From Halobacteriovorax sp. JY17 (GTDB lineage: Bacteria > Bdellovibrionota > Bacteriovoracia > Bacteriovoracales > Bacteriovoracaceae), in the NCBI RefSeq assembly GCF_002753895.1, contig NZ_NJER01000001.1, positions 62,001-126,000 of the forward strand: a stretch of DNA of 64,000 nucleotides, given 5' to 3'. Positions within the stretch are counted from its first letter, which is position 1; each line of letters opens with the position of its first letter. Below the pieces are notes generated by a model. The model was not told the origin of the DNA. It ran no database searches and saw only the letters and a program-made list of their open reading frames with translations. Positions 1-64,000 of the stretch are shown here, piece by piece. The position numbers were made by a program, and so were the translations under genes.

Positions 1-1455
1 TTCAAAAGAGCCATTCATATATCTCATGTCAAAATAGAAAGATGCAAGACTCTTTGCCTTTCCTAGAACAAGATACATTTCATCATTGGTAAGTAAGTTC
101 TTTTTTCCGCCAGCAACCGCAATCTTTAGTCCAAAAATTGCGTCAATAAATTGAACGTTAAAATTAAGTGAGTCTATTTCTTCTGTAAGTGTTTTTACAA
201 AATTTAAGATATCTACGTTCGCTGGAATTCCTCCAAACCTTTGCATTTCATTAATGGCTTTCGTGGAAAGATCTTCTACATATCCTACAAACTCTTTCTT
301 TATCGCAAGCTTCTCTTCAAAAGTCTTCGAATCAATATTTTTGGCGAGGATCTTATGCTTCTCGTACCCATTCATGGCATCAAGAGATACATTTAAATAG
401 TTTAAGAGATACTTGAACTCTTTATAGTTAAAAACTTTGCTATTTCCACCAATCAGGTCTTTCTTTAAACTATTAAAGATTTTCTCATAATCTCTGATAT
501 TGAAGTCATCATCTTCCGATCCGATCCTCTCAAAGAGAGTATAGAGATCTTCCATATTAAAAATTTCTTCATGGTCTTTTAATGGGAAGAGAGTATTTCT
601 AAAACGGTTTATGATATCTGTCTGAAATCCAATATATCTAGTTCTATCTTCAAAATGATAATCTTTAAGAAGAAGAAAATCTGTCGCCATTAAAATCAGA
701 TTTGGAATTTTTCTTATAGCTAGCTCTATTTCAGAGGAAGTTAAAATCTCTTTAGTTCCACCAAAGAATAACTTCTTTATAAAGATAATCGCGTTGGCCA
801 ATTTTTCATCAATAACATTTGATCCGAGATTAAGCCTCGTATTTAATTCTAAGAGAAACTTCTTGAGATTTATTTGTTTCGCAAGCGTATCTGGTTTGCT
901 AATAATTTCAAGGGAAGTTTTACTAAAATTCTCTAACGCTTCTTTTAGCTCTGCACGTTTCTTAAAGATCTTTATACTGTCTTTTTCTTTTTCCATCTCG
1001 CGAAGAGTCTTAGTAATGACCATCGCATCTTTATTTACTGTTACGAGTAGTTTAAAGAGTGGGGTAATATTATCTCTATTTATTGAGTTGGCTTCGTCTT
1101 TTAAGAGAAGCATATTAAGCTCAAAGATTAATTTTAGGCCTTGAATAATGGTATCTGTGTTTTCTTTGAAAAACCTTCTTACAAAATCAGAGAGCTCTCC
1201 CTCAGATATTGTTGTCCTGTCGTTAGATCTAACATATCTACTAAATTGCAGGAAATTACTTTCTAAACAAGCTATTTGCTCTTCAATATTTGAATCTAGA
1301 ATATCTCCAAAACTATCTGGGTCTAGGTCACAGGCAGCATTAAGCTCATCGGAGACAAAGATATCCTGATCCTTAACAGGCTCATCATTCAAAAAGCCAC
1401 ACGAGGAGACAATTGAAAAAATTAATGTGAGTAGTAGTATTTTTAAACTCTTCAT
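1..1455 (-). CDS. Lipoprotein of unknown function (3' end outside window)
   Basis: The minus strand is open without a stop for 485 codons from the ATG at 1455 down to base 1, so the gene runs off the left edge. The N-terminus is a lipoprotein signal: Lys3 and Lys5, a hydrophobic stretch, then IVSSC with the lipid-acceptor cysteine at residue 19, followed by GFLND. The rest is acidic, Leu/Lys-rich and apparently helical, with no catalytic motif that I recognise. It is probably anchored to the outer or inner membrane facing the periplasm. It is divergent from the outer-membrane protein gene to its right. Function unknown. Confidence 0.8.
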   Translation of the reverse strand, partial: MKSLKILLLTLIFSIVSSCGFLNDEPVKDQDIFVSDELNAACDLDPDSFGDILDSNIEEQIACLESNFLQFSRYVRSNDRTTISEGELSDFVRRFFKENTDTIIQGLKLIFELNMLLLKDEANSINRDNITPLFKLLVTVNKDAMVITKTLREMEKEKDSIKIFKKRAELKEALENFSKTSLEIISKPDTLAKQINLKKFLLELNTRLNLGSNVIDEKLANAIIFIKKLFFGGTKEILTSSEIELAIRKIPNLILMATDFLLLKDYHFEDRTRYIGFQTDIINRFRNTLFPLKDHEEIFNMEDLYTLFERIGSEDDDFNIRDYEKIFNSLKKDLIGGNSKVFNYKEFKYLLNYLNVSLDAMNGYEKHKILAKNIDSKTFEEKLAIKKEFVGYVEDLSTKAINEMQRFGGIPANVDILNFVKTLTEEIDSLNFNVQFIDAIFGLKIAVAGGKKNLLTNDEMYLVLGKAKSLASFYFDMRYMNGSFE

Positions 1456-1537
1456 AATATCTTTGTTAAATTAAGTATTCTTAAAATTTAGATGATAAGT
1501 GAGCAAAATACTAGGTTTCTAGCTATTTCGAGTGTTA

Positions 1538-1566
1538 TTTACATGGTGCGTCATTGATTCTAGATT
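1538..1566 (+). promoter_or_regulatory. Sigma-70-like promoter for the outer-membrane protein gene
   Basis: TTTACA at 1538-1543 and TAGATT at 1561-1566 are separated by exactly 17 bases, and lie about 50 bases upstream of the GTG start at 1614. The match is 5 of 6 at -35 and 4 of 6 at -10. Confidence 0.45.
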
Positions 1567-1613
1567 ATGTCTCTCTAATTTGAGATAGTTAGTGAAATTA
1601 GGAGAATTTATCA

Positions 1614-2957
1614 GTGTTTTTAAGTAAAATCAGTACATTAGTAATGATCTTGACCCTCTCTACACCGAGTTGGGCCAGTATTGAGGGTGAATTCTCTTAC
1701 GAAAAGTTTCTAAGACTCAATTCTCCACAGAAAAAGTCCAAAGCGGTCGATTGGATTGGGCTTGGGGCAATATATAAGGATAAAACGAGAGATACCGAAG
1801 TCTTCGGAGAGGCCAATCTACGTTATTACTTCAATGGGCCACAGAGCTTAAATTATTCACTTCCTGAACTTTACTACACATCAGAAACCGACGACTCAAC
1901 ATGGACCTATGGTAGGAAAATTGTAAATTGGTCTTTGAATGAAAAATACTGGCTTCTTGGAAATTTAAATGGAAGGCAAGGCTTTACACTTCTCTCATCT
2001 AAACAAGAAGGACTAACAGGTCTCCACTATACAAAAGAAGTTACAAAAGAAATTGATCTTGGAATCTTCTTTTCCTACTTCCATATTCCAGCTTTAAACC
2101 CTGGAATTAGAATTGAAGGCGGTAAGGTGACAAGTAACTCTGAATGGGTGAGAAGACCGCCAGAGAGAACAACTATTCTCGGCTCGACAGTTCCAATTGA
2201 ATATAGAATGAATGAACCAAGTATTGGAGATATAGTTCTAAAGAAGAGTTTAGGAATCAATGCGGCCTATAAGTGGAAGTCTGGAGCGATTTCTTCTTAC
2301 GCCATTTATAAACCTGAAAATAATCTTAGATCAAATGCAGAGGCCTCATTGGCAACAGATGGTAGTAAAGTAATTGCTATCGCTAATCCTATCGTGAATC
2401 ACCACCTAATGTACGGTCTTCAAGGAAAGCAATATTTTGGAGATGTTCTAGGTGTCGTCTCATTCGATGTAACTGATCCAAATGCAAAACTTGGTGATGA
2501 CTTTGAAGTTCTAAATCCTCTACAGCTTAAAGATAACGATAGAATCTTTGAGTCTGAATACTTCTCTATTAAACCAAATTACGATAAAGAAAGTTATCTC
2601 TCAGCTTCAGCTAGTGTCGATAGAGAAAGTTATATTCTTTCTTTAAATTATATTCACCTCATGAGTAATAACTCTAGAGGAAGTGATGACTTCTTCTCTG
2701 AGACAGTGAAGTGGAAGAGTACAATAGGCGCCATGGGAAGAATCATGTGGACTGAGGGAATTTTTACTCTCTTAGATTATCGTTATGATTTTGTTCGCAA
2801 GGATCAGATTGTTAGAATTGAAGGTGATTATATAATCGCAAATGCTTTTAGCCTAAGAGTTGGAGCAGAACTTATAAAATCGCCCGATAACACTTCCTAT
2901 TGGAGTGCTTACAGAACAAACGATACAATCTATACATCTATTAATTACTTATTTTGA
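1614..2957 (+). CDS. Predicted outer-membrane beta-barrel protein
   Basis: 447 residues. The GTG start is preceded by AGGAG at 1600-1604 at normal spacing. A Sec signal peptide ends near Ala21 (PSWA, then SIEG). The mature chain has alternating polar/aromatic strands and ends in Y-L-F, the C-terminal aromatic typical of BAM-assembled barrels. No cysteines or catalytic motifs stand out. It is likely a porin or structural outer-membrane protein, but the family cannot be fixed from sequence alone. Its last 13 bases overlap the 3' end of the opposing acyltransferase gene. Confidence 0.75.
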   Translation: MFLSKISTLVMILTLSTPSWASIEGEFSYEKFLRLNSPQKKSKAVDWIGLGAIYKDKTRDTEVFGEANLRYYFNGPQSLNYSLPELYYTSETDDSTWTYGRKIVNWSLNEKYWLLGNLNGRQGFTLLSSKQEGLTGLHYTKEVTKEIDLGIFFSYFHIPALNPGIRIEGGKVTSNSEWVRRPPERTTILGSTVPIEYRMNEPSIGDIVLKKSLGINAAYKWKSGAISSYAIYKPENNLRSNAEASLATDGSKVIAIANPIVNHHLMYGLQGKQYFGDVLGVVSFDVTDPNAKLGDDFEVLNPLQLKDNDRIFESEYFSIKPNYDKESYLSASASVDRESYILSLNYIHLMSNNSRGSDDFFSETVKWKSTIGAMGRIMWTEGIFTLLDYRYDFVRKDQIVRIEGDYIIANAFSLRVGAELIKSPDNTSYWSAYRTNDTIYTSINYLF

Positions 2958-3628
2958 TTCCAATTCTTCTTACTTAGCTTTGACCAATTCGACAGGGCCG
3001 CCACTGCATCGGCCTCAAGTCCGTTGAGTGAGTTTTCAAGCTCAATTTGATATTGATCAAATTTTGAAACTTCGGTCACTGGGATAGGCTCACCGTAGAG
3101 AACTACAATTTTAGAAAATGGTTTTGGCAGACGGAATTTATCCCAACTCTTAAAGCTCCAATAGGACTTAGGAATTGGAAGATAGGGAATAAGCGTCGTT
3201 CCAGTCTTTAAGGCCATATCGACAATACCTGGCTTAACTTTCTTTGCAGGTCCTTTTGGCCCATCGACTGTGACGGCTCCAGGGTGTCCAAGATTTAGTT
3301 GCTCAATCATTTCAAGCTTCGCTTCTTTACCGCCTTTATCAACGCCAGCAGCGTTCTTAGAGCTTCCACGAACGACAATAGTTCCAATCTTTCTGCAAGT
3401 GTAGGCGACAGGATCGGCATCTTTAGATTTTGAGACGATAACAACGTGAGGATTTCCTGTTTGAGCAAGAATTCCATGGAGAAGATTTTGATGCCAAATA
3501 CCTAAAAGATAATTTCCATGTTGGCTGAGCTCTTGAGCTTTCTCTATATTTTCATGGCCGATAAATCTATATCTATAAGTTAAGCTAAAGGTTTTAGCGA
3601 TGAGATAAATTATATTTGATAGGATCAT
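2945..3628 (-). CDS. Lysophospholipid acyltransferase-like protein (DUF374 family)
   Basis: 227 residues. An N-terminal hydrophobic segment is followed by a WHQN motif around residues 45-48 and the glycine/proline-rich VDGPKGP loop around 121-127, which together mark the DUF374 branch of the lysophospholipid acyltransferase superfamily. Members are thought to acylate lipid A or glycerolipid precursors at the inner membrane. The substrate here is not evident. The gene converges on the outer-membrane protein gene with a short 3' overlap. Confidence 0.8.
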   Translation of the reverse strand: MILSNIIYLIAKTFSLTYRYRFIGHENIEKAQELSQHGNYLLGIWHQNLLHGILAQTGNPHVVIVSKSKDADPVAYTCRKIGTIVVRGSSKNAAGVDKGGKEAKLEMIEQLNLGHPGAVTVDGPKGPAKKVKPGIVDMALKTGTTLIPYLPIPKSYWSFKSWDKFRLPKPFSKIVVLYGEPIPVTEVSKFDQYQIELENSLNGLEADAVAALSNWSKLSKKNWNQNK

Positions 3629-3684
3629 TTAAACTCCGAGTTGCCCACTCACTATAGAGGAGCAACTTGAAGTAAGCAAGAGTT

Positions 3685-4179
3685 CTATTTATTGCTTAGG
3701 TGATTAAATAGATTGTGAAGACCTGCTTTATTATTGGATTTTTCTTTCTTAAGTTTTGCTTTCTTTTCACCTTTTGAAAGAAGGTCATCTGCAGAAACTG
3801 GCTTTATGTGTTCTGGATGAATTCTATCTTCGGCGATACTAACTTTTATTGTTCTCTCGTCTACAACTGTTCCATTAAGTGCTTTAACTGCGTCTTTTGC
3901 GGCCTTAATTGTTTGCATCTCAACGAAAGCAATTCCCTTACTTCTCTCAAGTTTTTCATCTTGAATAAGGTTTACATTTACAACGTAACCAAATGGCTTA
4001 AAAAGTTTTAAAATACCAAAGTCATTTCTCTTGTAGCTCATGTTACCGATGTAGACGACTGGTTTAGTGATATCATCTGTAATGTGAATACTTTTCTTAG
4101 GTGCGGATGGTTTCTCTCCGGCCTTTGTAAAAGTGTTTGGTCTATTTCTAGTCGTTCTAGAATCTGTTTTGTTTCTCAT
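3685..4179 (-). CDS. RRM-domain RNA-binding protein
   Basis: 164 residues from the ATG at 4179. This start is chosen over an upstream one at 4215 because AAGGA lies just ahead of it and the extra residues do not resemble the family. One RNA recognition motif fills the middle: RNP2 is VYIGNM and RNP1 is KGIAFVEM. Both tails are lysine-rich, and the C-terminus is basic (KKAKLKKEKS). Bacterial single-RRM proteins of this kind bind single-stranded RNA, often in cold or stress responses. It stands alone between two unrelated genes. Confidence 0.88.
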   Translation of the reverse strand: MRNKTDSRTTRNRPNTFTKAGEKPSAPKKSIHITDDITKPVVYIGNMSYKRNDFGILKLFKPFGYVVNVNLIQDEKLERSKGIAFVEMQTIKAAKDAVKALNGTVVDERTIKVSIAEDRIHPEHIKPVSADDLLSKGEKKAKLKKEKSNNKAGLHNLFNHLSNK

Positions 4180-4282
4180 AATGCGTCCTTTTGTTAAAGT
4201 GGCCCAACCTAACATTAAAGGACGTTAAAAACTAGTGAGCTGAGTACTTATTTCAGTATTTTAGTGGGAATGAGGGGTGATA

Positions 4283-6634
4283 TCAATAAAAGCTCTTCAT
4301 ATAGCGTATTGAAATGATCTTGAAGAGGTCTGCTTCTTCGTTAGTGTTGATGTCAAAGTTGAGAGTACTTCCATTACCTGCGGAAGAAGTAGCTCCTTGA
4401 GCGCCGGATTTACTGGCTATCGCTCTCTGATTATTAAAGAAGGCGCTATCTCTTTTTTGAAGAGCAAGTTGCCTTCTCTGTTCTAAGAGGTCTGCTTCTC
4501 CTATATATCCGCCAGATAGTCCGGTGGGAGCCTTATTATTTCCATTTTTAAACTTTAAGACATTTTGATTACCATTCTTTTTAGAGTTTCTAGAATTACC
4601 ACCAAGGAGTGAATTAAACCGACTGTTGAAATCAGAACTTGTATTTGATTTAGATTTTGAATTACCAAAATTCTTTAAACCGTTTCCGCCTTTGAATTTA
4701 ACTTTATCGGCGCGGACTTGATCTTTCGATTTTGCCCAGTTAATTGCGGCCACTTCAGAAGAAGAACTTTCTTTCTCTATATCGCTATCAAAGCTTCCAA
4801 TATTGATTCCATCAAATGAGCTAGACGTAATTCCATCTAATTCTGATCTCTGTGCTTTAAATTGCATGGCCTTTTGAAAGTAGTCTTTTGATTTGTCTCC
4901 GTACTTTAAAATAACATCATTTGCTTGATGGGCAGCTTTTCTATTTTGAACAAGATTTGCTCCTGACGCTTCAAGTGCCCTCACACAAGGAGTTTCTATT
5001 TCGTAAGGAAGATCTCCGCCAGTTTGAAATTGATTAGTGAAGGCCACGAAGTCCTCTTTACCGCTTGATTTTACGCTGCTCATTTTTCTCTGACATTCAG
5101 AGAGAAGTGACTCTTTAGTTGGAAGAGCATCTCGGAGTTCACTTAATCTCTCCATCTTCGCATCGAGAAGAGCTGCTCGTTCACTAGACATTCCTTGAAG
5201 AGTTTTCTGAGCGTCTTTGAAAGACTGTTGTGTCGCTCCTTGAATGTTGATGTCATTTTTAACTTGTTCAACTCTCTCTTTTGCTAATTTATCATATTGT
5301 TCTTCTTGTTCTTCTTGTTGAACAACTTCTGCAACTTCCATTTGGTTATATTCATCAACCATCTTTACACAGTCTGGAAAATCTTGTGCTTCAGCACCTT
5401 TGTAGTCACATTCGATGACCCCGTCATTTGAAGAAATAGACTTAGTGCTTTGTGGGTCGCCTTTAAATAAGTTAAGAAGATTTGTTAAGAAATTCCCGGG
5501 AGCAGAGAGAATTTTTCCAAGCATAGATTCTGCTCCATCTCCACCTGGCATCATGTCTGCTGTTCTTGAATTTAGAAACGAAGTGGCAGTACAGTCCTGT
5601 ATCTCTTGAGCTCTCTCTTTTGCCATATCAACGGCCATCTCATTTGTAATATTATCTCCTGCCTTTCCTTCAATATCTTCTTGAAGATCTAAATAGGAGG
5701 ATCTAAATGAGTCTGAGGCTTTATCTGTATCACTACTATTTGATAATTTAACTTGATCGGCCCAAGACTTATTTGAAATTTGCTGACATTTTTGAAAGAG
5801 ATCAGACCCTGCTGCGCTTTCTCCACCTTGAGCAGCGATTGTCTGTCCTGAGACATTTGCAAATTGTGGATTATCTTGTGCTCGCATTGTTTTAAAATCA
5901 GCTTCTGTAATTTGTGGTAACTGAACTGACGAGAATTTTGAATTCTCATAACCGGCGAGGGCCTTTTCTTTATCAATCCATTTTGAGTTTGTTTGGTCTT
6001 GGTGGGCATAGATAATCGTTGTACCACTACTTGAAAGTAGGGACATTAATTTATCTGGAAGCGCTCCGTTTGGAACAGCAAAGCAGCCGTGGCTTCTCCC
6101 GTTTTTCTGTCCTTCTGGTAAATTGTATCTTACATAAGCAGAGTTATGAATAATGATATTTCTATTCATTACATTATCATTTTGGCCGTCGTCTAGGCCG
6201 GTCAAATACATCGCGCGGTGAAATTTAGTTTCACTACTTTTCTTTTGTCTTCCTGTTCTATAGAAGCCGAGCGAGGACTTATGAGTACCATCTTGATTGG
6301 AAAAACTCTGTGCCATCAAGCCACCTGTATTTGCTCCGTGAGCAACTGGTGCGTTGAAGAGTGATCTTCCTTGAGATAGATCATAGAAGTGCCATCTATG
6401 CCTATTGCTAGGTTCATTAAAATCTATAATGGAAAATATCGGAGAGTCACTGGTCTTGCCCTGAAGTTTTAAACTATAGTAACCAGTAATTCCGTTAGAG
6501 AAAGCTTCGAAGTCTATTCCAGAGTCTTTACCAAATTGATTATACATCTGAGAGACTTTCATATCCCAATCTCCCTGAGCAAAGACAGAGCTTAGTGAGA
6601 TGAAAATAATCAATGTAGACTTAATAAACTTCAT
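4283..6634 (-). CDS. Murein L,D-transpeptidase-like exported protein with a long coiled tail
   Basis: 783 residues. The signal peptide ends near Ala19-Gln20 (SVFAQ). Residues about 60-215 form a YkuD_2-type catalytic domain: HGANTGG at 99-105, IIIHNSAY with His163, and RSHGCFAVP with the presumed nucleophile Cys184. Such enzymes make or edit 3-3 peptide crosslinks, or attach proteins to peptidoglycan, in the periplasm. Unusually, about 560 residues follow, rich in Gln, Lys, Glu and Ser, with probable coiled coils and several scattered cysteines, then an Asn/Gly/Lys-rich low-complexity part. Family members are normally 200-300 residues, so the tail is an added module of unknown role. Confidence 0.82.
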   Translation of the reverse strand: MKFIKSTLIIFISLSSVFAQGDWDMKVSQMYNQFGKDSGIDFEAFSNGITGYYSLKLQGKTSDSPIFSIIDFNEPSNRHRWHFYDLSQGRSLFNAPVAHGANTGGLMAQSFSNQDGTHKSSLGFYRTGRQKKSSETKFHRAMYLTGLDDGQNDNVMNRNIIIHNSAYVRYNLPEGQKNGRSHGCFAVPNGALPDKLMSLLSSSGTTIIYAHQDQTNSKWIDKEKALAGYENSKFSSVQLPQITEADFKTMRAQDNPQFANVSGQTIAAQGGESAAGSDLFQKCQQISNKSWADQVKLSNSSDTDKASDSFRSSYLDLQEDIEGKAGDNITNEMAVDMAKERAQEIQDCTATSFLNSRTADMMPGGDGAESMLGKILSAPGNFLTNLLNLFKGDPQSTKSISSNDGVIECDYKGAEAQDFPDCVKMVDEYNQMEVAEVVQQEEQEEQYDKLAKERVEQVKNDINIQGATQQSFKDAQKTLQGMSSERAALLDAKMERLSELRDALPTKESLLSECQRKMSSVKSSGKEDFVAFTNQFQTGGDLPYEIETPCVRALEASGANLVQNRKAAHQANDVILKYGDKSKDYFQKAMQFKAQRSELDGITSSSFDGINIGSFDSDIEKESSSSEVAAINWAKSKDQVRADKVKFKGGNGLKNFGNSKSKSNTSSDFNSRFNSLLGGNSRNSKKNGNQNVLKFKNGNNKAPTGLSGGYIGEADLLEQRRQLALQKRDSAFFNNQRAIASKSGAQGATSSAGNGSTLNFDINTNEEADLFKIISIRYMKSFY

Positions 6635-6791
6635 AGTAATATCCTAGTCTACATGTCGGAAATACTGCTATTTGAGTTTAGTTTTGATTAACTTTCTTAC
6701 TGAATAAACCTAAATTCAAGGGCTTTTAGAGGTCTTCAATTTCGCTGATTTTCCTCTCGCTCTAACAACAATACTAGGCACTTATGAAGTA

Positions 6792-7604
6792 TTACTTTTG
6801 GCATTTTGGACAATAATATGTCCCACGCTGGGCCAGATAGAGTTTTTTGACTGGAGTTTCGTGGCAGAGTTGGCAAATTTTCTGATAGAAGACAACTAAG
6901 TGCCCGACACCATTGCCTTTTGAGCCCGTGGTATCGGCATACCCTCCTTGGAATGTTGTTCCACCAGTTTGGGTTGCTCCATCTATAACAACGGCCGTTG
7001 CATGATGCATTCTTTTTATCTCGCTACTAGATAGTGATTTATTTCTTCTTGTTGGACGAACTCCGGCGCGCGCGCAGATTTCATTGACGATATAATTTCC
7101 CGTTCCCGCGTAGAGCTTTTGATCGAGTAGGTGAACCTTAATTTGTCTATTGGGATATTTCTTAATGGTCTCTGTTAAATAGTCACAGGTATAGGCAGGA
7201 TCTTTTAGATCAATTCCGAGCTCGTCTAATTTTGATTGAGTATCTTCTTGGTTGAGTTGATACATATGACCAAAGCGTCTTGGATCAACGTAGCTTAAGT
7301 AACCACCTTGGTGTTTTAAGCAGAGATGATTATGTTTGATTCCATTTGGATCAGAAGGTTTTTCTTTTCCAATTCTCCAACCACCAGTCATTCCTAGATG
7401 ACTTAGAAGAAATTCATTCTTATCTAATTCAAAGTAGAGGAGTTTGCCTTTTCTATGAACAGCAATGATTTTTCTACCCGTAAGATTAATAGGAGTGTGA
7501 GCAATTCCAGAAATCACTTTCGACTGAACACATTCAATCACCTTGATCGGCATGATCTCGTTTAACTGATTTTTGATTGTTTCAACTTCCGGAAGTTCTG
7601 GAAT
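6792..7604 (-). CDS. mutM: Formamidopyrimidine-DNA glycosylase (MutM/Fpg), apparent AUU start
   Basis: Removes oxidised purines such as 8-oxoguanine. Read back to 7604 the frame begins I-PELPEVET, the invariant MutM start whose Pro (after Met removal) is the Schiff-base nucleophile and whose following Glu is catalytic. The length is then 270 residues, normal for the family, and the C-terminal zinc finger CQLC...CPKC is intact. The codon where ATG belongs is ATT, with AAGAGG six bases upstream. The first ATG (7553) would remove the catalytic residues. Immediately upstream is a transposase whose stop lies inside the mutM 5' end. Expression may be reduced or lost, or may use AUU as start. Confidence 0.85.
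   Translation of the reverse strand: MPELPEVETIKNQLNEIMPIKVIECVQSKVISGIAHTPINLTGRKIIAVHRKGKLLYFELDKNEFLLSHLGMTGGWRIGKEKPSDPNGIKHNHLCLKHQGGYLSYVDPRRFGHMYQLNQEDTQSKLDELGIDLKDPAYTCDYLTETIKKYPNRQIKVHLLDQKLYAGTGNYIVNEICARAGVRPTRRNKSLSSSEIKRMHHATAVVIDGATQTGGTTFQGGYADTTGSKGNGVGHLVVFYQKICQLCHETPVKKLYLAQRGTYYCPKCQK
7578..7604. repeat. MutM 5'-end repeat, copy next to mutM
   Basis: Encodes [I]PELPEVET on the minus strand. It aligns without gaps to 8910-8936 in the same orientation, 1332 bases away. All mismatches except those in the start codon itself fall at MutM third codon positions. The core 7584-7597 is a 14-base perfect palindrome (AACTTCCGGAAGTT). Confidence 0.7.
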
Positions 7605-8794
7605 GATTAACCTCTTGGTTATAAGTATTTTTTCTCTGAATTTTAGCGTACTGAAGCTTTGTATTCAATTCTTCTTTTAAAAAATTGTAATCTATGTCTT
7701 TTGTATATACCTCATATGGAGTTGCACCATAAAACTTCGTAGATGGAGAGTTATTATAGTTTTTTATAGCGGATTTCGCTGTTTTGTATAGAGACATCTT
7801 TGAGTAGTGTTTATGTTTATTTAAATACCTGTTCTTTAAAATGTTAAAGAAGGCCTCAACTTTTAAATTAAGCCTTTTAGAGCTACCTTTTGAGGTAATT
7901 TGTAAAATATTTAAATCTTTTAAGAGAGAACGTACTTCATTATTTACATTTTCTCCTCCTCCATCACAGATTAAATATTTAGGAGTTACTTTGTTCATTG
8001 ATTCTGACAGGAGTTCGATGGTGTTGTATTTTGTTTTTCTTAACTTAACAGACCAAGAAATAATTAGTCCTGAATAGTTGTCTTGAATGACTTGAAGATA
8101 TAGGTATTTTCCATTTTTTCTTTTGAAAAAAGTAATGTCTATATGCCAAAATTCATTAGAGCTATTTGAAGATAATTTTGAATACTTTCGTGACTTACTA
8201 GTGTTGAGTTTATTGTTTCTTTGAATATCAAAAAGAATTATATATTTTCTCCATGTATCGTAGTGACAATGAAGAATATTATTCCTGAAGGAGTACAATT
8301 GAAGCTGTTTTATTGATAGGTGTTGTAGTCTTTTATTTGAAGCAGTTTTTACTAATACTTTTTGCTCATGTGTAGTTAATTGATTGGACCTTATTTGTTT
8401 AAAATCATAATACTCTTTTTTCCTTTTATTCTTATAGAATATTTTCTCATTAAACCCAATTAAATGGCACATAGAAGAGATACTTAACCATTTATTGTAT
8501 TTATGTAATATATTAATAATCGAATCATCTGGATTCGCAGAGCTCTTCTTGTAGTATTCCAAAATTTCTTTTAAAAAGCAGACGATTGCCCTCTCTTTGA
8601 TTAGTTGATTTCGTAGATCATTAACTTCTTTTTGGAAGACTTCATTCGTTTCTTTAGTATGTCGAATCGTTTTCTTTGAGTTTCTAATCCAGTAAAGAGC
8701 AGTAGTTCTTGGAATATTAAGTTCTGGAAGTGCATTTGGATTTTGAGTTCTTATAATAATATCTTTTACTGTTTTGATCGTACTTCTTGTACAT
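7582..8794 (-). pseudogene. DDE (rve-core) transposase with a one-base frameshift
   Basis: The best start is the ATG at 8794, with AAGGAG five bases ahead (8800-8805), giving MYKKYDQNSK. That frame hits a stop after 33 codons. Skipping one base in the AAAA run at 8764-8767 joins it to a long frame that reads a helix-turn-helix (LNIPRTTALYWIR), a coiled segment, and an integrase core with WHIDITFF (Asp), ICDGGGEN (Asp) and NLKVEAFF (Glu). The repaired protein would have 403 residues. The spacing of catalytic residues fits IS3/IS481-type enzymes. The last codons (NHSRTSGS) are read from the mutM start region, so the stop is supplied by the host gene. It is either inactive or dependent on +1 slippage. 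Confidence 0.78.
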
Positions 8795-8909
8795 GAAGAC
8801 TCCTTGACGAAAACTCGACATTTACTTTAAGTTTTTATAGAAAAATAGATACTTGTTGATGCTTAAACATGAAAATATCGTAAAGTAGACGACATAAGTG
8901 TATGAAAAC
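7605..8909 (-). mobile_element. Insertion sequence of about 1.3 kb (ends approximate)
   Basis: This segment carries a single transposase gene, is visibly more AT-rich than its neighbours, and sits between two diverged copies of the MutM N-terminal coding sequence. I could not find convincing terminal inverted repeats or an exact short target duplication, so the boundaries given are simply the inner edges of the two MutM-like repeats. On the left the element abuts mutM, and on the right it interrupts a thrombospondin-repeat gene that lacks its own beginning. Confidence 0.6.
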
Positions 8910-9793
8910 TGTTTCGACTTCGGGTAGTTCAGGCAGCTGGAAAGTGCGAGCTCGTAGAGTTTGATCCGGCTTCGAGTTCTAAAAACTTCATTGCTGTTTC
9001 GACAGAGTACTTAGATCGTTTCTTGACCGAAGTTTTAGATTTGAGATTTGTGAATATTACAGGTGATACCATGACGGGAAAACTTAATGTTAATGAAGAT
9101 ATTTCTTCTACGACAAAGATATGTGTTGCCGGAAGATGTCGTGACTTTCTGGAACAAAGTTGCCCTGATGGAGAAGCTATAAAAGGTATTAAGTCTGATG
9201 GAACTTTGAATTGCATTTCTGTGACACCTCCATCTGTGCCGATTGATGGAGGATGGACTGCATGGTCAGTTTGTTCCGCAACTTGTGGTGGAGGAACACA
9301 TACTAGAAGTTGTTCTAATCCTTCCCCTCAAAATGGTGGAGCTGATTGTGTTGGAGATTTTTCTGAGAGTTGCAATACTCAAGGTTGTCCAGTTGACGGA
9401 GGATGGACTGCATGGACACCATGTAATAAAGAGTGCGGTGGTGGAACTCAAATAAGAGCCTGTACTAATCCTCCTCCTAGCAATGGAGGAGCTGGATGTG
9501 ATGGATCTTCGTTAGCCAGTTGTAATACTTTCGCATGTGATAAGGATGGGGGCTGGAGTGATTGGGGTACTTGTAATACGACTACTCATGTACGAACTAG
9601 GACTTGTTCGAATCCATTTCCTACAGGAAATGGTGCCGGTTGCGTCGGAGCCTCACAAAAGTCTTGCTGTACTAGTCAAGAAGGCGGTTATTATCACGGA
9701 GAGTGCATGGCGAGACATGGAATTCCAAATAATGCTAAAGAAGATTGTTGGACAACTAATGGAACATACACTTGGACATGTGAGCCTAATTAA
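8906..9793 (+). CDS. Thrombospondin type-1 repeat surface protein, 5' end lost
   Basis: The frame is open from just after a stop at 8903 and has no start with a good ribosome site until the ATG at 9071 (AGGTG five bases before), which lies inside a motif ([12 protein letters not shown]) that looks internal. The first part reads [17 protein letters not shown] and later [18 protein letters not shown], typical of modular secreted proteins. Three thrombospondin type-1 repeats follow, each with GGW(T/S)xW, CGGGT or its equivalent and paired cysteines, then a Cys-rich end. Probably a cell-surface adhesin or matrix protein. The insertion sequence at its left edge seems to have removed the signal peptide and N-terminal region. 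Confidence 0.75.
8910..8936. repeat. MutM 5'-end repeat, far copy
   Basis: Read on the minus strand this encodes [L]PELPEVET followed by V, after which similarity to MutM stops and an unrelated sequence leads into the insertion sequence. The codon in the start position is CTG and no ribosome-binding site precedes it. On the plus strand the same bases are in frame with the broken thrombospondin-repeat gene. Confidence 0.65.
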
Positions 9794-9868
9794 AGGGGGA
9801 TAATCTTCCAATATTTAAAAAAAAGATTTTGATGTATACTAACTCTTTAATAATTTTAAAGGGTATTT

Positions 9869-10528
9869 ATGAAAAGAATCTTATTTTTACTTCTATTATC
9901 GACTGTTTCATTTGGAGAAACTAGAGAGTTTGCATTAGGTCATGGCGAATTTGATTTAGTGAGTACTTCTGGGAATATTAAAATTACTGGTGTAAGCGGA
10001 AGTAAGCTAAAGGTTAATTTTGAAAAAATAAAATGGAATAAAGACTGCGAAATAGTTTTTAAGAAAAAAGATAACAAAGTGAAAGTTGAAGTTAAAGAAG
10101 ACTCGTCGTGGTTTTCAAGCAATGAATGCCAGATTAATTTCTCCGTAAGTATGCCAAAGAACCTCGAAAGTGATTTAAAGCTTGGTTCTGGAAATATTGA
10201 GTTGAGTGAAGTTAATGGGGAAATTGACTTTAAATTAGGTAGTGGGAAAGTTTCTGTGCTAAATACGAGTTCTGCCTCAATTGAAGGTGATGTAGGGAGC
10301 GGGAGTATTGAAATTAAATATTCAACGCTCTTGAGCGGTAGTGATTTTGAATCAAACACAGGAGCTGGAAATATCAGTATCTTAATACCAAAGAGTAAAA
10401 CCGCGAAAGTTAAATTTAAGTCCGGGACAGGACAGCTGAAAAATACTGTAATTCAGAGCGACACTGCGGATTTAAAGGTAGATGTAAAAACAGGAACAGG
10501 CTCACTTGAGATAGATTACGTAAAATAA
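9869..10528 (+). CDS. Exported DUF4097-like beta-repeat protein
   Basis: 219 residues. The signal peptide is about 17 residues long (MKRILFLLLLSTVSFG). The mature chain is a series of short repeats of the type LKLGSGNIEL, FKLGSGKVSV, GDVGSGSIEI, NTGAGNISI and SGTGQLKN, the right-handed beta pattern of the DUF4097/putative-adhesin superfamily. AAAGGG precedes the ATG. Role unknown, most likely in the periplasm or at the cell surface. It is not obviously linked to the broken surface-protein gene 75 bases upstream. Confidence 0.75.
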   Translation: MKRILFLLLLSTVSFGETREFALGHGEFDLVSTSGNIKITGVSGSKLKVNFEKIKWNKDCEIVFKKKDNKVKVEVKEDSSWFSSNECQINFSVSMPKNLESDLKLGSGNIELSEVNGEIDFKLGSGKVSVLNTSSASIEGDVGSGSIEIKYSTLLSGSDFESNTGAGNISILIPKSKTAKVKFKSGTGQLKNTVIQSDTADLKVDVKTGTGSLEIDYVK

Positions 10529-10610
10529 AAAAACTTAACTTATTGAATTTATATGAATCCTGAGAAAGTTTATTCTAAATAAAACTCCATGAAAAGCCGA
10601 CACGAATAGT

Positions 10611-12521
10611 GTGAGATTGAAATACATTCTAATATTTATACAACTACTTAGTGGGAAGGCTCTTTGGGCCAATCCTATTGAAGATCTGTGTACAGCTAAG
10701 ACTTCAATTAACAATGAATGTACTCCTTCTGAAATTAGAGAGGGGAGTACAAACGCATTAAACTTTGACTCATTTAAGAAATGGTCCTGGATTCAAGAAA
10801 AAGCGAAACAAAAGAAGACCTTTCTAGAAGCAGAAATTGATAATAATAAAGGAATGCTTAGGTTTCTTCGAGATGATTATGTTGACTCTAAAGAAAGTCG
10901 TGAATGGTATGCTCAGCAATATAAAGAAATAAGAAATGATTTTCAAAATTTAAAAGATATCTCAAAAGAGATAGAGATTGTCTCTAATAAATTAAATATG
11001 TGTTTCAAGGTTTGTACTCCCTCAATGCGTGTTGATAATGAAGAACATCTTCGTAAGCTTCAAAGATTAAAATTAATTCTATTATCAAAAAGACCTATTC
11101 TTGCAGGTCCTATAATTGAGGAAGCAGTTCTTAGTGATAATAGTGACGAAGAAAAGATTAAAAAAGCTTTTGTTGAGACTTATTCAGATTACCTAACTAC
11201 GGCAAAGAATAAAATATTTGAGCTTAATCAAAGATTTGGAAAATCTGAAAGAGACTATAATTTTGCCTTGAATTCTAGAGATGAATTAAAAGATATTAGG
11301 CTTAATAAATTTGTAGAACTTCTAAGTGGAAAAAACCTTCTTGATAAACATAGCTCGGAAATTCTAAGTGAAGTCGATTGGCGTGGAGAGATCAAAGATA
11401 GTCGTGACTCTGAAATGCTATGTTCACTTTACCAAGAGAATAAAGACTTTGTCGCTACTGAAAATTTAAAAGAGATAAGTCTTGAGGTTGCTATGGTCGC
11501 AGCTCCCTTTCTTGTAGGTCCAGCTTTTAGGCTTGGAGTATGGGGATTGAAAGGCGCAAAACTATTGAAATGGGGAATGAGAGAAGAACTATATGCAAGT
11601 GTCTCTAAGGCCACAGCAGGTATTTCAAGTAGTGCATTCTTTTTAAAAGATGCGATTAATATTCCAGAGAAAAGAAAAGAGTGCGAAGAGAATCTTAATC
11701 GATTTATTTCTTCTAAAGATAAGGTTCAATACCAAAAGTATATTGAGTGTAATCAGGAATTAAGTTCAGATATTCTCTTTCTAACGGCGGAAACTTCTCT
11801 CGCAGGATTTTCATCACTAAAAAATATCATGAACTCTTTAAAACTCAGTAAAGGTTTTAAAGATGGTGAGACCTTATTCCATGTAAAGGATTTAGATGAG
11901 CTTTCTTACTATGTTGGAAATAAGAAAATAGATAATGCTAATTACGGTGAAGCTGGATTTAAACTCTCTTCTAAAAAGGGAGATTACTATGTCTTAAACT
12001 TAAATGGTCCTAAAAGTGAAGTTTCTGACATAAGTTCTAATTATTGGAATTTCGTATCTGACACATATAGGAAGAGGCTAAATTTAACAGAAGCAGAAGT
12101 TTCAGACTTCATAAAGAGCAGTAAAGAAATGGAAAATAGAACGACTCTCTTAGTTAGTACAGAAAAAAATAGTCGAAACTCTCTACGGGGAGGACTTGCC
12201 TTCGTTGATTCAAGTAATAGTAAAGAGCTTCTTCCTTTTGAAAAAGCAACGGGAATAAAGATAGAGAGAACTAAAGGGAAGAAGATTGGCGAAATTGTTC
12301 GCTTCACTGTTGATGAAAAGAAAGGAGACCGAGAGCTTAGCGATGAATTAGTTTCTCAACTTTTTTCTTATTTTAAAACGCAAGATAAATTAGATAGTGT
12401 TTATATATATACATCTAAATCCCATTATAGACTTTATCAGAGATTATTAAAGAAGAAGGGAATAAAGTATGAATTAACTCACGACCTTGAGCGTGATGTT
12501 GTTCTTGAGGTAAATCCATGA
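10611..12521 (+). CDS. Exported protein with a C-terminal GNAT/autoinducer-synthase-like domain
   Basis: 636 residues from a GTG start. The N-terminus (KYILIFIQLLSGKALWA) is a signal peptide. Residues about 25-280 are charged and helical with paired cysteines, and about 290-345 contain a long hydrophobic region. The last 150 residues look like a GNAT fold of the autoinducer-synthase/FeeM type: strand GEIVRFTVD with Glu and Arg, helix SDELVSQLFSYF, strand SVYIYTS, then YQRLLKKKGIKYEL. That assignment rests on pattern and predicted secondary structure only. An exported enzyme of this fold is odd, since the usual acyl-ACP or acyl-CoA donors are cytoplasmic. It overlaps the next gene by four bases, so the two are probably co-translated. 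Confidence 0.6.
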   Translation: MRLKYILIFIQLLSGKALWANPIEDLCTAKTSINNECTPSEIREGSTNALNFDSFKKWSWIQEKAKQKKTFLEAEIDNNKGMLRFLRDDYVDSKESREWYAQQYKEIRNDFQNLKDISKEIEIVSNKLNMCFKVCTPSMRVDNEEHLRKLQRLKLILLSKRPILAGPIIEEAVLSDNSDEEKIKKAFVETYSDYLTTAKNKIFELNQRFGKSERDYNFALNSRDELKDIRLNKFVELLSGKNLLDKHSSEILSEVDWRGEIKDSRDSEMLCSLYQENKDFVATENLKEISLEVAMVAAPFLVGPAFRLGVWGLKGAKLLKWGMREELYASVSKATAGISSSAFFLKDAINIPEKRKECEENLNRFISSKDKVQYQKYIECNQELSSDILFLTAETSLAGFSSLKNIMNSLKLSKGFKDGETLFHVKDLDELSYYVGNKKIDNANYGEAGFKLSSKKGDYYVLNLNGPKSEVSDISSNYWNFVSDTYRKRLNLTEAEVSDFIKSSKEMENRTTLLVSTEKNSRNSLRGGLAFVDSSNSKELLPFEKATGIKIERTKGKKIGEIVRFTVDEKKGDRELSDELVSQLFSYFKTQDKLDSVYIYTSKSHYRLYQRLLKKKGIKYELTHDLERDVVLEVNP

Positions 12522-13555
12522 AGAAAATTATTTTATGTGCAGTTCTACTAACTCTTAATTTTAATCTGCTTGCTAGAGATATTAAAATCCCTCAAGCTCA
12601 ATGTTCAGATATTGATGTCCGGGACAAAATGAATGATGAAATGCAAGAACATTTCAGTAAACCGCAGAATCAAGATGGAGTAGGTTGGTGTTATGCATTT
12701 GCTGCTGCAGATCTAATGACAGCAGAGGCTAAAACGCCTATTTCTTCTACTCATGTATCAGCAATCTTTAATAAGAAAATAGACAAGAATATATTTCTAA
12801 AGACGGGATATAAGATCGGACAATTATTCTCTGATGGTGCCTTTGATACGGCCTATGAAGGGGGGTGGATTGATCGAGCAGTTAAGAATACTTCTTCGGA
12901 GAAGTTTGTTTGTTCTGAAGAGGATCTTCCTTTTGATGAAAATAGGCGCGGCGAAACAGCGATGATTGTTAAAAGATTGGAGTCAATTAAGTCTAGACTG
13001 AAAGAAGACAATATTTCAAATTCATGTCTTGAAATTACTCTTTTAAGAAATGATTCTTTTAAGAATATGAACATTAACGAGATTTATCTTATTCTTGAAA
13101 GCGATAATATCAATAGAGCGTTTTCTGATTTGATTAGTCAAAACTGCAAGAAAGACTTAATTAAGGTTGAAAAATATAAAGTGAAATCCCTGTCAAGGCC
13201 AAATTATTCAAGAAGACATAGACAATCAAGTTCATCTGCGAAAAGAGATTTTACTAAGAAGTTGGGAAGGCATTTTGATACAATTGGTAAAGTTCTTTCG
13301 TCAGGGAAACCTATGGGAGTTAGTTATAATGTAAACAATATTACGAGTTCAAGTGGTGGACATGCAAGTGTTCTTGTTGGACGTAGATGGAAGAATGGTA
13401 AATGCCAATTCAAGATAAGAAACTCATGGGGTAAGAGCTGTGGTGGTTATGATCGTACTAAGATCGAGGAATGTAATTATGAAGAAGGTGCATATTGGGT
13501 TAGTGATCAGAAGTTTTATGATATGGTCTCTAGCATCGACTACATTAGCAATTGA
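12518..13555 (+). CDS. Exported papain-like (C1-type) cysteine protease
   Basis: 345 residues with a signal peptide ending near residue 19 (NFNLLA). The catalytic layout of papains is visible: GVGWCYAFAAADL carries the nucleophile Cys with its following helix, SGGHASVLVGR carries the His, and KIRNSWGKSCGG carries the Asn-Ser-Trp triad motif. Cysteines between them would form disulfides. It starts inside the stop of the GNAT-like gene (ATGA overlap), and the small frameshifted exported gene begins within its 3' end, so the three likely form one operon. It may act on prey or on its operon partner. The substrate is unknown. Confidence 0.82.
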   Translation: MKKIILCAVLLTLNFNLLARDIKIPQAQCSDIDVRDKMNDEMQEHFSKPQNQDGVGWCYAFAAADLMTAEAKTPISSTHVSAIFNKKIDKNIFLKTGYKIGQLFSDGAFDTAYEGGWIDRAVKNTSSEKFVCSEEDLPFDENRRGETAMIVKRLESIKSRLKEDNISNSCLEITLLRNDSFKNMNINEIYLILESDNINRAFSDLISQNCKKDLIKVEKYKVKSLSRPNYSRRHRQSSSSAKRDFTKKLGRHFDTIGKVLSSGKPMGVSYNVNNITSSSGGHASVLVGRRWKNGKCQFKIRNSWGKSCGGYDRTKIEECNYEEGAYWVSDQKFYDMVSSIDYISN

Positions 13556-13855
13556 GAGTAAAGTTCATTCAGATACATTACTTATTGATAAGAGTGAAAG
13601 CATTTCTGTTTAGTAAACGGAAGAAATATTTATTCTAAAAATTGTAAAGAAATTAAGAAATGTTTTACAGTTCCTACAGAACTAAGTTTTTACTCCAATC
13701 AAAATATTCTCTTTTCTCTGTGTTATCAGAGTGAAGGTATACCTAAGTTTGCAACTTTGAAAATGTCTAAGAAGAAAGTACAGGTCTGTACAAAGGGCAA
13801 AGATGTTGTAGAACTAGACGAGCTTATGACTCATTATAAGAGCATGAAGAATTAA
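13518..13855 (+). pseudogene. Small exported protein, frameshifted
   Basis: Starting at the ATG at 13518 the frame reads MIWSLASTTLAIES, a plausible short signal peptide, and continues to a TAG near 13615. Adding one T in the GTTTAG stretch restores a frame that runs through NGRNIYSKNCKEIKKC to the stop at 13853, for a protein of about 112 residues with four cysteines. The two halves join smoothly and leave almost no non-coding sequence, so this looks like one gene with a single-base loss. It overlaps the protease gene and would be the third member of that operon. No known family recognised. A sequencing error at the T run is possible. Confidence 0.55.
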
Positions 13856-14136
13856 GAATTCTTAATTGTCTTTAATAACTCTGGGTAGTGACGTTTTATA
13901 TCGGGACTGATTGAGAGATACTTCCTAACACCTTCTACTCGCTGACAGAGTATTTCTGCTTCAATAAGTATTTTGATGTGATGAGAGAAGGTCGCCTTTT
14001 GAACGCAATAGTCAAATTCACCACAAGTGATTTCGTTCTTTCCTAGATCGAGAAGCTGCTTAATAACGCTAAGTCGTATTGGATCGCCCAACGCTTTAAG
14101 TATTTTGTCTAACGGAACTTGTTTTATTTTCTTCAT
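13852..14136 (-). CDS. ArsR-family transcriptional repressor
   Basis: 94 residues from the ATG at 14136. A longer reading frame to 14205 would cross the operator and is rejected. Winged-helix pattern: LKALGDPIRLSVIKQLL, then the recognition helix in KATFSHHIKIL and the wing in EGVRKYLSIS. Cys38 and Cys44 (ITCGEFDYC) and Cys64 could sense thiol-reactive compounds. No classical metal site (CVC) is seen. It is divergent from the Old Yellow Enzyme gene with a perfect palindrome between them, so it probably represses both genes until an electrophile modifies it. Confidence 0.85.
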   Translation of the reverse strand: MKKIKQVPLDKILKALGDPIRLSVIKQLLDLGKNEITCGEFDYCVQKATFSHHIKILIEAEILCQRVEGVRKYLSISPDIKRHYPELLKTIKNS

Positions 14137-14137
14137 A

Positions 14138-14155
14138 GTTAGATATATATCTAAC
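14138..14155. promoter_or_regulatory. Palindromic operator for the ArsR repressor
   Basis: GTTAGATATATATCTAAC is a perfect 18-base palindrome one base upstream of the arsR ATG and 66 bases upstream of the flavin reductase start. Its size and place fit an ArsR operator controlling both divergent genes. Confidence 0.65.
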
Positions 14156-14220
14156 AAAAAACTTGCAAAGATACAAGTCTCAGAATATAGTTTGATAAAT
14201 GTCAAACAATGGAGAAGTTT

Positions 14221-15270
14221 ATGAGTTCACTTTTTAATCCTTTAAAGTTAGGAAGTTTAACTTTATCAAATAGAATTATAATGGCCCCTCTTACTCGTGC
14301 AAGGGCCGGAGAGACAAGAGTCCCCAATGACTTAATGGCCAAGTATTACGGTGAGCGAGCAAGAGCAGGGCTTATTCTTACGGAAGCAACTTCTGTAACT
14401 CCTATGGGACTTGGGTATGCCGATACTCCTGGTATTTGGTCGACTGAACAAATCGAGGGATGGAAGAAAATTACCAAAGCTGTTCACGCCGAAGGTGGAA
14501 AAATCTTTATGCAACTTTGGCACGTCGGAAGAATTTCTCATTCAAGCTTCTTAAATGGAGAATTGCCAGTGGCCCCTTCTGCTATAAAGGCCAATGGACA
14601 TGTTTCTCTTGTTCGTCCAATTACTGAATATGAAACTCCAAGAGCACTTGAAACCTCAGAGGTAAAAGAAATTGTCGAGGCGTATAAAGTGGGGGCAAAG
14701 AATGCTAAAGAGGCGGGCTTTGATGGGGTTGAGATCCATGCAGCCAATGGCTATTTAATCGATCAATTTCTCCAAGATAGCACGAATCACCGAGAAGATA
14801 CTTATGGTGGAAGTCTTGAAAATAGAGCGAGGCTCTTATTAGAAGTGACCGATGCAGCGATAAGTGTTTGGGGAGCAGATAGAGTGGGTGTTCACTTAGC
14901 TCCAAGATGTGATGCTCATGATATGGGAGATTCAAACCCACTTGAAACCTTTGGTTATGTGACCCGAGAACTTAGTAAGAGAGAGATAGCTTTTATTTTT
15001 ACAAGAGAATATCAAGCCGATGACAGCATCACTCCAAAACTTAGGGAATTATTTAGTGGTGTCTTTATTGGAAATGAGAAGTTTACAAAAGAGAGTGCTG
15101 AGAAGGCCATTGATTCGGGCCTAGTTGATGCAGTGGCCTTTGGGCTTCCTTTTATCGCTAATCCTGATCTCGTTAAGAGATTTGAAGTGGGGGCGGATTT
15201 AAATGAAGTTAATCCTGAGACTATTTATACGAAAACAGAAATTGGTTATACAGATTACCCACATTTATAG
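14221..15270 (+). CDS. Old Yellow Enzyme-family alkene reductase
   Basis: 349 residues. The ATG at 14221 has GGAG at good spacing and gives MSSLFNPLKLG, so it is preferred to the ATG twelve bases earlier. FMN-dependent NADPH oxidoreductase of the N-ethylmaleimide reductase type: NRIIMAPLTRARA at the N-terminus, QLWHVGRISH, VEIHAANGYLIDQFLQ with the substrate-binding His/Asn pair, and YGGSLENRARLLLEV. It reduces activated C=C bonds in toxic aldehydes, maleimides or nitro-esters in the cytoplasm. Regulation by the adjacent ArsR protein is inferred from the divergent layout. Confidence 0.92.
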   Translation: MSSLFNPLKLGSLTLSNRIIMAPLTRARAGETRVPNDLMAKYYGERARAGLILTEATSVTPMGLGYADTPGIWSTEQIEGWKKITKAVHAEGGKIFMQLWHVGRISHSSFLNGELPVAPSAIKANGHVSLVRPITEYETPRALETSEVKEIVEAYKVGAKNAKEAGFDGVEIHAANGYLIDQFLQDSTNHREDTYGGSLENRARLLLEVTDAAISVWGADRVGVHLAPRCDAHDMGDSNPLETFGYVTRELSKREIAFIFTREYQADDSITPKLRELFSGVFIGNEKFTKESAEKAIDSGLVDAVAFGLPFIANPDLVKRFEVGADLNEVNPETIYTKTEIGYTDYPHL

Positions 15271-15277
15271 CTTTCTT

Positions 15278-15306
15278 GCGCTGCGCATGTCTACTGTGCG
15301 CGGCGC
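15278..15306 (+). terminator. GC-rich hairpin after the alkene reductase gene
   Basis: GCGCTGCGCA at 15278-15287 pairs with TGCGCGGCGC at 15297-15306 across a nine-base loop, with one U-G pair. It lies seven bases after the stop. It is not followed by a clear T run, so termination is likely but not certain. Very GC-rich for this genome. Confidence 0.5.
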
Positions 15307-15392
15307 TTAAATAGGCCTCTGAGTTGACTACTTGATGTGGACATGGAAAAAACTAGAATGTTTTATTCTTCGCATTACTCTCAGAGGATTCT

Positions 15393-16334
15393 TTGAAAAG
15401 TCTTATAGATCCTCACGGTCGTAGAGTTCGAAAATTGAGGTTATCCTTTACCGATAAGTGCAATCTTAGGTGTCACTATTGTATGCCAGTGGATTCAATT
15501 TTTATGGATGAGAAGAGCTTTCTATCACCTCTTGAATATGAAGAAATTGTGACAGATCTCTGCTCTTTTGGTCTAGAAGAGATTCGAATTACTGGTGGAG
15601 AGCCATTAATGAGAAGATCTTTCAAAGAAATCATTGAAAGAATTTCTCCACTTCCAATTAAGAAAATTGGATTAACTACGAATGCTATTCTTCTCGATCG
15701 CTACTTTGATATTCTCCTTGAAAATAGAGTTCAGTACTTAAATATTAGTCTCGATAGTTTGGATCAAGATAATTTTAAAAAAATCACTTATGGGAATCAC
15801 CTAAGTAGAGTCTTAGAAAATATTGAGACTGCTCGTTTAAAGGGGTTCGAAATAAAAATTAATGTCGTTGCAATGAAAGGAGTCAATGATCATGAGATTT
15901 TTGACTTTATTAATTACTCGGCTAAAACAGGAATCGAAATTCGTTTTCTTGAATTTATGCGAATTGGTTTTGCCTGCGAGAATCAGAATGATCAATTTAT
16001 TTCGGCCACAGATTTAATAGAAATTATAAAAACAAAGTACGAGCTTAAGAGAGTGACAAAAGAGTATGATTCAACCTCATTTAATTATCTCTTAGATAAC
16101 GGAGCACAAATAGGTTTCATCGCTTCAGAGTCTATGCCCTTTTGTGGGAATTGTTCAAGATGGAGACTCTCTGCTGATGGGCAACTTAAGGCCTGCCTTC
16201 TAAAAGAAGGTGGACTTCAAATTAAAGATAAATCAATTTCTGAAAGAGAAGAGATTTATCATACACTTCTTGGAATGAAGCCAATTAGTCGTCCCAAAGA
16301 AGTAGGGCATCAGATGAATGCCATAGGAGGATAG
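15393..16334 (+). CDS. moaA: GTP 3',8-cyclase MoaA
   Basis: Radical-SAM enzyme for the first step of molybdenum cofactor synthesis, turning GTP into 3',8-cyclo-GTP. 313 residues from a TTG start with AGAGG ahead of it. The SAM-binding [4Fe-4S] cysteines are C23, C27 and C30 (CNLRCHYC), and RITGGEPL is the SAM loop. The second cluster motif CGNCSRWRLSADGQ and a further Cys (LKACLL) lie near the C-terminus, which ends in the Gly-Gly pair that enters the active site. First gene of a four-gene operon; the next start follows its stop directly. Confidence 0.95.
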   Translation: MKSLIDPHGRRVRKLRLSFTDKCNLRCHYCMPVDSIFMDEKSFLSPLEYEEIVTDLCSFGLEEIRITGGEPLMRRSFKEIIERISPLPIKKIGLTTNAILLDRYFDILLENRVQYLNISLDSLDQDNFKKITYGNHLSRVLENIETARLKGFEIKINVVAMKGVNDHEIFDFINYSAKTGIEIRFLEFMRIGFACENQNDQFISATDLIEIIKTKYELKRVTKEYDSTSFNYLLDNGAQIGFIASESMPFCGNCSRWRLSADGQLKACLLKEGGLQIKDKSISEREEIYHTLLGMKPISRPKEVGHQMNAIGG

Positions 16335-17369
16335 ATGCTTACTCATATTGATCAAAATAATATGCCTTCCATGGTAGATGTTTCAGCTAAAGAAGTTAAT
16401 ACTCGAGTTGCAACGGCCGAGAGTTCGATTCAATTACCTGAGAGTATGCGCGAGTACTTTACAGGGAGTGATTTTGTTCTAAAGAAGGGACCTGTTTTTC
16501 AAACGGCGATTATTGCAGCAACAATGGCGGTTAAGAAGACTCATGAAACAATTCCTCTCTGTCATCAGATTCCTATTGAAAGTTGTAAGGTAAATATTCA
16601 ACCAAGTGATTCCTTGAAAATTATTGTGACTTGCACAGTTAAGACAAGTTCTAAAACAGGAATTGAAATGGAGGCCATGCACGGAGCGGTTGTGGCCTGC
16701 CTCACAATTTATGATATGTGCAAAGCAGTCTCACATGAAATGATTCTCGGAGAGACCAAGCTCCTCCAGAAGTCTGGAGGAAAGAGGCTTGTCTTTAATC
16801 GTCCTCTAAGAGGATTAGTTCTTACTGGTGGAAAGAGTTCTAGAATGAAAAGAGATAAGGCGCTTATCGAGTATCAAGGAGTGCCCCATGCTGAGTATAT
16901 TAAGTCTGTCTTAGGTAAAGTTTGCGATGAGGTCTATCTTTCGGCAAGAGAGGGCCAGTGGAGTGACACTTCTCTTGAAAATATACCAACGATATTTGAT
17001 TCAAAGGAGAGTGAAGGGCCAATTTCTGGAATTCTCACTGCTTTTGAAAAGTATCCTGACTCAAATTGGATTATTGTTGCCTGCGATCTTCCTTATTTTA
17101 ATGAAGAGACTATTTCTCAATTACTTGAAAATTACTGTGAATCAAGTGACGCTATCGCGTTTAAAAATAGTGATAAAGACTTTGCTGAACCACTTTGTAC
17201 TCTGTACACGCCAAAGGCCTATAGTCTTTTTAAGACAGCTGTTGAGGAAGGAACCTCTTGTCCTGTTAAAGTTTTAAAAAATGCAAGAGTGAAGACTCTC
17301 TTGCAGAGTGGAGTTGTAAATCTTGCTAATATCAATACTCCGCTAGAATTAGAAGAGGTTAAGATATGA
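16335..17369 (+). CDS. moaC/mobA: MoaC-MobA fusion protein
   Basis: 344 residues combining two Moco enzymes. Residues 1 to about 150 are cyclic pyranopterin monophosphate synthase: MVDVSAKEVNTRVATA, KKTHETIPLCHQIP, and GIEMEAMHGAVVACLTIYDMCK with the conserved Met-His and Asp-Met-Lys residues. From about 157 on it is molybdenum cofactor guanylyltransferase: GLVLTGGKSSRMKRDKAL is the GTP-binding loop, and IIVACDLPYF and the C-terminal region match MobA. MoaC acts early and MobA last in the pathway, so a direct channelling role is not obvious. Overlaps moaD by four bases. Confidence 0.93.
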   Translation: MLTHIDQNNMPSMVDVSAKEVNTRVATAESSIQLPESMREYFTGSDFVLKKGPVFQTAIIAATMAVKKTHETIPLCHQIPIESCKVNIQPSDSLKIIVTCTVKTSSKTGIEMEAMHGAVVACLTIYDMCKAVSHEMILGETKLLQKSGGKRLVFNRPLRGLVLTGGKSSRMKRDKALIEYQGVPHAEYIKSVLGKVCDEVYLSAREGQWSDTSLENIPTIFDSKESEGPISGILTAFEKYPDSNWIIVACDLPYFNEETISQLLENYCESSDAIAFKNSDKDFAEPLCTLYTPKAYSLFKTAVEEGTSCPVKVLKNARVKTLLQSGVVNLANINTPLELEEVKI

Positions 17370-17608
17370 AAAGAGTTTATATTCAGTATTTTGCGATGTT
17401 GCGTGAGAAGTCCAATATAGAAAAAGAAGAGTTAGAAACTAAGGCGGTGACTTACGCGGATCTTTATAATGAATTAAATCATAAGTATGAATTTGACCTT
17501 CCTCTAAGCATGATTCAAATTGCTGTTAATGACGAATATATAGATAAGAGTAGAGAGGTAATCGACGGAGCTCGTATCGTCTTTATTCCTCCAGTCGCGG
17601 GAGGCTAG
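17366..17608 (+). CDS. moaD: Molybdopterin synthase sulfur carrier subunit MoaD
   Basis: 80 residues with a ubiquitin-like fold pattern. It begins KRVYIQYFAMLREKS and ends PPVAGG. The terminal Gly-Gly is adenylated by MoeB and then converted to a thiocarboxylate that donates sulfur to cPMP. The start overlaps the stop of moaC-mobA, and the gene is two bases ahead of the MoaE fusion with which it must form a complex. Confidence 0.95.
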   Translation: MKRVYIQYFAMLREKSNIEKEELETKAVTYADLYNELNHKYEFDLPLSMIQIAVNDEYIDKSREVIDGARIVFIPPVAGG

Positions 17609-17610
17609 AG

Positions 17611-19002
17611 GTGTTTAAGCTAACACAAGAGGTGATTCAAAGGGATCGCTTAATATCTGATATCTCAAATATCTCTGCAGGGGCACTGGTTACTTTTGAA
17701 GGTTGGGTAAGAGATCATAACGAAGGAAAGAAAGTTTCTTCTCTTGAGTATCAAGTGTATGAGGCCCTTGCCAATTCAGAAGGAAAGAAAATCTTAGAAG
17801 AAGCTAAGAAGAAGTTTAATCTCCACCATATTGAATGTGTTCACCGTTTTGGACATCTCAAACTTTCTGAAACAGCGATCTGGATTGGAGCAACCGCGAG
17901 CCATCGGGATGATGCTTATAAAGCTTCTCGTTTTGTTATAGATGAGATTAAGCACCGTCTTCCGATTTGGAAGAAAGAGCACTACACAGAAGAAGAGTCT
18001 AAATGGGTCTTTTGCCGAGACCATCATACTCATGTGCATTTTCATGAAGAAGAATATTATGAAAAACAGGAAAAGCTGGTCGATCAAGATCGCTTAAAAG
18101 AAGCCAAGGTCTTAGTCATAGGAGCTGGAGGACTTGGATGTCCTGTTCTTCAATCTCTAGCGGCCGCAGGGGTTGGAAGCATCGAAGTCGTAGATTTTGA
18201 TACTATCTCTATTTCAAATATTCACCGTCAAGTTCTCTATTCACCGAATGTTGTCGGGGAGAAGAAAGCAATCGTCGCTGCCAATAGACTTCAGACTTTG
18301 AATCCTTTTATTAATGTCACTGCAATTAATACAATGATTACTGAAGAGAATATTTTAGAACTCATAAGCGAAAGAGATTTAATTATTGATTGCACAGATA
18401 ACCTCGCAACAAAGTTTCTCTTGCATGACGCTTGCTTTAAGAATAGAACGTCTTTCATTTCAGCAAGTATTTATAGGTTTGAAGGACAGATTAGAACGTT
18501 TCTTCCTAAAGAGAATTTGGGATGTTTACGATGTGCTTATGATGAGACTCCTAAAGACTCTAAAGTTGGAAATTGTAATGACTTTGGGGTTCTTGGTTCA
18601 AGTGTCGCAGTTATTGGAAGTCTCTTGGCAAATGAAGCAATTCTCTATTTAAATAATGGTACTAATAATACAAGTCATGAAACGCACCTTTTTAATCTTG
18701 AAAATCTTTCTCAAATGAAAATAAAGAATCTTAGAAGAGAGAATTGTCCTACTTGTTTAGGAAATATTGATATTCAGGAAAGCTCTTTTGAGATAACTCT
18801 AAAAAAAGCGAATGAGCTAGGAGCACTTCTCTTAGATATTCGAGAAAATGAGGAAGAGGTTATCTCCAACTCTCTCAGTCATAAAGGAGTGAAAGCCCTC
18901 TATTGTCACAGAGGGGTAAGATCTAAAGATGTCGTGGCAAGTCTGAGAGAGAAGGGGCATGATTCTTTCTTCTCTCTAAAAGGTGGAGCGCGCTCTCTCT
19001 AA
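17611..19002 (+). CDS. moaE/moeB: MoaE-MoeB-rhodanese triple fusion
   Basis: 463 residues. About 1-145 is the molybdopterin synthase large subunit: SLEYQVYEALA, HRFGHLKLSETAIWIG, and IWKKEHYTEEESKW with the catalytic Lys. About 150-385 is the MoaD-adenylating ThiF/MoeB domain: VLVIGAGGLGCPVLQ (ATP binding), IHRQVLYS, the catalytic Cys region, and zinc cysteines CLRC and CPTC. About 395-463 is a short rhodanese-like domain with LLDIRENEE and YCHRGVRSKDV, whose Cys could hand sulfur to MoaD. One chain thus activates, sulfurates and uses MoaD. The gene ends four bases into the opposing OsmC-YcaO gene. Confidence 0.93.
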   Translation: MFKLTQEVIQRDRLISDISNISAGALVTFEGWVRDHNEGKKVSSLEYQVYEALANSEGKKILEEAKKKFNLHHIECVHRFGHLKLSETAIWIGATASHRDDAYKASRFVIDEIKHRLPIWKKEHYTEEESKWVFCRDHHTHVHFHEEEYYEKQEKLVDQDRLKEAKVLVIGAGGLGCPVLQSLAAAGVGSIEVVDFDTISISNIHRQVLYSPNVVGEKKAIVAANRLQTLNPFINVTAINTMITEENILELISERDLIIDCTDNLATKFLLHDACFKNRTSFISASIYRFEGQIRTFLPKENLGCLRCAYDETPKDSKVGNCNDFGVLGSSVAVIGSLLANEAILYLNNGTNNTSHETHLFNLENLSQMKIKNLRRENCPTCLGNIDIQESSFEITLKKANELGALLLDIRENEEEVISNSLSHKGVKALYCHRGVRSKDVVASLREKGHDSFFSLKGGARSL

Positions 19003-21182
19003 TTCTGATACTTACTTCTAGCGACTTGAAGTTTATTGTAACTCTCTATTAGTCTTTGATGTTTATCAATACCCTCAAGATTTATACTAGTTTCTTGTAG
19101 ACCAAAGAACTTAACTTCTCTGTTGATTGTAGAATTTGCTTCATTAAGAACTTTTTCTCCAAACATAAGAGTTAAGTTTTCTTTATAGTCTTCAAAGTTT
19201 AAGTCGTCATCAATTGCTATATCAAGAAGAATATTTAGTACCTGATAGTACTTCTTTCTATCTGGGGCGTATTCGTTAAATTGATTGAGTAGCTCGACGC
19301 TATCCTTGGCCTCTTCTAAATTTCCAAGAGCGAGATTGATCATTGCTTTTAATTCACCATTAACTAGTTGTCCCCAGTTAGAGACTTCATCAAAGGCAAC
19401 TCCTATGAGTTCAGACACAGGTAAGTGATCGTCTAGCTCATATTCATCCATATCTTCTAAAAGTTGATTTAGTTGCTTATCACTAAGTCTATGGAGACTT
19501 AGAATATCTTCTCTAAAGTGAACACCTTTATTATTATTGTCCCATACTAGGTCTTCAGGCATATAAATTTCTGAGTATTCTGGAACGAGAATTCTACAGG
19601 CGCACGAACCAAGTTCTTCATAGTCTGCGAGATAAACTTCTTTACCCATTTCTTTTAGAATACTCATTAAGTAATTATACTCAGCTTCTGTCGTTCCGGT
19701 AAAATCCCAGTCTACAAATTCATAATCTGACTTTGAGCTAAAGAATTTCCAAGAGACAACTCCTGTTGAGTCAATAAAGTGGTCGACAATATTATTATGT
19801 TCTTTTACTGCAAACTCATTAAATGTTGGAAGAGCGATATCATTCATTCCTTCAAAGCTTCTTCCTTGCAGTAGCTCAGTTAGACTTCTCTCTAGGGCCA
19901 CTTCAAATTTTGGGTGCCCTCCAAAAGACGCGAAGACTCCACCTGTTCTTGGGTTCATAAGAGTCACACACATAACAGGAAATTTTCCACCTAGAGAAGC
20001 ATCTTTTATAAGAATTGGAAAACCTTGTTCTTCCAGTTTCTTGATGCCTTCTAGAATGGTTGGAAACCTTTTTAAGACTTCCATAGGTACATCTGGAAGA
20101 GCTATTTCATCTAAGATGATTTGATTCTTTACAGCGCGCTCAAAAATTTCAGAGAGAGATTGAACTCTGGCTTCAAAAATTGTATTTCCTGCACTCATTC
20201 CGTTACTAACAAATAAGTTTCCAATTAAATTCACTGGAATATAAACAGTCTCTTGGTCAGAGTTTCTAGTGAATGGAAGAGCGCAAATTCCACGTTCTTT
20301 ATTTCCTGAATTTGTATCGATGAGATGATGTGCTCTTAGCTCTCCATCAACATCATAGGTATTGAATAGAGTTTTATCCATCAACCCTTCGGGCATTTTC
20401 CCGTTTGGCGTTAACTTAAACCACTTCTCATTCGGATAGTGAGCGAACTGAGCATTGGCAACTTCTTCTCCTAGGTAGTAGTCGTTGTAGAAGTAGTTAT
20501 TGCTAATTCTCTCTAAGTACTCACCAAGGGCCGAGCAAAGAGCAGAGTCCTTTGTTGAGCCTTTTCCATTTGTGTAGCAAATAGGAGAGTCAGCATCTCG
20601 AATATGTACTGACCATACATGAGGAACAGGGTTTCTCCATGAAGCGATTTCAATATTTATTCCTAAGTCTTTTAGAAGACCTGTCATATTTTCAATTGTT
20701 TCTTCTAATGAGCAATCTTTTCCAAGAATCATTGTCTGGGTTCCTGGAGTAGTTTCAGTTTCATACTCAAGACCGGCATCACTCTCTAGAGAGTCTTTGA
20801 TTTCAATTTTAAAATCAATCTCATTTTGAATCACTCTCTTTACAGTACAGCGGTCCATTGAGCTTATGATTCCTTGGCGATCTTTTTCTGAAATGGTTGG
20901 TGGAAGTTCAGCCTGAATAATAAAGCTTTGCTTATATCTATTTTCCGGATCGACAATATTTTGTTGGCTAATTCTTATATCTTCCGTTGGGATACCACGG
21001 GCCTTGCAATAAACTTTTACAAAGTAGGCTGCACACATGGCCGAAGAGGCCAAGAAGTAATCGAAGGGACCTGGAGCGAGTCCGTCACCTTTGTATCTTA
21101 CCGGTTGGTCAGAGATGATTCTATAGTCATCGAAGCTTGCTTCAAGTTTTAAATTGTCGAGATAGATTACGTTTACTTTCAT
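18999..21182 (-). CDS. OsmC-YcaO fusion protein
   Basis: 727 residues. About 1-125 is an OsmC-like domain (GLAPGPFDYFLASSAMCAA with its conserved Cys, and DRCTVKRVI with a second Cys), the peroxide-reducing fold. About 160 to 600 is a YcaO domain. SALGEYLERISNNYFY carries the acidic ATP-binding residues, and FEARVQSLSEIFER and ALERSLTELLQGR carry further ones. The rest is a helical tail. YcaO enzymes activate amide backbones with ATP. The Escherichia coli YcaO of this architecture is linked to methylthiolation of ribosomal protein S12, so peptide toxin synthesis is not implied and no precursor peptide is seen nearby. The gene is convergent with the Moco operon. Confidence 0.9.
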   Translation of the reverse strand: MKVNVIYLDNLKLEASFDDYRIISDQPVRYKGDGLAPGPFDYFLASSAMCAAYFVKVYCKARGIPTEDIRISQQNIVDPENRYKQSFIIQAELPPTISEKDRQGIISSMDRCTVKRVIQNEIDFKIEIKDSLESDAGLEYETETTPGTQTMILGKDCSLEETIENMTGLLKDLGINIEIASWRNPVPHVWSVHIRDADSPICYTNGKGSTKDSALCSALGEYLERISNNYFYNDYYLGEEVANAQFAHYPNEKWFKLTPNGKMPEGLMDKTLFNTYDVDGELRAHHLIDTNSGNKERGICALPFTRNSDQETVYIPVNLIGNLFVSNGMSAGNTIFEARVQSLSEIFERAVKNQIILDEIALPDVPMEVLKRFPTILEGIKKLEEQGFPILIKDASLGGKFPVMCVTLMNPRTGGVFASFGGHPKFEVALERSLTELLQGRSFEGMNDIALPTFNEFAVKEHNNIVDHFIDSTGVVSWKFFSSKSDYEFVDWDFTGTTEAEYNYLMSILKEMGKEVYLADYEELGSCACRILVPEYSEIYMPEDLVWDNNNKGVHFREDILSLHRLSDKQLNQLLEDMDEYELDDHLPVSELIGVAFDEVSNWGQLVNGELKAMINLALGNLEEAKDSVELLNQFNEYAPDRKKYYQVLNILLDIAIDDDLNFEDYKENLTLMFGEKVLNEANSTINREVKFFGLQETSINLEGIDKHQRLIESYNKLQVARSKYQN

Positions 21183-21372
21183 AGGAGAGATATAGCAGTA
21201 AGTGCTTAAAAATAATAGACTACGTCTAAAGTACTATAAGAATTACTCTCTAGAGTTTTAAGTTTTCTTGCCCTATATAAGCTTTTTTTATTTGATGAAT
21301 AGAAGAGCTTGAAGTCTAGTCGATTTTAGAATAATTACAGATATTTATGAGGAGGATAATTTATTTTCTTCT

Positions 21373-22176
21373 ATGAATTCTATTCTTGTAAAGTACAATG
21401 TAGAGATGGATATATCTGGAATTCAGTATGTTTTAATTTTTATCTTCGTTGGCTTTGCAGGTTTTGTTGATTCAATCGCTGGCGGTGGTGGATTGATTAC
21501 AATACCGACTTATATTGCTCTAGGTTTACCTTCTGAATTAATTCTAGGAACCAATAAACTTGTGAGTACATGTGGTGGCTCCGTCGCGGTTTTTCGCTAC
21601 ATAAGAAGTGGCGTAATTGAGTTTCGAATCATCATGTTTGGTGTTATTTTTGGACTCGTTGGCGCTTCAATTGGTGCAAACCTAGCAACGCACTTAGATA
21701 GCAAGAATATGACTTATATTTTGATTGTTATTGTTCCTATTATTTTTATTCTAAATCACTACAGAAATAGAATTCTAGATACTGATGAAGTTTTTATTGG
21801 TACGACGGCCTTAATCGTAAGATGCTCACTTATTGGATTAATTATTGGTGGATATGATGGCTTCTTTGGGCCAGGGACTGGAACTTTTCTTATTGTCGCA
21901 ATGGTTCTTTTTATGAACATGAAAATGCATAAAGCTTCTGCAAGTGCTCGTCTAATTAATTTTACGAGTAATATTTCTGCATTCATTGTTTTCTTCACTA
22001 AGGGACTAATAGCATGGGAAGTTGCCAGTATTGCTATTATTGCAAGTATTACGGGAAATTTCATAGGAAGTAGTTTTGTTGTAAGAGAGAATACAAAAGT
22101 TATAAAAAGTGTATTTAACTTTGTGTTAATAGGTCTTCTTTGTAAGTCAGTCTTCGATATTATCGCAAGTAAATAA
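21373..22176 (+). CDS. TSUP/TauE-SafE family membrane permease
   Basis: 267 residues with about seven or eight transmembrane helices. The duplicated family signature is present: FVDSIAGGGGLITIPTYI in the first half and GGYDGFFGPGTGTFLIVAM in the second. These proteins move sulfite, sulfoacetate or related organosulfur anions across the inner membrane. The strong AGGAGG at 21350-21355 is 17 bases from the chosen ATG. It sits inside a nine-codon ORF (ATG at 21347) whose TGA overlaps the ATG, so translation may be coupled. A start at 21409 is also possible. Confidence 0.85.
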   Translation: MNSILVKYNVEMDISGIQYVLIFIFVGFAGFVDSIAGGGGLITIPTYIALGLPSELILGTNKLVSTCGGSVAVFRYIRSGVIEFRIIMFGVIFGLVGASIGANLATHLDSKNMTYILIVIVPIIFILNHYRNRILDTDEVFIGTTALIVRCSLIGLIIGGYDGFFGPGTGTFLIVAMVLFMNMKMHKASASARLINFTSNISAFIVFFTKGLIAWEVASIAIIASITGNFIGSSFVVRENTKVIKSVFNFVLIGLLCKSVFDIIASK

Positions 22177-22242
22177 AATTTAGATTATATTCGATTAAAA
22201 TTTTCTGTTATACTTATAGATATATTTTAAATAGGTGTGCTT

Positions 22243-23502
22243 ATGCTCAAAAATAATAAAGGTTTTACGCTTGTTCAAGTCATCGTTGTAGCGGGGCTAA
22301 TGGGAGTTCTATCTCTGGCATTTATGCAGATGAGTAAGAATATGAGTGATCAGCAAAACTTTGCAGAATCTAAGAATGACGAACTAGAATTAAAGTCTTC
22401 CATACATTTACTATTAAACGATAAGAGATATTGTAGAGTGAGCCTTGCTGGAAATGGTGAGAAAGGTAATCCTGAAGATCCTGTTACTTTTAAGAAATCT
22501 GAAAATGATAATGAAGCAGAAGGTATTGATATCTCTCTTTATAACTCTAATATTGAAGGAACAAGTAGAACTCTAAAAAGATTTAATGGAGCAAATAATC
22601 CAGGTGATAACGATAAGAGTAAATTTGGTAAACTCACGATTAAATCAATGAAATTGATTTTTAATAACCCAGATGCCGATGGTGCTTTAAATTGGGACTA
22701 CGAAGACTCTTCTTCTATTAATGATGTGGCCATCTTAAGAGTCGTAATTGAGAAGAAAATCACAGCAACAACTGTTAGAGAAATGGTTGAAGATTATAAC
22801 CTTGTCGTCAATCTCTCTTCGGGACAAACTCCTGAAAGTTCTGGAGTTAGCCGTATTCTTTCATGCCATAAAGAATTCTTAGAGAGCGAGAAGGAGAACT
22901 TCTCTTACCCTTCAAGTTGTTCTATGACCCTATCTCATAGTGATAATGGAGGAGCCTTTAGGTCTACTGTTTTAGATATGAACTCAGGAGGTTTTGCAGC
23001 TATTCGTTTAAGAGGTGATGTGAACTCTGATGATCGCTTTAGGCTTTCGGGGAATTGCGGATCTGGAAATGAAATAGATTCATATTTACAACAGTGCCAA
23101 CTTGGTTTTGGGTGGCGTGATGTTACTGACAACGGCTCTATCGTAAATAATTCTCCTCTTTCCAGTAAGCAGTACAACTTCTCATTCAATTCTAGCGCAA
23201 CACTTCAGGTTTCAGGGGATGTAAACGAAGACGATTCTTTTTATTACCGCTTACGCTGTCCTAGTGGAACATCGACAGAGCTAGATGATTATATGAAGGA
23301 GAAGTGTTCTATTTGTATGGGGCATACTGACCAATGGTATTCCTCTCCTGAAAAAGCTTCTTGTAAGAAGATTCAAAGTACTTCTGATAGCTCATGGGGA
23401 AGAATTATGACGTCTGGAGATGTCGGGTCCGATGACGCTCTATTCATAGGATTCTTCTGCGAAGGAGAGTATTCACCAATTATAAAGAGGTGGACTAATT
23501 AG
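22243..23502 (+). CDS. Pseudopilin-like protein with a Cys-rich C-terminal region
   Basis: 419 residues from the ATG at 22243, seven bases after AGG. The N-terminus is a class III prepilin signal, LKNNKG then FTLVQVIVVAGLMGVLS, to be cut after the Gly by a prepilin peptidase. Position +5 is Gln where most pilins have Glu. The first half resembles minor pilins. The second half has repeated units with GDVNSDDRFRLSGNC, GDVNEDDSFYYRLRC and GDVGSDDALFIGFFC, each ending in Cys, which look like small disulfide-bonded surface repeats. It may be a tip or minor component of a type IV pilus or secretion pseudopilus. Confidence 0.78.
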   Translation: MLKNNKGFTLVQVIVVAGLMGVLSLAFMQMSKNMSDQQNFAESKNDELELKSSIHLLLNDKRYCRVSLAGNGEKGNPEDPVTFKKSENDNEAEGIDISLYNSNIEGTSRTLKRFNGANNPGDNDKSKFGKLTIKSMKLIFNNPDADGALNWDYEDSSSINDVAILRVVIEKKITATTVREMVEDYNLVVNLSSGQTPESSGVSRILSCHKEFLESEKENFSYPSSCSMTLSHSDNGGAFRSTVLDMNSGGFAAIRLRGDVNSDDRFRLSGNCGSGNEIDSYLQQCQLGFGWRDVTDNGSIVNNSPLSSKQYNFSFNSSATLQVSGDVNEDDSFYYRLRCPSGTSTELDDYMKEKCSICMGHTDQWYSSPEKASCKKIQSTSDSSWGRIMTSGDVGSDDALFIGFFCEGEYSPIIKRWTN

Positions 23503-24467
23503 TTTAAGATATTTTCTGAAATTTCTTGGTCCATGGCCCACTCAATGACTTCATGGAATTGATCAATTGTTTTGGCCTTTTTTATTTTCTTATAGACTTT
23601 ATGTTCATTTTCAAAAATATCTTTGAAGTAGAGCCAATGCTCTCGCATTCTTTGTAAATAATCTGATTTTGCATTAGCAGAGTTTAGGTACTCATAACTC
23701 ATCATTTGATGCATTTTAATAAATTTAGATCGATAGGTTTGCTCATTGAAAACTTCTCCGCGGATCTGAGAGAGAAGAGCGGGATTTGAAAGTGCGGCAC
23801 GACCAATCATCCATTTCTTTATCTGAGGCATGCGCTTTGATAGTCTATTGAAGTCTGTAACTGATTTTATATCACCATTGTAAGTCGGAATAGTCCTTAA
23901 AAGAGGAAGACATTCTTCAAAGCCATTTATATCAACGCTTCCTTTATAGATTTGCTTTCCAAGTCTGGCGTGAATTGTAAGATCATTTATTTCTAAATCA
24001 TTTATAATGGGAATAATTTTCTTGATCTCACTTGTACACTCCCGTCCAAGTCTTATCTTAACAGTGAACTCTATTGGACATTTCTCTTTTATCTCTGTTA
24101 GAAGTCTCTCCACCTTTTCAGGGTGTAACAATAGACCTGAGCCTTTGGTTCTATTGGCCACCATAGGGTAGGGACAACCCATATTCAGGTTTACTTTTTT
24201 TACTCCCATATCTTTATAGAGTTTTGCTACATGAAGAAATTGACTTACTTCTTTCGTGAGGATTTGTGCCGTTGTTGGTAGTTGATTCTTTGTAAAATCA
24301 ACATCGAAGAGTTGTCTTTGATTAAGTTCTCCACTTTCTTTCGTCACGATATAGGGAGCGATTGCTGAGTCTGCACCACCAAAAGTCGCTTCTAGGGCAT
24401 TTCTAAAAATATAATTCGTTACACCCTTTATTGGGGCCAAGACGAGATGGTGGTCAGGTTCAAACAT
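23499..24467 (-). CDS. tRNA-dihydrouridine synthase
   Basis: 322 residues. FMN-dependent enzyme that reduces specific tRNA uridines. Visible motifs are LAPIKGVTNYIFRNAL at the flavin end, LNMGCPYPMVANRTKGSG with the catalytic Cys, TVKIRLG, and LTIHARLGKQIYKG. The MIGRAALSNPAL loop binds the FMN phosphate. It resembles the DusC-type subfamily more than DusA/B, but the tRNA position cannot be assigned here. It overlaps the pseudopilin gene end by four bases on the opposite strand. Confidence 0.9.
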   Translation of the reverse strand: MFEPDHHLVLAPIKGVTNYIFRNALEATFGGADSAIAPYIVTKESGELNQRQLFDVDFTKNQLPTTAQILTKEVSQFLHVAKLYKDMGVKKVNLNMGCPYPMVANRTKGSGLLLHPEKVERLLTEIKEKCPIEFTVKIRLGRECTSEIKKIIPIINDLEINDLTIHARLGKQIYKGSVDINGFEECLPLLRTIPTYNGDIKSVTDFNRLSKRMPQIKKWMIGRAALSNPALLSQIRGEVFNEQTYRSKFIKMHQMMSYEYLNSANAKSDYLQRMREHWLYFKDIFENEHKVYKKIKKAKTIDQFHEVIEWAMDQEISENILN

Positions 24468-24582
24468 ATCTAGAGCTACTTGCTAGGAGTTATATAGTCA
24501 ATTTCTTTAATTTTTGAAGCTTCGGTGGATATTTTTTACAGGAGTTGAGACTAATCGGAGTAAAGCGTGGAATCTTATAGAA

Positions 24583-25785
24583 ATGAATAATTTTAGAGAT
24601 TTAGGGTTATGTGAAGAGATTGTAAATCAGCTCACTTACAAAGCCCCAACAGCGATTCAAAGCGGATGTATTTCACACCTTTTAAATGGAAAGGATCTTC
24701 TGGGCATTGCTCAAACTGGAACGGGAAAGACTGCGGCCTTTGCGCTCCCTCTTGTTCAAAAGATTCTTAAAGAAAAAATTAATCTATCTTCCAATGAAGT
24801 TAGATTTTTAATCATCGCTCCCACAAGAGAGTTGGCTACACAAATTGATCAAAATATTTCATCGTATTCAGCTGGTTGTGGAATTACTTCCACTGTTGCC
24901 ATTGGTGGGGTGAGTAAAGAAGAGCAATTGAAAAAACTTTCTAAAGGAAGTGATTTTCTCATTGCTACTCCTGGTCGGTTACTTGACTTTATTCGAGGGG
25001 GGGAAGTTTCTTTTTCAAAACTTTCTGCCTTAGTTCTTGATGAAGCAGATATGATGCTTGATTATGGCTTTCTTGATGATGTGAATGAAATTATTTCTCA
25101 GCTTCCTAGTGAGAGGCAAACTATTTTATTTTCTGCAACTATGCCAAAAGCGATTGCAGATCTTGCAAAGTCAATTTTAAGAAATCCTATTAGAGTTGAG
25201 ATAGAACCTGAGTCGACTGTTGCCAAGCGAGTCTTAGAAAAACTCTACTATGTCAGTGCTGAAAATAAGAATTATCTTCTCTGTTCTCTTTTAAATTCTT
25301 CTAAAGCAAAGAGAGTCATTGTTTTTTGTAAGGCAAAGTATAGTGTGCCAATTATTGTTGATATTTTGGAAAAGAGTGGAATTTCCTGTACTGAAATCCA
25401 TAGCAATAGAAGTCAAAGAGAAAGAGATCAAGCGATCTTAGATTTTAGTGAAGGGAATGTTAAAGTTCTCGTGGCCACAGATATTGCGGCAAGAGGAATT
25501 GATGTTAGTGATGTGACTCATGTGGTGAATTACAATCTTCCTGAAGATTCTAGCTACTATGTTCACCGTGTTGGAAGAACTGCTAGGGCGGGAAGAGATG
25601 GAGTGGCCATTTCTCTTTGTGTAGAAAAAGAGCTCCCATTACTTAGAAATATTCAAAAGAAAATTAGTAGAAATATTCCACTAGTTGAAAATCATCCCTT
25701 TCATGAAGCACTTACCTCAGCAAGTGTAGAGGCCATTAAAGCACCTAAGAGCTTTAATAGGAGAAAGAGAGCTAGAAGAAAGTAG
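24583..25785 (+). CDS. DEAD-box RNA helicase (RhlE/CshA-like)
   Basis: 400 residues from the ATG at 24583 (MNNFRDLGLCEEI, the usual Q-motif lead-in). Earlier in-frame starts add unrelated residues. Helicase motifs in order: Q motif around PTAIQSGCI, AQTGTGKT (Walker A), PTRELA, TPGRLLDF, VLDEADMM, SAT, then VFCKAKYS, VATDIAARGIDV and HRVGRTARAG. The short basic tail (NRRKRARRK) aids RNA binding. ATP-dependent remodeling of RNA, probably in ribosome assembly or mRNA decay. It is one of two DEAD-box genes within 4 kb. Confidence 0.92.
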   Translation: MNNFRDLGLCEEIVNQLTYKAPTAIQSGCISHLLNGKDLLGIAQTGTGKTAAFALPLVQKILKEKINLSSNEVRFLIIAPTRELATQIDQNISSYSAGCGITSTVAIGGVSKEEQLKKLSKGSDFLIATPGRLLDFIRGGEVSFSKLSALVLDEADMMLDYGFLDDVNEIISQLPSERQTILFSATMPKAIADLAKSILRNPIRVEIEPESTVAKRVLEKLYYVSAENKNYLLCSLLNSSKAKRVIVFCKAKYSVPIIVDILEKSGISCTEIHSNRSQRERDQAILDFSEGNVKVLVATDIAARGIDVSDVTHVVNYNLPEDSSYYVHRVGRTARAGRDGVAISLCVEKELPLLRNIQKKISRNIPLVENHPFHEALTSASVEAIKAPKSFNRRKRARRK

Positions 25786-25790
25786 AACGA

Positions 25791-26774
25791 CTACTTCTCC
25801 CACTTCTTGGCCCATGAAGCCTTTTGCTGATCATTTTGAAAAGTCCAAGCAACGATTCGACCTTCTTTATTTCCATGTTGCATAGGGAGTGTTCTATACT
25901 CCTCAACTTTTGAGTCTTTAAGCAGTTGGTAGATCGTATCTAGGTGGGCCTCTTTAGAAACAAGAGTCGTAAACCAGAGAACATTTGGTTTTTTCTGTGC
26001 ACTTTGCTTAATCATTTTTCTTATAAACTCGATCTCTCCTCCTGGAAAGACAAGTTCATTTTGATTGCCACCAAAGTTTGATGACACTTTATTCTTTGAA
26101 TTCGTTTTTACTTCAATGCCATTTTTCTTTGCACTCTTTTCAAGATTCTTGATCTTTGTTTGTGCAGATAATTCAGCTTCCTCTAGGGAAGAATGAAATG
26201 GAGGATTACACATTGTGAAATCAAACTTTTCTCCAGATTGGATCATATTATCAAAGATATGTTCCTGTTCTGTTTGAAAACGCACTTTAATAGCACCCAT
26301 TTTTATATTCTTATTTGCTTTAACAATGCTCTTAGATGAATTCACAGACTCTGAATCAATATCAGATCCTACAAATTTCCAACCATAAGTTCTATTTCCG
26401 ATAAGGGGATAAATACAAGTTGCTCCAACTCCAATATCGAGGCCTTTGACTTTTTCTCCTATCGGAATTTCGTCACTATTAGTCGAAGAGAGAAGGTCTG
26501 CAATGATATGAAGATAGTCAGCTCTTCCTGGAATTGGTGGACAGAGATGTCCTTTAGGGACATTCCATTTCTCAACACCATAGTAGTGATGGAGTAGAGA
26601 TTTATTTAAGAGGTTAATGGCCTCTGGTTTTGAGAAGTTTATTGATAGCTCACCACTTGGCTTTGTTGAAACAAATCTTTCAAGATCTGGCGTACACTTT
26701 ATAAGCTCGCTAAAATCATACTTTTCGTTGTGGTGACTTCTAGGGTGTAGACCCTTACTTTTTTCGTTTTTCAT
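25791..26774 (-). CDS. rlmF: 23S rRNA (adenine-1618-N6)-methyltransferase RlmF
   Basis: 327 residues from the ATG at 26774. The family opening KGLHPRSHHNEKYDF is clear, followed by the SAM-binding region (GLDIGVGATCIYPLIG), the catalytic NPPF motif (FTMCNPPFHSS) of N6-adenine methyltransferases, and NFGGNQNELVFPGGE, typical of RlmF/YbiN. It modifies A1618 of 23S rRNA. It lies between two RNA helicase genes, one convergent and one divergent, so this stretch is a small RNA-maturation cluster. Confidence 0.93.
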   Translation of the reverse strand: MKNEKSKGLHPRSHHNEKYDFSELIKCTPDLERFVSTKPSGELSINFSKPEAINLLNKSLLHHYYGVEKWNVPKGHLCPPIPGRADYLHIIADLLSSTNSDEIPIGEKVKGLDIGVGATCIYPLIGNRTYGWKFVGSDIDSESVNSSKSIVKANKNIKMGAIKVRFQTEQEHIFDNMIQSGEKFDFTMCNPPFHSSLEEAELSAQTKIKNLEKSAKKNGIEVKTNSKNKVSSNFGGNQNELVFPGGEIEFIRKMIKQSAQKKPNVLWFTTLVSKEAHLDTIYQLLKDSKVEEYRTLPMQHGNKEGRIVAWTFQNDQQKASWAKKWEK

Positions 26775-26875
26775 AGTGACCGATACTAGCACAGAAAGAA
26801 AGTATAAGACCCTTTTATTTTACAGCTCTCTGTCATTTCTATGGTGCTTAGTTTGCGCCCATGCTAAGGTTCGCC

Positions 26876-28252
26876 ATGGAATTTAAAGAACTTAAACTAT
26901 CAAAAGAATTAATCGAAAATCTAAGTGGCCTTGGCTTCTCTTCAATGACTCCTATTCAAAAAGAGAGTCTACCTATAATACTAGAAGGCGCTGATATTAT
27001 TGGACAGGCTAAGACTGGAAGTGGAAAGACTGCGGCCTTTGGTTTAGGTGTTTTGAACTCTCTAAATTTAAATAGTACCAGACCTCAGTCTCTTGTCCTC
27101 TGTCCTACAAGAGAGCTGGCCGATCAGGTCGCGAAAGAAATTAGAAAGCTTGCAAGACTTACTAGTAATGTGAAAATCACTACTGTTTGTGGAGGCACTA
27201 GCGAGTATCACCAAATTCGCTCTCTGGCGCACGGGGCTCATATTATTGTGGGAACACCAGGAAGAGTTTTAAAATTCTTAAAAGACGCTCACTTTGAAAT
27301 CGATGAAATTTCCTCATTTGTTTTAGATGAAGCTGACCGAATGCTCGATATGGGTTTCTATGAATCAATAAGAGAAATTGAAACTTTTCTTCCTTTAGAG
27401 AGGCAAACCTTACTCTTCTCTGCAACTTATCCCGATGAAATTATTGAGTTGAGTAGCGCTCTTCAAACAAGTCCTCATTTTGTAAAGGTAGACTCTAAAC
27501 AAGAAGAAAGCACGATTGAACAAATTTTCTTTGAACTAAATTCTCATAGAGAAAAATTAGAGTTACTTTCAAAGCTCTTGGCCAAGTATACTCCGGAGTC
27601 AACGGTAGTCTTTTGTAAGACAAAGAAGAGCTGTGATGAGGTTGCGGACTACTTACAGAGTGAGAGAGTTTCTGCTCTGGCGATTCATGGGGATCATGAG
27701 CAGAGGGATAGAACTCTTGCTATGACTAAATTCTCTAATAAGAGTTGTTTGATTCTTGTGGCCACAGATGTTGCTGCGAGAGGAATAGACGTTAAAGAAT
27801 TAAGCCTGGTCGTTAATTTTGATCTCTCTACTGACCCCGAGGTTCACGTTCACCGAATTGGAAGAACGGGAAGAATTGGGCACGAGGGTCTTGCTCTTAG
27901 TCTCTTTGTGTCAAAAGAAGACTATAAAGTTGAGGCCATTGAAGAGTATATGAATTTAAAGTTTAATATCACTCATATTGATGACTTTGACGCAGCGGAG
28001 GGGAGCTATCAGCTCACTCCACCTATGACGACGATATTCATCAGTGGAGGAAAGAAGGATAAAATTCGACCAGGGGATATTGTCGGGGCAATTATTGGGA
28101 CTTCTGGAATAGATGCAAGCGATATAGGGGACATTACTGTAATGAATATTCTTAGCTATGTTGCAATTAGTACTGAGAAAGTTGGGGCAGTTCTAGAAGG
28201 GCTGTCGACAGGGAAGATCAAGAAGAGGCGCTTTAGAGTAGGGCTTGCTTAA
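26876..28252 (+). CDS. dbpA: DEAD-box rRNA helicase DbpA
   Basis: 458 residues from the ATG at 26876, with AAGG six bases upstream. The helicase core shows AKTGSGKT, PTRELAD, TPGRVLKF, VLDEADRM, SAT and HRIGRTGR. The last 75 residues form a DbpA-type RNA-binding domain (ISGGKKDKIRPGDIVGAIIG...) that in known members recognises hairpin 92 of 23S rRNA. This marks it as a 50S assembly helicase. It is divergent from rlmF, which also acts on 23S rRNA. Confidence 0.93.
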   Translation: MEFKELKLSKELIENLSGLGFSSMTPIQKESLPIILEGADIIGQAKTGSGKTAAFGLGVLNSLNLNSTRPQSLVLCPTRELADQVAKEIRKLARLTSNVKITTVCGGTSEYHQIRSLAHGAHIIVGTPGRVLKFLKDAHFEIDEISSFVLDEADRMLDMGFYESIREIETFLPLERQTLLFSATYPDEIIELSSALQTSPHFVKVDSKQEESTIEQIFFELNSHREKLELLSKLLAKYTPESTVVFCKTKKSCDEVADYLQSERVSALAIHGDHEQRDRTLAMTKFSNKSCLILVATDVAARGIDVKELSLVVNFDLSTDPEVHVHRIGRTGRIGHEGLALSLFVSKEDYKVEAIEEYMNLKFNITHIDDFDAAEGSYQLTPPMTTIFISGGKKDKIRPGDIVGAIIGTSGIDASDIGDITVMNILSYVAISTEKVGAVLEGLSTGKIKKRRFRVGLA

Positions 28253-28344
28253 AATAATATCCTTGTGCGATGCCTTAAGTATATAAAAATCATGCACATT
28301 ATTTTCAACTTTGATAGCATTTAAAGTAATTATTATTTATTTCA

Positions 28345-28899
28345 ATGGAAAACGTAATGAAAACTTTCTTAGCACTTATCCTTTCACTTTTTATGACAAC
28401 ATCAGTTCTTGCGGTCACAGAGTCTCTTCACCATAGAGTTCTAGATGGTAAGTATCACAAAGATGGAAATCTTGAGATTAAGAAATTCGAAGCATTCAAT
28501 AATGACTTCCAAGTAAATATTGACTACAAGCTTAAGCCTAAAGGGATTATTGGTAGAATTCTAAAGAAGTATATGGAAGGTTCTTACATCCTTTCTTTTC
28601 CAGTAGGTATGATTGTCGAGCAAGGTTATTATGATCTTCAGAGCGGTGGACCAATTGATATTGCTAACGAAGATAAAGTTGCAACGATGAAGTACATTAA
28701 ACAAGTAGATATTGATGGTTATCAAGGTGCCCATAAAGTTGAAATAAGATCTAAGTCGACTATGGATGATGATTATCCGGAAGGTAAGTGGCATATGTTT
28801 CTTTATTACCATCCAGGAGTTCATTCGATGGGAATCTTTAGAACCGAAATTTACTATCATGGTAAGTATAGCTATGAAGTAATCTCTAAATTAAGATAA
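28345..28899 (+). CDS. Small exported protein of unknown function
   Basis: 184 residues, or 180 if the second Met is used (MKTFLALILSLFMTTSVLA), which gives a tidy signal peptide ending at Ala-Val. The mature part alternates hydrophobic and polar residues (VDIDGYQGAHKVEI, RTEIYYHGKYSYEVIS), suggesting a beta-sandwich or lipocalin-like fold in the periplasm. No catalytic motif or recognisable family. Monocistronic, ended by a good terminator. Confidence 0.7.
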   Translation: MENVMKTFLALILSLFMTTSVLAVTESLHHRVLDGKYHKDGNLEIKKFEAFNNDFQVNIDYKLKPKGIIGRILKKYMEGSYILSFPVGMIVEQGYYDLQSGGPIDIANEDKVATMKYIKQVDIDGYQGAHKVEIRSKSTMDDDYPEGKWHMFLYYHPGVHSMGIFRTEIYYHGKYSYEVISKLR

Positions 28900-28904
28900 A
28901 ACTG

Positions 28905-28929
28905 AAGGTGCTCTAAGCACCTTTTTTTT
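28905..28929 (+). terminator. Rho-independent terminator
   Basis: AAGGTGCT at 28905-28912 pairs with AGCACCTT at 28916-28923 over a three-base loop, followed directly by a run of T. It lies six bases after the exported-protein gene and ahead of the convergent yaeQ gene. Confidence 0.85.
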
Positions 28930-28938
28930 GATCAGAAA

Positions 28939-29472
28939 TTATAACTTCTTATCTATCTTGTAGTGAATTGTCCTTTCATCATTTGATAAATAAAGTGAAT
29001 CATCTTCAATAGTACAGCTTAATTTCATGCTCTTTGTCACAAGACTTGTGAGATCTTCTTTCGTAAGGTTTTCAAGATGAAAGATATTAACTTTCTCGTG
29101 AGAGACTTTATCTCTCACCTTTAGAAACCACTGTTCAGAAGTATTCTTATTTACCGTGAAGATTGAAACTCTCTTAGACTTTCCTGAGGCTTGTCGAATG
29201 CGTTTTTCATCAGGCTCTCCAAGCTCTATCCAGTGTAGAATATCTCCTGTTAAGCTCTTTTGCCACAGCTCTGGTTCATCAGTTGAACTTAGACCTTTAG
29301 TAAACTCTAGGTCTTTATGAGCGCAGCTTAAAAAGCAGAGAAGCCTTCTCATCATTCTCTCTTCATTTTCTGACGGATGCTTTGCCATAGTGAGGGAGAA
29401 GTCATCATAGTAATGATCATTCAAGTTTGAAAGAGTAATCTCTGCTTTATAAATTGTTGAACTAAGTGCCAC
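28939..29472 (-). CDS. yaeQ: YaeQ family protein
   Basis: 177 residues, the usual family length. Motifs include MALSSTIYKAEITLSNLN, HPSENEERMMRRLLCFL and DILHWIELGEPDEKRIRQASG, which are characteristic of YaeQ. The fold resembles PD-(D/E)XK nucleases (the conserved WIELGEPDEKR stretch), but the biological role is not established. Thirteen bases separate it from the GST gene upstream, so the two are probably co-transcribed. Confidence 0.9.
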   Translation of the reverse strand: MALSSTIYKAEITLSNLNDHYYDDFSLTMAKHPSENEERMMRRLLCFLSCAHKDLEFTKGLSSTDEPELWQKSLTGDILHWIELGEPDEKRIRQASGKSKRVSIFTVNKNTSEQWFLKVRDKVSHEKVNIFHLENLTKEDLTSLVTKSMKLSCTIEDDSLYLSNDERTIHYKIDKKL

Positions 29473-29485
29473 TTAAATTTCCTTC

Positions 29486-30106
29486 TTATTTAAAGTTCTT
29501 CTGGGCCCTTGCAATAGAGTCTCTCTTTGAAATTTCATTCTTCCACTTTAAGGTATTTGGAAATTGATCGAAAGACATTTCAAGTGGGTCCATTTGTTCT
29601 ACATAGGCATAGGCAAAGAGATCAGCAATACTAAGATTATCTGATGCTATATACTTCCTTTTGCTAAGTTCTTTTTCAACTATCTTTAATTGTATTGAAC
29701 TAAATTTTTCAGCCTCTTCACAAATCGTTTGGTTCGCTTCACCAAGGCCTAAGAAATTTTTGAGTATTCTTTCAAAGAAGAGAGAGTTTAGCCAGCGACC
29801 TAGATGATTAGTGAAAAATTCCATCCACTGATCAACTTGTGCCCTTTCGAATTTATCTGAAGGAAGTAGGGGAGAGTCTGAAATATCTGCAAGGTATCTA
29901 CAGATGGCCCCTGACTCAAAGAGATACTTTCCATCATGTTCAAGAACGGGAACTTTTCCAACGGGATTCATTTTTAGAAATTCTTCTGTACGATTTTCTC
30001 TTTCCATTAAATTTACTAATTGAAAATCATAAGAGAGGTTTAGCTCTTCAGCGACATAAATAACTTTCTTATTATTTTGTGAATTAAAACCGTAAAACTT
30101 CAGCAT
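29486..30106 (-). CDS. Glutathione S-transferase family protein
   Basis: 206 residues. The N-terminal thioredoxin-fold domain begins LKFYGFNSQNNKKV and has the cis-Pro motif VGKVPVLEHDGKYLFESGAICRYL for glutathione binding. The helical C-terminal domain carries the N-cap region (NLSIADLFAYAY). Cytoplasmic detoxification enzyme; substrate unknown. Likely in one transcript with yaeQ. Confidence 0.9.
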   Translation of the reverse strand: MLKFYGFNSQNNKKVIYVAEELNLSYDFQLVNLMERENRTEEFLKMNPVGKVPVLEHDGKYLFESGAICRYLADISDSPLLPSDKFERAQVDQWMEFFTNHLGRWLNSLFFERILKNFLGLGEANQTICEEAEKFSSIQLKIVEKELSKRKYIASDNLSIADLFAYAYVEQMDPLEMSFDQFPNTLKWKNEISKRDSIARAQKNFK

Positions 30107-30158
30107 ATAGAACTCCTTTTTTAGAAATTCTAGTACTGAAGTTTATGAAAAGCCAGTA

Positions 30159-30629
30159 TTACTTACAATATGAAAGGTCTAGATCTTTGACTTTCTTAGA
30201 CCAACCTTTAAATCCTAGTTTCATGTTGAACATTTTTTCGAGAGCTTCTTCGATTAAGTCCAAGTCAGTTCTCTTTAGCAGGTGAAATCTACTCTCATAG
30301 CATGAGATATCATATTTTTGTTTTTCATTTTTGATTAGATCATAGTGACTTTGTATTGAAGCATTTCCCATTGAAGCACTTGTGAAGTTAGTATATCTTC
30401 CGTTTATAATAAACGCGTCTAAGTAGAGAGCATCTAAGAGTCTTTCTTCTGTTGCTGTCATTTGATCACATAGTTCAGCTTCTGGCTTATCTTCTTTTAT
30501 TTCTTCAATTCTCTCATTAACGGCTTTCTTATAGCAGTCGATGAACTCTCTTGGAGTAATCTCTCCAGCTGAGATAGAAGTGGTCGCTAGAATAATTGAA
30601 GCGAAGGTTAAAACTTTTCTAATAGACAT
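30159..30629 (-). CDS. Small exported Cys-containing protein of unknown function
   Basis: 156 residues with a signal peptide to about Ala21 (TTSISAG). The mature chain has four cysteines (IDCYKK, AELCDQ, DISCYES, LSYCK) that could form two disulfides, and is otherwise helical and charged. No family recognised. Its Shine-Dalgarno sequence lies within the 3' arm of a perfect ten-base inverted repeat just upstream, so translation may be controlled by RNA structure. Confidence 0.7.
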   Translation of the reverse strand: MSIRKVLTFASIILATTSISAGEITPREFIDCYKKAVNERIEEIKEDKPEAELCDQMTATEERLLDALYLDAFIINGRYTNFTSASMGNASIQSHYDLIKNEKQKYDISCYESRFHLLKRTDLDLIEEALEKMFNMKLGFKGWSKKVKDLDLSYCK

Positions 30630-30636
30630 GACATTT

Positions 30637-30669
30637 CCTCTGATAATTTTTTACTTATTTTATCAGAGG
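30637..30669 (-). promoter_or_regulatory. Hairpin that would hide a ribosome-binding site
   Basis: In the mRNA sense, CCTCTGATAA (30669-30660) pairs perfectly with TTATCAGAGG (30646-30637) across a 13-base loop. The GAGG of the ribosome site (AGAGGA, 30641-30636) is in the 3' arm, and the ATG follows eight bases after the stem. Confidence 0.55.
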
Positions 30670-30750
30670 ATTTATTTTTCTCTATTGATCTTGAAATATA
30701 TTCAAGGCCGTTAAAACCTTTTACAGTGAGCTGTAAAAACAGTAGGTTAA

Positions 30751-31362
30751 CTACCTTAGTTTGAAAGGCATTTGGGTTTTCTTATTTATCGCTGCAGATT
30801 TTGAAAAGCCATAGAGCTTATTACCATCAGCAAGGAGATTAATATTCACTTGAGAGGACTTTGGTGTGTAGAGGTAGCTAAAAGTCTTATTACCCATTTG
30901 ATCTTCAATTTTAGAAGTATCTAATTCAGTATTTCCTGGTCTATAGCTCTCTATATCATAGAACTCGAAGTTAATTGGTCTTGAGTATTGATTGGCCCAA
31001 CCAACTGAGTAAATAGCATCGACGAGTTCGATCTTTATATCACTCTTGCAACCCTTAGTTGGCTTGAAGGCTCCACTTACACTCATAACTTGCTTTGTAG
31101 ATAGGCTTACCTGATGTCTAACCAGACCATTTCTTAAGTTAGTATTTTTAAGAGTTAGAGGAATTTGGTTGTAAGAAGTATTGTACTCTGATGAATCTCC
31201 CCAGACAATTCTCTCATATCGGCAAGACTGAACTAAAGTGGCCTTCACATTTATTTTGGATTCATGAGTAAAGAACTCAAATGAGAATGGGTCCACAGTC
31301 GTGGTCGCCGCTAGTATATTAGTACTTAAGAATATTAGTAGAGATAGAGTGATTTTTTTCAT
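30751..31362 (-). CDS. Exported beta-rich protein of unknown function
   Basis: 203 residues with an N-terminal signal (KKITLSLLIFLSTNILA, then ATTTVDPF). The mature chain alternates short strands (FEFFTHESKINVKATLV, RHQVSLSTKQVMSV), with two cysteines about 50 residues apart, which suggests an extracytoplasmic beta-sandwich. No recognised domain. Similar in style to the other small exported unknown next to it, but not in sequence. Confidence 0.7.
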   Translation of the reverse strand: MKKITLSLLIFLSTNILAATTTVDPFSFEFFTHESKINVKATLVQSCRYERIVWGDSSEYNTSYNQIPLTLKNTNLRNGLVRHQVSLSTKQVMSVSGAFKPTKGCKSDIKIELVDAIYSVGWANQYSRPINFEFYDIESYRPGNTELDTSKIEDQMGNKTFSYLYTPKSSQVNINLLADGNKLYGFSKSAAINKKTQMPFKLR

Positions 31363-31458
31363 AGTTCTTCCTTTAGCCTATATAAACATGATTTCTTTTA
31401 GTCGTGAATTGATAAATTAAGTACTGAAAAATATTCAATACTCTGCTAGAGTTGGCTT

Positions 31459-31929
31459 ATGAGTGAAAAAGCGAAATTTAAAATATGGATTGATGCAGAT
31501 GCCTGTCCAAAAGTAGTTAAAGAGACTGTTTTTAAAACATCATCTCGTTTGTCGATAGAGGTGGTCTTGGTGGCCAATAGTTTTATGAGTTTTCCTCATA
31601 CTCCATTTATTCGCTTTGTTCACGTTGACCAAGGTGCAGATGTGGCAGATCAGTATATAGTTGATCATATTTCCAGCGATGACGTGGCCATAACCGCAGA
31701 TATTCCTCTTGCCGCTCTAATTGTTGAATCAGGAGCAATTGCCATCAATCCTAGAGGAGAGCTCTATACTGAAGAGAATGTCTCCGAGAGGCTTTCTATG
31801 CGCGACTTTATGCAAGACCTTAGAGATAGCGGCATTGATACCGGAGGTCCAGCTCCTTTTGGTCCTAAAGATAAGGAGAGTTTTACAAATTCCTTAAACC
31901 GGATTGTGACAAAGAAGCTTAAAAACTAG
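31459..31929 (+). CDS. YaiI/YqxD (DUF188) family protein
   Basis: 156 residues. Family hallmarks are IWIDADACPKVVKE at the start, VDQGADVADQYIVDH in the middle, and AITADIPLAALIVESG with INPRGELYT, a PIN-like arrangement of acidic residues. Function is not established for the family; a nuclease-like role is suspected from the fold. It precedes the glutaminase gene on the same strand. Confidence 0.9.
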   Translation: MSEKAKFKIWIDADACPKVVKETVFKTSSRLSIEVVLVANSFMSFPHTPFIRFVHVDQGADVADQYIVDHISSDDVAITADIPLAALIVESGAIAINPRGELYTEENVSERLSMRDFMQDLRDSGIDTGGPAPFGPKDKESFTNSLNRIVTKKLKN

Positions 31930-31996
31930 TATAAAAATTACTGAATTATGTATTTATCCCATTCTCATCATGTATAAATTGGCTTTGGAGAATTAA

Positions 31997-32905
31997 GTGC
32001 AAGACATCTTAGATAGAATTGAAAGAGATATTCAACCATACTTTGGAATGGGTGAGGTCGCCAATTATATACCAGAGCTTGCGAAAGTGAATCCTAAGCA
32101 ATTTGCTATGAGTGTTGCGACGATTGATGGAGAGGTTTTCTCCTGCGGTGATCATTCTAAGAAATTCTCTATTCAAAGTATTTCAAAAGTCTTTGTTCTC
32201 ACTATGGCAATGGAGCTCTTACAAGATGAGCTATGGAACCGAGTTGGGCGTGAGCCATCTGGTACTGCCTTTAACTCCTTAGTTCAACTTGAGACTGAGC
32301 AGGGGATTCCAAGAAATCCATTCATCAACGCTGGAGCACTTGTTACAACAGATGCTATTAATCAGAGATTCACTGATCCTTATAATGAAATTTTAAACTT
32401 TGTTCGAGGGCTCTGCCAAAATCCAGAAATAAAATTTGATGACGAGGTTGCTCAATCAGAATTTCAAAACTCGGAGAGAAATACGGCACTAGCTTACTTT
32501 ATGAAGAGCTTTGGAAATATTCACTCTGATCCAATTAAACTCTTAGATATTTACTTTCATCATTGCTCGATCGCTATGAATACGGAAGATCTTGCAAAGT
32601 CTTTCTTATTCTTGGCCAATGCTGGTGTCAATCCTCTTAACGGGGAAGAAGTTATTAGTAAGCTCAAGGCGAAGAGAGTAAATTCATTGATGCTCACTTC
32701 AGGTCTCTATGACAATGTAGGGGACTTTGCTTATAGGGTAGGTTTACCTGCTAAGAGTGGTGTTGGCGGTGGAATTGTTGGAGTTTTGCCTGGAGAGTTC
32801 TCTGTCGCAGTATGGTCTCCTGAATTGAATCTTTCAGGTAACTCGCTTATTGGAACTAAGGCCCTGGAGCTTTTTACGAGTTACACTGAAAAATCAATTT
32901 TCTAG
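31997..32905 (+). CDS. glsA: Glutaminase
   Basis: 302 residues from a GTG start with GGAG nearby. Serine-dependent glutaminase of the beta-lactamase fold, turning glutamine into glutamate and ammonia in the cytoplasm. Catalytic SxxK lies in FSIQSISKVFVL, and EPSGTAFNSLVQLE and NPFINAGALVTTD are the usual substrate-binding stretches. GVGGGIVGVLPG near the C-terminus is also diagnostic. Confidence 0.94.
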   Translation: MQDILDRIERDIQPYFGMGEVANYIPELAKVNPKQFAMSVATIDGEVFSCGDHSKKFSIQSISKVFVLTMAMELLQDELWNRVGREPSGTAFNSLVQLETEQGIPRNPFINAGALVTTDAINQRFTDPYNEILNFVRGLCQNPEIKFDDEVAQSEFQNSERNTALAYFMKSFGNIHSDPIKLLDIYFHHCSIAMNTEDLAKSFLFLANAGVNPLNGEEVISKLKAKRVNSLMLTSGLYDNVGDFAYRVGLPAKSGVGGGIVGVLPGEFSVAVWSPELNLSGNSLIGTKALELFTSYTEKSIF

Positions 32906-32908
32906 TTC

Positions 32909-35326
32909 TTAAATAATATCTTCAAAACGATCATCATCAGCAGAAGGAATTCCCTCTATTGATTGAGCTTCTTTCTTGGCAGGAGCTACTTTAGTCACAA
33001 CCGGTTCTTTTTTTACAACTTTCAATGTTGATTTCTCTTTCTTTACTTCTTTCTTAGGTTTTCTTTCAACTTTCTTATAAGTCGTGTGCTCTCTTGTTCC
33101 GTGAACAATTTCTTCCATATCTAGAACAATAGTTGAAAGTATATCTGATTGATTTCTAAGTTCTTCTGCTCTTGTTGAAGATTCACTGGCAACATCTGAA
33201 TTTTGCTGTGTTGCTGTATCAATCTCTTGAATGGCCTGAGTGATTTCATGAACACCTTGTGCTTGTTCTCCAGCAGAAGTCGCAATTTCAGTTACTGATT
33301 GATCAACAATTTGAAAGCTATTTAAAACTTCATCTAATATCGCTTCACATTCTCCAGATTTCTCAATACCATCTTCAACATTCTTCTTGGCCGAGACGAG
33401 AATCTTCTCCATTTGTTCTTTGGAACTTTGAACGATATTGCTTACTTTCTGAGTACTATCTTCTAAGAGAAGCCCAATATCGGCAGCGGCCTTTCCTGAC
33501 ATAGAGGCAAGGTTTCCAACTTCTTCAGCAACGACAGCAAAGCCTTTCCCTTGTTCTCCTGCTCTTGCGGCTTCTACTGAAGCGTTGAAAGAGAGAAGCT
33601 TTGTTTGAAAAACAATGTCATTGATAACTTTTGTTTTTTCAGAAATTTCTTGAATGACTTTATTTATATCTTCAATCTTTTCGTTATTCTTATCTACACC
33701 TTGAACAACATCTTCGTTACTTCTATGAATGAGCTCAATTATTCTCTTCACTTCAGCAACAGATAGTTTTCCTTTTTCTGCTTTCTCTTTACTTTCTTTA
33801 CTTAGCTTCGAGGCTTTTTCGGCGGACTCAGAACTTCTTGTCACCATGGCCGAAATCTCACTTATTGAAGAGGAAGTTTCTTGTACGCTTGCGGCCAATT
33901 GATCCGTTGTTGTTGAAAGTTCTGTTGAACCTTCTGCAATTCTAGTACTACTTCCAAGAACATTTTCAGCACCTTTCTTTAGCTCCATTCCAATATGAGA
34001 AATTTTATTGGAAAGTTTGGTCGACAAGAGAAAGGAGAATACAACTATGACTGTTGCAGATATCCCTACAATTATGAACATCAGATTTCTTAAAAAGGCG
34101 ACAGTTTCATAGGCCTCTTCTCGGCTAATCTTACTTAGCATAAACCAAGAGAGCCCTTCGACTTCTATTTTCTGTATAGCCGCAATTTGAGTCATATCAG
34201 AGATGTCCTTGTAGTAGAGAACTTTTGGAGAATCATCCTTAACAGCTGTTGCAATATCGTTACTCTCTATTTTTAGAGAGAGGGCACTTGTTTCTTGAGC
34301 TTGAATATATTGAATTTTATCTTTTGAATAATTAATAGCAGCTAGCTCTTTTAGAAATAAGTCTTTATTCTGGTGTAGGAACCTGGAGGTTGTTCTCTCG
34401 ATGAGATCTTTACCAAAGAGAATATTTTCACCAGTCTTTCCTAGTCCGTGCTTTTCCCAACCATAGTTTCCTGTAAGAATAGAGTTATACTTAGGAACAG
34501 GAACTTGATAAATTAAAGACCCCACAACTTGTCCATCTACTTTTATACTATGTCCGACAAATTGAGCGGGAGCATTGAAACTAGGCCAGTACTTTCCGAT
34601 ATCTGTGATAATCGCTTCATTTGGATTTTTTAGAGTTTGATTATAGACGGCGAGTAGAGGACTATTCCTATATTGCTCACTTTTTAAGTTCGCACCGAAA
34701 TCACTTTCTTTATGAATCGTATAGATAATATTACTTGTCTTAGAATCAATTATGAAAACATTGTAGTAATTATAATTCTTCGCATACTTTACAAAGTCAG
34801 CATGAAACTTACTATGAGCTGTAGAATAACCCGATTCATTAACACTCATTAATTTATATTTTTCACCAGCTTTATTTGAATTATTAGCAATGAAGTCTCT
34901 TTGTAGAAGAAGAGATGTGTCGTTTAAAGTCGATGTAATGACTTTAGCATCAATCTTATTTGCATTTTTCTTATTGAACTCAGAAACGAAGTTATCTTTA
35001 TAGTATTTTTCAATATCACTCTTGGCCTGGTAGGCATCAGCATTTGCAATATCGTTTGTGTAGTTATCATATCCCGCTTTTAAATTTATATAGGCTCCAG
35101 TTGTTAAGCCACTTTCTGCAAGATCTTTAACTTGAGTCTTCATAATCTTTATCATTTCTTGAATTTGAAATGATTTAGATTCTCTAATTGCAACGAGCTT
35201 TTCTTTAATTTCCATCTCTAGTGAATTGGATGAATACTTATAGGACATGATTCCAATAGTTAGAGCTGGAATAAGACCTGCCATTAAAAAGCTTATAATT
35301 AACTTATTTTTAAGAGACATCTTCAC
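32909..35326 (-). CDS. Methyl-accepting chemotaxis protein
   Basis: 805 residues. The GTG at 35326 has GAGGAA six bases upstream and is kept over the ATG two codons later. An N-terminal transmembrane helix (residues about 7-25) is followed by a large periplasmic Cache-type sensor domain of about 390 residues and a second helix near 415-437 (MFIIVGISATVIVVF). The cytoplasmic signalling coil carries the hairpin tip NASVEAARAGEQGKGFAVVAEEV, which binds CheA/CheW (central part cited only). A lysine/valine-rich linker of about 60 residues ends the chain. Senses an external ligand and steers motility. Confidence 0.93.
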   Translation of the reverse strand: MKMSLKNKLIISFLMAGLIPALTIGIMSYKYSSNSLEMEIKEKLVAIRESKSFQIQEMIKIMKTQVKDLAESGLTTGAYINLKAGYDNYTNDIANADAYQAKSDIEKYYKDNFVSEFNKKNANKIDAKVITSTLNDTSLLLQRDFIANNSNKAGEKYKLMSVNESGYSTAHSKFHADFVKYAKNYNYYNVFIIDSKTSNIIYTIHKESDFGANLKSEQYRNSPLLAVYNQTLKNPNEAIITDIGKYWPSFNAPAQFVGHSIKVDGQVVGSLIYQVPVPKYNSILTGNYGWEKHGLGKTGENILFGKDLIERTTSRFLHQNKDLFLKELAAINYSKDKIQYIQAQETSALSLKIESNDIATAVKDDSPKVLYYKDISDMTQIAAIQKIEVEGLSWFMLSKISREEAYETVAFLRNLMFIIVGISATVIVVFSFLLSTKLSNKISHIGMELKKGAENVLGSSTRIAEGSTELSTTTDQLAASVQETSSSISEISAMVTRSSESAEKASKLSKESKEKAEKGKLSVAEVKRIIELIHRSNEDVVQGVDKNNEKIEDINKVIQEISEKTKVINDIVFQTKLLSFNASVEAARAGEQGKGFAVVAEEVGNLASMSGKAAADIGLLLEDSTQKVSNIVQSSKEQMEKILVSAKKNVEDGIEKSGECEAILDEVLNSFQIVDQSVTEIATSAGEQAQGVHEITQAIQEIDTATQQNSDVASESSTRAEELRNQSDILSTIVLDMEEIVHGTREHTTYKKVERKPKKEVKKEKSTLKVVKKEPVVTKVAPAKKEAQSIEGIPSADDDRFEDII

Positions 35327-35425
35327 ACTAATTTCCTCGTTTAAATATTGTGTATTTAATTTTATCGTCAGAAGTGTGGGAAAGTTTTAAGATTAATAAT
35401 TAAATTATATATTTCTTAAGGTAGT

Positions 35426-36931
35426 CTAAGCCATTGAGATTATTTCAGGCTCGTCCTCGGTCTTATCAACTCGAAAGTGGGTTAAGGAATTCTCAAGATC
35501 TTCTTTCTCAGAAGTCACGATGAGTATCTTATCTTGGGATTTAAATGACGTGGAGCCATCAGGAATGATAAATCCTCCATTTCTCTTAATAAATAGAATT
35601 ACGGTTCCCTTTGGAAGACCTAGATCAACAACTCTCTTTTCCACAGCAAAGTCACTATCTTCAATCTTAATTTCTCTAATTCCATTCTTTGTTTTCTCAA
35701 TAACTTCGAGATCAATCGGGAAGTCAGGATCAAAAATAGATTCAATTAGTAAGTTTAATTTCTTGGCAAGGAGCTTCACTGTAGAGCCTTGAACTAGAGC
35801 AGAAATAAGTACAGTAAAGAAGACAAGATCAAATATAAATAGAGATTCCTTCCCTACATTTGTTGCCACTAAACTAGCAAACACTATTGGAGTAGCCCCT
35901 TTTAGTCCTGCCCAAGAAATGAGAAGCTTTTCTTTGAAATCAAATTTAGAAAACATGAGACAAATAAAGACGATAGTAGGTCTAGCGATGATAATACAAA
36001 AGAGAGCTAACATACTTCCACTTGGAGCGATCTCGTAGAGTCTAGATGGAAATACGAGAAGACCTAGCATAATAAAGAGGCCAATTTGAAAGAGCCATGA
36101 AATTCCATCAAAGAAAGATGTGAGAATATGCTTGTGGATAATCCTCTCGTTTCCTATCCTTAGTCCAAATATATAAACGGCTAGAAATCCATTTCCGTAG
36201 AAAGAAGTTACTAGAGAATAAGTAAGAAATAAGAAACCAAGAGCTAGAGCAGGGTAGAGTCCTTGAAAATCCAGTTCTACTTTGTCATTGATAAGCTTGA
36301 ATATTTTAAAGAAAGCGTAGCCACCTAGAATACCGAAGAGAGGGTTCACGAGAAATAAAAGAAAGGAGGAAGCTTGAGTTGTTGTTGTCGCGTCTGCTTG
36401 ATAGAGGCCAAGGAAAATGGTCACTAGTAGATAGGCCATTGGATCATTACTTCCTGACTCTAGCTCTAAAAGAGACTTAACATTCTTTGATACTTGAGCG
36501 TTCTTATCTCGAAGAACTGTAAAAACGGCTGCAGCATCTGTGGAGGAGAGAATTGCTCCAATAAGTAGTGCTTCAAAGAAATCAATATGGAAGAGGTAGT
36601 GACAGAATACACCGACCATTCCAGTGGTAAGAAGAATTCCAAGAGTTGATAAGACAACTCCTGATTTCATGACAGGTTTTATGTCTGATATTTTTGTAAG
36701 AAGACCACCGGTGAAAATAATTAAACAAATGGCCACTAGTGATAGAGAGTGGGTTAGCTCATAATTCTCGTAATCAATTCCACCAATTCCTTCACTTCCA
36801 GAGATCATTCCAATAAATAAAAAGAGAATAAGAATAGGAAGGCCGAATTTACTTAAAGATTTACTCATTACTACACTAAGTAGCAAAAGTACTGAACCAA
36901 TAATCAAAGCATTGTTTAGAATATATTCCAC
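35426..36931 (-). CDS. Potassium/proton antiporter (CPA1 type, NhaP2/CvrA-like)
   Basis: 501 residues. About 12 membrane helices fill residues 1-390, with the CPA1 ion-site region GAILSSTDAAAVFTVL and LLELESGSNDPMAYLL (Asp/Asn-Asp). The C-terminal 110 residues form a RCK-C (TrkA_C) regulatory domain (GLPKGTVILFIKRNGGFIIP). Exports K+ or Na+ in exchange for protons at the inner membrane. The C-terminal domain fits potassium/proton members. Confidence 0.9.
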   Translation of the reverse strand: MEYILNNALIIGSVLLLLSVVMSKSLSKFGLPILILFLFIGMISGSEGIGGIDYENYELTHSLSLVAICLIIFTGGLLTKISDIKPVMKSGVVLSTLGILLTTGMVGVFCHYLFHIDFFEALLIGAILSSTDAAAVFTVLRDKNAQVSKNVKSLLELESGSNDPMAYLLVTIFLGLYQADATTTTQASSFLLFLVNPLFGILGGYAFFKIFKLINDKVELDFQGLYPALALGFLFLTYSLVTSFYGNGFLAVYIFGLRIGNERIIHKHILTSFFDGISWLFQIGLFIMLGLLVFPSRLYEIAPSGSMLALFCIIIARPTIVFICLMFSKFDFKEKLLISWAGLKGATPIVFASLVATNVGKESLFIFDLVFFTVLISALVQGSTVKLLAKKLNLLIESIFDPDFPIDLEVIEKTKNGIREIKIEDSDFAVEKRVVDLGLPKGTVILFIKRNGGFIIPDGSTSFKSQDKILIVTSEKEDLENSLTHFRVDKTEDEPEIISMA

Positions 36932-36979
36932 TCTTTCTTTCTCGGAATTTTAAGGGAAAAATTAATAAACTTTTTTAGA

Positions 36980-37009
36980 TAGGGTACCCTTTTTATTAGG
37001 ATACCCTAG
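36980..37009. repeat. Inverted repeat below fghA
   Basis: TAGGGTA at 36980-36986 faces TACCCTA at 37002-37008, with GG/CC partly extending the stem. It lies just beyond the fghA stop. No T run follows in the sense of fghA, so it may be a processing or stability hairpin and not an intrinsic terminator. Confidence 0.35.
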
Positions 37010-37012
37010 AAG

Positions 37013-37849
37013 TTATTGATTCAAAATATTTAAATGGTGTGTAATGTGATCTTCTAGGAATGTAGAGATGAAGAAATAGCTGTGATCATACCCTTCGCGG
37101 TAATTCACTTCTAACTCTTGTCCTGCATCATTGCATACTTGAATGAAATTGTCGGTTAGCAATTCTTTTTCTAAGAACTCATCAGCAAGTCCTTGATCAA
37201 TGAGAATTTTATCACTTCTTAAATTCTTATTCTTAATAAGCAGTGTTGCATCGTACTTAGAGTATTCATCACTATCTTCTCCCAGATAGCCTTTAAAGGC
37301 CTTTCTTCCCCAAGAGCATTCGCTTGGATTAACGATGGGGGAGAACGCGGAAACAGAACTAAAGAGATTTATCTCATTTAGGGCAAGTACAAGAGCTCCA
37401 TGGCCACCCATAGAGTGACCCATTATAGAAATTTTCTTCACATTAAAGTTTTTCTTTAGGATTTCTATTAATTCGATGGAGACGTAGTCGTACATTTTAT
37501 AATGATCTTTATAACCAGAAGTTGTGGCATTTAAATAAAAGCTCGCACCTGATCCAAAGTCATAGCTCTCATGTTCTTTATCTAACTCAAGACCCCTAGG
37601 TGAGGTATCTGGGCAAATGACCATTGTATTTGTTCCAGCGAGAAGTTTTTGGACTCCTGACTTTGTAATGAAGTTTTCTTCCGTACAAGTGAGTCCTGAT
37701 AGCCATATAATGGCATTTTCAATCTCTTCCTTGGGACGCGGTTCAAAAGTAGAGAAGGCCATACTGGTTCCAGTTACTACAGACTTATGTTTGTAGTAAC
37801 AAGTTTCTCCATTAAAGGTTTTATTCTTCTTTGTTTGTTCAATGATCAT
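37013..37849 (-). CDS. fghA: S-formylglutathione hydrolase
   Basis: 278 residues, alpha/beta-hydrolase. The nucleophile Ser is in SIMGHSMGGHGAL, the oxyanion region is IIWLSGLTCTEENFITK, the acid is in IDQGLADEFL, and the His is in GYDHSYFFISTF. It cleaves S-formylglutathione to glutathione and formate, the second step of glutathione-dependent formaldehyde removal. The first-step dehydrogenase gene lies 14 bases upstream on the same strand. Confidence 0.95.
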   Translation of the reverse strand: MIIEQTKKNKTFNGETCYYKHKSVVTGTSMAFSTFEPRPKEEIENAIIWLSGLTCTEENFITKSGVQKLLAGTNTMVICPDTSPRGLELDKEHESYDFGSGASFYLNATTSGYKDHYKMYDYVSIELIEILKKNFNVKKISIMGHSMGGHGALVLALNEINLFSSVSAFSPIVNPSECSWGRKAFKGYLGEDSDEYSKYDATLLIKNKNLRSDKILIDQGLADEFLEKELLTDNFIQVCNDAGQELEVNYREGYDHSYFFISTFLEDHITHHLNILNQ

Positions 37850-37863
37850 TTCTTCTTCCTAAT

Positions 37864-38997
<1,134 letters not shown>

Positions 38998-39030
38998 TTA
39001 AAACCTCATTATCTTAGCACTAAGTTGACA

Positions 39031-39070
39031 ATAGTTTACTATGGTGACAGAGTGTTTCCATATGGAAACA
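39031..39070. promoter_or_regulatory. Two inverted repeats between frmA and the LysR gene
   Basis: ATAGT-TT-ACTAT at 39031-39042 and the perfect 18-base palindrome TGTTTCCATATGGAAACA at 39053-39070 lie in the divergent control region. The second contains the LysR-gene ATG (39062), so a bound protein there would block its own translation start or transcription. Confidence 0.5.
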
Positions 39071-39949
39071 ATAAAAGTAATTTCGGCCATCTCGGTATTT
39101 GAAAAAGTTGCTAAGAATAAGAGCTTTTCTGCTGCTGCTACAGAGTTAGGAGTATCAAAGGCCTATGTTAGTAAGCTTATTACTGGCCTAGAGGACGAGT
39201 TTGGAGAGAGATTATTCATTAGATCCACTCGAAAGGTGAAATTAACCTTTTTAGGGGAGGATCTCTTTGAAAAGTGTCAGGCTCCGCTTGATGCCCTCAA
39301 TTCTATAAGAGAAGGGCTTTTAAATCGTTCTCCGTCTCCAAAAGGCATGTTTAAAGTCTCCGTTGCAGGGGCTTTTGGTGAGGAGTATCTCGCTCCCATT
39401 CTCTTTGAAATGGCAAAGCTCTATCCAGATCTTAAGATAGATATTTCATTCTCAACGAGAAACGTTGATCTACTAGATGAGAATGTAGATGTGGCCATTC
39501 GTGTGGGAGAGTTACAGGATTCTAATCTCTATGCTAGAAAAATTTCTTCTAGACGTGAGTATATCTGCGCGAGTAAGAAGTTTTTCAAAGCGAATGGAGA
39601 GCCAAAGTCACCAAGGGAGCTTGCTGAATTTAATTGTTTAGTAGGTGTTGGGGATTCTTGGAGTTTTAATATAAAGAAGAAAGTTCAAAGAGTAAAAGTG
39701 AGTGGAAACTTACGCTCTGATAATGGACGGGTGTTACTAAAAGCTGCACTAGACCATATTGGACTTGTAAAACTACCCGATGTTTATGTAAAAGAGTACT
39801 TAGATAATGGGCAGCTAATTAGTATTTTAGATCAATATGTTGTGAAAGAGATTCCTATTTGGGCGGTAACTCATTCAAAGAAGAAGAGCTCTACAAACTT
39901 AAAACATTTCTTAGACCTGCTTGAAAACCATTTAGATAAAGAGAAGTAA
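39062..39949 (+). CDS. LysR-family transcriptional regulator
   Basis: 295 residues from the ATG at 39062 (METIKVISAISVFEKV). The upstream ATG at 39041 adds seven residues not seen in relatives. The N-terminal winged helix reads NKSFSAAATELGVSKAYVSKLITGLE, followed by the effector-binding domain (GMFKVSVAGAFGEEYLAP). Being divergent from frmA-fghA, it may control formaldehyde detoxification, or the downstream dioxygenase-like gene, which starts one base after its stop. Confidence 0.88.
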   Translation: METIKVISAISVFEKVAKNKSFSAAATELGVSKAYVSKLITGLEDEFGERLFIRSTRKVKLTFLGEDLFEKCQAPLDALNSIREGLLNRSPSPKGMFKVSVAGAFGEEYLAPILFEMAKLYPDLKIDISFSTRNVDLLDENVDVAIRVGELQDSNLYARKISSRREYICASKKFFKANGEPKSPRELAEFNCLVGVGDSWSFNIKKKVQRVKVSGNLRSDNGRVLLKAALDHIGLVKLPDVYVKEYLDNGQLISILDQYVVKEIPIWAVTHSKKKSSTNLKHFLDLLENHLDKEK

Positions 39950-39950
39950 A

Positions 39951-40280
39951 ATGAACTTTAAAGAATATCACGCACATATTTACTATGATGAATCAACACA
40001 TGAGAAAGCTCTTGAGGTTATTGAAAGAGCAAGACAGGTGGAGTTCTTCTCAGTGGGAAGGGCCCATGAGAAGTTAGTGGGACCTCATCCAAGATGGAGT
40101 TGCCAGTTACTATTTAGCAATGATGATCTTCCAAAGGCAATGCCTTGGATTTTAGAAAATAGAGAAGGGCTTACTATTTTCATGCACCCTGATACGGGTA
40201 ATGATTATATCGATCACACTGATCATACCATCTGGATGGGTGAGATGCTTGAATTAGATACTAGCCGATTTAAAAAGTAG
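39951..40280 (+). CDS. DOPA 4,5-dioxygenase family protein
   Basis: 109 residues, typical for the bacterial family. Characteristic His motifs are EYHAHIYYDE, VGPHPRWSCQLLF, TIFMHPDTGNDYIDHTDHTIWMG (quoted in part: FMHPDTGND and DHTDHTIW). Related plant and fungal enzymes open catechol rings. Bacterial members have little-known substrates. Co-directional and almost touching the LysR gene before it and the JmjC-like gene after it. Confidence 0.88.
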   Translation: MNFKEYHAHIYYDESTHEKALEVIERARQVEFFSVGRAHEKLVGPHPRWSCQLLFSNDDLPKAMPWILENREGLTIFMHPDTGNDYIDHTDHTIWMGEMLELDTSRFKK

Positions 40281-40285
40281 AAACT

Positions 40286-41203
40286 ATGTATCACTTTCTA
40301 AATAAAATTTTGCCAGTAGAAGAAATAAGTAAGTTACAAGAATGTGTACTTCAAAATAAAGTCTACTTCTTTGAATCAGATGGTAAATTCTTAGAGGAGT
40401 TAAAAAAATTAAAATTTCTCTCCTCTCTCGATTCTCTCTTATCCAATTGGAAAGAAGAAGTTGATGTTCATCTATTAGATTTAAAAGATGAAGCAAGCAC
40501 AAAGAAAGTTAAGGCTAGCTCTGCAAAGGAGTACTTCTCTAAAGGAATGGGACTGCTCTTTAATGACGCCAATCTTCGCGGTGGGTGTTATCAAAGTTTA
40601 CTAGATGGCCTCTCGGCAGACCTTGGTGTTTCAAATGCAACACTTTCTAGAAATCTCATTTATGCGACACCTAAGGGTGGTGGTACAGCAACACACTTTG
40701 ATCAAAATATTAATTTAATCATTCAAGTTCACGGAGAGAAATCTTGGTGGATTGAAGAAAATCAATCAATAAAGAATCCTCTTACAAGGCACACGTTGGG
40801 AACCGAGGCTGAGCCAGAGCTTGCTAGTTATATGGAAGCTCCTTTCTCTGATTCAATAAATTATCAGCATGAGTATAGACTAACACCAGGTTCAATTCTC
40901 TTTGTTCCAAGAGGTTATTGGCATAAAACTCATGCTCATAGTGAAGCCCTTGCCCTTAACTTTACTTTCTCAGTGCCATCGTGGGCCGATATCCTATCCA
41001 TGGGACTTCGTGCTCGAATCATTCAATCTGAATTATGGAGAGAGTCAGTAATTGGTTTAAATAATCAAGAGTCAGCCAATAGAAAAGTTCAAGACTTTCA
41101 AATGCTAATTGATTCATTAAAAGAAGATATTCAGAATTGGAAGGCTGAAGATATACTAGGTTTTGTTGAATTTAATGGAATAGAGGCTTCTCCTGATGAA
41201 TAG
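40286..41203 (+). CDS. JmjC/cupin-4 family oxygenase
   Basis: 305 residues. The double-stranded beta-helix core has the Fe(II) ligands in THFDQNINLIIQVHG (HxD) and in YWHKTHAHSEALALNF (His), with GSILFVPRGYWH preceding, as in JmjC and ribosomal-oxygenase proteins. Likely a 2-oxoglutarate-dependent hydroxylase of a protein or small molecule. It overlaps the following flavoprotein gene by eight bases and is five bases from the preceding gene, so it is part of a small operon. Confidence 0.85.
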   Translation: MYHFLNKILPVEEISKLQECVLQNKVYFFESDGKFLEELKKLKFLSSLDSLLSNWKEEVDVHLLDLKDEASTKKVKASSAKEYFSKGMGLLFNDANLRGGCYQSLLDGLSADLGVSNATLSRNLIYATPKGGGTATHFDQNINLIIQVHGEKSWWIEENQSIKNPLTRHTLGTEAEPELASYMEAPFSDSINYQHEYRLTPGSILFVPRGYWHKTHAHSEALALNFTFSVPSWADILSMGLRARIIQSELWRESVIGLNNQESANRKVQDFQMLIDSLKEDIQNWKAEDILGFVEFNGIEASPDE

Positions 41204-42401
41204 TGTAAATATCATCGGTGCTGGACCTTCGGGTCTATTTTGTTCTTATCTTCTCTTAAAGAAGGGATACAAAGTTTCACTCTACGATCAAATGGGTGGA
41301 GTGGGAAAGAAGTTTCTTGTGGCCGGAAATGGTGGGCTTAATCTAACTCATTCCGAAGATCTTGAAATATTTGTTTCAAGATATGGTGATAACTCAAAAA
41401 TCTTTACAGAACTTATCGGACAATTTAGTCCTAGAGACTTAAGACTATGGTGTGACTCTCTAGGTGTTGAAACATTTATTGGCTCTAGTGGAAGAGTTTT
41501 TCCAAAATCATTAAAAGCGGCAGAGTTATTAAGTCTGTGGCTCAAGTCTTTAAAGGAAAACCCTAATTTTTCCTTAAATTTAAAGCATAAACTCATTGAT
41601 ATTGATCTTGAAGGAAACCTGCTCTTTGAAAATACAATTGGTGAACTCAAGGCAAAGTCTGATCATACGATTCTCTGCCTTGGTGGGGGCAGTTGGAAGA
41701 AGACTGGTTCCGATGGTCTTTGGACAGGGTATCTTAAAAAATTAAATTTAGACTTAGAAGAATTTCGCTCTATGAATTGTGGCTTCACTGTGAATTGGAG
41801 TAATCATTTTAAAGAAGATTTTGAAGACGACTACTTGAAAAATATTAAAGTTAAATTTCACAAAGAAGTTACTTCTGGTGAAGTGATGATTACAAAATAT
41901 GGAATTGAAGGTGGAGGAGTCTATGCTCTGAGTTCTCTGATTCAAGGACAAATTGCAGAGAGAAAAACTGCGATAATAACTTTAGATCTAAAGCCACAAT
42001 TAACTGAAGATGAAATTTTAGAGAAAATTAATCGACCAAGAAAGAAGAACTCCTTAAGCAACCATCTTCGAAAAGTTTTAAACCTCTCTAAACTTTCTAT
42101 GAAGCTGCTGCGAGAATTAGTCTCAAAAGATCATTTTGAAGATATGGCCAAATTATCTAAGGCCATAAAAAATCTTCCTATTACTCTTGAATCTGCAAGA
42201 CCATTAGATGAGGCCATCTCTACAAGTGGTGGAGTTCGCTTCTCTAACTTAGATAAGAGTCTTATGTTAAAGGGAAGTAAATCTATTTATCTCATAGGAG
42301 AGATGCTCGACTGGGAAGCGCCAACTGGCGGCTATCTTTTACAGGGGTGTTTTTCTATGGCAAACTTTGTGTCTGATGAAATTTCTAAGAAAGACTCTTA
42401 G
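41196..42401 (+). CDS. NAD(P)/FAD-dependent oxidoreductase (HI0933/BaiN-like)
   Basis: 401 residues. The dinucleotide-binding motif is NIIGAGPSGLFCSYLLLKKG, followed by GGVGKKFLVAGNGGLNLTHS, diagnostic of the HI0933-like family. The C-terminal flavin motif is YLIGEMLDWEAPTGGYLLQ, and STSGGVRF precedes it. Family members are poorly characterised; one reduces bile-acid intermediates and others are uncharacterised flavin oxidoreductases. Its 3' end overlaps the convergent truD gene by 17 bases. Confidence 0.88.
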   Translation: MNSVNIIGAGPSGLFCSYLLLKKGYKVSLYDQMGGVGKKFLVAGNGGLNLTHSEDLEIFVSRYGDNSKIFTELIGQFSPRDLRLWCDSLGVETFIGSSGRVFPKSLKAAELLSLWLKSLKENPNFSLNLKHKLIDIDLEGNLLFENTIGELKAKSDHTILCLGGGSWKKTGSDGLWTGYLKKLNLDLEEFRSMNCGFTVNWSNHFKEDFEDDYLKNIKVKFHKEVTSGEVMITKYGIEGGGVYALSSLIQGQIAERKTAIITLDLKPQLTEDEILEKINRPRKKNSLSNHLRKVLNLSKLSMKLLRELVSKDHFEDMAKLSKAIKNLPITLESARPLDEAISTSGGVRFSNLDKSLMLKGSKSIYLIGEMLDWEAPTGGYLLQGCFSMANFVSDEISKKDS

Positions 42402-43416
42402 TAAACTCTCGTAGCAAAATGGTTGCGTAACTACCCGCAGGAAGAGTGAAGGATAGAATAATATTTTGATCTTCCTTTTCTATTTCTATACTCTGTGGAA
42501 AGACCTTTGCTGATCTTCTCGTTCCTTGTACTTTCATTTTCTTTAGATCTTCAAGAGTGACTTCATCTTTAGAGAAGATAAGCTCCTCTCTCTCTGCTGC
42601 TTGTAGAGTCGGCCCCGTTACTTTAGAACCAAAGATAGGTCCAGTATAAGATATTTCACCTCTTTTAAATTCCTGTAGGTGATCTTTATTGGTATCAAAG
42701 GGAAAGCTGCGCCCACCTTCCGATTTTTGTAGAAGATCCCCTGGTATTAATTCATTGAAGAGATTGTCGCTTATTCTACTTGTAAGCCAGCTATTAAAGA
42801 GTTCTGACTGATAAGCTGAGATATACATTTTCTTAAGCCAATGTTTCTTAACTTTCTTCTTTCCTGTTAAGACCTCTCTTCCAATATCAGCGTTGTCGCC
42901 CTTAGAGCCAAAACGCTGCTCTCCATAGAAGTTTGGTAATCCGTTTTGATTAATAAGTTCTAGAATTTTTTCTGCATTTTGAAAGGAGTCTTTAGTCGTA
43001 TTTGAAATTGTTACCGTGAATCTATTGGCAATTAGATGACCTGTTTTTAATTTATTTAAATGTTTTGAAGATTTTAATATCTCTACATTTTCTAAACTAG
43101 ACGAAATCTTTTTGCATACTTCAGCAATATCAGCTGTTGCCCCAAGTGAAAGGGAGAACCACTGAGTTGTAATGGCCCTCTTATCTTTTAAGCCAGCGTA
43201 ACCAATATCTTTATCTGTAATTTTAAATAACTCACAAAGTGATTTAACAATATCAGTAGTATTTAAATTTGTTTTTCTAATAAGAAGGTAGATATGTTGA
43301 CCTAAACCTTCTGGTTCATAGAGAGGAATCTCATCTACTAGAAAGTGCTCGCACTCTTCTTTAATGACTCCACCTATAGAAAGCTCTAATGGTGTTGAGT
43401 AGGGAAGAGTAATCAT
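42385..43416 (-). CDS. truD: tRNA pseudouridine(13) synthase TruD
   Basis: 343 residues. The catalytic Asp lies in DIGYAGLKDKRAITTQWFSL, the TruD hallmark, with further family stretches LPNFYGEQRFGSKGDN and SAYQSELFNSWLT. Makes pseudouridine at position 13 of certain tRNAs. The start overlaps the stop of the upstream unknown gene (TAATG), suggesting coupled translation. Confidence 0.94.
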   Translation of the reverse strand: MITLPYSTPLELSIGGVIKEECEHFLVDEIPLYEPEGLGQHIYLLIRKTNLNTTDIVKSLCELFKITDKDIGYAGLKDKRAITTQWFSLSLGATADIAEVCKKISSSLENVEILKSSKHLNKLKTGHLIANRFTVTISNTTKDSFQNAEKILELINQNGLPNFYGEQRFGSKGDNADIGREVLTGKKKVKKHWLKKMYISAYQSELFNSWLTSRISDNLFNELIPGDLLQKSEGGRSFPFDTNKDHLQEFKRGEISYTGPIFGSKVTGPTLQAAEREELIFSKDEVTLEDLKKMKVQGTRRSAKVFPQSIEIEKEDQNIILSFTLPAGSYATILLREFTKSLS

Positions 43417-44579
43417 TAGAATTTCATTCCTGTCACAGGACAGATAAATTCATCAAGACCTTTAATATAATCACTCTCAAAGTCTTCGAGTGTTCTCTCT
43501 GCTATTTGAGTGAATTTAGAATTTTTGATTTCATGGAGAACGTCAAAAGGCATATAGGGACCAAAGACATCTACACCATTATCAAATGTTCTCATCATGG
43601 CGCCAAACGCTCTACAGTATCCAAAGGCCTGATCTTGCCTTGTATAACCTTCAAAGAAGGCCGCTACAATTTCAGCTTTCTCATCCATTGTTATTTTCTC
43701 ACTCTTTCCAAGATCTTCTCCCCACTGGTCCATAAATGGGCCAACTGGAATGAGGAAGTCTGATGACTTTCTAAGTGATTTTGGTTGTCTCATGGACATA
43801 TGCCGATGATTTTCTTTGGAACTAAATTCTTTATTCACTTTTCCCGTAAAGACAAGAATTGGATCGTAGGCATCGTTGAGTTCATGACCTAGTTTGAAGA
43901 TCTTCTTACAAAATGGGTCCTCAATATTCATATTCCACTGGATCATGACTCGGTCAAGGTCTCCAAAATTATGTGCCATGAGTGGAGCGGCCCTAAGAAA
44001 ATTAATATGGTCTCTATCTTCTCTAAGTTGTAGAAGGAGAGTTTCCTCTTTTTTAATTTCAGCGAGGATAACGTTGGCCACTTCTTCGGCAAGTTCTGAC
44101 TCTTGATGTTTTATAAGTGCACAGTAGGCTCCGATAGCAACACTTAGCCATGTTCCTTCATGAGTACTCATCACTTCATCATTAATTCTATTATAGGATT
44201 TTCTATTTGTTACTTGAGCATAATCCCATGACCAAGACTCAATTGTAAGTCTTGCCATTCTTTGAATATGTTTCTTAATATCTTTATGCTTCCAAAGGCC
44301 TTCTCTAATTTGATTATCTACATCAGTAGGAACAAAGGTTCCGGCAGTTGTCCAATGAGCGGCAAGGCAGATATGAAAGTATTCAGTGAGATTAATATTG
44401 GAGAGTTGCTTTAAGTTCTTCTTATAGAATTTAAGTTTTTCTAGGTAGGCCCTCTTGTCTCCACTTGTGTCTAATTCACCACTAAAGAGAAAGGGCGCCG
44501 TATTCTCTACGTGCTTTAATAAGATATTTGGAGCGATTCCATCTAATTGGAATCCTGATTTTAACTTCTTCTTTGCCAT
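43416..44579 (-). CDS. Conserved-looking cytoplasmic protein of unknown function, coupled to truD
   Basis: 387 residues from the ATG at 44579 (MAKKKLKSG); an ATG five codons earlier (44594) is equally possible, since neither has a strong ribosome site. No signal peptide or membrane helix. Helical, with many Trp, His and Arg (YFHICLAAHWTTAG, IESWSWDYAQVTN, MAHNFGDLDRVMIQWNM). The C-terminus ends FICPVTGMKF. I do not recognise the family. It shares the TAATG junction with truD, so a role tied to tRNA modification is possible but unsupported by any motif. Confidence 0.75.
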   Translation of the reverse strand: MAKKKLKSGFQLDGIAPNILLKHVENTAPFLFSGELDTSGDKRAYLEKLKFYKKNLKQLSNINLTEYFHICLAAHWTTAGTFVPTDVDNQIREGLWKHKDIKKHIQRMARLTIESWSWDYAQVTNRKSYNRINDEVMSTHEGTWLSVAIGAYCALIKHQESELAEEVANVILAEIKKEETLLLQLREDRDHINFLRAAPLMAHNFGDLDRVMIQWNMNIEDPFCKKIFKLGHELNDAYDPILVFTGKVNKEFSSKENHRHMSMRQPKSLRKSSDFLIPVGPFMDQWGEDLGKSEKITMDEKAEIVAAFFEGYTRQDQAFGYCRAFGAMMRTFDNGVDVFGPYMPFDVLHEIKNSKFTQIAERTLEDFESDYIKGLDEFICPVTGMKF

Positions 44580-44673
44580 GGGAATTTCTAACATAGTGAT
44601 ATTAATAAGACACTATCATTGTTTAATTTACACAATCCCTATCACTTTTTTCTAGATCCTCTATATTGATACT

Positions 44674-45273
44674 ATGAAAAAGTACATAATGACCCTAATT
44701 CTCATCCTCTGCTTTGGTGCTAACGCGAAGGACTTAAGCTCTTTCTATTTAGATAGCACTTCTCGAGTTCTCTTTGCTGGAGAGAGGCATATAAATGATC
44801 GTGCAAGAGATATATTCTCAGACTCTCTACAGAGCTTTAAAGATAGTGGAGGAGATACTCTAGGACTTGAGATGGTTGAAAGCCATAAGCAGTATCTACT
44901 TGATAACTTCTTAGAAGAGCGTGAAAATTCTGAGTTTGAACTCTATGAGTATTTAAGAGTTCGCTGGCAATATAATACTAAGAACTATATGAAATTAATT
45001 ACGAGAGCTAAATCTCTGGAACTCAAACTCTTGGCCATTGACCTAGATAAGAGAAAGTGGCCAGCTGAAACTGCTCTCTATCCTGTTCCGCCAGATATTT
45101 CAAAAGTTCGCGTAGCAAGAGAGGCCCATATGGCAAAGCTCTTGTGCCGGGCCGACTTTCAAAGAATTATTGTCATCATTGGTTCATTTCACTCTTTAAA
45201 GGAATATCTTCCCTCAGGGCTTCGAAACGAGTGTTACGCTGACTCAGCTACTTTTGATATTACTTCTTTATAA
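44674..45273 (+). CDS. ChaN-like exported protein
   Basis: 199 residues with a signal peptide to about Ala18 (CFGANA). Residues VLFAGERHIND, DTLGLEMVESHKQYL and IIVIIGSFHSLKEYLP match the ChaN/haem-binding-uptake (Cofac_haem_bdg) family. Family proteins are linked to haem or metal handling at the envelope. No lipobox Cys is seen, so it is probably soluble in the periplasm. It is shorter than typical members. Confidence 0.72.
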   Translation: MKKYIMTLILILCFGANAKDLSSFYLDSTSRVLFAGERHINDRARDIFSDSLQSFKDSGGDTLGLEMVESHKQYLLDNFLEERENSEFELYEYLRVRWQYNTKNYMKLITRAKSLELKLLAIDLDKRKWPAETALYPVPPDISKVRVAREAHMAKLLCRADFQRIIVIIGSFHSLKEYLPSGLRNECYADSATFDITSL

Positions 45274-46384
45274 ATTTAGGAAAGAATTTAATTAAAAAGA
45301 GAATAAACGATAGAGTCCAAAACCCCATTGAAATATGAAGTAGTGTTCCGTGTAATCCTCCAAAGAAAATAGGATGGAAGACTCGTGTCAGAGCTCCAAT
45401 GAAAATGGAAATGAAAGAGAATATTATAAGCTTAGTCGCTTTCATCTCTAGCCCCGAGTGTCCTAGTGAAACCCTCGTCATCATTCCAACGGCAAATGTT
45501 CCCAGCGCCCCTGCATAGAGAGCATGTAAGACTGCCCTTGCCTCTGTCAAAGGCCCTAGGTAGAGAGCGAGAGAGTTTAAAAGAAAGTAAGTATTTAGCC
45601 AGAGATGCCCTAGAAAGAGAATCCAGAGCATAGGAACTTTAAGAATCTTTTTTAAAAAGTATATTTTAAAACGAAAAGAGAGAAGTAGAAAGCAACTAAA
45701 AGACAATGTGGCCGTGGCAAATTTTAAATTTATAAGAGAGAAAATTAGCGCTCCCAGAGAAATACCAACAATTGATAGATCAAGTTTCTTATTCTGACTA
45801 ATAAGCTGAGTTTGAAACTTTGAGTTTACAAAGAAGGGGATTAATCTTCCTGAGAATATAATAAGAAGAGCTGCAATGATGAAGGCCGTGACTTGATAAG
45901 TACTCTCTAATAGTGATTCATTCTCATGAACTGCTCCGTAGATAGAAAATACTTCACTTAGAAGTAGTAGAGAAAGAAGTGGAAGAACTATGTAAGCATT
46001 TTGAGTTCCACGGAGAATTAGAATTAATTTAGCGATTAAGAGAATGAGAGGAAGAGCGCAAAAAATATAGATGGCCAATTCAGATGGCTGATAGATCATA
46101 ATTAATCGAGCGACAATCCACGAGAAAAAGATAAGAAGAGTCCAATTGCTACTGACAGCTTTTCCTTGCGTCCACTTAGGAGCAGCTGTTAGAAGAAAGC
46201 CTGCAAGAAGTGCGCTCGTGAGTCCAAAAATCATTTCATGGGCATGCCAGAAGTTTGAACTTAGGTAGGCTTCATTTATATAGTAGCCATTAACTACAAT
46301 TCCTACGAAGTACATAGGAATGAGAATCGCTGCTAAGGCAGTTAATGTGAAGAAAGGTCTAAAGGGTGCGTGGAAGAAATACAT
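45260..46384 (-). CDS. nnrS: NnrS family membrane protein
   Basis: 374 residues from the ATG at 46384, giving MYFFHAPFRPFFTLTALAA, the classic NnrS opening. Earlier starts add 41 residues that do not fit. About twelve membrane helices. The family's conserved histidines are seen in FWHAHEMIFG, VLHALYAGALGTF and MTRVSLGHSG. NnrS is a haem- and copper-containing inner-membrane protein that protects against nitric oxide. Its presence suggests the organism meets NO, perhaps from prey or from denitrification. Confidence 0.92.
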   Translation of the reverse strand: MYFFHAPFRPFFTLTALAAILIPMYFVGIVVNGYYINEAYLSSNFWHAHEMIFGLTSALLAGFLLTAAPKWTQGKAVSSNWTLLIFFSWIVARLIMIYQPSELAIYIFCALPLILLIAKLILILRGTQNAYIVLPLLSLLLLSEVFSIYGAVHENESLLESTYQVTAFIIAALLIIFSGRLIPFFVNSKFQTQLISQNKKLDLSIVGISLGALIFSLINLKFATATLSFSCFLLLSFRFKIYFLKKILKVPMLWILFLGHLWLNTYFLLNSLALYLGPLTEARAVLHALYAGALGTFAVGMMTRVSLGHSGLEMKATKLIIFSFISIFIGALTRVFHPIFFGGLHGTLLHISMGFWTLSFILFLIKFFPKFIKK

Positions 46385-46517
46385 CTTATGCTTCTTTATT
46401 ACAGTGTCAAAACTTTTTATTTGTCTAATATTTATACGATTAGTATAAGCAAATATCAAATACTTAGTCGTCAAAATATGGCCCATATTTTGCTTTATAA
46501 GGGACATTGGAGATTAT

Positions 46518-48056
46518 ATGAGATTTTTACTAGTACTACTGGCTTCGAGCTTTTTATTCATTCCTTCTATTCTTGCCGAGCAAGGTTCAATTAGAGGAAC
46601 CCTATCTAAAGTAGGAGATCAAATACTACTTAAGAGTCAGGATAAGTCTAGGGTGATTGATATCAGTAAAGAATTTGCTTTCACACTAGATAGTAAGGTT
46701 TTGAATTCTCCAAATTATATATTTGAATTTGTAGGAGATATTACTGATTCAAAAGTTGTGACTAAGCAGTCTCCAACAATCGTTGCCGGAGATGATGAAC
46801 TCGTAGGAACTCTTGAAAAGAAAGAAGATGGATCTCTTTATATCGGTGATCAGAAAGTTAAATTTGGTAGAACGAAAGAAATTTATAAAATTAGTTTTGA
46901 TCAGAAATCTAAAGACTCATTTGTCGGTAAGAATATAATCGCCCAAGGAAATTATCTAGACGACGCTTTTGAAATGAACGCTATTGTCTTAGATGATTTA
47001 ATTTCTGCTAATACTCAAGTTCAATTTCAAGTACCACAAGGGTTTGAAAGTGACCCTGAAGAGTTTATCATTGAAGAGATGGCAAAGAATATTCACTCTC
47101 AATCAATGGTTCCATTTAGAGCGCCAGTTTATGACTCAAAGAAGAAGGTTTACCCTGGTGAGTCTGTTCTAGTTATTACTCTTAGTGGAAGACAGGGAGA
47201 TTCGCCTGGAGCTGCTGGCGGGCATTTTACAGTTGGAATGGGAACAGTCCAAGAAGATATGTCTATCAAGGGAGAAGTTTCTAATTTCTACTTTGAAGGT
47301 CCAAAAGAAGTTCTTGCGGGAAATACTGATCTTGTAAGTTACTTTGGTCATTTTATTCAAGGTCAACAAAACTATAGACCAACATTTACTTTATTTATTT
47401 ATGGTGTTGATAAGAACAAACTAAAGTATGTGAGAGACTATCTTGAAGTTGAAAATCACAAAGTTAGAACTGAGAAGGGATTAGAAATCACTCCAGGTTA
47501 TAATTGTACAACGACTTCAAACGATGCGCTGAGAGAAGTAGGCATTAAGGGTTCTCATAGAAACTTCTTAAGAACTGTTTTTGATGTTCAAAATCTTTCT
47601 TTAATTAATCCGTTGAGATACGGTTCAAGGAATGCAGGAACAGAGGGAACATTAGATACTCTTAGAACTATTAGTTACGCCCTAAGTGAAGACCCTGAGC
47701 ACTACGTACCAAGAGCAGCATTTAACTCTTATGTAAAAAACTTTTCTTCGAAGAGAAAGAATAAGAAGCTCGGAGTTAAGAGAGTTGATTATCTCTTCAT
47801 GCCTCAGACTCCATCGGCTAGACAAATTGGTGGAATGTCTTATGACCAACCGATTAAAGAAGGAAAGAAAGTTATTGATTACGATAAGAAGCGTGAAGCT
47901 CGTATCGCTAGAGAAAACACAGCGAAAGAAATTCTTGAAAGCCGCAACTCTACTGAAGAGCAGAGAGAGTGGGCGAGAGAAGTTCTAAGAAATGAAGTTT
48001 CTTTTGCTGAAGATATGAGATTAGTTAAAGAATTTTTAAATAATACGATAGATTAG
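46518..48056 (+). CDS. Large exported protein, possibly a permuted papain-fold enzyme
   Basis: 512 residues. Signal peptide to about Ala20 (FIPSILA). The N-terminal 150 residues hold two similar OB-like beta modules (GSIRGTLSKVGDQILL and ELVGTLEKKEDGSLYI). The central part has GAAGGHFTVGMG and, about 95 residues later, ITPGYNCTTTSNDALREVGI. A His before a Cys, each in such contexts, recalls circularly permuted NlpC/P60 or DUF4105-type amidases, but the match is weak. The C-terminus is basic and helical. Sequenced divergently from nnrS. Function unknown. Confidence 0.65.
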   Translation: MRFLLVLLASSFLFIPSILAEQGSIRGTLSKVGDQILLKSQDKSRVIDISKEFAFTLDSKVLNSPNYIFEFVGDITDSKVVTKQSPTIVAGDDELVGTLEKKEDGSLYIGDQKVKFGRTKEIYKISFDQKSKDSFVGKNIIAQGNYLDDAFEMNAIVLDDLISANTQVQFQVPQGFESDPEEFIIEEMAKNIHSQSMVPFRAPVYDSKKKVYPGESVLVITLSGRQGDSPGAAGGHFTVGMGTVQEDMSIKGEVSNFYFEGPKEVLAGNTDLVSYFGHFIQGQQNYRPTFTLFIYGVDKNKLKYVRDYLEVENHKVRTEKGLEITPGYNCTTTSNDALREVGIKGSHRNFLRTVFDVQNLSLINPLRYGSRNAGTEGTLDTLRTISYALSEDPEHYVPRAAFNSYVKNFSSKRKNKKLGVKRVDYLFMPQTPSARQIGGMSYDQPIKEGKKVIDYDKKREARIARENTAKEILESRNSTEEQREWAREVLRNEVSFAEDMRLVKEFLNNTID

Positions 48057-48107
48057 ACAATAGAGCGCTCATAATTTATGATGCCCCTTTAAAAAAAGGG
48101 AGTAATT

Positions 48108-48722
48108 ATGAGCGTCGATTGGAATAAGGTCAGCTACGTGCTGGGTCAACAAATTGGAAGTGACTTTAAAGAGCAGGGAATAACTGTTGAATTAGAGGCT
48201 TTCTTCAATTCATTTAAAGATGCATTCAACGGTGAGCCGTCAAATCTTACTGGTCCAGAGATGCAAGAAATTATGCAAAGTTTCCAAGTTTACATGCAAG
48301 CTAAGCAAGCAGAGAAAATGGAAAAAGAATCTACTCTAAACCTTGAAGAAGGTTCAGCGTTTCTAGCAAAGAATGCTACTGAAGAGGGAATTAAAACTCT
48401 TGAAAGTGGTCTTCAATACCGTGTCCTTACAGAGGGAAGCGGGAAAACTCCAACGAATACAGACACAGTTGAAGCGCACTACGAAGGTAAGCTAATTAAT
48501 GGAAGCGTATTTGATTCTTCTTACCAAAGAGGACAGACAATAGACTTTCCAGTTAACGGAGTTATTCCAGGTTGGACAGAAGCTCTTCAACTAATGAGCG
48601 AAGGTTCTAAGTGGCAATTATTTATTCCTGCTAACCTTGCTTACGGAGAAGCTGGATCACCTCCAGTAATCCCACCAAATTCAACTCTTCTCTTTGATGT
48701 TGAACTTGTTTCAGTAAAGTAA
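48108..48722 (+). CDS. FKBP-type peptidyl-prolyl cis-trans isomerase
   Basis: 204 residues without a signal peptide, so cytoplasmic, as in FklB. The first 90 residues are a helical dimerisation domain (SYVLGQQIGSDFKEQG). The FKBP domain follows: GLQYRVLTEGSGKTP, VEAHYEGKLINGSVFDSSY, VIPGWTEALQLMSEG and PANLAYGEAGSPPVIPPNS, with the active-site aromatic residues in place. Aids protein folding. GGGAG lies before the ATG, and a 15-bp terminator follows. Confidence 0.93.
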   Translation: MSVDWNKVSYVLGQQIGSDFKEQGITVELEAFFNSFKDAFNGEPSNLTGPEMQEIMQSFQVYMQAKQAEKMEKESTLNLEEGSAFLAKNATEEGIKTLESGLQYRVLTEGSGKTPTNTDTVEAHYEGKLINGSVFDSSYQRGQTIDFPVNGVIPGWTEALQLMSEGSKWQLFIPANLAYGEAGSPPVIPPNSTLLFDVELVSVK

Positions 48723-48730
48723 TTTCTAAC

Positions 48731-48772
48731 GTTACAATACTCACTACAAATGAGTGAGTATTGTAACTTTTT
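48731..48772 (+). terminator. Rho-independent terminator, 15-bp perfect stem
   Basis: GTTACAATACTCACT at 48731-48745 pairs perfectly with AGTGAGTATTGTAAC at 48753-48767, with a seven-base loop and TTTTT after it. It lies eight bases beyond the FKBP stop. Confidence 0.92.
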
Positions 48773-48900
48773 CCATACTCAAGATATTGATTTCATTGGC
48801 TTATCTCTTTTTATTTAGTTCTTATTACATTTTAATACCTTAGCTGATAGGATGCGTTAAATTTTGTACAACCCTCGTTTGTAAAGAAAGTGAGACGTAT

Positions 48901-49587
48901 ATGAAGAAGACTTTTTCAGCTGTGGCCATAATTCTAATAAGTGGATGTGGGTCAAAGAATGAAGTTCAGCCTATTCCTGCAACTCCAATTGCTAAAGAGA
49001 ATATTGCTCCCGAGTTAGTGCGAGTGACTCAGCTTGATGAGAGTATCAAAGTTGGAAACTTCGTTGTCTATGAAGTACCAAAAGTCATAACGATCTCTGA
49101 AAGAAAGAAGTGTAGCTACTTTATTAAAACAAGAATTGATATAGGCCAAGTTGATCAACAAGGAGACTCGATTGAGCTCATCCTTACAAAAACGGAGAGG
49201 GCCAATGAGAGAAATCATCGCCTCTGTCCTTCAACATTTGGTATTAATGAAACAAATCTAAAGACATATACTCTCTCAAAATTAATAGCTTCTTATAGGG
49301 AGAGAGTTGAGAATTCTCTCTCTGCGCAGCTCTTCTGTAAGAGTTTCCAAGGCTGTAAGAAGGCGAACTTAGTTAGGTCTAAGAAAGGTGCTTATAGAGG
49401 AATTCCTGCTATTTTCAATGTCATGGATATAGAGCTTAGGTCGGGAAAGAAGCTTCGAAGAAACTCTTGGGTGGCAGTAGATAATTTATTTCTAAATAAT
49501 TTTTCTTACACTTTCAAAGAGAGTGGAAGAAGCGAGATTATAGACTTTAAGAGAGCGCTCGATTTCTCTATGGGAAATACAAAGTAA
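48901..49587 (+). CDS. Lipoprotein of unknown function
   Basis: 228 residues. Signal sequence with lipobox LISGC, the lipid-bearing Cys at residue 16 followed by GSKNE. Since +2 is Gly, not Asp, outer-membrane sorting is possible. The mature protein is basic with four Cys (KCSYF, RLCPS, LFCKSFQGC) that may form disulfides. No family recognised. Preceded by about 125 bases of AT-rich control region after a strong terminator, so it has its own promoter. Confidence 0.75.
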   Translation: MKKTFSAVAIILISGCGSKNEVQPIPATPIAKENIAPELVRVTQLDESIKVGNFVVYEVPKVITISERKKCSYFIKTRIDIGQVDQQGDSIELILTKTERANERNHRLCPSTFGINETNLKTYTLSKLIASYRERVENSLSAQLFCKSFQGCKKANLVRSKKGAYRGIPAIFNVMDIELRSGKKLRRNSWVAVDNLFLNNFSYTFKESGRSEIIDFKRALDFSMGNTK

Positions 49588-49707
49588 ATTCTATAGATTT
49601 GGCGCTAGTTCGGCTGGTCAAACATATGGATTGAGTGTAGAATTTTTAAATTGTGATTCAATCAATTATTTAATATAACTTTCTCGGTGCAGCATATAGG
49701 AGACTGA

Positions 49708-50268
49708 GTGTTTAATATAGCAAGAGATAAATCGTTTCAAATAAGCCTTTGCTTAGCTTTGGCGGTGCATGCTCTTGTTCTTTTTAGCGCTAAATCTTCT
49801 CCTCTAACAATTCTCTCAGAAGTCTCAATGGCAAATTCTCCGTCTAAGCTTCAGCTCAATATGCAAAAGCGTGCAGTGAAAAAGCCAATTCAAAAGAAGA
49901 AGTTAGTTAAGAAATCAAAGAAGCTTGTGGCCAAGAAAGAAGTTGTTATTGAGCAAGAGGTCTCAAAGCCTCAGGCCGCGATCATGAAAACGAATTTTAA
50001 TAAGACCAGTATGCATGCTCCAAAACCTAGGTATCCTCGAATGGCAATTAAGAGAGGAATAGAGGGAAGCGTTGTGGTTAAAATTCTTATCAATGAGCAG
50101 GGATTTCCTTATGATGTGAGTATTCTTAAGAGCTCTGGATTCAAAGTCCTAGATGAAGCGGCCATAAAGACAGCAATGCAGTGGAAGTTTTCACCTGCAC
50201 TTGTTGACGGGAAGCCTGTTAAATCGCAAAATCATCAGCCGTTTGTATTCTCCCTTCAAAATATCTAG
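49708..50268 (+). CDS. TonB-family energy transducer
   Basis: 186 residues from a GTG start with AGGAGA nearby. One N-terminal membrane helix (ISLCLALAVHALVLF), then a Lys-rich linker with KKP and VAKK repeats, and the C-terminal TonB domain (PRYPRMAIKRGIEGSVVVKI, DVSILKSSGFKVLDEAAIKT, WKFSPALVDGKPV). It carries proton-motive energy from an ExbBD complex to outer-membrane receptors. No exbB/exbD or receptor gene is next to it. The linker is short and lysine-rich, not proline-rich. Confidence 0.88.
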   Translation: MFNIARDKSFQISLCLALAVHALVLFSAKSSPLTILSEVSMANSPSKLQLNMQKRAVKKPIQKKKLVKKSKKLVAKKEVVIEQEVSKPQAAIMKTNFNKTSMHAPKPRYPRMAIKRGIEGSVVVKILINEQGFPYDVSILKSSGFKVLDEAAIKTAMQWKFSPALVDGKPVKSQNHQPFVFSLQNI

Positions 50269-50269
50269 T

Positions 50270-51118
50270 TTATTTAAATGAAATTCCAATTTCTCTAAAA
50301 GGAAAGCCTAAATTCTTCTGACAAGAACTTTGATTGGGTTCACAGCGATTATATCTATTACACTTTGATTTTGAGTCGTAGTATATAGCATCACTTGGAC
50401 CCATTATATGAATAGCAAAGACTTCTTGATTTTGGTTAATTATGGGCGAACCGGAGTTTCCCTGAAAGAGATCGAGAGAATAGATAGGTAAATCCTCTTC
50501 AAGTCCAAAGTACTTTCCAACAGGACTTACCTTCATAGGGGCTCCTAAGGGAAAGCCGATTGAAGTGAGGTTGTCTCCGAGAATAGGAAGTCTTTCGGTT
50601 AGAGTTAACTTCTGTGCCCCTTTAATTTCTCTATCAAGTCTTATTATTGCATAATCCCAGTATTCATCAGGGTCTGCGCCTATTCTAATAACTTCTTTGC
50701 AGCCGTATAGATCACTTTTAGAGAGTTTAGAGTTTATTGTATAATTCATTACCCATAAATGTTCTTCACAGTTTTCTTTGTCATTTTTTCCATTAATGAA
50801 GAGGCAATGACCGGCAGTTGCAATTAGATCATTACCAATAACAAAGGATGTACATTCTGAAATAGAGGGCTCTTGAGCATACTTTTCATCGGCGCAAAGG
50901 TTATGTCTTTTGGCCAAGCTTATAAAGTTTTTAAATTTCAAGTTTTTTAAATCTACTTTACTCTTTGAAACTTGGGCCATTATTGAATTTCTCATAGGTG
51001 TACTATTGACGACTTGGTAGCGATCATCTTGTCCATAGAGCATCTTCGTTCCCTTTGCATAAGAAGAAAGCATAGGTGCGTTAAAAAGTATCGCTGTGAT
51101 GAGTAGAATAGGTTTCAT
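50270..51118 (-). CDS. Exported trypsin-like serine protease
   Basis: 282 residues. Signal peptide to about Ala20. Catalytic triad of the S1 family: His in IATAGHCLFING, Asp in WDYAIIRLD, Ser in LDLFQGNSGSPIINQ. Three or more disulfides are likely (CADEKY, CTSF, CEEH, YGCKE, then a Cys-rich end). The GNSGSP form and the general layout resemble V8-like/glutamyl endopeptidases. Probably secreted to the periplasm or outside and relevant to degradation of prey protein, by inference. Confidence 0.9.
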   Translation of the reverse strand: MKPILLITAILFNAPMLSSYAKGTKMLYGQDDRYQVVNSTPMRNSIMAQVSKSKVDLKNLKFKNFISLAKRHNLCADEKYAQEPSISECTSFVIGNDLIATAGHCLFINGKNDKENCEEHLWVMNYTINSKLSKSDLYGCKEVIRIGADPDEYWDYAIIRLDREIKGAQKLTLTERLPILGDNLTSIGFPLGAPMKVSPVGKYFGLEEDLPIYSLDLFQGNSGSPIINQNQEVFAIHIMGPSDAIYYDSKSKCNRYNRCEPNQSSCQKNLGFPFREIGISFK

Positions 51119-51214
51119 AGAGGTTATTTAACACATAAACTCCTAGCTTGCGGGAGAAGTGTAACTTTTATCTTTGGAATGGCTTTTTTTAGAGGCAAAG
51201 GTAAGAAAAGTAGA

Positions 51215-51243
51215 CTGACACCCCTCTCTTTTTTCGTTATAAT
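51215..51243 (+). promoter_or_regulatory. Near-consensus sigma-70 promoter for glnS-gltX-tyrS
   Basis: CTGACA at 51215-51220 and a perfect TATAAT at 51238-51243 are 17 bases apart, 35 bases before the glnS start. Five of six at -35 and six of six at -10 make this the best promoter in the window. Confidence 0.8.
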
Positions 51244-51277
51244 CGGGACTTAAAAATTTTATAAGAAGGTGACTGAA

Positions 51278-53062
51278 ATGACCGAAGAAAACACTGAAGT
51301 GGTCAAGACTAATTTCATTAGAGGCATTATCGAAAAAGACCTTGAGTCTGGGAAAAATGGTGCGAGAGTTGTTACAAGATTTCCTCCTGAACCAAATGGG
51401 TACTTACATATTGGTCATGCAAAATCTATTTGCCTAAACTTTGGTTTAGCGAAGTCATATAATTCAGCAGAAGTTAAGGCCCAATGTCACCTTCGATTTG
51501 ATGATACAAACCCAGAAAAAGAAGATGTCGAATATATTGATTCAATCCAAGAGGACGTTAAGTGGCTTGGTTATGATTGGGGAGAGAATTTATTCTACGC
51601 TTCTGATTACTTTGATCAAATGTATGAGTACGCAGTTAAGCTTATTAATATGGATAAGGCCTATATCTGTGAACTCTCTCCTGAAGAGGCGAGAGAATAT
51701 AGAGGGACACTAACTGAACCTGGAAAAGATAGTCCTCATCGTAATAGAGATACCGCAGAGAGCTTAGTTCTTTTTGAGAAAATGAAAAATGGTGAGATCG
51801 AACAAGGGAAGATGGTTCTTCGTTTAAAAATTGATATGAGCTCTCCAAATATTAATTTAAGAGATCCAATCATTTATAGAATAAAAAAAGCTCATCACCC
51901 AAAGACAGGTGATAAGTGGAATATTTATCCAATCTATGACTTCGCTCACTGTATTGAAGATTCTATTGAAGATATTACTCACTCTATTTGCACACTTGAG
52001 TTTGAAGATAGAAGGCCATTGTACAATTGGGTTTTAGAAACATTGGGGACAAAGTCTCACCCTCAGCAAATTGAATTTTCAAGATTAAATCTTGAGTACA
52101 CAATTATGTCTAAGAGATATTTGAAGCAATTAGTTGATGAAAAGCATGTTCTCGGTTGGGACGATCCAAGGATGCCTACAATCTCAGGAATGAGAAGAAG
52201 AGGTTATATGCCAGAGAGCTTAAGAAATTTCTGTGAGCAAATTGGTGTGACGAAGAAAGATGGAACAATTGCAATGTCTACGTTAGAGACAAATGTAAGA
52301 GATACTCTTGGTCCAATTACTCCAAGAGTTTTTGGTGTGATCGATCCGATTAAAGTTGTTATTACAAATTGGGAAGAAGGGACTCAAGAGATTGAGTGTG
52401 CTTATCATCCACAGGATGAAGACTATGGAACTCGTAAAGTTCCTTTCACAAAAGAAATCTATATTGAGCGCGATGACTTTAAAGAAGAGGCCAATAGAAA
52501 ATTCTTTAGATTAAAAACTGGTGGATCTGTAAGACTTAAGTTTGCTTATGTGATTACTTGTAATGAAGTGATTAAAGATGCGAATGGTGAAATTGTTGAG
52601 CTTCACTGCACGTATGATAAAGAAACTTTTGCTGGTGTGACTCCAGAAGGTATGAAGAAAGTTAAGGGGATTATCAACTGGGTTTCTGCGACTGAAAATC
52701 TTGAAGTTGAATGTAGACTCTACGATAGACTTTTCACTGTTCCAAATCCTATGAGCAATAAAGAGAAGTCATTTGTTGAAAGTATTAATCCTGATTCTCT
52801 TAAAACAATTAAGACGTATGTAGAGAAGAGTTTAAGAACAGCAAAGCTTGAAGAGAGATACCAGTTTGAAAGACAGGGGTACTTCATTGTTGATAAGGAC
52901 TCTACGAGTGATCTCAAAGTCTTTAATCGAATAATTACGCTAAAAGACACTTGGTCCAAAGTTGATCAGGCTAATGCAGAATTAAAAGTATCTGTAGGTG
53001 ACTTAAAAGAGATTATGGATGATTTTGTTAAAACAAGTAAAAAAGAAGTTGTTACAGAATAA
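51278..53062 (+). CDS. glnS: Glutaminyl-tRNA synthetase
   Basis: 594 residues from the ATG at 51278, with AAGG upstream; the GTG nine bases earlier is less likely. Class I synthetase: RFPPEPNGYLHIGHAKSI carries HIGH, and YTIMSKRYLKQLV carries the KMSKS equivalent (MSK). The two C-terminal beta-barrel anticodon domains are present. Charges tRNA-Gln directly, so this organism need not make Gln-tRNA by transamidation. First gene of an operon with gltX and tyrS. Confidence 0.96.
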   Translation: MTEENTEVVKTNFIRGIIEKDLESGKNGARVVTRFPPEPNGYLHIGHAKSICLNFGLAKSYNSAEVKAQCHLRFDDTNPEKEDVEYIDSIQEDVKWLGYDWGENLFYASDYFDQMYEYAVKLINMDKAYICELSPEEAREYRGTLTEPGKDSPHRNRDTAESLVLFEKMKNGEIEQGKMVLRLKIDMSSPNINLRDPIIYRIKKAHHPKTGDKWNIYPIYDFAHCIEDSIEDITHSICTLEFEDRRPLYNWVLETLGTKSHPQQIEFSRLNLEYTIMSKRYLKQLVDEKHVLGWDDPRMPTISGMRRRGYMPESLRNFCEQIGVTKKDGTIAMSTLETNVRDTLGPITPRVFGVIDPIKVVITNWEEGTQEIECAYHPQDEDYGTRKVPFTKEIYIERDDFKEEANRKFFRLKTGGSVRLKFAYVITCNEVIKDANGEIVELHCTYDKETFAGVTPEGMKKVKGIINWVSATENLEVECRLYDRLFTVPNPMSNKEKSFVESINPDSLKTIKTYVEKSLRTAKLEERYQFERQGYFIVDKDSTSDLKVFNRIITLKDTWSKVDQANAELKVSVGDLKEIMDDFVKTSKKEVVTE

Positions 53063-53073
53063 AGGAAAAAAAT

Positions 53074-54501
53074 ATGACAGTACGTGTACGATTTGCACCA
53101 TCTCCAACAGGTTACCTCCACATTGGAGGGGCCAGAACTGCTCTTTATAGCTACCTCTTCGCAAAAGCAAAGGGTGGAAAGTATATTCTAAGAATTGAAG
53201 ATACTGACCTTGAAAGATCAAAGAGAGAGTTTGAAGAATCACAAATTGCTGATCTTCTTTGGCTTGGAATTGAACACGATGAAGGGCCAGATAAAGGCGG
53301 TGACTTTGGACCTTATAGACAGTCTGAAAGAATGCAAATGTATAAAGACATTGCATGGGACTTTGTTGAAAGAGGTCTCGCTTATCCTTGTTTTCTAACG
53401 AATGAAGAATTAGAAGAATTGAGCAATAAAGCGAACGAAGAGAAGAAGGCCCCTCACGCTTATCATGGAAAGTTTAGAGACTACGATCTTGCAGAAGCGA
53501 AGAAGAGAGTTGAGTCCGGTGAAGAGCACGTCATTAGATTTAAGAATCCAGGTAAGAAATGGACTTTCACTGACCTTGTAAGAGGAGAAGTAACTTTTCC
53601 TGAAGACATGGTAGGGGATTTCGTTATTATTCGTTCTAATGGGATGCCTGTTTATAATTTCTGCTGTGTCGTAGATGATTATAAAATGGAGATGACTCAC
53701 GTTTTTAGAGCAGAAGAGCATTTAAATAATACTTGTCGCCAATTACAAATCTATGAAGCACTTGGAGCGACACCTCCTGAGTTTGCTCACGTTTCTCTAC
53801 TTGTTGGTGAAGATAGACAGAAACTTTCTAAGCGTCACGGGGCAACTTCTGTAACTCAATATAAAGAGATGGGCTATCTTCCTGGAGCGGTAACGAATTA
53901 TCTTACTCTTCTTGGTTGGTCTCATCCTGATGAGACAGATATCTTTGATGTCCTAGAGCTAGGCGTGATGTTTGATTACACAAGATTTTCAAAGTCATCG
54001 GCCATGTACGATATTAAGAAATTAAACTTCTTTAATGAGCAGTGGCTTAGAAAGTTAAGCGATAAAGAAATTGCAACAGGATTTGAAGGAGCCCTTGGAA
54101 GCGAGAGCGAATTCGCAAAACAAACTCCAGAGTGGAAGGAGAAGTTTGCTGCTCTTATGAAAGAGAAGGTTCAACTCTTTAGTGATATTAAAGAGCATAT
54201 GCCAATCTTCTTTGATGCTGCTGCTGATGAAGATGATCAATATAAAGAAGCGATCGCTTGGGAGACGACTCCACAAGTGAAAGAATATCTAGCGACTCAA
54301 GTTGGCTCTCTTTCTGCTGACTTCATTACTGAAGATCAAGTAGGAGAGTGGATGGACTACTTAAAGAAAGAATTAAAGATAAAGGGGAAGCCACTCTTTA
54401 TGGGAATGAGAGTCTGCTTGACAGGAAGGGCCCATGGGCCAGATTTAAAAACTGTTGTGGCGCTAACTCCTATTGCAATTGTAAAAGAAAGGTTAAAGTA
54501 G
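53074..54501 (+). CDS. gltX: Glutamyl-tRNA synthetase
   Basis: 475 residues. Class I synthetase: RFAPSPTGYLHIGGARTAL carries the HIGH variant HIGG, and EDRQKLSKRHGATSV carries KLSKR. The Rossmann core and the helical anticodon domain are both of normal length. AAGG lies just ahead of the start, 11 bases after glnS. Charges tRNA-Glu, and it is the closest relative of its operon neighbour GlnS. Confidence 0.97.
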   Translation: MTVRVRFAPSPTGYLHIGGARTALYSYLFAKAKGGKYILRIEDTDLERSKREFEESQIADLLWLGIEHDEGPDKGGDFGPYRQSERMQMYKDIAWDFVERGLAYPCFLTNEELEELSNKANEEKKAPHAYHGKFRDYDLAEAKKRVESGEEHVIRFKNPGKKWTFTDLVRGEVTFPEDMVGDFVIIRSNGMPVYNFCCVVDDYKMEMTHVFRAEEHLNNTCRQLQIYEALGATPPEFAHVSLLVGEDRQKLSKRHGATSVTQYKEMGYLPGAVTNYLTLLGWSHPDETDIFDVLELGVMFDYTRFSKSSAMYDIKKLNFFNEQWLRKLSDKEIATGFEGALGSESEFAKQTPEWKEKFAALMKEKVQLFSDIKEHMPIFFDAAADEDDQYKEAIAWETTPQVKEYLATQVGSLSADFITEDQVGEWMDYLKKELKIKGKPLFMGMRVCLTGRAHGPDLKTVVALTPIAIVKERLK

Positions 54502-54502
54502 A

Positions 54503-55774
54503 ATGAATTTTTTCGACGAATTAAAAGCACGTGGAATTATTGATGCTCTCTCTCACGAAGAAGAGCTAGAGAAGAAGTTTAATGAAGGCGGAATGTCCTT
54601 CTATTGTGGGTATGATCCTACGGCAAGATCTCTTCAGCTTGGAAATCTCTTTACCATTGTAACTTGTATGCGCTTTCAAAAAGCAGGGCATAAGCCTTTT
54701 ATGCTCGTTGGTGGAGCTACGGGAATGATTGGTGATCCATCTGGGAAGAGTGAGGAGAGAAATCTTCTCGATATGGATACGCTTAAAGAAAATATCGAAG
54801 CGATTAGAAACCAGCTGGGACAATTTGTTGACTTTGATGGTGGTGCTAATTCTGCGGTTCTTGTTAATAACGCCGATTGGTGGCAAGGGCTTGGCTTTCT
54901 AGAATTCTTAAGAACTATTGGAAAGAGATTTAGAGTTAGCGAAATGCTTAATAAAGATTCTGTAAAATCAAGAATCGAAAGTGATGCGGGGATCTCTCTA
55001 ACAGAGTTCTCTTATCAAGTACTCCAGGCCTACGACTTTGTGACTTTAAATAAAGAACACGGTGTTTCTCTACAGATTGGTGGGTCCGATCAGTGGGGAA
55101 ATATGACGGCGGGAACTGATCTCACTCGTAAGATGAATCAAAATCAAGTTTACTGTATGACAATGCCTCTTGTGACTGATCAAAACGGTAATAAGTTTGG
55201 AAAGTCTGCTGGAAATGCTGTCTTCTTAGATGGATCGATGACTTCTCCGTATAAGATGTATCAATTTCTTCTAAATCAAGATGACGCTATCGTGGACGCT
55301 CTACTTAAGTATTATACATTCTTATCTCTTGATGAGATTGCTGAGCTTAAGGTCATGACAGAGTCAGAACCACACCTTAGAACGGCTCAAAAGAGTCTTG
55401 CTGAACATATAACAAAACTTGTTCATGGTGATGAGGGACTCGAATCGGCAATGAGAGCGACTAAGTTCTTCTTTGGAGCAAAGATTGAGAATGTATCAGA
55501 CGCCGATGTCGCTTCAATTTTTGAAGACACTCCCTCTGTAGAGTTATCTAAAGATTTATTAAATGATGGAAGCGTAATTGAAATGCTCTCTGAGACACCA
55601 CTCTTTAATAGTAAGAAAGAGGTGAGAAGAGCAGTTGATCAAAAAGGTATTTATATTAATAATATTGCGATTGAAGGGGCCGATCAAACTCTTTCAAAGG
55701 CTGATCTTGCTAGCGAGACAGCACTTGTTCTTAGAAAAGGTAAGAAGAATTACTGTGTCGTAAAGTTTAAATAA
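54503..55774 (+). CDS. tyrS: Tyrosyl-tRNA synthetase
   Basis: 423 residues, TyrRS type 1. The tyrosine/ATP site is in YCGYDPTARSLQLGNL (HIGH variant QLGN), ATGMIGDPSGKSEERN follows, QIGGSDQWGNMTAGTDL binds the substrate, and NKFGKSAGNAVFLD carries the KMSKS equivalent (KFGKS). The C-terminal S4-like domain (EVRRAVDQKGIYINN) binds the tRNA. It begins two bases after gltX. A hairpin follows the stop. Confidence 0.97.
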   Translation: MNFFDELKARGIIDALSHEEELEKKFNEGGMSFYCGYDPTARSLQLGNLFTIVTCMRFQKAGHKPFMLVGGATGMIGDPSGKSEERNLLDMDTLKENIEAIRNQLGQFVDFDGGANSAVLVNNADWWQGLGFLEFLRTIGKRFRVSEMLNKDSVKSRIESDAGISLTEFSYQVLQAYDFVTLNKEHGVSLQIGGSDQWGNMTAGTDLTRKMNQNQVYCMTMPLVTDQNGNKFGKSAGNAVFLDGSMTSPYKMYQFLLNQDDAIVDALLKYYTFLSLDEIAELKVMTESEPHLRTAQKSLAEHITKLVHGDEGLESAMRATKFFFGAKIENVSDADVASIFEDTPSVELSKDLLNDGSVIEMLSETPLFNSKKEVRRAVDQKGIYINNIAIEGADQTLSKADLASETALVLRKGKKNYCVVKFK

Positions 55775-55781
55775 CTTCATC

Positions 55782-55811
55782 TTGGCCACAATTCATGTGG
55801 CCAAATTTCTT
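55782..55811 (+). terminator. Terminator-like hairpin after tyrS
   Basis: TTGGCCACA at 55782-55790 pairs perfectly with TGTGGCCAA at 55796-55804 across five bases, seven bases after the stop. It is followed by ATTTCTTC, a weak T tract. Confidence 0.7.
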
Positions 55812-55863
55812 CAAGAAAAATTCTCTGTTGCCGATAATTATATAAATTAAATTTAGGGGTAAT

Positions 55864-56205
55864 ATGACGAGTTTTAATCAAAATTTATTAAATGAAAACT
55901 TTGGTGACGATAAGGAAATTCTTATTGAGTTAGTTGATGTTTTCTTTTCAGAACTACCCAATATGATCTCTCCGATTAGGAAGTCAATTGATGAAAATGT
56001 GAGTGCTGATCTACACTTACACGCTCATACCTTGAAGGGGGCAGTTAGTAATTTCTTTGCAGAAAAATGTGTTGAACATTCTTTTGAGTTAGAAAAAATG
56101 GGAAGAAGTGGAACTATCGATATAGAACGAGCCAATTCTCTCTTAAAAGCTCTAGAGGCTGAATTAGAGGGGCTTTCGAAAGATTTAAGGGATTATTTAA
56201 CGTAG
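55864..56205 (+). CDS. HPt-domain phosphotransfer protein
   Basis: 113 residues consisting of one histidine phosphotransfer domain. The phosphorylated His is in LHLHAHTLKGAVSNFFA, with the adjacent Lys and Gly conserved, and the four-helix-bundle pattern extends over the rest (ALEAELEGLSKDLRDYL). It relays phosphate between a hybrid sensor kinase and a response regulator. No such partner is in this window, so it is an orphan relay protein. Confidence 0.9.
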   Translation: MTSFNQNLLNENFGDDKEILIELVDVFFSELPNMISPIRKSIDENVSADLHLHAHTLKGAVSNFFAEKCVEHSFELEKMGRSGTIDIERANSLLKALEAELEGLSKDLRDYLT

Positions 56206-56214
56206 GAATTGGGC

Positions 56215-56257
56215 AAAAAAAATCGACGATTGCAGATCATCCTGTTGCCATCGTCGA
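56215..56257 (-). terminator. Rho-independent terminator on the minus strand
   Basis: ATCGTCGA/TCGACGAT arms (56250-56257 with 56223-56230), extended by GCA/TGC past one mismatch, form a stem with an 11-base loop. In the minus-strand RNA eight U residues follow directly (A run at 56215-56222). It lies about 190 bases downstream of the START-like gene. Confidence 0.75.
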
Positions 56258-56380
56258 CTTATAGTGCTCATTAATTTTTTTGTCTCTGCCTTGTATTTAT
56301 TCTAACCGCGGCCTCAATTTTTTAAAAGGAAAATCTTCATTCTTTTTTTCTTTTTCACTGAAGGTTTTTTATCGACTAGA

Positions 56381-56415
56381 GGTAAGTCTTCGTTATTAAA
56401 AACTTACCACTTTTT
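56381..56415 (+). terminator. Hairpin with T run
   Basis: GGTAAGT at 56381-56387 pairs with ACTTACC at 56402-56408 over a 14-base loop, followed two bases later by TTTTT. Possible end of a plus-strand transcript from the HPt gene. The 244 bases between the HPt gene and the next gene otherwise contain T-rich stretches and no coding frame. Confidence 0.45.
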
Positions 56416-56449
56416 CTGTTTATTATTGGCTTCTTTTACTCGGGTTAAT

Positions 56450-57133
56450 TTATTTCTTAGAAGAAAGACTTTGTATGATTTCTTGGTACGCATTGATGCC
56501 TTTTAAAGAATCTGTAATAACTTTTTCATATTTTCTTAGAAGACTTTGGTCTTCTTTCTTCACTCTCTTTATCTCAGCTCTTACTGCTTCAATTGAAGCG
56601 AGTGTGTCTTCCAGCATAGAGCTTTTTACGAGTCCCGCGAGAAAAGACTTTGGCTTAACCAGACTGTGGTACTCCATAAGTGTCTTACCCTTGTATGCTT
56701 TGAATTTAGCACTTCCTTCAACACTCTCAGCACTCTCTGAAGTGATCATCCACCACTTCGCTGTATATTCAGTATCTGAGACTTTCTTAAAGTCACTGGC
56801 ATGAGTGTAGTGTGAGTTTGAGAGGGGCCACGGAAGCTCTAATTCATAGCTCGTATATACTTCCGTAGGGCCAATATGTTTTACAGGAGTAGATACAAGG
56901 ACATTTGGTAGGTAGTTCTTTTGATGATCAAGGGCGAGGAAGATCGCCAAAGTCTCAAGCGGAGTGGCATCAACTATTTGATAGATGTGAATTCTAGGCC
57001 ATGGATTAGCATTTACTTTTTCTTTGTAGAGAATTTGCTTTCCCTGCTCAAGAAGAGGGAAGTCTTTCTCTTTTATGGCCCCGTGCGCAACTACACTTGT
57101 TAGTAAAACATAGAGAGTAAGAAATATTTTCAT
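56450..57133 (-). CDS. Exported START/SRPBCC-like lipid-binding protein
   Basis: 227 residues with a signal peptide to about Gly18-Ala19 (VVAHGA). The mature protein has the START-type pattern of a long curved sheet and C-terminal helix (RIHIYQIVDATPLETLAIFL, VYTSYELELPWPLSNSHYTH, AKWWMITSESAESVEGSAKF, LMEYHSLVKPKSFLAGL), like bacterial StAR-related proteins that hold a lipid. Its position beside the hydroxylase, PAP2 and ceramide genes suggests a carrier of sphingolipids or their precursors through the periplasm. That link is inference. Confidence 0.75.
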   Translation of the reverse strand: MKIFLTLYVLLTSVVAHGAIKEKDFPLLEQGKQILYKEKVNANPWPRIHIYQIVDATPLETLAIFLALDHQKNYLPNVLVSTPVKHIGPTEVYTSYELELPWPLSNSHYTHASDFKKVSDTEYTAKWWMITSESAESVEGSAKFKAYKGKTLMEYHSLVKPKSFLAGLVKSSMLEDTLASIEAVRAEIKRVKKEDQSLLRKYEKVITDSLKGINAYQEIIQSLSSKK

Positions 57134-57251
57134 TATTTTGGTCCAATTCTTAGATTTTAGTAAACATCTTCATTTCAAAGTCACAACGATTTTACAAGCT
57201 GAATATTTTCTGGCAATTAAATTATATAAATTCCAAAAATTTAAGGCCCTT

Positions 57252-57866
57252 ATGAAGAAATATGACTCAATCAAAATATTTGAAAATCCTGTGCTTGAAG
57301 CTTGTACTCATGTGCATCCAATTATCCCTTTAATTCTCTGGGTTCCAGTAGCCATTTACTGGGGGATCTCTGGACAGACGACTTATAGCCTATCCCTAGG
57401 TGAGATGCTTTCTTGGTATGCTATTGGACTTCTGGTTTGGACATTCACAGAATATATACTTCACCGTTATATGTTTCACTTTCCTGCAAAGGGACCACTT
57501 GGAAAGAGATTTGTTTTCCTATTTCATGGGCTTCATCATGACGATCCTAATGATCCTACGAGACTTGTAATGCCACCTGTGCCAGCAATCATTATTATGG
57601 CACTTCTCTATGGTTTATTTTCTCTAATGGTTCCTGCGAGGTATTTAGAAGTCTTTATGTCTTCATTTGTCATAGGCTACCTCTGCTATGATTATATTCA
57701 CTATGCTACTCACCACTTTAAGATGAATAATAAAGTGGGGAGATACTTAAAGAAGTTTCATCTTCAGCATCACTTTAGACATGAGAAGGCGAAGTATGGA
57801 GTGAGCTCTCCTCTTTGGGATATAATTCTAAGAACTATGACAGGCCCTAAAGAAGAGGAACACTAG
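57252..57866 (+). CDS. Fatty acid hydroxylase / sterol desaturase superfamily membrane protein
   Basis: 204 residues from the ATG at 57252, preceded by AAGG; a longer frame to 57138 lacks this. Four membrane helices and the di-iron histidine clusters are seen: HRYMFHFP, HGLHHDDPNDP, HYATHHF and HLQHHFRH. Size and motifs fit fatty-acid 2-hydroxylases (FA2H-type), which hydroxylate the acyl chain of ceramides. Ends three bases before the PAP2 gene, so probably in one transcript with it. Confidence 0.88.
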   Translation: MKKYDSIKIFENPVLEACTHVHPIIPLILWVPVAIYWGISGQTTYSLSLGEMLSWYAIGLLVWTFTEYILHRYMFHFPAKGPLGKRFVFLFHGLHHDDPNDPTRLVMPPVPAIIIMALLYGLFSLMVPARYLEVFMSSFVIGYLCYDYIHYATHHFKMNNKVGRYLKKFHLQHHFRHEKAKYGVSSPLWDIILRTMTGPKEEEH

Positions 57867-57869
57867 GTA

Positions 57870-58679
57870 ATGCTTAAGTATCTCGCGATAGCTTTTATCA
57901 TTCTTATTTCAAGTTCATACTCATTAGCAGATACACCTATTGGAGAGTCTACTTGGAAAGATATTAGAACTTCTGTGAGTTGGCTTGTTAGTGGTTCTGT
58001 AGAGCAATTTAGAACGAAGAATAACCTCTACTATCTTGGGGCTGCACTGCCAGTGACTTGGTATGCTTTTGAGAAAGACGAAGATAATCTTGCAAGCGCT
58101 AAACGTAAAGGAAAAGCTCCAAGACATATTCGCCTTGCTGGCGATTTTGGAGTGGTTCTAAGCTTTCCAATCCTACAATCTTCTTTCTATGCTTATGGAA
58201 GAAAGTATAAGAATAAAAAGGCCATGCAATTTGCTATGGAATATCTCTCCTCAATGTACTTAGCTCTTGTTGAATCAGGGGTATTAAGTTTTGTTCAAGT
58301 TCATCATAGACCTGATAAAGAGAATCTAAGCTCCTGGGAGACTGGCTTTAGAGGGGATTCATCTTTCCCATCAGGGCACGTTATTCCGTACTATGGACTC
58401 TTCTTTAAGACTCTTCAATTCTATGGACCTTATTGGGCGGTAGCTCCTGCAGTTCTTTCTATGTGGGCGGCTAAGCAACGAGTGAGGTCTGCCAAGCATT
58501 ACACATCAGATGTTGTCGGTTCATTCTTTTTAATGGCATTTGCTTCGGAAGGTGTTCGAAAAGTTGCTAAGTATAAGAACAATCATCCGTTCTATAAATG
58601 GGCATTTGAACATGAAGCGAATATTTCAGTCATTCGGCACGATGGAGCTTATGGTCCTGCTGTTGTTTGGAATTACTAA
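57870..58679 (+). CDS. PAP2-family phosphatase
   Basis: 269 residues. Signal or anchor at the N-terminus (YLAIAFIILISSSYSLA). The phosphatase motifs are present: HHRPDKENLSSW (motif 1 variant), SSFPSGHVIPYYG (motif 2, with the catalytic His) and RVRSAKHYTSDVVGSFF (motif 3). Such enzymes remove phosphate from lipid phosphates or undecaprenyl pyrophosphate at the periplasmic side. In this neighbourhood a sphingoid- or ceramide-phosphate is a reasonable substrate, but this is not shown. Confidence 0.9.
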   Translation: MLKYLAIAFIILISSSYSLADTPIGESTWKDIRTSVSWLVSGSVEQFRTKNNLYYLGAALPVTWYAFEKDEDNLASAKRKGKAPRHIRLAGDFGVVLSFPILQSSFYAYGRKYKNKKAMQFAMEYLSSMYLALVESGVLSFVQVHHRPDKENLSSWETGFRGDSSFPSGHVIPYYGLFFKTLQFYGPYWAVAPAVLSMWAAKQRVRSAKHYTSDVVGSFFLMAFASEGVRKVAKYKNNHPFYKWAFEHEANISVIRHDGAYGPAVVWNY

Positions 58680-58683
58680 TTAA

Positions 58684-59679
58684 TTAAAGCCAATTTCTAT
58701 TCTTATAGTCTTTTAATGTTATAGCGATAGTCTTCTCTAAACTCCATTCGTACTTCTGAGAGAGTTGATCTATTGATTTTTGTGAATTACACGTCCATGC
58801 CTTAGGCAGAAGTTCATTCACCTTATCAGGAGTGAGGCGAATATCTATTTTCATAAACTTTGAAAAGAATCCTATAATACCTGCAAGTATTCTTATGAGT
58901 AGAGAAGGGATCTTCAAGTTGAATAAGTACCTTTTATTCAATTGCTTCTTTATTTCATGGTAGAGCTCTGCCGTTGTGATGGTCTGAGGGTAGGAGCTAA
59001 AATATATTTCAGGAGCTGTATTATTAAGCTCTAGGCTTTTAACAATTGTCTGTACGAGATCATAGACACAAACGAAACTATACTCGTTCTTATCGCCATC
59101 TAGTCCCGCTGTTACAACAAATGAGCCCTTAATCATTTTAAAAATATCTAGTACAGCTGGGTCTCTTGGGCCTATTACCATTGGTGGTCTAATAATGGAA
59201 ACGCTCCATTCTTTAGGACAAAGCTCTTTTGTAAATCTCTCTGCAAGTTTCTTAGACTTACCATAATCACTAACAGGTTTTGGAATATCAGTTTCCACTT
59301 TCTCTTCACTTCGATTAGATGGTCCCGCACCAGCAAGGGAAGAAATGAGTGTGAACTTTAGCTCTTGATATCTTTCTTTTAGATCGAGAATAAGTCTCTG
59401 TGTGGCCATGGCATTGACTGTATAGAATTGGTCGACGTTCATAGAATGAACAATCCCTGCAGTATGAATAACTGCATCTAATTTCTCTGGAAGCTCTCTT
59501 ACCCATTTATTCTCATCTGTTGATGAGAGTGAGCCTTGGATATAAGTTCCTGGAACATTAAACTCTCTTGCCTTCGAAGGGTTTCTAACGAGAGCAAAAA
59601 CGTTGTGGCCATTTTTTGTAAGGAGTTCACTTAGGTGAGAGCCAACGAATCCGGTGGCCCCTGTTACTAGGATATTCAT
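58684..59679 (-). CDS. NAD-dependent epimerase/dehydratase; candidate ceramide reductase CerR
   Basis: 331 residues, extended short-chain dehydrogenase. The nucleotide motif NILVTGATGFVGSHLSELL is followed by the catalytic Ser-Tyr-Lys (ISSLAGAGPSN and VSDYGKSKKLAERF, YxxxK). The C-terminal part is hydrophobic (IPSLLIRILAGIIGFFSKF), suiting a membrane-lipid substrate. In Caulobacter a gene of this family (CerR) reduces the 3-keto group of the oxidised ceramide. Here the gene directly follows the ceramide-synthase-like gene (its ATG abuts the previous TAG), in the correct pathway company. Confidence 0.82.
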   Translation of the reverse strand: MNILVTGATGFVGSHLSELLTKNGHNVFALVRNPSKAREFNVPGTYIQGSLSSTDENKWVRELPEKLDAVIHTAGIVHSMNVDQFYTVNAMATQRLILDLKERYQELKFTLISSLAGAGPSNRSEEKVETDIPKPVSDYGKSKKLAERFTKELCPKEWSVSIIRPPMVIGPRDPAVLDIFKMIKGSFVVTAGLDGDKNEYSFVCVYDLVQTIVKSLELNNTAPEIYFSSYPQTITTAELYHEIKKQLNKRYLFNLKIPSLLIRILAGIIGFFSKFMKIDIRLTPDKVNELLPKAWTCNSQKSIDQLSQKYEWSLEKTIAITLKDYKNRNWL

Positions 59680-60804
59680 CTATAGATTCTTAGAGAAGAT
59701 TCGATACGTCTTATAAGGTTTAGCACCCATTCTAAGAAGTGGTTTATTCATGTTGAGGTTATCTTCTAGAATCCAACTCATTTCAACTTCGTTGTATCCG
59801 GCATCAAGACCTAGCTGCTTTGTCTTTGTGTAGAGGATTGATTCAAGACCAAGCTTTCTATACTTTGCCTTCACTCCCATTGTTAGAACTCTCATTCTAG
59901 TCATATACTTTTTAGCATTGAGTAATTTGAAAATTCCAAAAGGAAGAAGTTTTCCATTTGGAACTTGTTTAAATGCCTGATTAATATCTGGAAGAGCTAA
60001 GATAAACCCAGCAGGCTCTCCAGCAACTTCACAGATGAGCAGAAGGTTAGGGTCAACAATGGACTTCATATCTTTACAAGTGTGTTCCCATTCTTCTTTA
60101 AGCATTGGAATAAATCCCCAGTTCTTCTCCCAGGCATCATTGTAGATATCCCAGAGAATATCAGTTTCTTTCTTCCAATTTTTCATATTCACTTTTCTAT
60201 AAGTGATTTTATTAGACTTCTCTGCTCTCGCCGAAATCTTTTCGATGATCTCAGGCATTTCAAAATTTAAGTCTAATTGATAAGCGAGAAGATCTTTTGA
60301 TTTTTGGTAACCAAGAGATTCTGTAAGAATTTGGTGGTAAGGATTATTATAAGTCATCATCACTTGAGGATCGTCGTCAAAACCATTAATTAAAGTTCCA
60401 ACTGCGTAGTTTGTTGATGGGTTCGCTGGCCCCCTCATTTCAGTTTTACCTTTTGATTTTAAGTGAGCTTCAGCAGCTTCAAAAAGTAATTTAAAGACTT
60501 CAGGATCTTCAATTGATTCAAAGAAACCGTAGAAACCAATATTTTCTCCGTGAAATTCATTATGTTTGTTGTTGATGATAGCTTGAATTCTTCCTACATC
60601 TTGGCCATCTTTAGTGGCCATCCAAGATTTGATTTCTGCAGTTAAATAGAAAGGATGCTTAGGACTAAATTGTTCTTTTAAAGAGAGTTTGAGCTGAGGA
60701 ACCCAAATTGGGTCCCCTTTATATAATTTCCATTGAAGATCTATAAAACGTTTTTGATCTTTCTTATTTCTCAGTACGTCTACTTCTTCAATTTTGATGC
60801 TCAT
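59680..60804 (-). CDS. GNAT-like YghO family protein; candidate bacterial ceramide synthase
   Basis: 374 residues of the large GNAT-like family that includes Escherichia coli YghO and the Caulobacter bacterial ceramide synthase (bCerS). Typical stretches are KDQKRFIDLQWKLYKGDP, FSPKHPFYLTAEIKSWMA, RGPANPSTNYAVGTLINGF and EVEMSWILEDNLNMNKPLLR with MGAKPYKTYRIF at the end. bCerS N-acylates 3-ketosphinganine. The gene begins eight bases after the serine palmitoyltransferase-like gene and ends against the reductase gene, a strong operon signal. The assignment rests on family and context. Confidence 0.82.
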   Translation of the reverse strand: MSIKIEEVDVLRNKKDQKRFIDLQWKLYKGDPIWVPQLKLSLKEQFSPKHPFYLTAEIKSWMATKDGQDVGRIQAIINNKHNEFHGENIGFYGFFESIEDPEVFKLLFEAAEAHLKSKGKTEMRGPANPSTNYAVGTLINGFDDDPQVMMTYNNPYHQILTESLGYQKSKDLLAYQLDLNFEMPEIIEKISARAEKSNKITYRKVNMKNWKKETDILWDIYNDAWEKNWGFIPMLKEEWEHTCKDMKSIVDPNLLLICEVAGEPAGFILALPDINQAFKQVPNGKLLPFGIFKLLNAKKYMTRMRVLTMGVKAKYRKLGLESILYTKTKQLGLDAGYNEVEMSWILEDNLNMNKPLLRMGAKPYKTYRIFSKNL

Positions 60805-60812
60805 TTTTCTTC

Positions 60813-62018
60813 CTAGTGATGTATTCCTGGTATATCAAATTCTTTCTTTGCCACTTTAAATACTTCGAGAACTTTAGTTAACTCTTCGATGGAGTGACTT
60901 GCCATATAGCTCGTTCTTATTAGAGCTTCTCCTTGAGGGACGGCCGGAGCAACAACTGGAGTTGCAAATACTCCCATTTCTCCAAGGAACTTTGTTACTT
61001 GCATTGCTTTTAAATCATCTCCAATAAATACTGGAACGATTGGAGTTTCTGATTCGTATGTGTAGAAACCAATTTCTTTAAACCCATTTCTGATAAACTC
61101 AACGTTTCTCCAAAGTCTTGGATGAATTGTATCGTCAGTGTTGATTACATCTAGACAAGCACTTACTGTTGCAACAGCAGATGGTGGCATTGAAGCAGAG
61201 AACATGAACGATCTTGCAGTATGCTTAACATAGTCCATATTCTCTTTTGAACCAGAAATGACTCCACCAATAGAAGCAAAAGACTTTGAGAACGTTCCCA
61301 TATTAAAGTCAATCTTCTCAGTCACTCCAAAGTGATCCATTGTTCCTCTACCTTTATTACCCATAACACCGATTCCATGAGCATCATCAACGTAGATAAT
61401 GGCACCATATTTCTCGGCAAGTTCTACGACTTTATCTAGTTTTAGAATTTTTCCTGTCATAGAGAAGACACCGTCTGCAACGATGATGACATTCTTAAAT
61501 CTGTTAACGTTAGCAGCGAGCTGCTCTTCAAGAGATTCCATGTCATTGTGTTTATATTTAAAGGTAGCGCCAAGAGCTAATCTTGAAGCATCAATTAGAG
61601 AGGCATGATTTTCAGAGTCAAAAATCATACAATCTCTTGGACCACAAATTGCTGAAAGTGTTCCAAGATTTGTTTGCATTCCCGTTGAAAAACAGATTGC
61701 AGCTTCGTGACCTAGGTATGTTGCGAGTTTGTCTTCAAGCTCTTCGTGAATTGTTAAGTTACCATTTAGGAACCTAGAACCCGTACAACCAGTACCATAT
61801 TTTTCGATGGCCTTAATGGCCGCTTCAACAACAATAGGGTGGTGAGTAAGTCCTAAGTAATTATTTGAACCGATCATAATTTGATCTTTCTTATCGTAAG
61901 TAATAACAGATCCCTCAGAGGCTTCGATTGCTCTAAAGAAAGGGTAGAGGTTATTACTTTTTAGCATATTAGCTTTTTCAAGAACTTTTGAGTTACTTCC
62001 AACAAATCTAGATGTCAT
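60813..62018 (-). CDS. spt: Serine palmitoyltransferase-type alpha-oxoamine synthase
   Basis: 401 residues, PLP enzyme of the alpha-oxoamine synthase family (serine palmitoyltransferase, glycine C-acetyltransferase, 8-amino-7-oxononanoate synthase). Visible: SNNYLGLTHHPIVVEAA, YGTGCTGSRFLNGN, DSENHASLIDASRLA, VDDAHGIGVMG with the PLP Asp-His, and GTFSKSFASIGG with the Schiff-base Lys. The N-terminal SNNLYPFFRAIE and the late PAVPQGEALIRTSYMA resemble bacterial serine palmitoyltransferases. As head gene of an operon with bCerS- and CerR-like genes it most likely condenses serine with an acyl thioester to 3-ketosphinganine. Confidence 0.85.
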   Translation of the reverse strand: MTSRFVGSNSKVLEKANMLKSNNLYPFFRAIEASEGSVITYDKKDQIMIGSNNYLGLTHHPIVVEAAIKAIEKYGTGCTGSRFLNGNLTIHEELEDKLATYLGHEAAICFSTGMQTNLGTLSAICGPRDCMIFDSENHASLIDASRLALGATFKYKHNDMESLEEQLAANVNRFKNVIIVADGVFSMTGKILKLDKVVELAEKYGAIIYVDDAHGIGVMGNKGRGTMDHFGVTEKIDFNMGTFSKSFASIGGVISGSKENMDYVKHTARSFMFSASMPPSAVATVSACLDVINTDDTIHPRLWRNVEFIRNGFKEIGFYTYESETPIVPVFIGDDLKAMQVTKFLGEMGVFATPVVAPAVPQGEALIRTSYMASHSIEELTKVLEVFKVAKKEFDIPGIHH

Positions 62019-62066
62019 GCATTTTCCAATTCAAGTGTGTTTATCTAATTCAATTTGAGACCATTT

Positions 62067-62095
62067 TTTCTAGCCCCATGTGAGGTGCTAGTCAA
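62067..62095 (-). promoter_or_regulatory. Candidate promoter of the sphingolipid operon
   Basis: On the minus strand TTGACT (62095-62090) and TAGAAA (62072-62067) are separated by 17 bases, about 50 bases before the spt start at 62018. Five of six at -35, four of six at -10. Confidence 0.45.
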
Positions 62096-62222
62096 TGATT
62101 TCTTGATGCAGTGAAAGATCTATATATCAATAAAACTAGACAAGATCTAAGCTAATTACTTGAAATCATAAAAAATAGGTTAAATTCTTGCTTTTAACGG
62201 TAGAAAACATTACTTAAAGGTA

Positions 62223-63206
62223 ATGAAAAATAAATTGCTTCTTCTTCTTTCTATTCTACTCGTCGTCTCTGGGGTATTTGGCCTATACTGGGTGAAGAAA
62301 TCTGTTGAGATACAGAATAAGAGTACTCAAAGATCCTTTGATCCCCTCCTTCAAAGTGAGAGTGAAATTTTTAAAAATATTGAAAGTGAAAATAGTGAAA
62401 GAGTTTCATCTCTTCTAAGAGAGTCTAAAAAGAAAAAGCCATCAATAAAAGAATGGATCTTTAAAGAATTTGAAAATGAGCACGCAGTTGTTCAAGAGGC
62501 GATGCTTCTGGCCCTTGGTAATTATACAGATAAAGAATCAATAAACTTTCTAATTAGAAAAGTTTCTGAAAGAGAGAATGAGTCTCATTCTCTCTACGCT
62601 TTAAAAGGATTAAGCGCTCATGAAGATGTTCTAAGAGTTTTATCTCTTCAAAAAATATTACTTAAAAATAGAAGTCTTAAGTTTCTCATTCACTACCACT
62701 TCGCTCTCTTTAAAACGAAGAGTTACTTCGCCGATAAGAAGAAAGATCTCTACTGGCTTGTTGAAAAAGGGGAGAGTATTAGTGATTCAGAGGAGCTTCG
62801 TCTCATGGTTATGGGGCTTTCTGAATATGTTCCAAATTTTGAAAAGTTTCATGATCTCTTAAAAACACTACTCTATAAATCTAGAGATGAAGTGGTTTTA
62901 AATAGAGCGGTCATCCACTTATCTGTCTACGATTCTGGTTGGATGAAGGTTCAGACTAAGAAGATTATAGCTTCAGAAAATAGAGCTCTTTTAAAGGAGT
63001 TCTTGGCGCGTTCAGGGGCTTTTTGTCCATTAAATATTTGGGATGCGTATAAATTTTACGCGGAGACCTACAGTGCGCAAGAGGCCATCAAAATAGCGGC
63101 AACAGTAAATATGAAGAAGGCGGAGTCGATTGGTATTGAAGTTGGTTATGATGCTTTAAAACTTGCAGAGATTTTAAAAGTTAAGCGCTCTACTCTTTGT
63201 TATTAA
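62223..63206 (+). CDS. Membrane-anchored or exported helical-repeat protein
   Basis: 327 residues. The N-terminus is an uncleaved anchor or signal (NKLLLLLSILLVVSGVFGLYW). The rest is made of helical pairs resembling HEAT or Armadillo-type repeats (AVVQEAMLLALGNYTDKESI, NFLIRKVSERENESHSLYAL, DEVVLNRAVIHLSVYDSGW), with Lys and Ser abundant. Such repeats bind other proteins. No enzyme motif. Divergent from the spt operon with about 200 AT-rich bases between them; its end overlaps the PilZ gene by four bases. Confidence 0.68.
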   Translation: MKNKLLLLLSILLVVSGVFGLYWVKKSVEIQNKSTQRSFDPLLQSESEIFKNIESENSERVSSLLRESKKKKPSIKEWIFKEFENEHAVVQEAMLLALGNYTDKESINFLIRKVSERENESHSLYALKGLSAHEDVLRVLSLQKILLKNRSLKFLIHYHFALFKTKSYFADKKKDLYWLVEKGESISDSEELRLMVMGLSEYVPNFEKFHDLLKTLLYKSRDEVVLNRAVIHLSVYDSGWMKVQTKKIIASENRALLKEFLARSGAFCPLNIWDAYKFYAETYSAQEAIKIAATVNMKKAESIGIEVGYDALKLAEILKVKRSTLCY

Positions 63207-63952
63207 GAGTTAAGCTTTTTCTCTTTCATTTTCTTTCTAATTTCTTCCGCTCTGGCTTCACCATTTATAGATTTAAATAGCTCTTCTTCAGTGGCCTTGG
63301 GAACATCAATAAAAGCAATTCCCACTTTGAAAACACCTGTAGGATTTTCTTCGGTATCTTTTACTGGCCATGTTTTAGCAATTTTTGCTTGTGGAATTTC
63401 AAACTTGTAAGTATTGAGCCTTAGCATACAATCTCGAAAGATTTCGCCTTCAGGATACTTTTCGAGATCAGATTCATCTATTGAAAATGATGTACCTCCC
63501 GCCGAAATGTCGTGAGCATCATAGACGGTTTCATTAATTTTAAATTGAATCTTAACAAAGTTATTGGCAGCGAGCCTGTAGTTTGTTCTTTGTTGAGATC
63601 TATAAACGTCTTTTGTGATGTGTATGAAGTAGTCTTTCTCTTCTTGGTCATACCTAAGGATACCGTAAGTGAAGTATTGGAATCGGTTGTAGTTAACTTT
63701 TAGAAAAATTTCTTGATTGGTGAGTTTTGACTTTGAAAGCTTCGCTAGAAAACCACCTGTAGAAGCTAGTTTTAGTTTTCTTGCTTCGCTGAAGTTTATG
63801 AGCTCATACTCTTCTACATCACTTCCTTTTTGGCCTTGTGACCAGAGATAACCGGTCAGGTTCTCACTTGCAGCAGCTGAAAATGCTTCCATGACCTCGT
63901 CTAATTCAACGATGGAAAAGTAATGTTTTTTATTAGCGTCTTTAATTGTCAT
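63203..63952 (-). CDS. PilZ-domain protein (probable c-di-GMP receptor)
   Basis: 249 residues from the ATG at 63952. A first domain of about 110 residues (ENLTGYLWSQGQKGSDVEEY) is followed by a PilZ domain with the c-di-GMP-binding motifs RSQQRTNYR (RxxxR) and YDAHDISAGGTSFSID (DxSxxG). The N-terminal part resembles the YcgR-N or PilZN split-barrel partner. Binding of c-di-GMP would alter motility or surface behaviour. No cyclase or flagellar gene is adjacent. Confidence 0.88.
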   Translation of the reverse strand: MTIKDANKKHYFSIVELDEVMEAFSAAASENLTGYLWSQGQKGSDVEEYELINFSEARKLKLASTGGFLAKLSKSKLTNQEIFLKVNYNRFQYFTYGILRYDQEEKDYFIHITKDVYRSQQRTNYRLAANNFVKIQFKINETVYDAHDISAGGTSFSIDESDLEKYPEGEIFRDCMLRLNTYKFEIPQAKIAKTWPVKDTEENPTGVFKVGIAFIDVPKATEEELFKSINGEARAEEIRKKMKEKKLNS

Positions 63953-64000
63953 ACCCAAATAGCTGTAAATAATAATCTTTCTTCTATTTTAAACAAATTT

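Follow-up and report, generated by a model that had tools for sequence, protein, structure and literature searches.

The window, by which we mean the whole 64,000-nucleotide stretch of DNA analysed here, carries the gene of formamidopyrimidine-DNA glycosylase mutM, the product of which contains Pfam domains Fapy_DNA_glyco, H2TH and zf-FPG_IleRS and matches the NCBIfam model fpg with 192 bits. A search of its own 3.47-Mb genome gave a single match. Next to mutM on the same strand lies the reading frame of an IS3-like transposase, followed by a gene of a thrombospondin repeat-containing surface protein on the opposite strand. The frame of the transposase is bordered by two copies of the mutM start, designated below as the near and the far copy according to their distance from the gene (Table 1).

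Table 1. Features of the mutM locus, in coordinates of the window
Feature	Coordinates	Strand	Remarks
mutM (formamidopyrimidine-DNA glycosylase)	6792..7604	-	N-terminal PELPEVET; sole copy in the genome
mutM start codon ATT	7602..7604	-	GAGG Shine-Dalgarno-like stretch just upstream
Near copy, attR-like	7578..7604	-	ATT start and mutM codons 2-9, synonymous positions drifted
IS3-like rve (DDE) transposase frame	7582..8826	-	Pfam rve 1.6e-12; stop inside the near mutM copy
Probable true transposase start	8772..8794	-	ATG 8794-8792, AAGGAG 8805-8800, MYKKYDQ as in relatives
Far copy, attL-like hybrid junction	8910..8936	-	Canonical mutM 5' sequence; left half overlaps surface-gene coding
Surface protein, thrombospondin type 1 repeats	8906..9793	+	Pfam TSP_1; 5' end truncated at the far copy

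Read along the mutM strand, the near copy is ATTCCAGAACTTCCGGAAGTTGAAACA (ATT CCA GAA CTT CCG GAA GTT GAA ACA) and the far copy is CTGCCTGAACTACCCGAAGTCGAAACA (CTG CCT GAA CTA CCC GAA GTC GAA ACA). Their ungapped alignment, with an offset of 1332 bases, has 21 of 27 positions identical. Two of the mismatches fall on the position of the start codon (ATT versus CTG), while the other four occupy third positions within PELPEVET, so that the alignment bears out the claim of the first-pass annotation that both copies encode this peptide and differ within it only at third positions. The far copy contains without a single mismatch the 20-mer GAACTACCCGAAGTCGAAAC, and mutM genes of the whole order have this 20-mer or its close variants at their 5' end. 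Given a tolerance of up to 4 mismatches, only the near copy (3 mismatches) and the far copy (0) were found in the 64-kb window, the next best site having 5; in the genome of 3.47 Mb three sites deviate from GAACTACCCGAAGTCGAAAC in no more than 3 positions, and the third of them is located inside an unrelated gene.

Conservation of the mutM start exceeds that of the rest of the gene at the level of codons. The excess of codon identity over the expected value at codons 3, 4, 5, 6 and 8 amounts to 0.45–0.82 against a mean of 0.04 for the rest of the gene, and in two genomes representing two genera (G043 and G002) all 8 of 8 codons at the mutM start are the same, compared with 29% at conserved residues elsewhere. 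In the near copy of the window only 4 of the 8 codons 2–9 are common with G043, which is the ordinary rate of this pair (55% over the remaining codons), and this copy has therefore drifted freely. Since the far copy is canonical and the near one is not, the origin of both in a single event is unlikely. This accounts for the restriction of differences to wobble positions: one copy serves mutM as its functional start and is selected at the level of protein, and the other one is a canonical attachment sequence.

The frame of mutM in the window is open, and its ATT codon together with the preceding GAGG corresponds to the situation in which the end of an element provides an intact gene with a new ribosome-binding site and start. 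ATT or ATC was the apparent start of mutM at 16 of 100 loci of the order, often next to element-like upstream sequences, and relatives with such starts have these upstream sequences in common. Judging by conservation and position, both codons may indeed be used for initiation. The proline in the second position of MutM is the catalytic nucleophile, and any element inserting here must therefore rebuild the exact start.

Distribution of mutM-like starts was estimated in a sample composed of mutM with up to 18 kb of upstream DNA from 100 genomes, which together with the window (101 genomes) gave 1.10 Mb; most of these genomes are metagenome assemblies, and contig ends are frequent near the site. 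In these upstream stretches of up to 18 kb the core GAACTACCCGA was registered in exact form 34 times on the mutM strand and never on the opposite one, with 1 occurrence of the reversed and 0 of the complemented control sequence. If one mismatch was allowed, the corresponding numbers were 53, 2, 10 and 13. The exact count of 34 versus 0 in 101 genomes upholds the earlier opinion that coincidence is very unlikely. Most of the exact upstream cores have ATGCC in front of them, many are preceded by a Shine-Dalgarno-like sequence, and past the core the sequence is no longer that of mutM and differs among dozens of genomes. As far as it can be read from their sequences, the additional upstream cores are displaced mutM starts. 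Some genomes bear them in series, namely five in G003 and three in each of G114 and G097 (one-mismatch copies counted). Very short stacked units were seen at one place of G003 (L169), where three canonical cores, spaced by 54 and 86 bases and supplied with degenerate start codons ATA, CTG and CTC, are located approximately 1.4–1.6 kb upstream of mutM.

Homologues of a tyrosine integrase were found within 400 nt upstream of mutM and on the same strand in 45 of the 100 genomes. Eight of them are fragmentary, whereas at the other 37 loci the gene is full-length, encodes approximately 420 amino acids with the Pfam domain Phage_integrase and conserved catalytic residues R...H-x-x-R...H...Y, and ends about 70–260 bases before mutM. 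An independent scan with one genome per species gave 69 integrase loci, all of which were labelled either as lineages of Bdellovibrionota (Bacteriovoracaceae, Halobacteriovorax, Bdellovibrionales, Oligoflexia) or as unnamed bacterium, and two viral contigs brought the set to 71. A start codon followed by CCNGA.CT.CC.GA is present within 300 nt after the integrase at 66 of these 71 loci, 60 being recognised by the start-codon pattern and 6 having TTG starts, which lie outside the pattern and were seen in the listed sequences. Elsewhere in 0.71 Mb the pattern of the site occurs 15 times on the integrase strand and not once on the other. Both viral contigs are phage-like entries of IMG/VR, and in both of them the integrase is followed by ATG/GTG-CCAGAACTACCCGAAGTC and then by a sequence other than mutM. 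The site on both contigs is best read as a free attP. One of them (L310) has genes for RecT and exonuclease and the other (L311) an amidase lysis gene. Records of isolated phages gave only distant integrases with less than 60% identity. The near copy deviates from the canonical sequence by 1.05 mismatches on average at loci with the integrase and by 1.56 at loci without it (p = 0.022, phylogeny being uncontrolled in this comparison).

Exchange of flanks, expected for site-specific integration, can be followed in pairs of empty and filled loci. In G088, compared with its empty relative G087, the left flank of the far copy agrees with the empty locus in 79 of 120 positions, and the right flank of the near copy agrees with mutM in 49 of 60. 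For filled G022 and empty G125 these values are 84/120 and 44/60. In both pairs the left flank matches at the far junction only and the right flank at the near junction only, with the change-over inside the core. The left-side exchange was absent in the pair G098/G097. For the window itself no relative with a matching left flank was found, and the comparison of empty and filled states rests on the two pairs described.

Based on these data we consider it very probable that the 5' end of mutM is an attachment site of integrative elements and phages, of which the window contains a decayed case with a hybrid far junction. According to this model, mutM codons 2–6 (GAA CTA CCC GA) would function as attB for elements and phages of Bacteriovoracaceae and other Bdellovibrionota, and a dedicated tyrosine integrase would recombine attB with an attP imitating the mutM start, that is comprising a Shine-Dalgarno sequence, a start codon and CCN GAACTACCCGA. 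The end of the integrated element would then provide mutM with another ribosome-binding site and start codon, the original start of the host would come to lie at the element's far end, and repeated insertions would stack at mutM. Genome comparison shows the site, its displaced copies, the adjacent integrase, the exchange of flanks and the phage attP, and we infer that the reaction is performed by the integrase of the mutM-adjacent clade. An integrase of this clade, observed at 37 of the 100 mutM loci, is absent from the window locus; the best match anywhere in the genome has 24% identity and is unconvincing. We therefore class the unit in the window as decayed or lacking an integrase, and not as a complete element.

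The only candidate for an enzyme between the two copies is the transposase. Its rve/DDE domain and transpos_IS3 as the best NCBIfam match relate it to the IS3 family, but the score of 95.9 bits is under the cut-off of 160, so the family model is not passed; in addition, it differs from this family in being present as a single copy per genome (one frame in the 3.47 Mb of its own genome), and neither terminal inverted repeats nor a short target duplication were recognised at the ends of the window's element. After the probable true start the frame changes near the A-run 8775–8772, while in relatives M..YRKYD is encoded in one unbroken frame; unless there is a sequencing error, the gene is therefore broken. 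Homologues of this transposase were found in 25 genomes and adjoin mutM only in G000, G045 and G003. In G045 the C-terminus alone remains, joined to mutM with an ATT start, G003 has preserved only an N-terminal piece, and none of the three copies beside mutM is both complete and free of frameshifts.

It is quite unlikely, in our opinion, that the 5' end of mutM is targeted by the IS3-like transposase itself, whose element would have a recoded mimic at its right end and the canonical sequence at its left. Such a role would agree with the C-terminus of the transposase running into the near copy in G000 and G045, with the N-terminus lying close to the canonical far copy in G000 and G003, and with the same synonymous codons CCG GAA GTT in G000, G045 and G003, although the latter belongs to another genus; these shared codons leave a small chance that the transposase is the agent after all. 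The inspection of flanks of other transposase copies, suggested in the first-pass annotation as a way to find mutM-like sequences, had the opposite outcome. In 22 of 25 genomes the homologue is not linked to mutM, the examined cases having no att-like repeats, and the 13 full-length loci off mutM revealed no mutM-like sequence and, in a search for direct and inverted repeats, mostly no flanking repeat, the scores of their flanks being mostly like those of shuffled controls. Relatives of the transposase were therefore rejected as mutM-targeting elements. Besides, dozens of genomes have displaced starts but no transposase. Thus, from the initial idea of an attachment-like element carrying a mutM mimic, the part concerning the repeats stands, as they behave as attachment sites in displaced starts and flank exchange, while the transposase as the targeting agent is not supported. 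Most likely it is a decayed passenger, because its gene is broken and its homologues live off mutM without att-like repeats. Searches with it in genome and viral collections gave no matches. Single-copy IS3-like rve genes of Bacteriovoracaceae (L061–L073) were in several cases found beside toxin-antitoxin genes of HigBA-, AbiE- or Phd-like types.

Recombination between diverged mutM alleles, proposed earlier as the second possibility, proved unnecessary, as the genome has one mutM and the far copy lacks any further mutM body. The related assumption that such recombination or a decayed tandem duplication left the far copy as a remnant of another mutM seems to us highly improbable. Duplicated mutM fragments do exist, as exemplified by a 3' fragment in G003, and a divergent paralogue is situated near mutM in some genomes, but the far copy ends after approximately 9 codons and, unlike a diverged allele, is an exact copy of the order-wide core. 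Moreover, in dozens of genomes the similarity stops at the core and different sequences lie beyond it.

The far junction is complicated by the surface-protein gene. Relatives of its product are 466–538 amino acids long and begin with a pilin-like N-terminus, which is absent from the gene in the window, and a search for the missing 5' half in its own genome gave only other pilin-like genes. The gene is probably a pseudogene. The first-pass annotation named as one ground for rejecting its reading that relatives show the sequence at 8910 as ordinary coding of the surface-protein gene, and this turned out to be partly the case: the frame aligns with relatives from approximately 8927 onward, so that this gene is the probable source of the left part of the far copy, but the rest does not align, and the right part probably came from an attachment site. 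That the whole far copy is surface-gene coding resembling mutM by chance is extremely improbable, since, even if the frame VVQAAGKC aligns from about 8927 and may make the left part (on the mutM strand, TGCCTGAACTACC) a native one, the remaining bases CGAAGTCGAAACA are outside the aligned surface frame and bring the match to 20/20, and the copy shares the orientation of mutM at a distance of 1.3 kb, in an arrangement that recurs in other genomes. The codon in front of the far copy is CTG and there is no Shine-Dalgarno sequence, whereas displaced starts typically have both ATG and a Shine-Dalgarno sequence.

For the window, integration at the attachment site in mutM would imply that the near copy with its ATT is the mutM start supplied by the element, that the far copy represents the second attachment junction, and that only the broken transposase gene remains between them. 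The simplest history of the far junction would be recombination at a look-alike site in the surface-protein gene with loss of the intervening DNA; such an event would have truncated the surface gene and removed the earlier upstream flank of mutM. The exact course of this event is a reconstruction. The earlier neighbour of mutM, which in G046 and G003 is a sensor kinase gene upstream of it, is missing here, and no clear orthologue of this kinase was found in the genome of the window.

Elements that insert into the 5' part of a housekeeping gene and replace its start have a precedent in SXT/R391, large conjugative elements of Gammaproteobacteria that occupy prfC. The principle of start replacement is the same at mutM, but the target and the integrase are different. 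The closest parallel is provided by islands and prophages inserted in dusA, where a conserved gene has a tyrosine integrase encoded next to its 5' end, attL and attR are imperfect direct repeats of approximately 19–28 bp, and the gene receives a new 5' end from the island, its original end being displaced (Farrugia et al. 2015, PMC4482086). The architecture of mutM islands equals that of dusA islands (PMC4482086), and the window reproduces it in having imperfect direct repeats of the gene 5' end at both ends. The differences are that mutM islands target mutM and live in Bdellovibrionota, that their sites are serial in some genomes, that the supplied start is often ATT or ATC, and that the integrase gene points at mutM, ending at the short distance given above, while the criterion used for dusA islands was that 5' end adjoins 5' end (PMC4482086). 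No report on mutM or fpg as an attachment site was found among open-licence papers. Thus, the kind of element is known, while the mutM target, the integrase clade and the host group appear to be new.

The data identify in predatory bacteria an order-wide integration hot spot, whose target is a base-excision-repair gene, together with a clade of integrases. The size of mutM islands ranges from approximately 0.7 to 17.7 kb, and the 17.7 kb at mutM in G085 include a complete type I restriction-modification system (L139, 9138–16597). In a spot check of cargo, G079 had a large protein matching candidate defence families, G002 a weak SIR2-like match, and other islands contained antitoxin-type helix-turn-helix regulators. 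With its defence cargo and phage-like users, the hot spot provides ready markers for prophages and islands in these bacteria, and the locus offers a testable case of synonymous sites conserved as a recombination site. One can also imagine that insertion operates as a switch of DNA repair, when an element-supplied start, often the weak ATT or ATC, takes the place of the normal one, lowers the level of MutM and raises G:C to T:A mutation until excision restores it; we regard this as rather improbable. If it were true, the 5' sequence of mutM would be contested, being kept identical across genera by the traffic of elements and drifting where this traffic stops.

Two further observations concern mutM itself. 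Divergent paralogues with about 35% identity (G087 C6:239441-240070, G104 C1:2488219-2488854 and G096 C137:1392-2000) likewise open with an att-like PELPEVE, and that of G087 is 5 kb away from mutM. In G003 (L050) the 3' end of mutM is duplicated 3.5 kb from the intact gene and is nearly identical to it.
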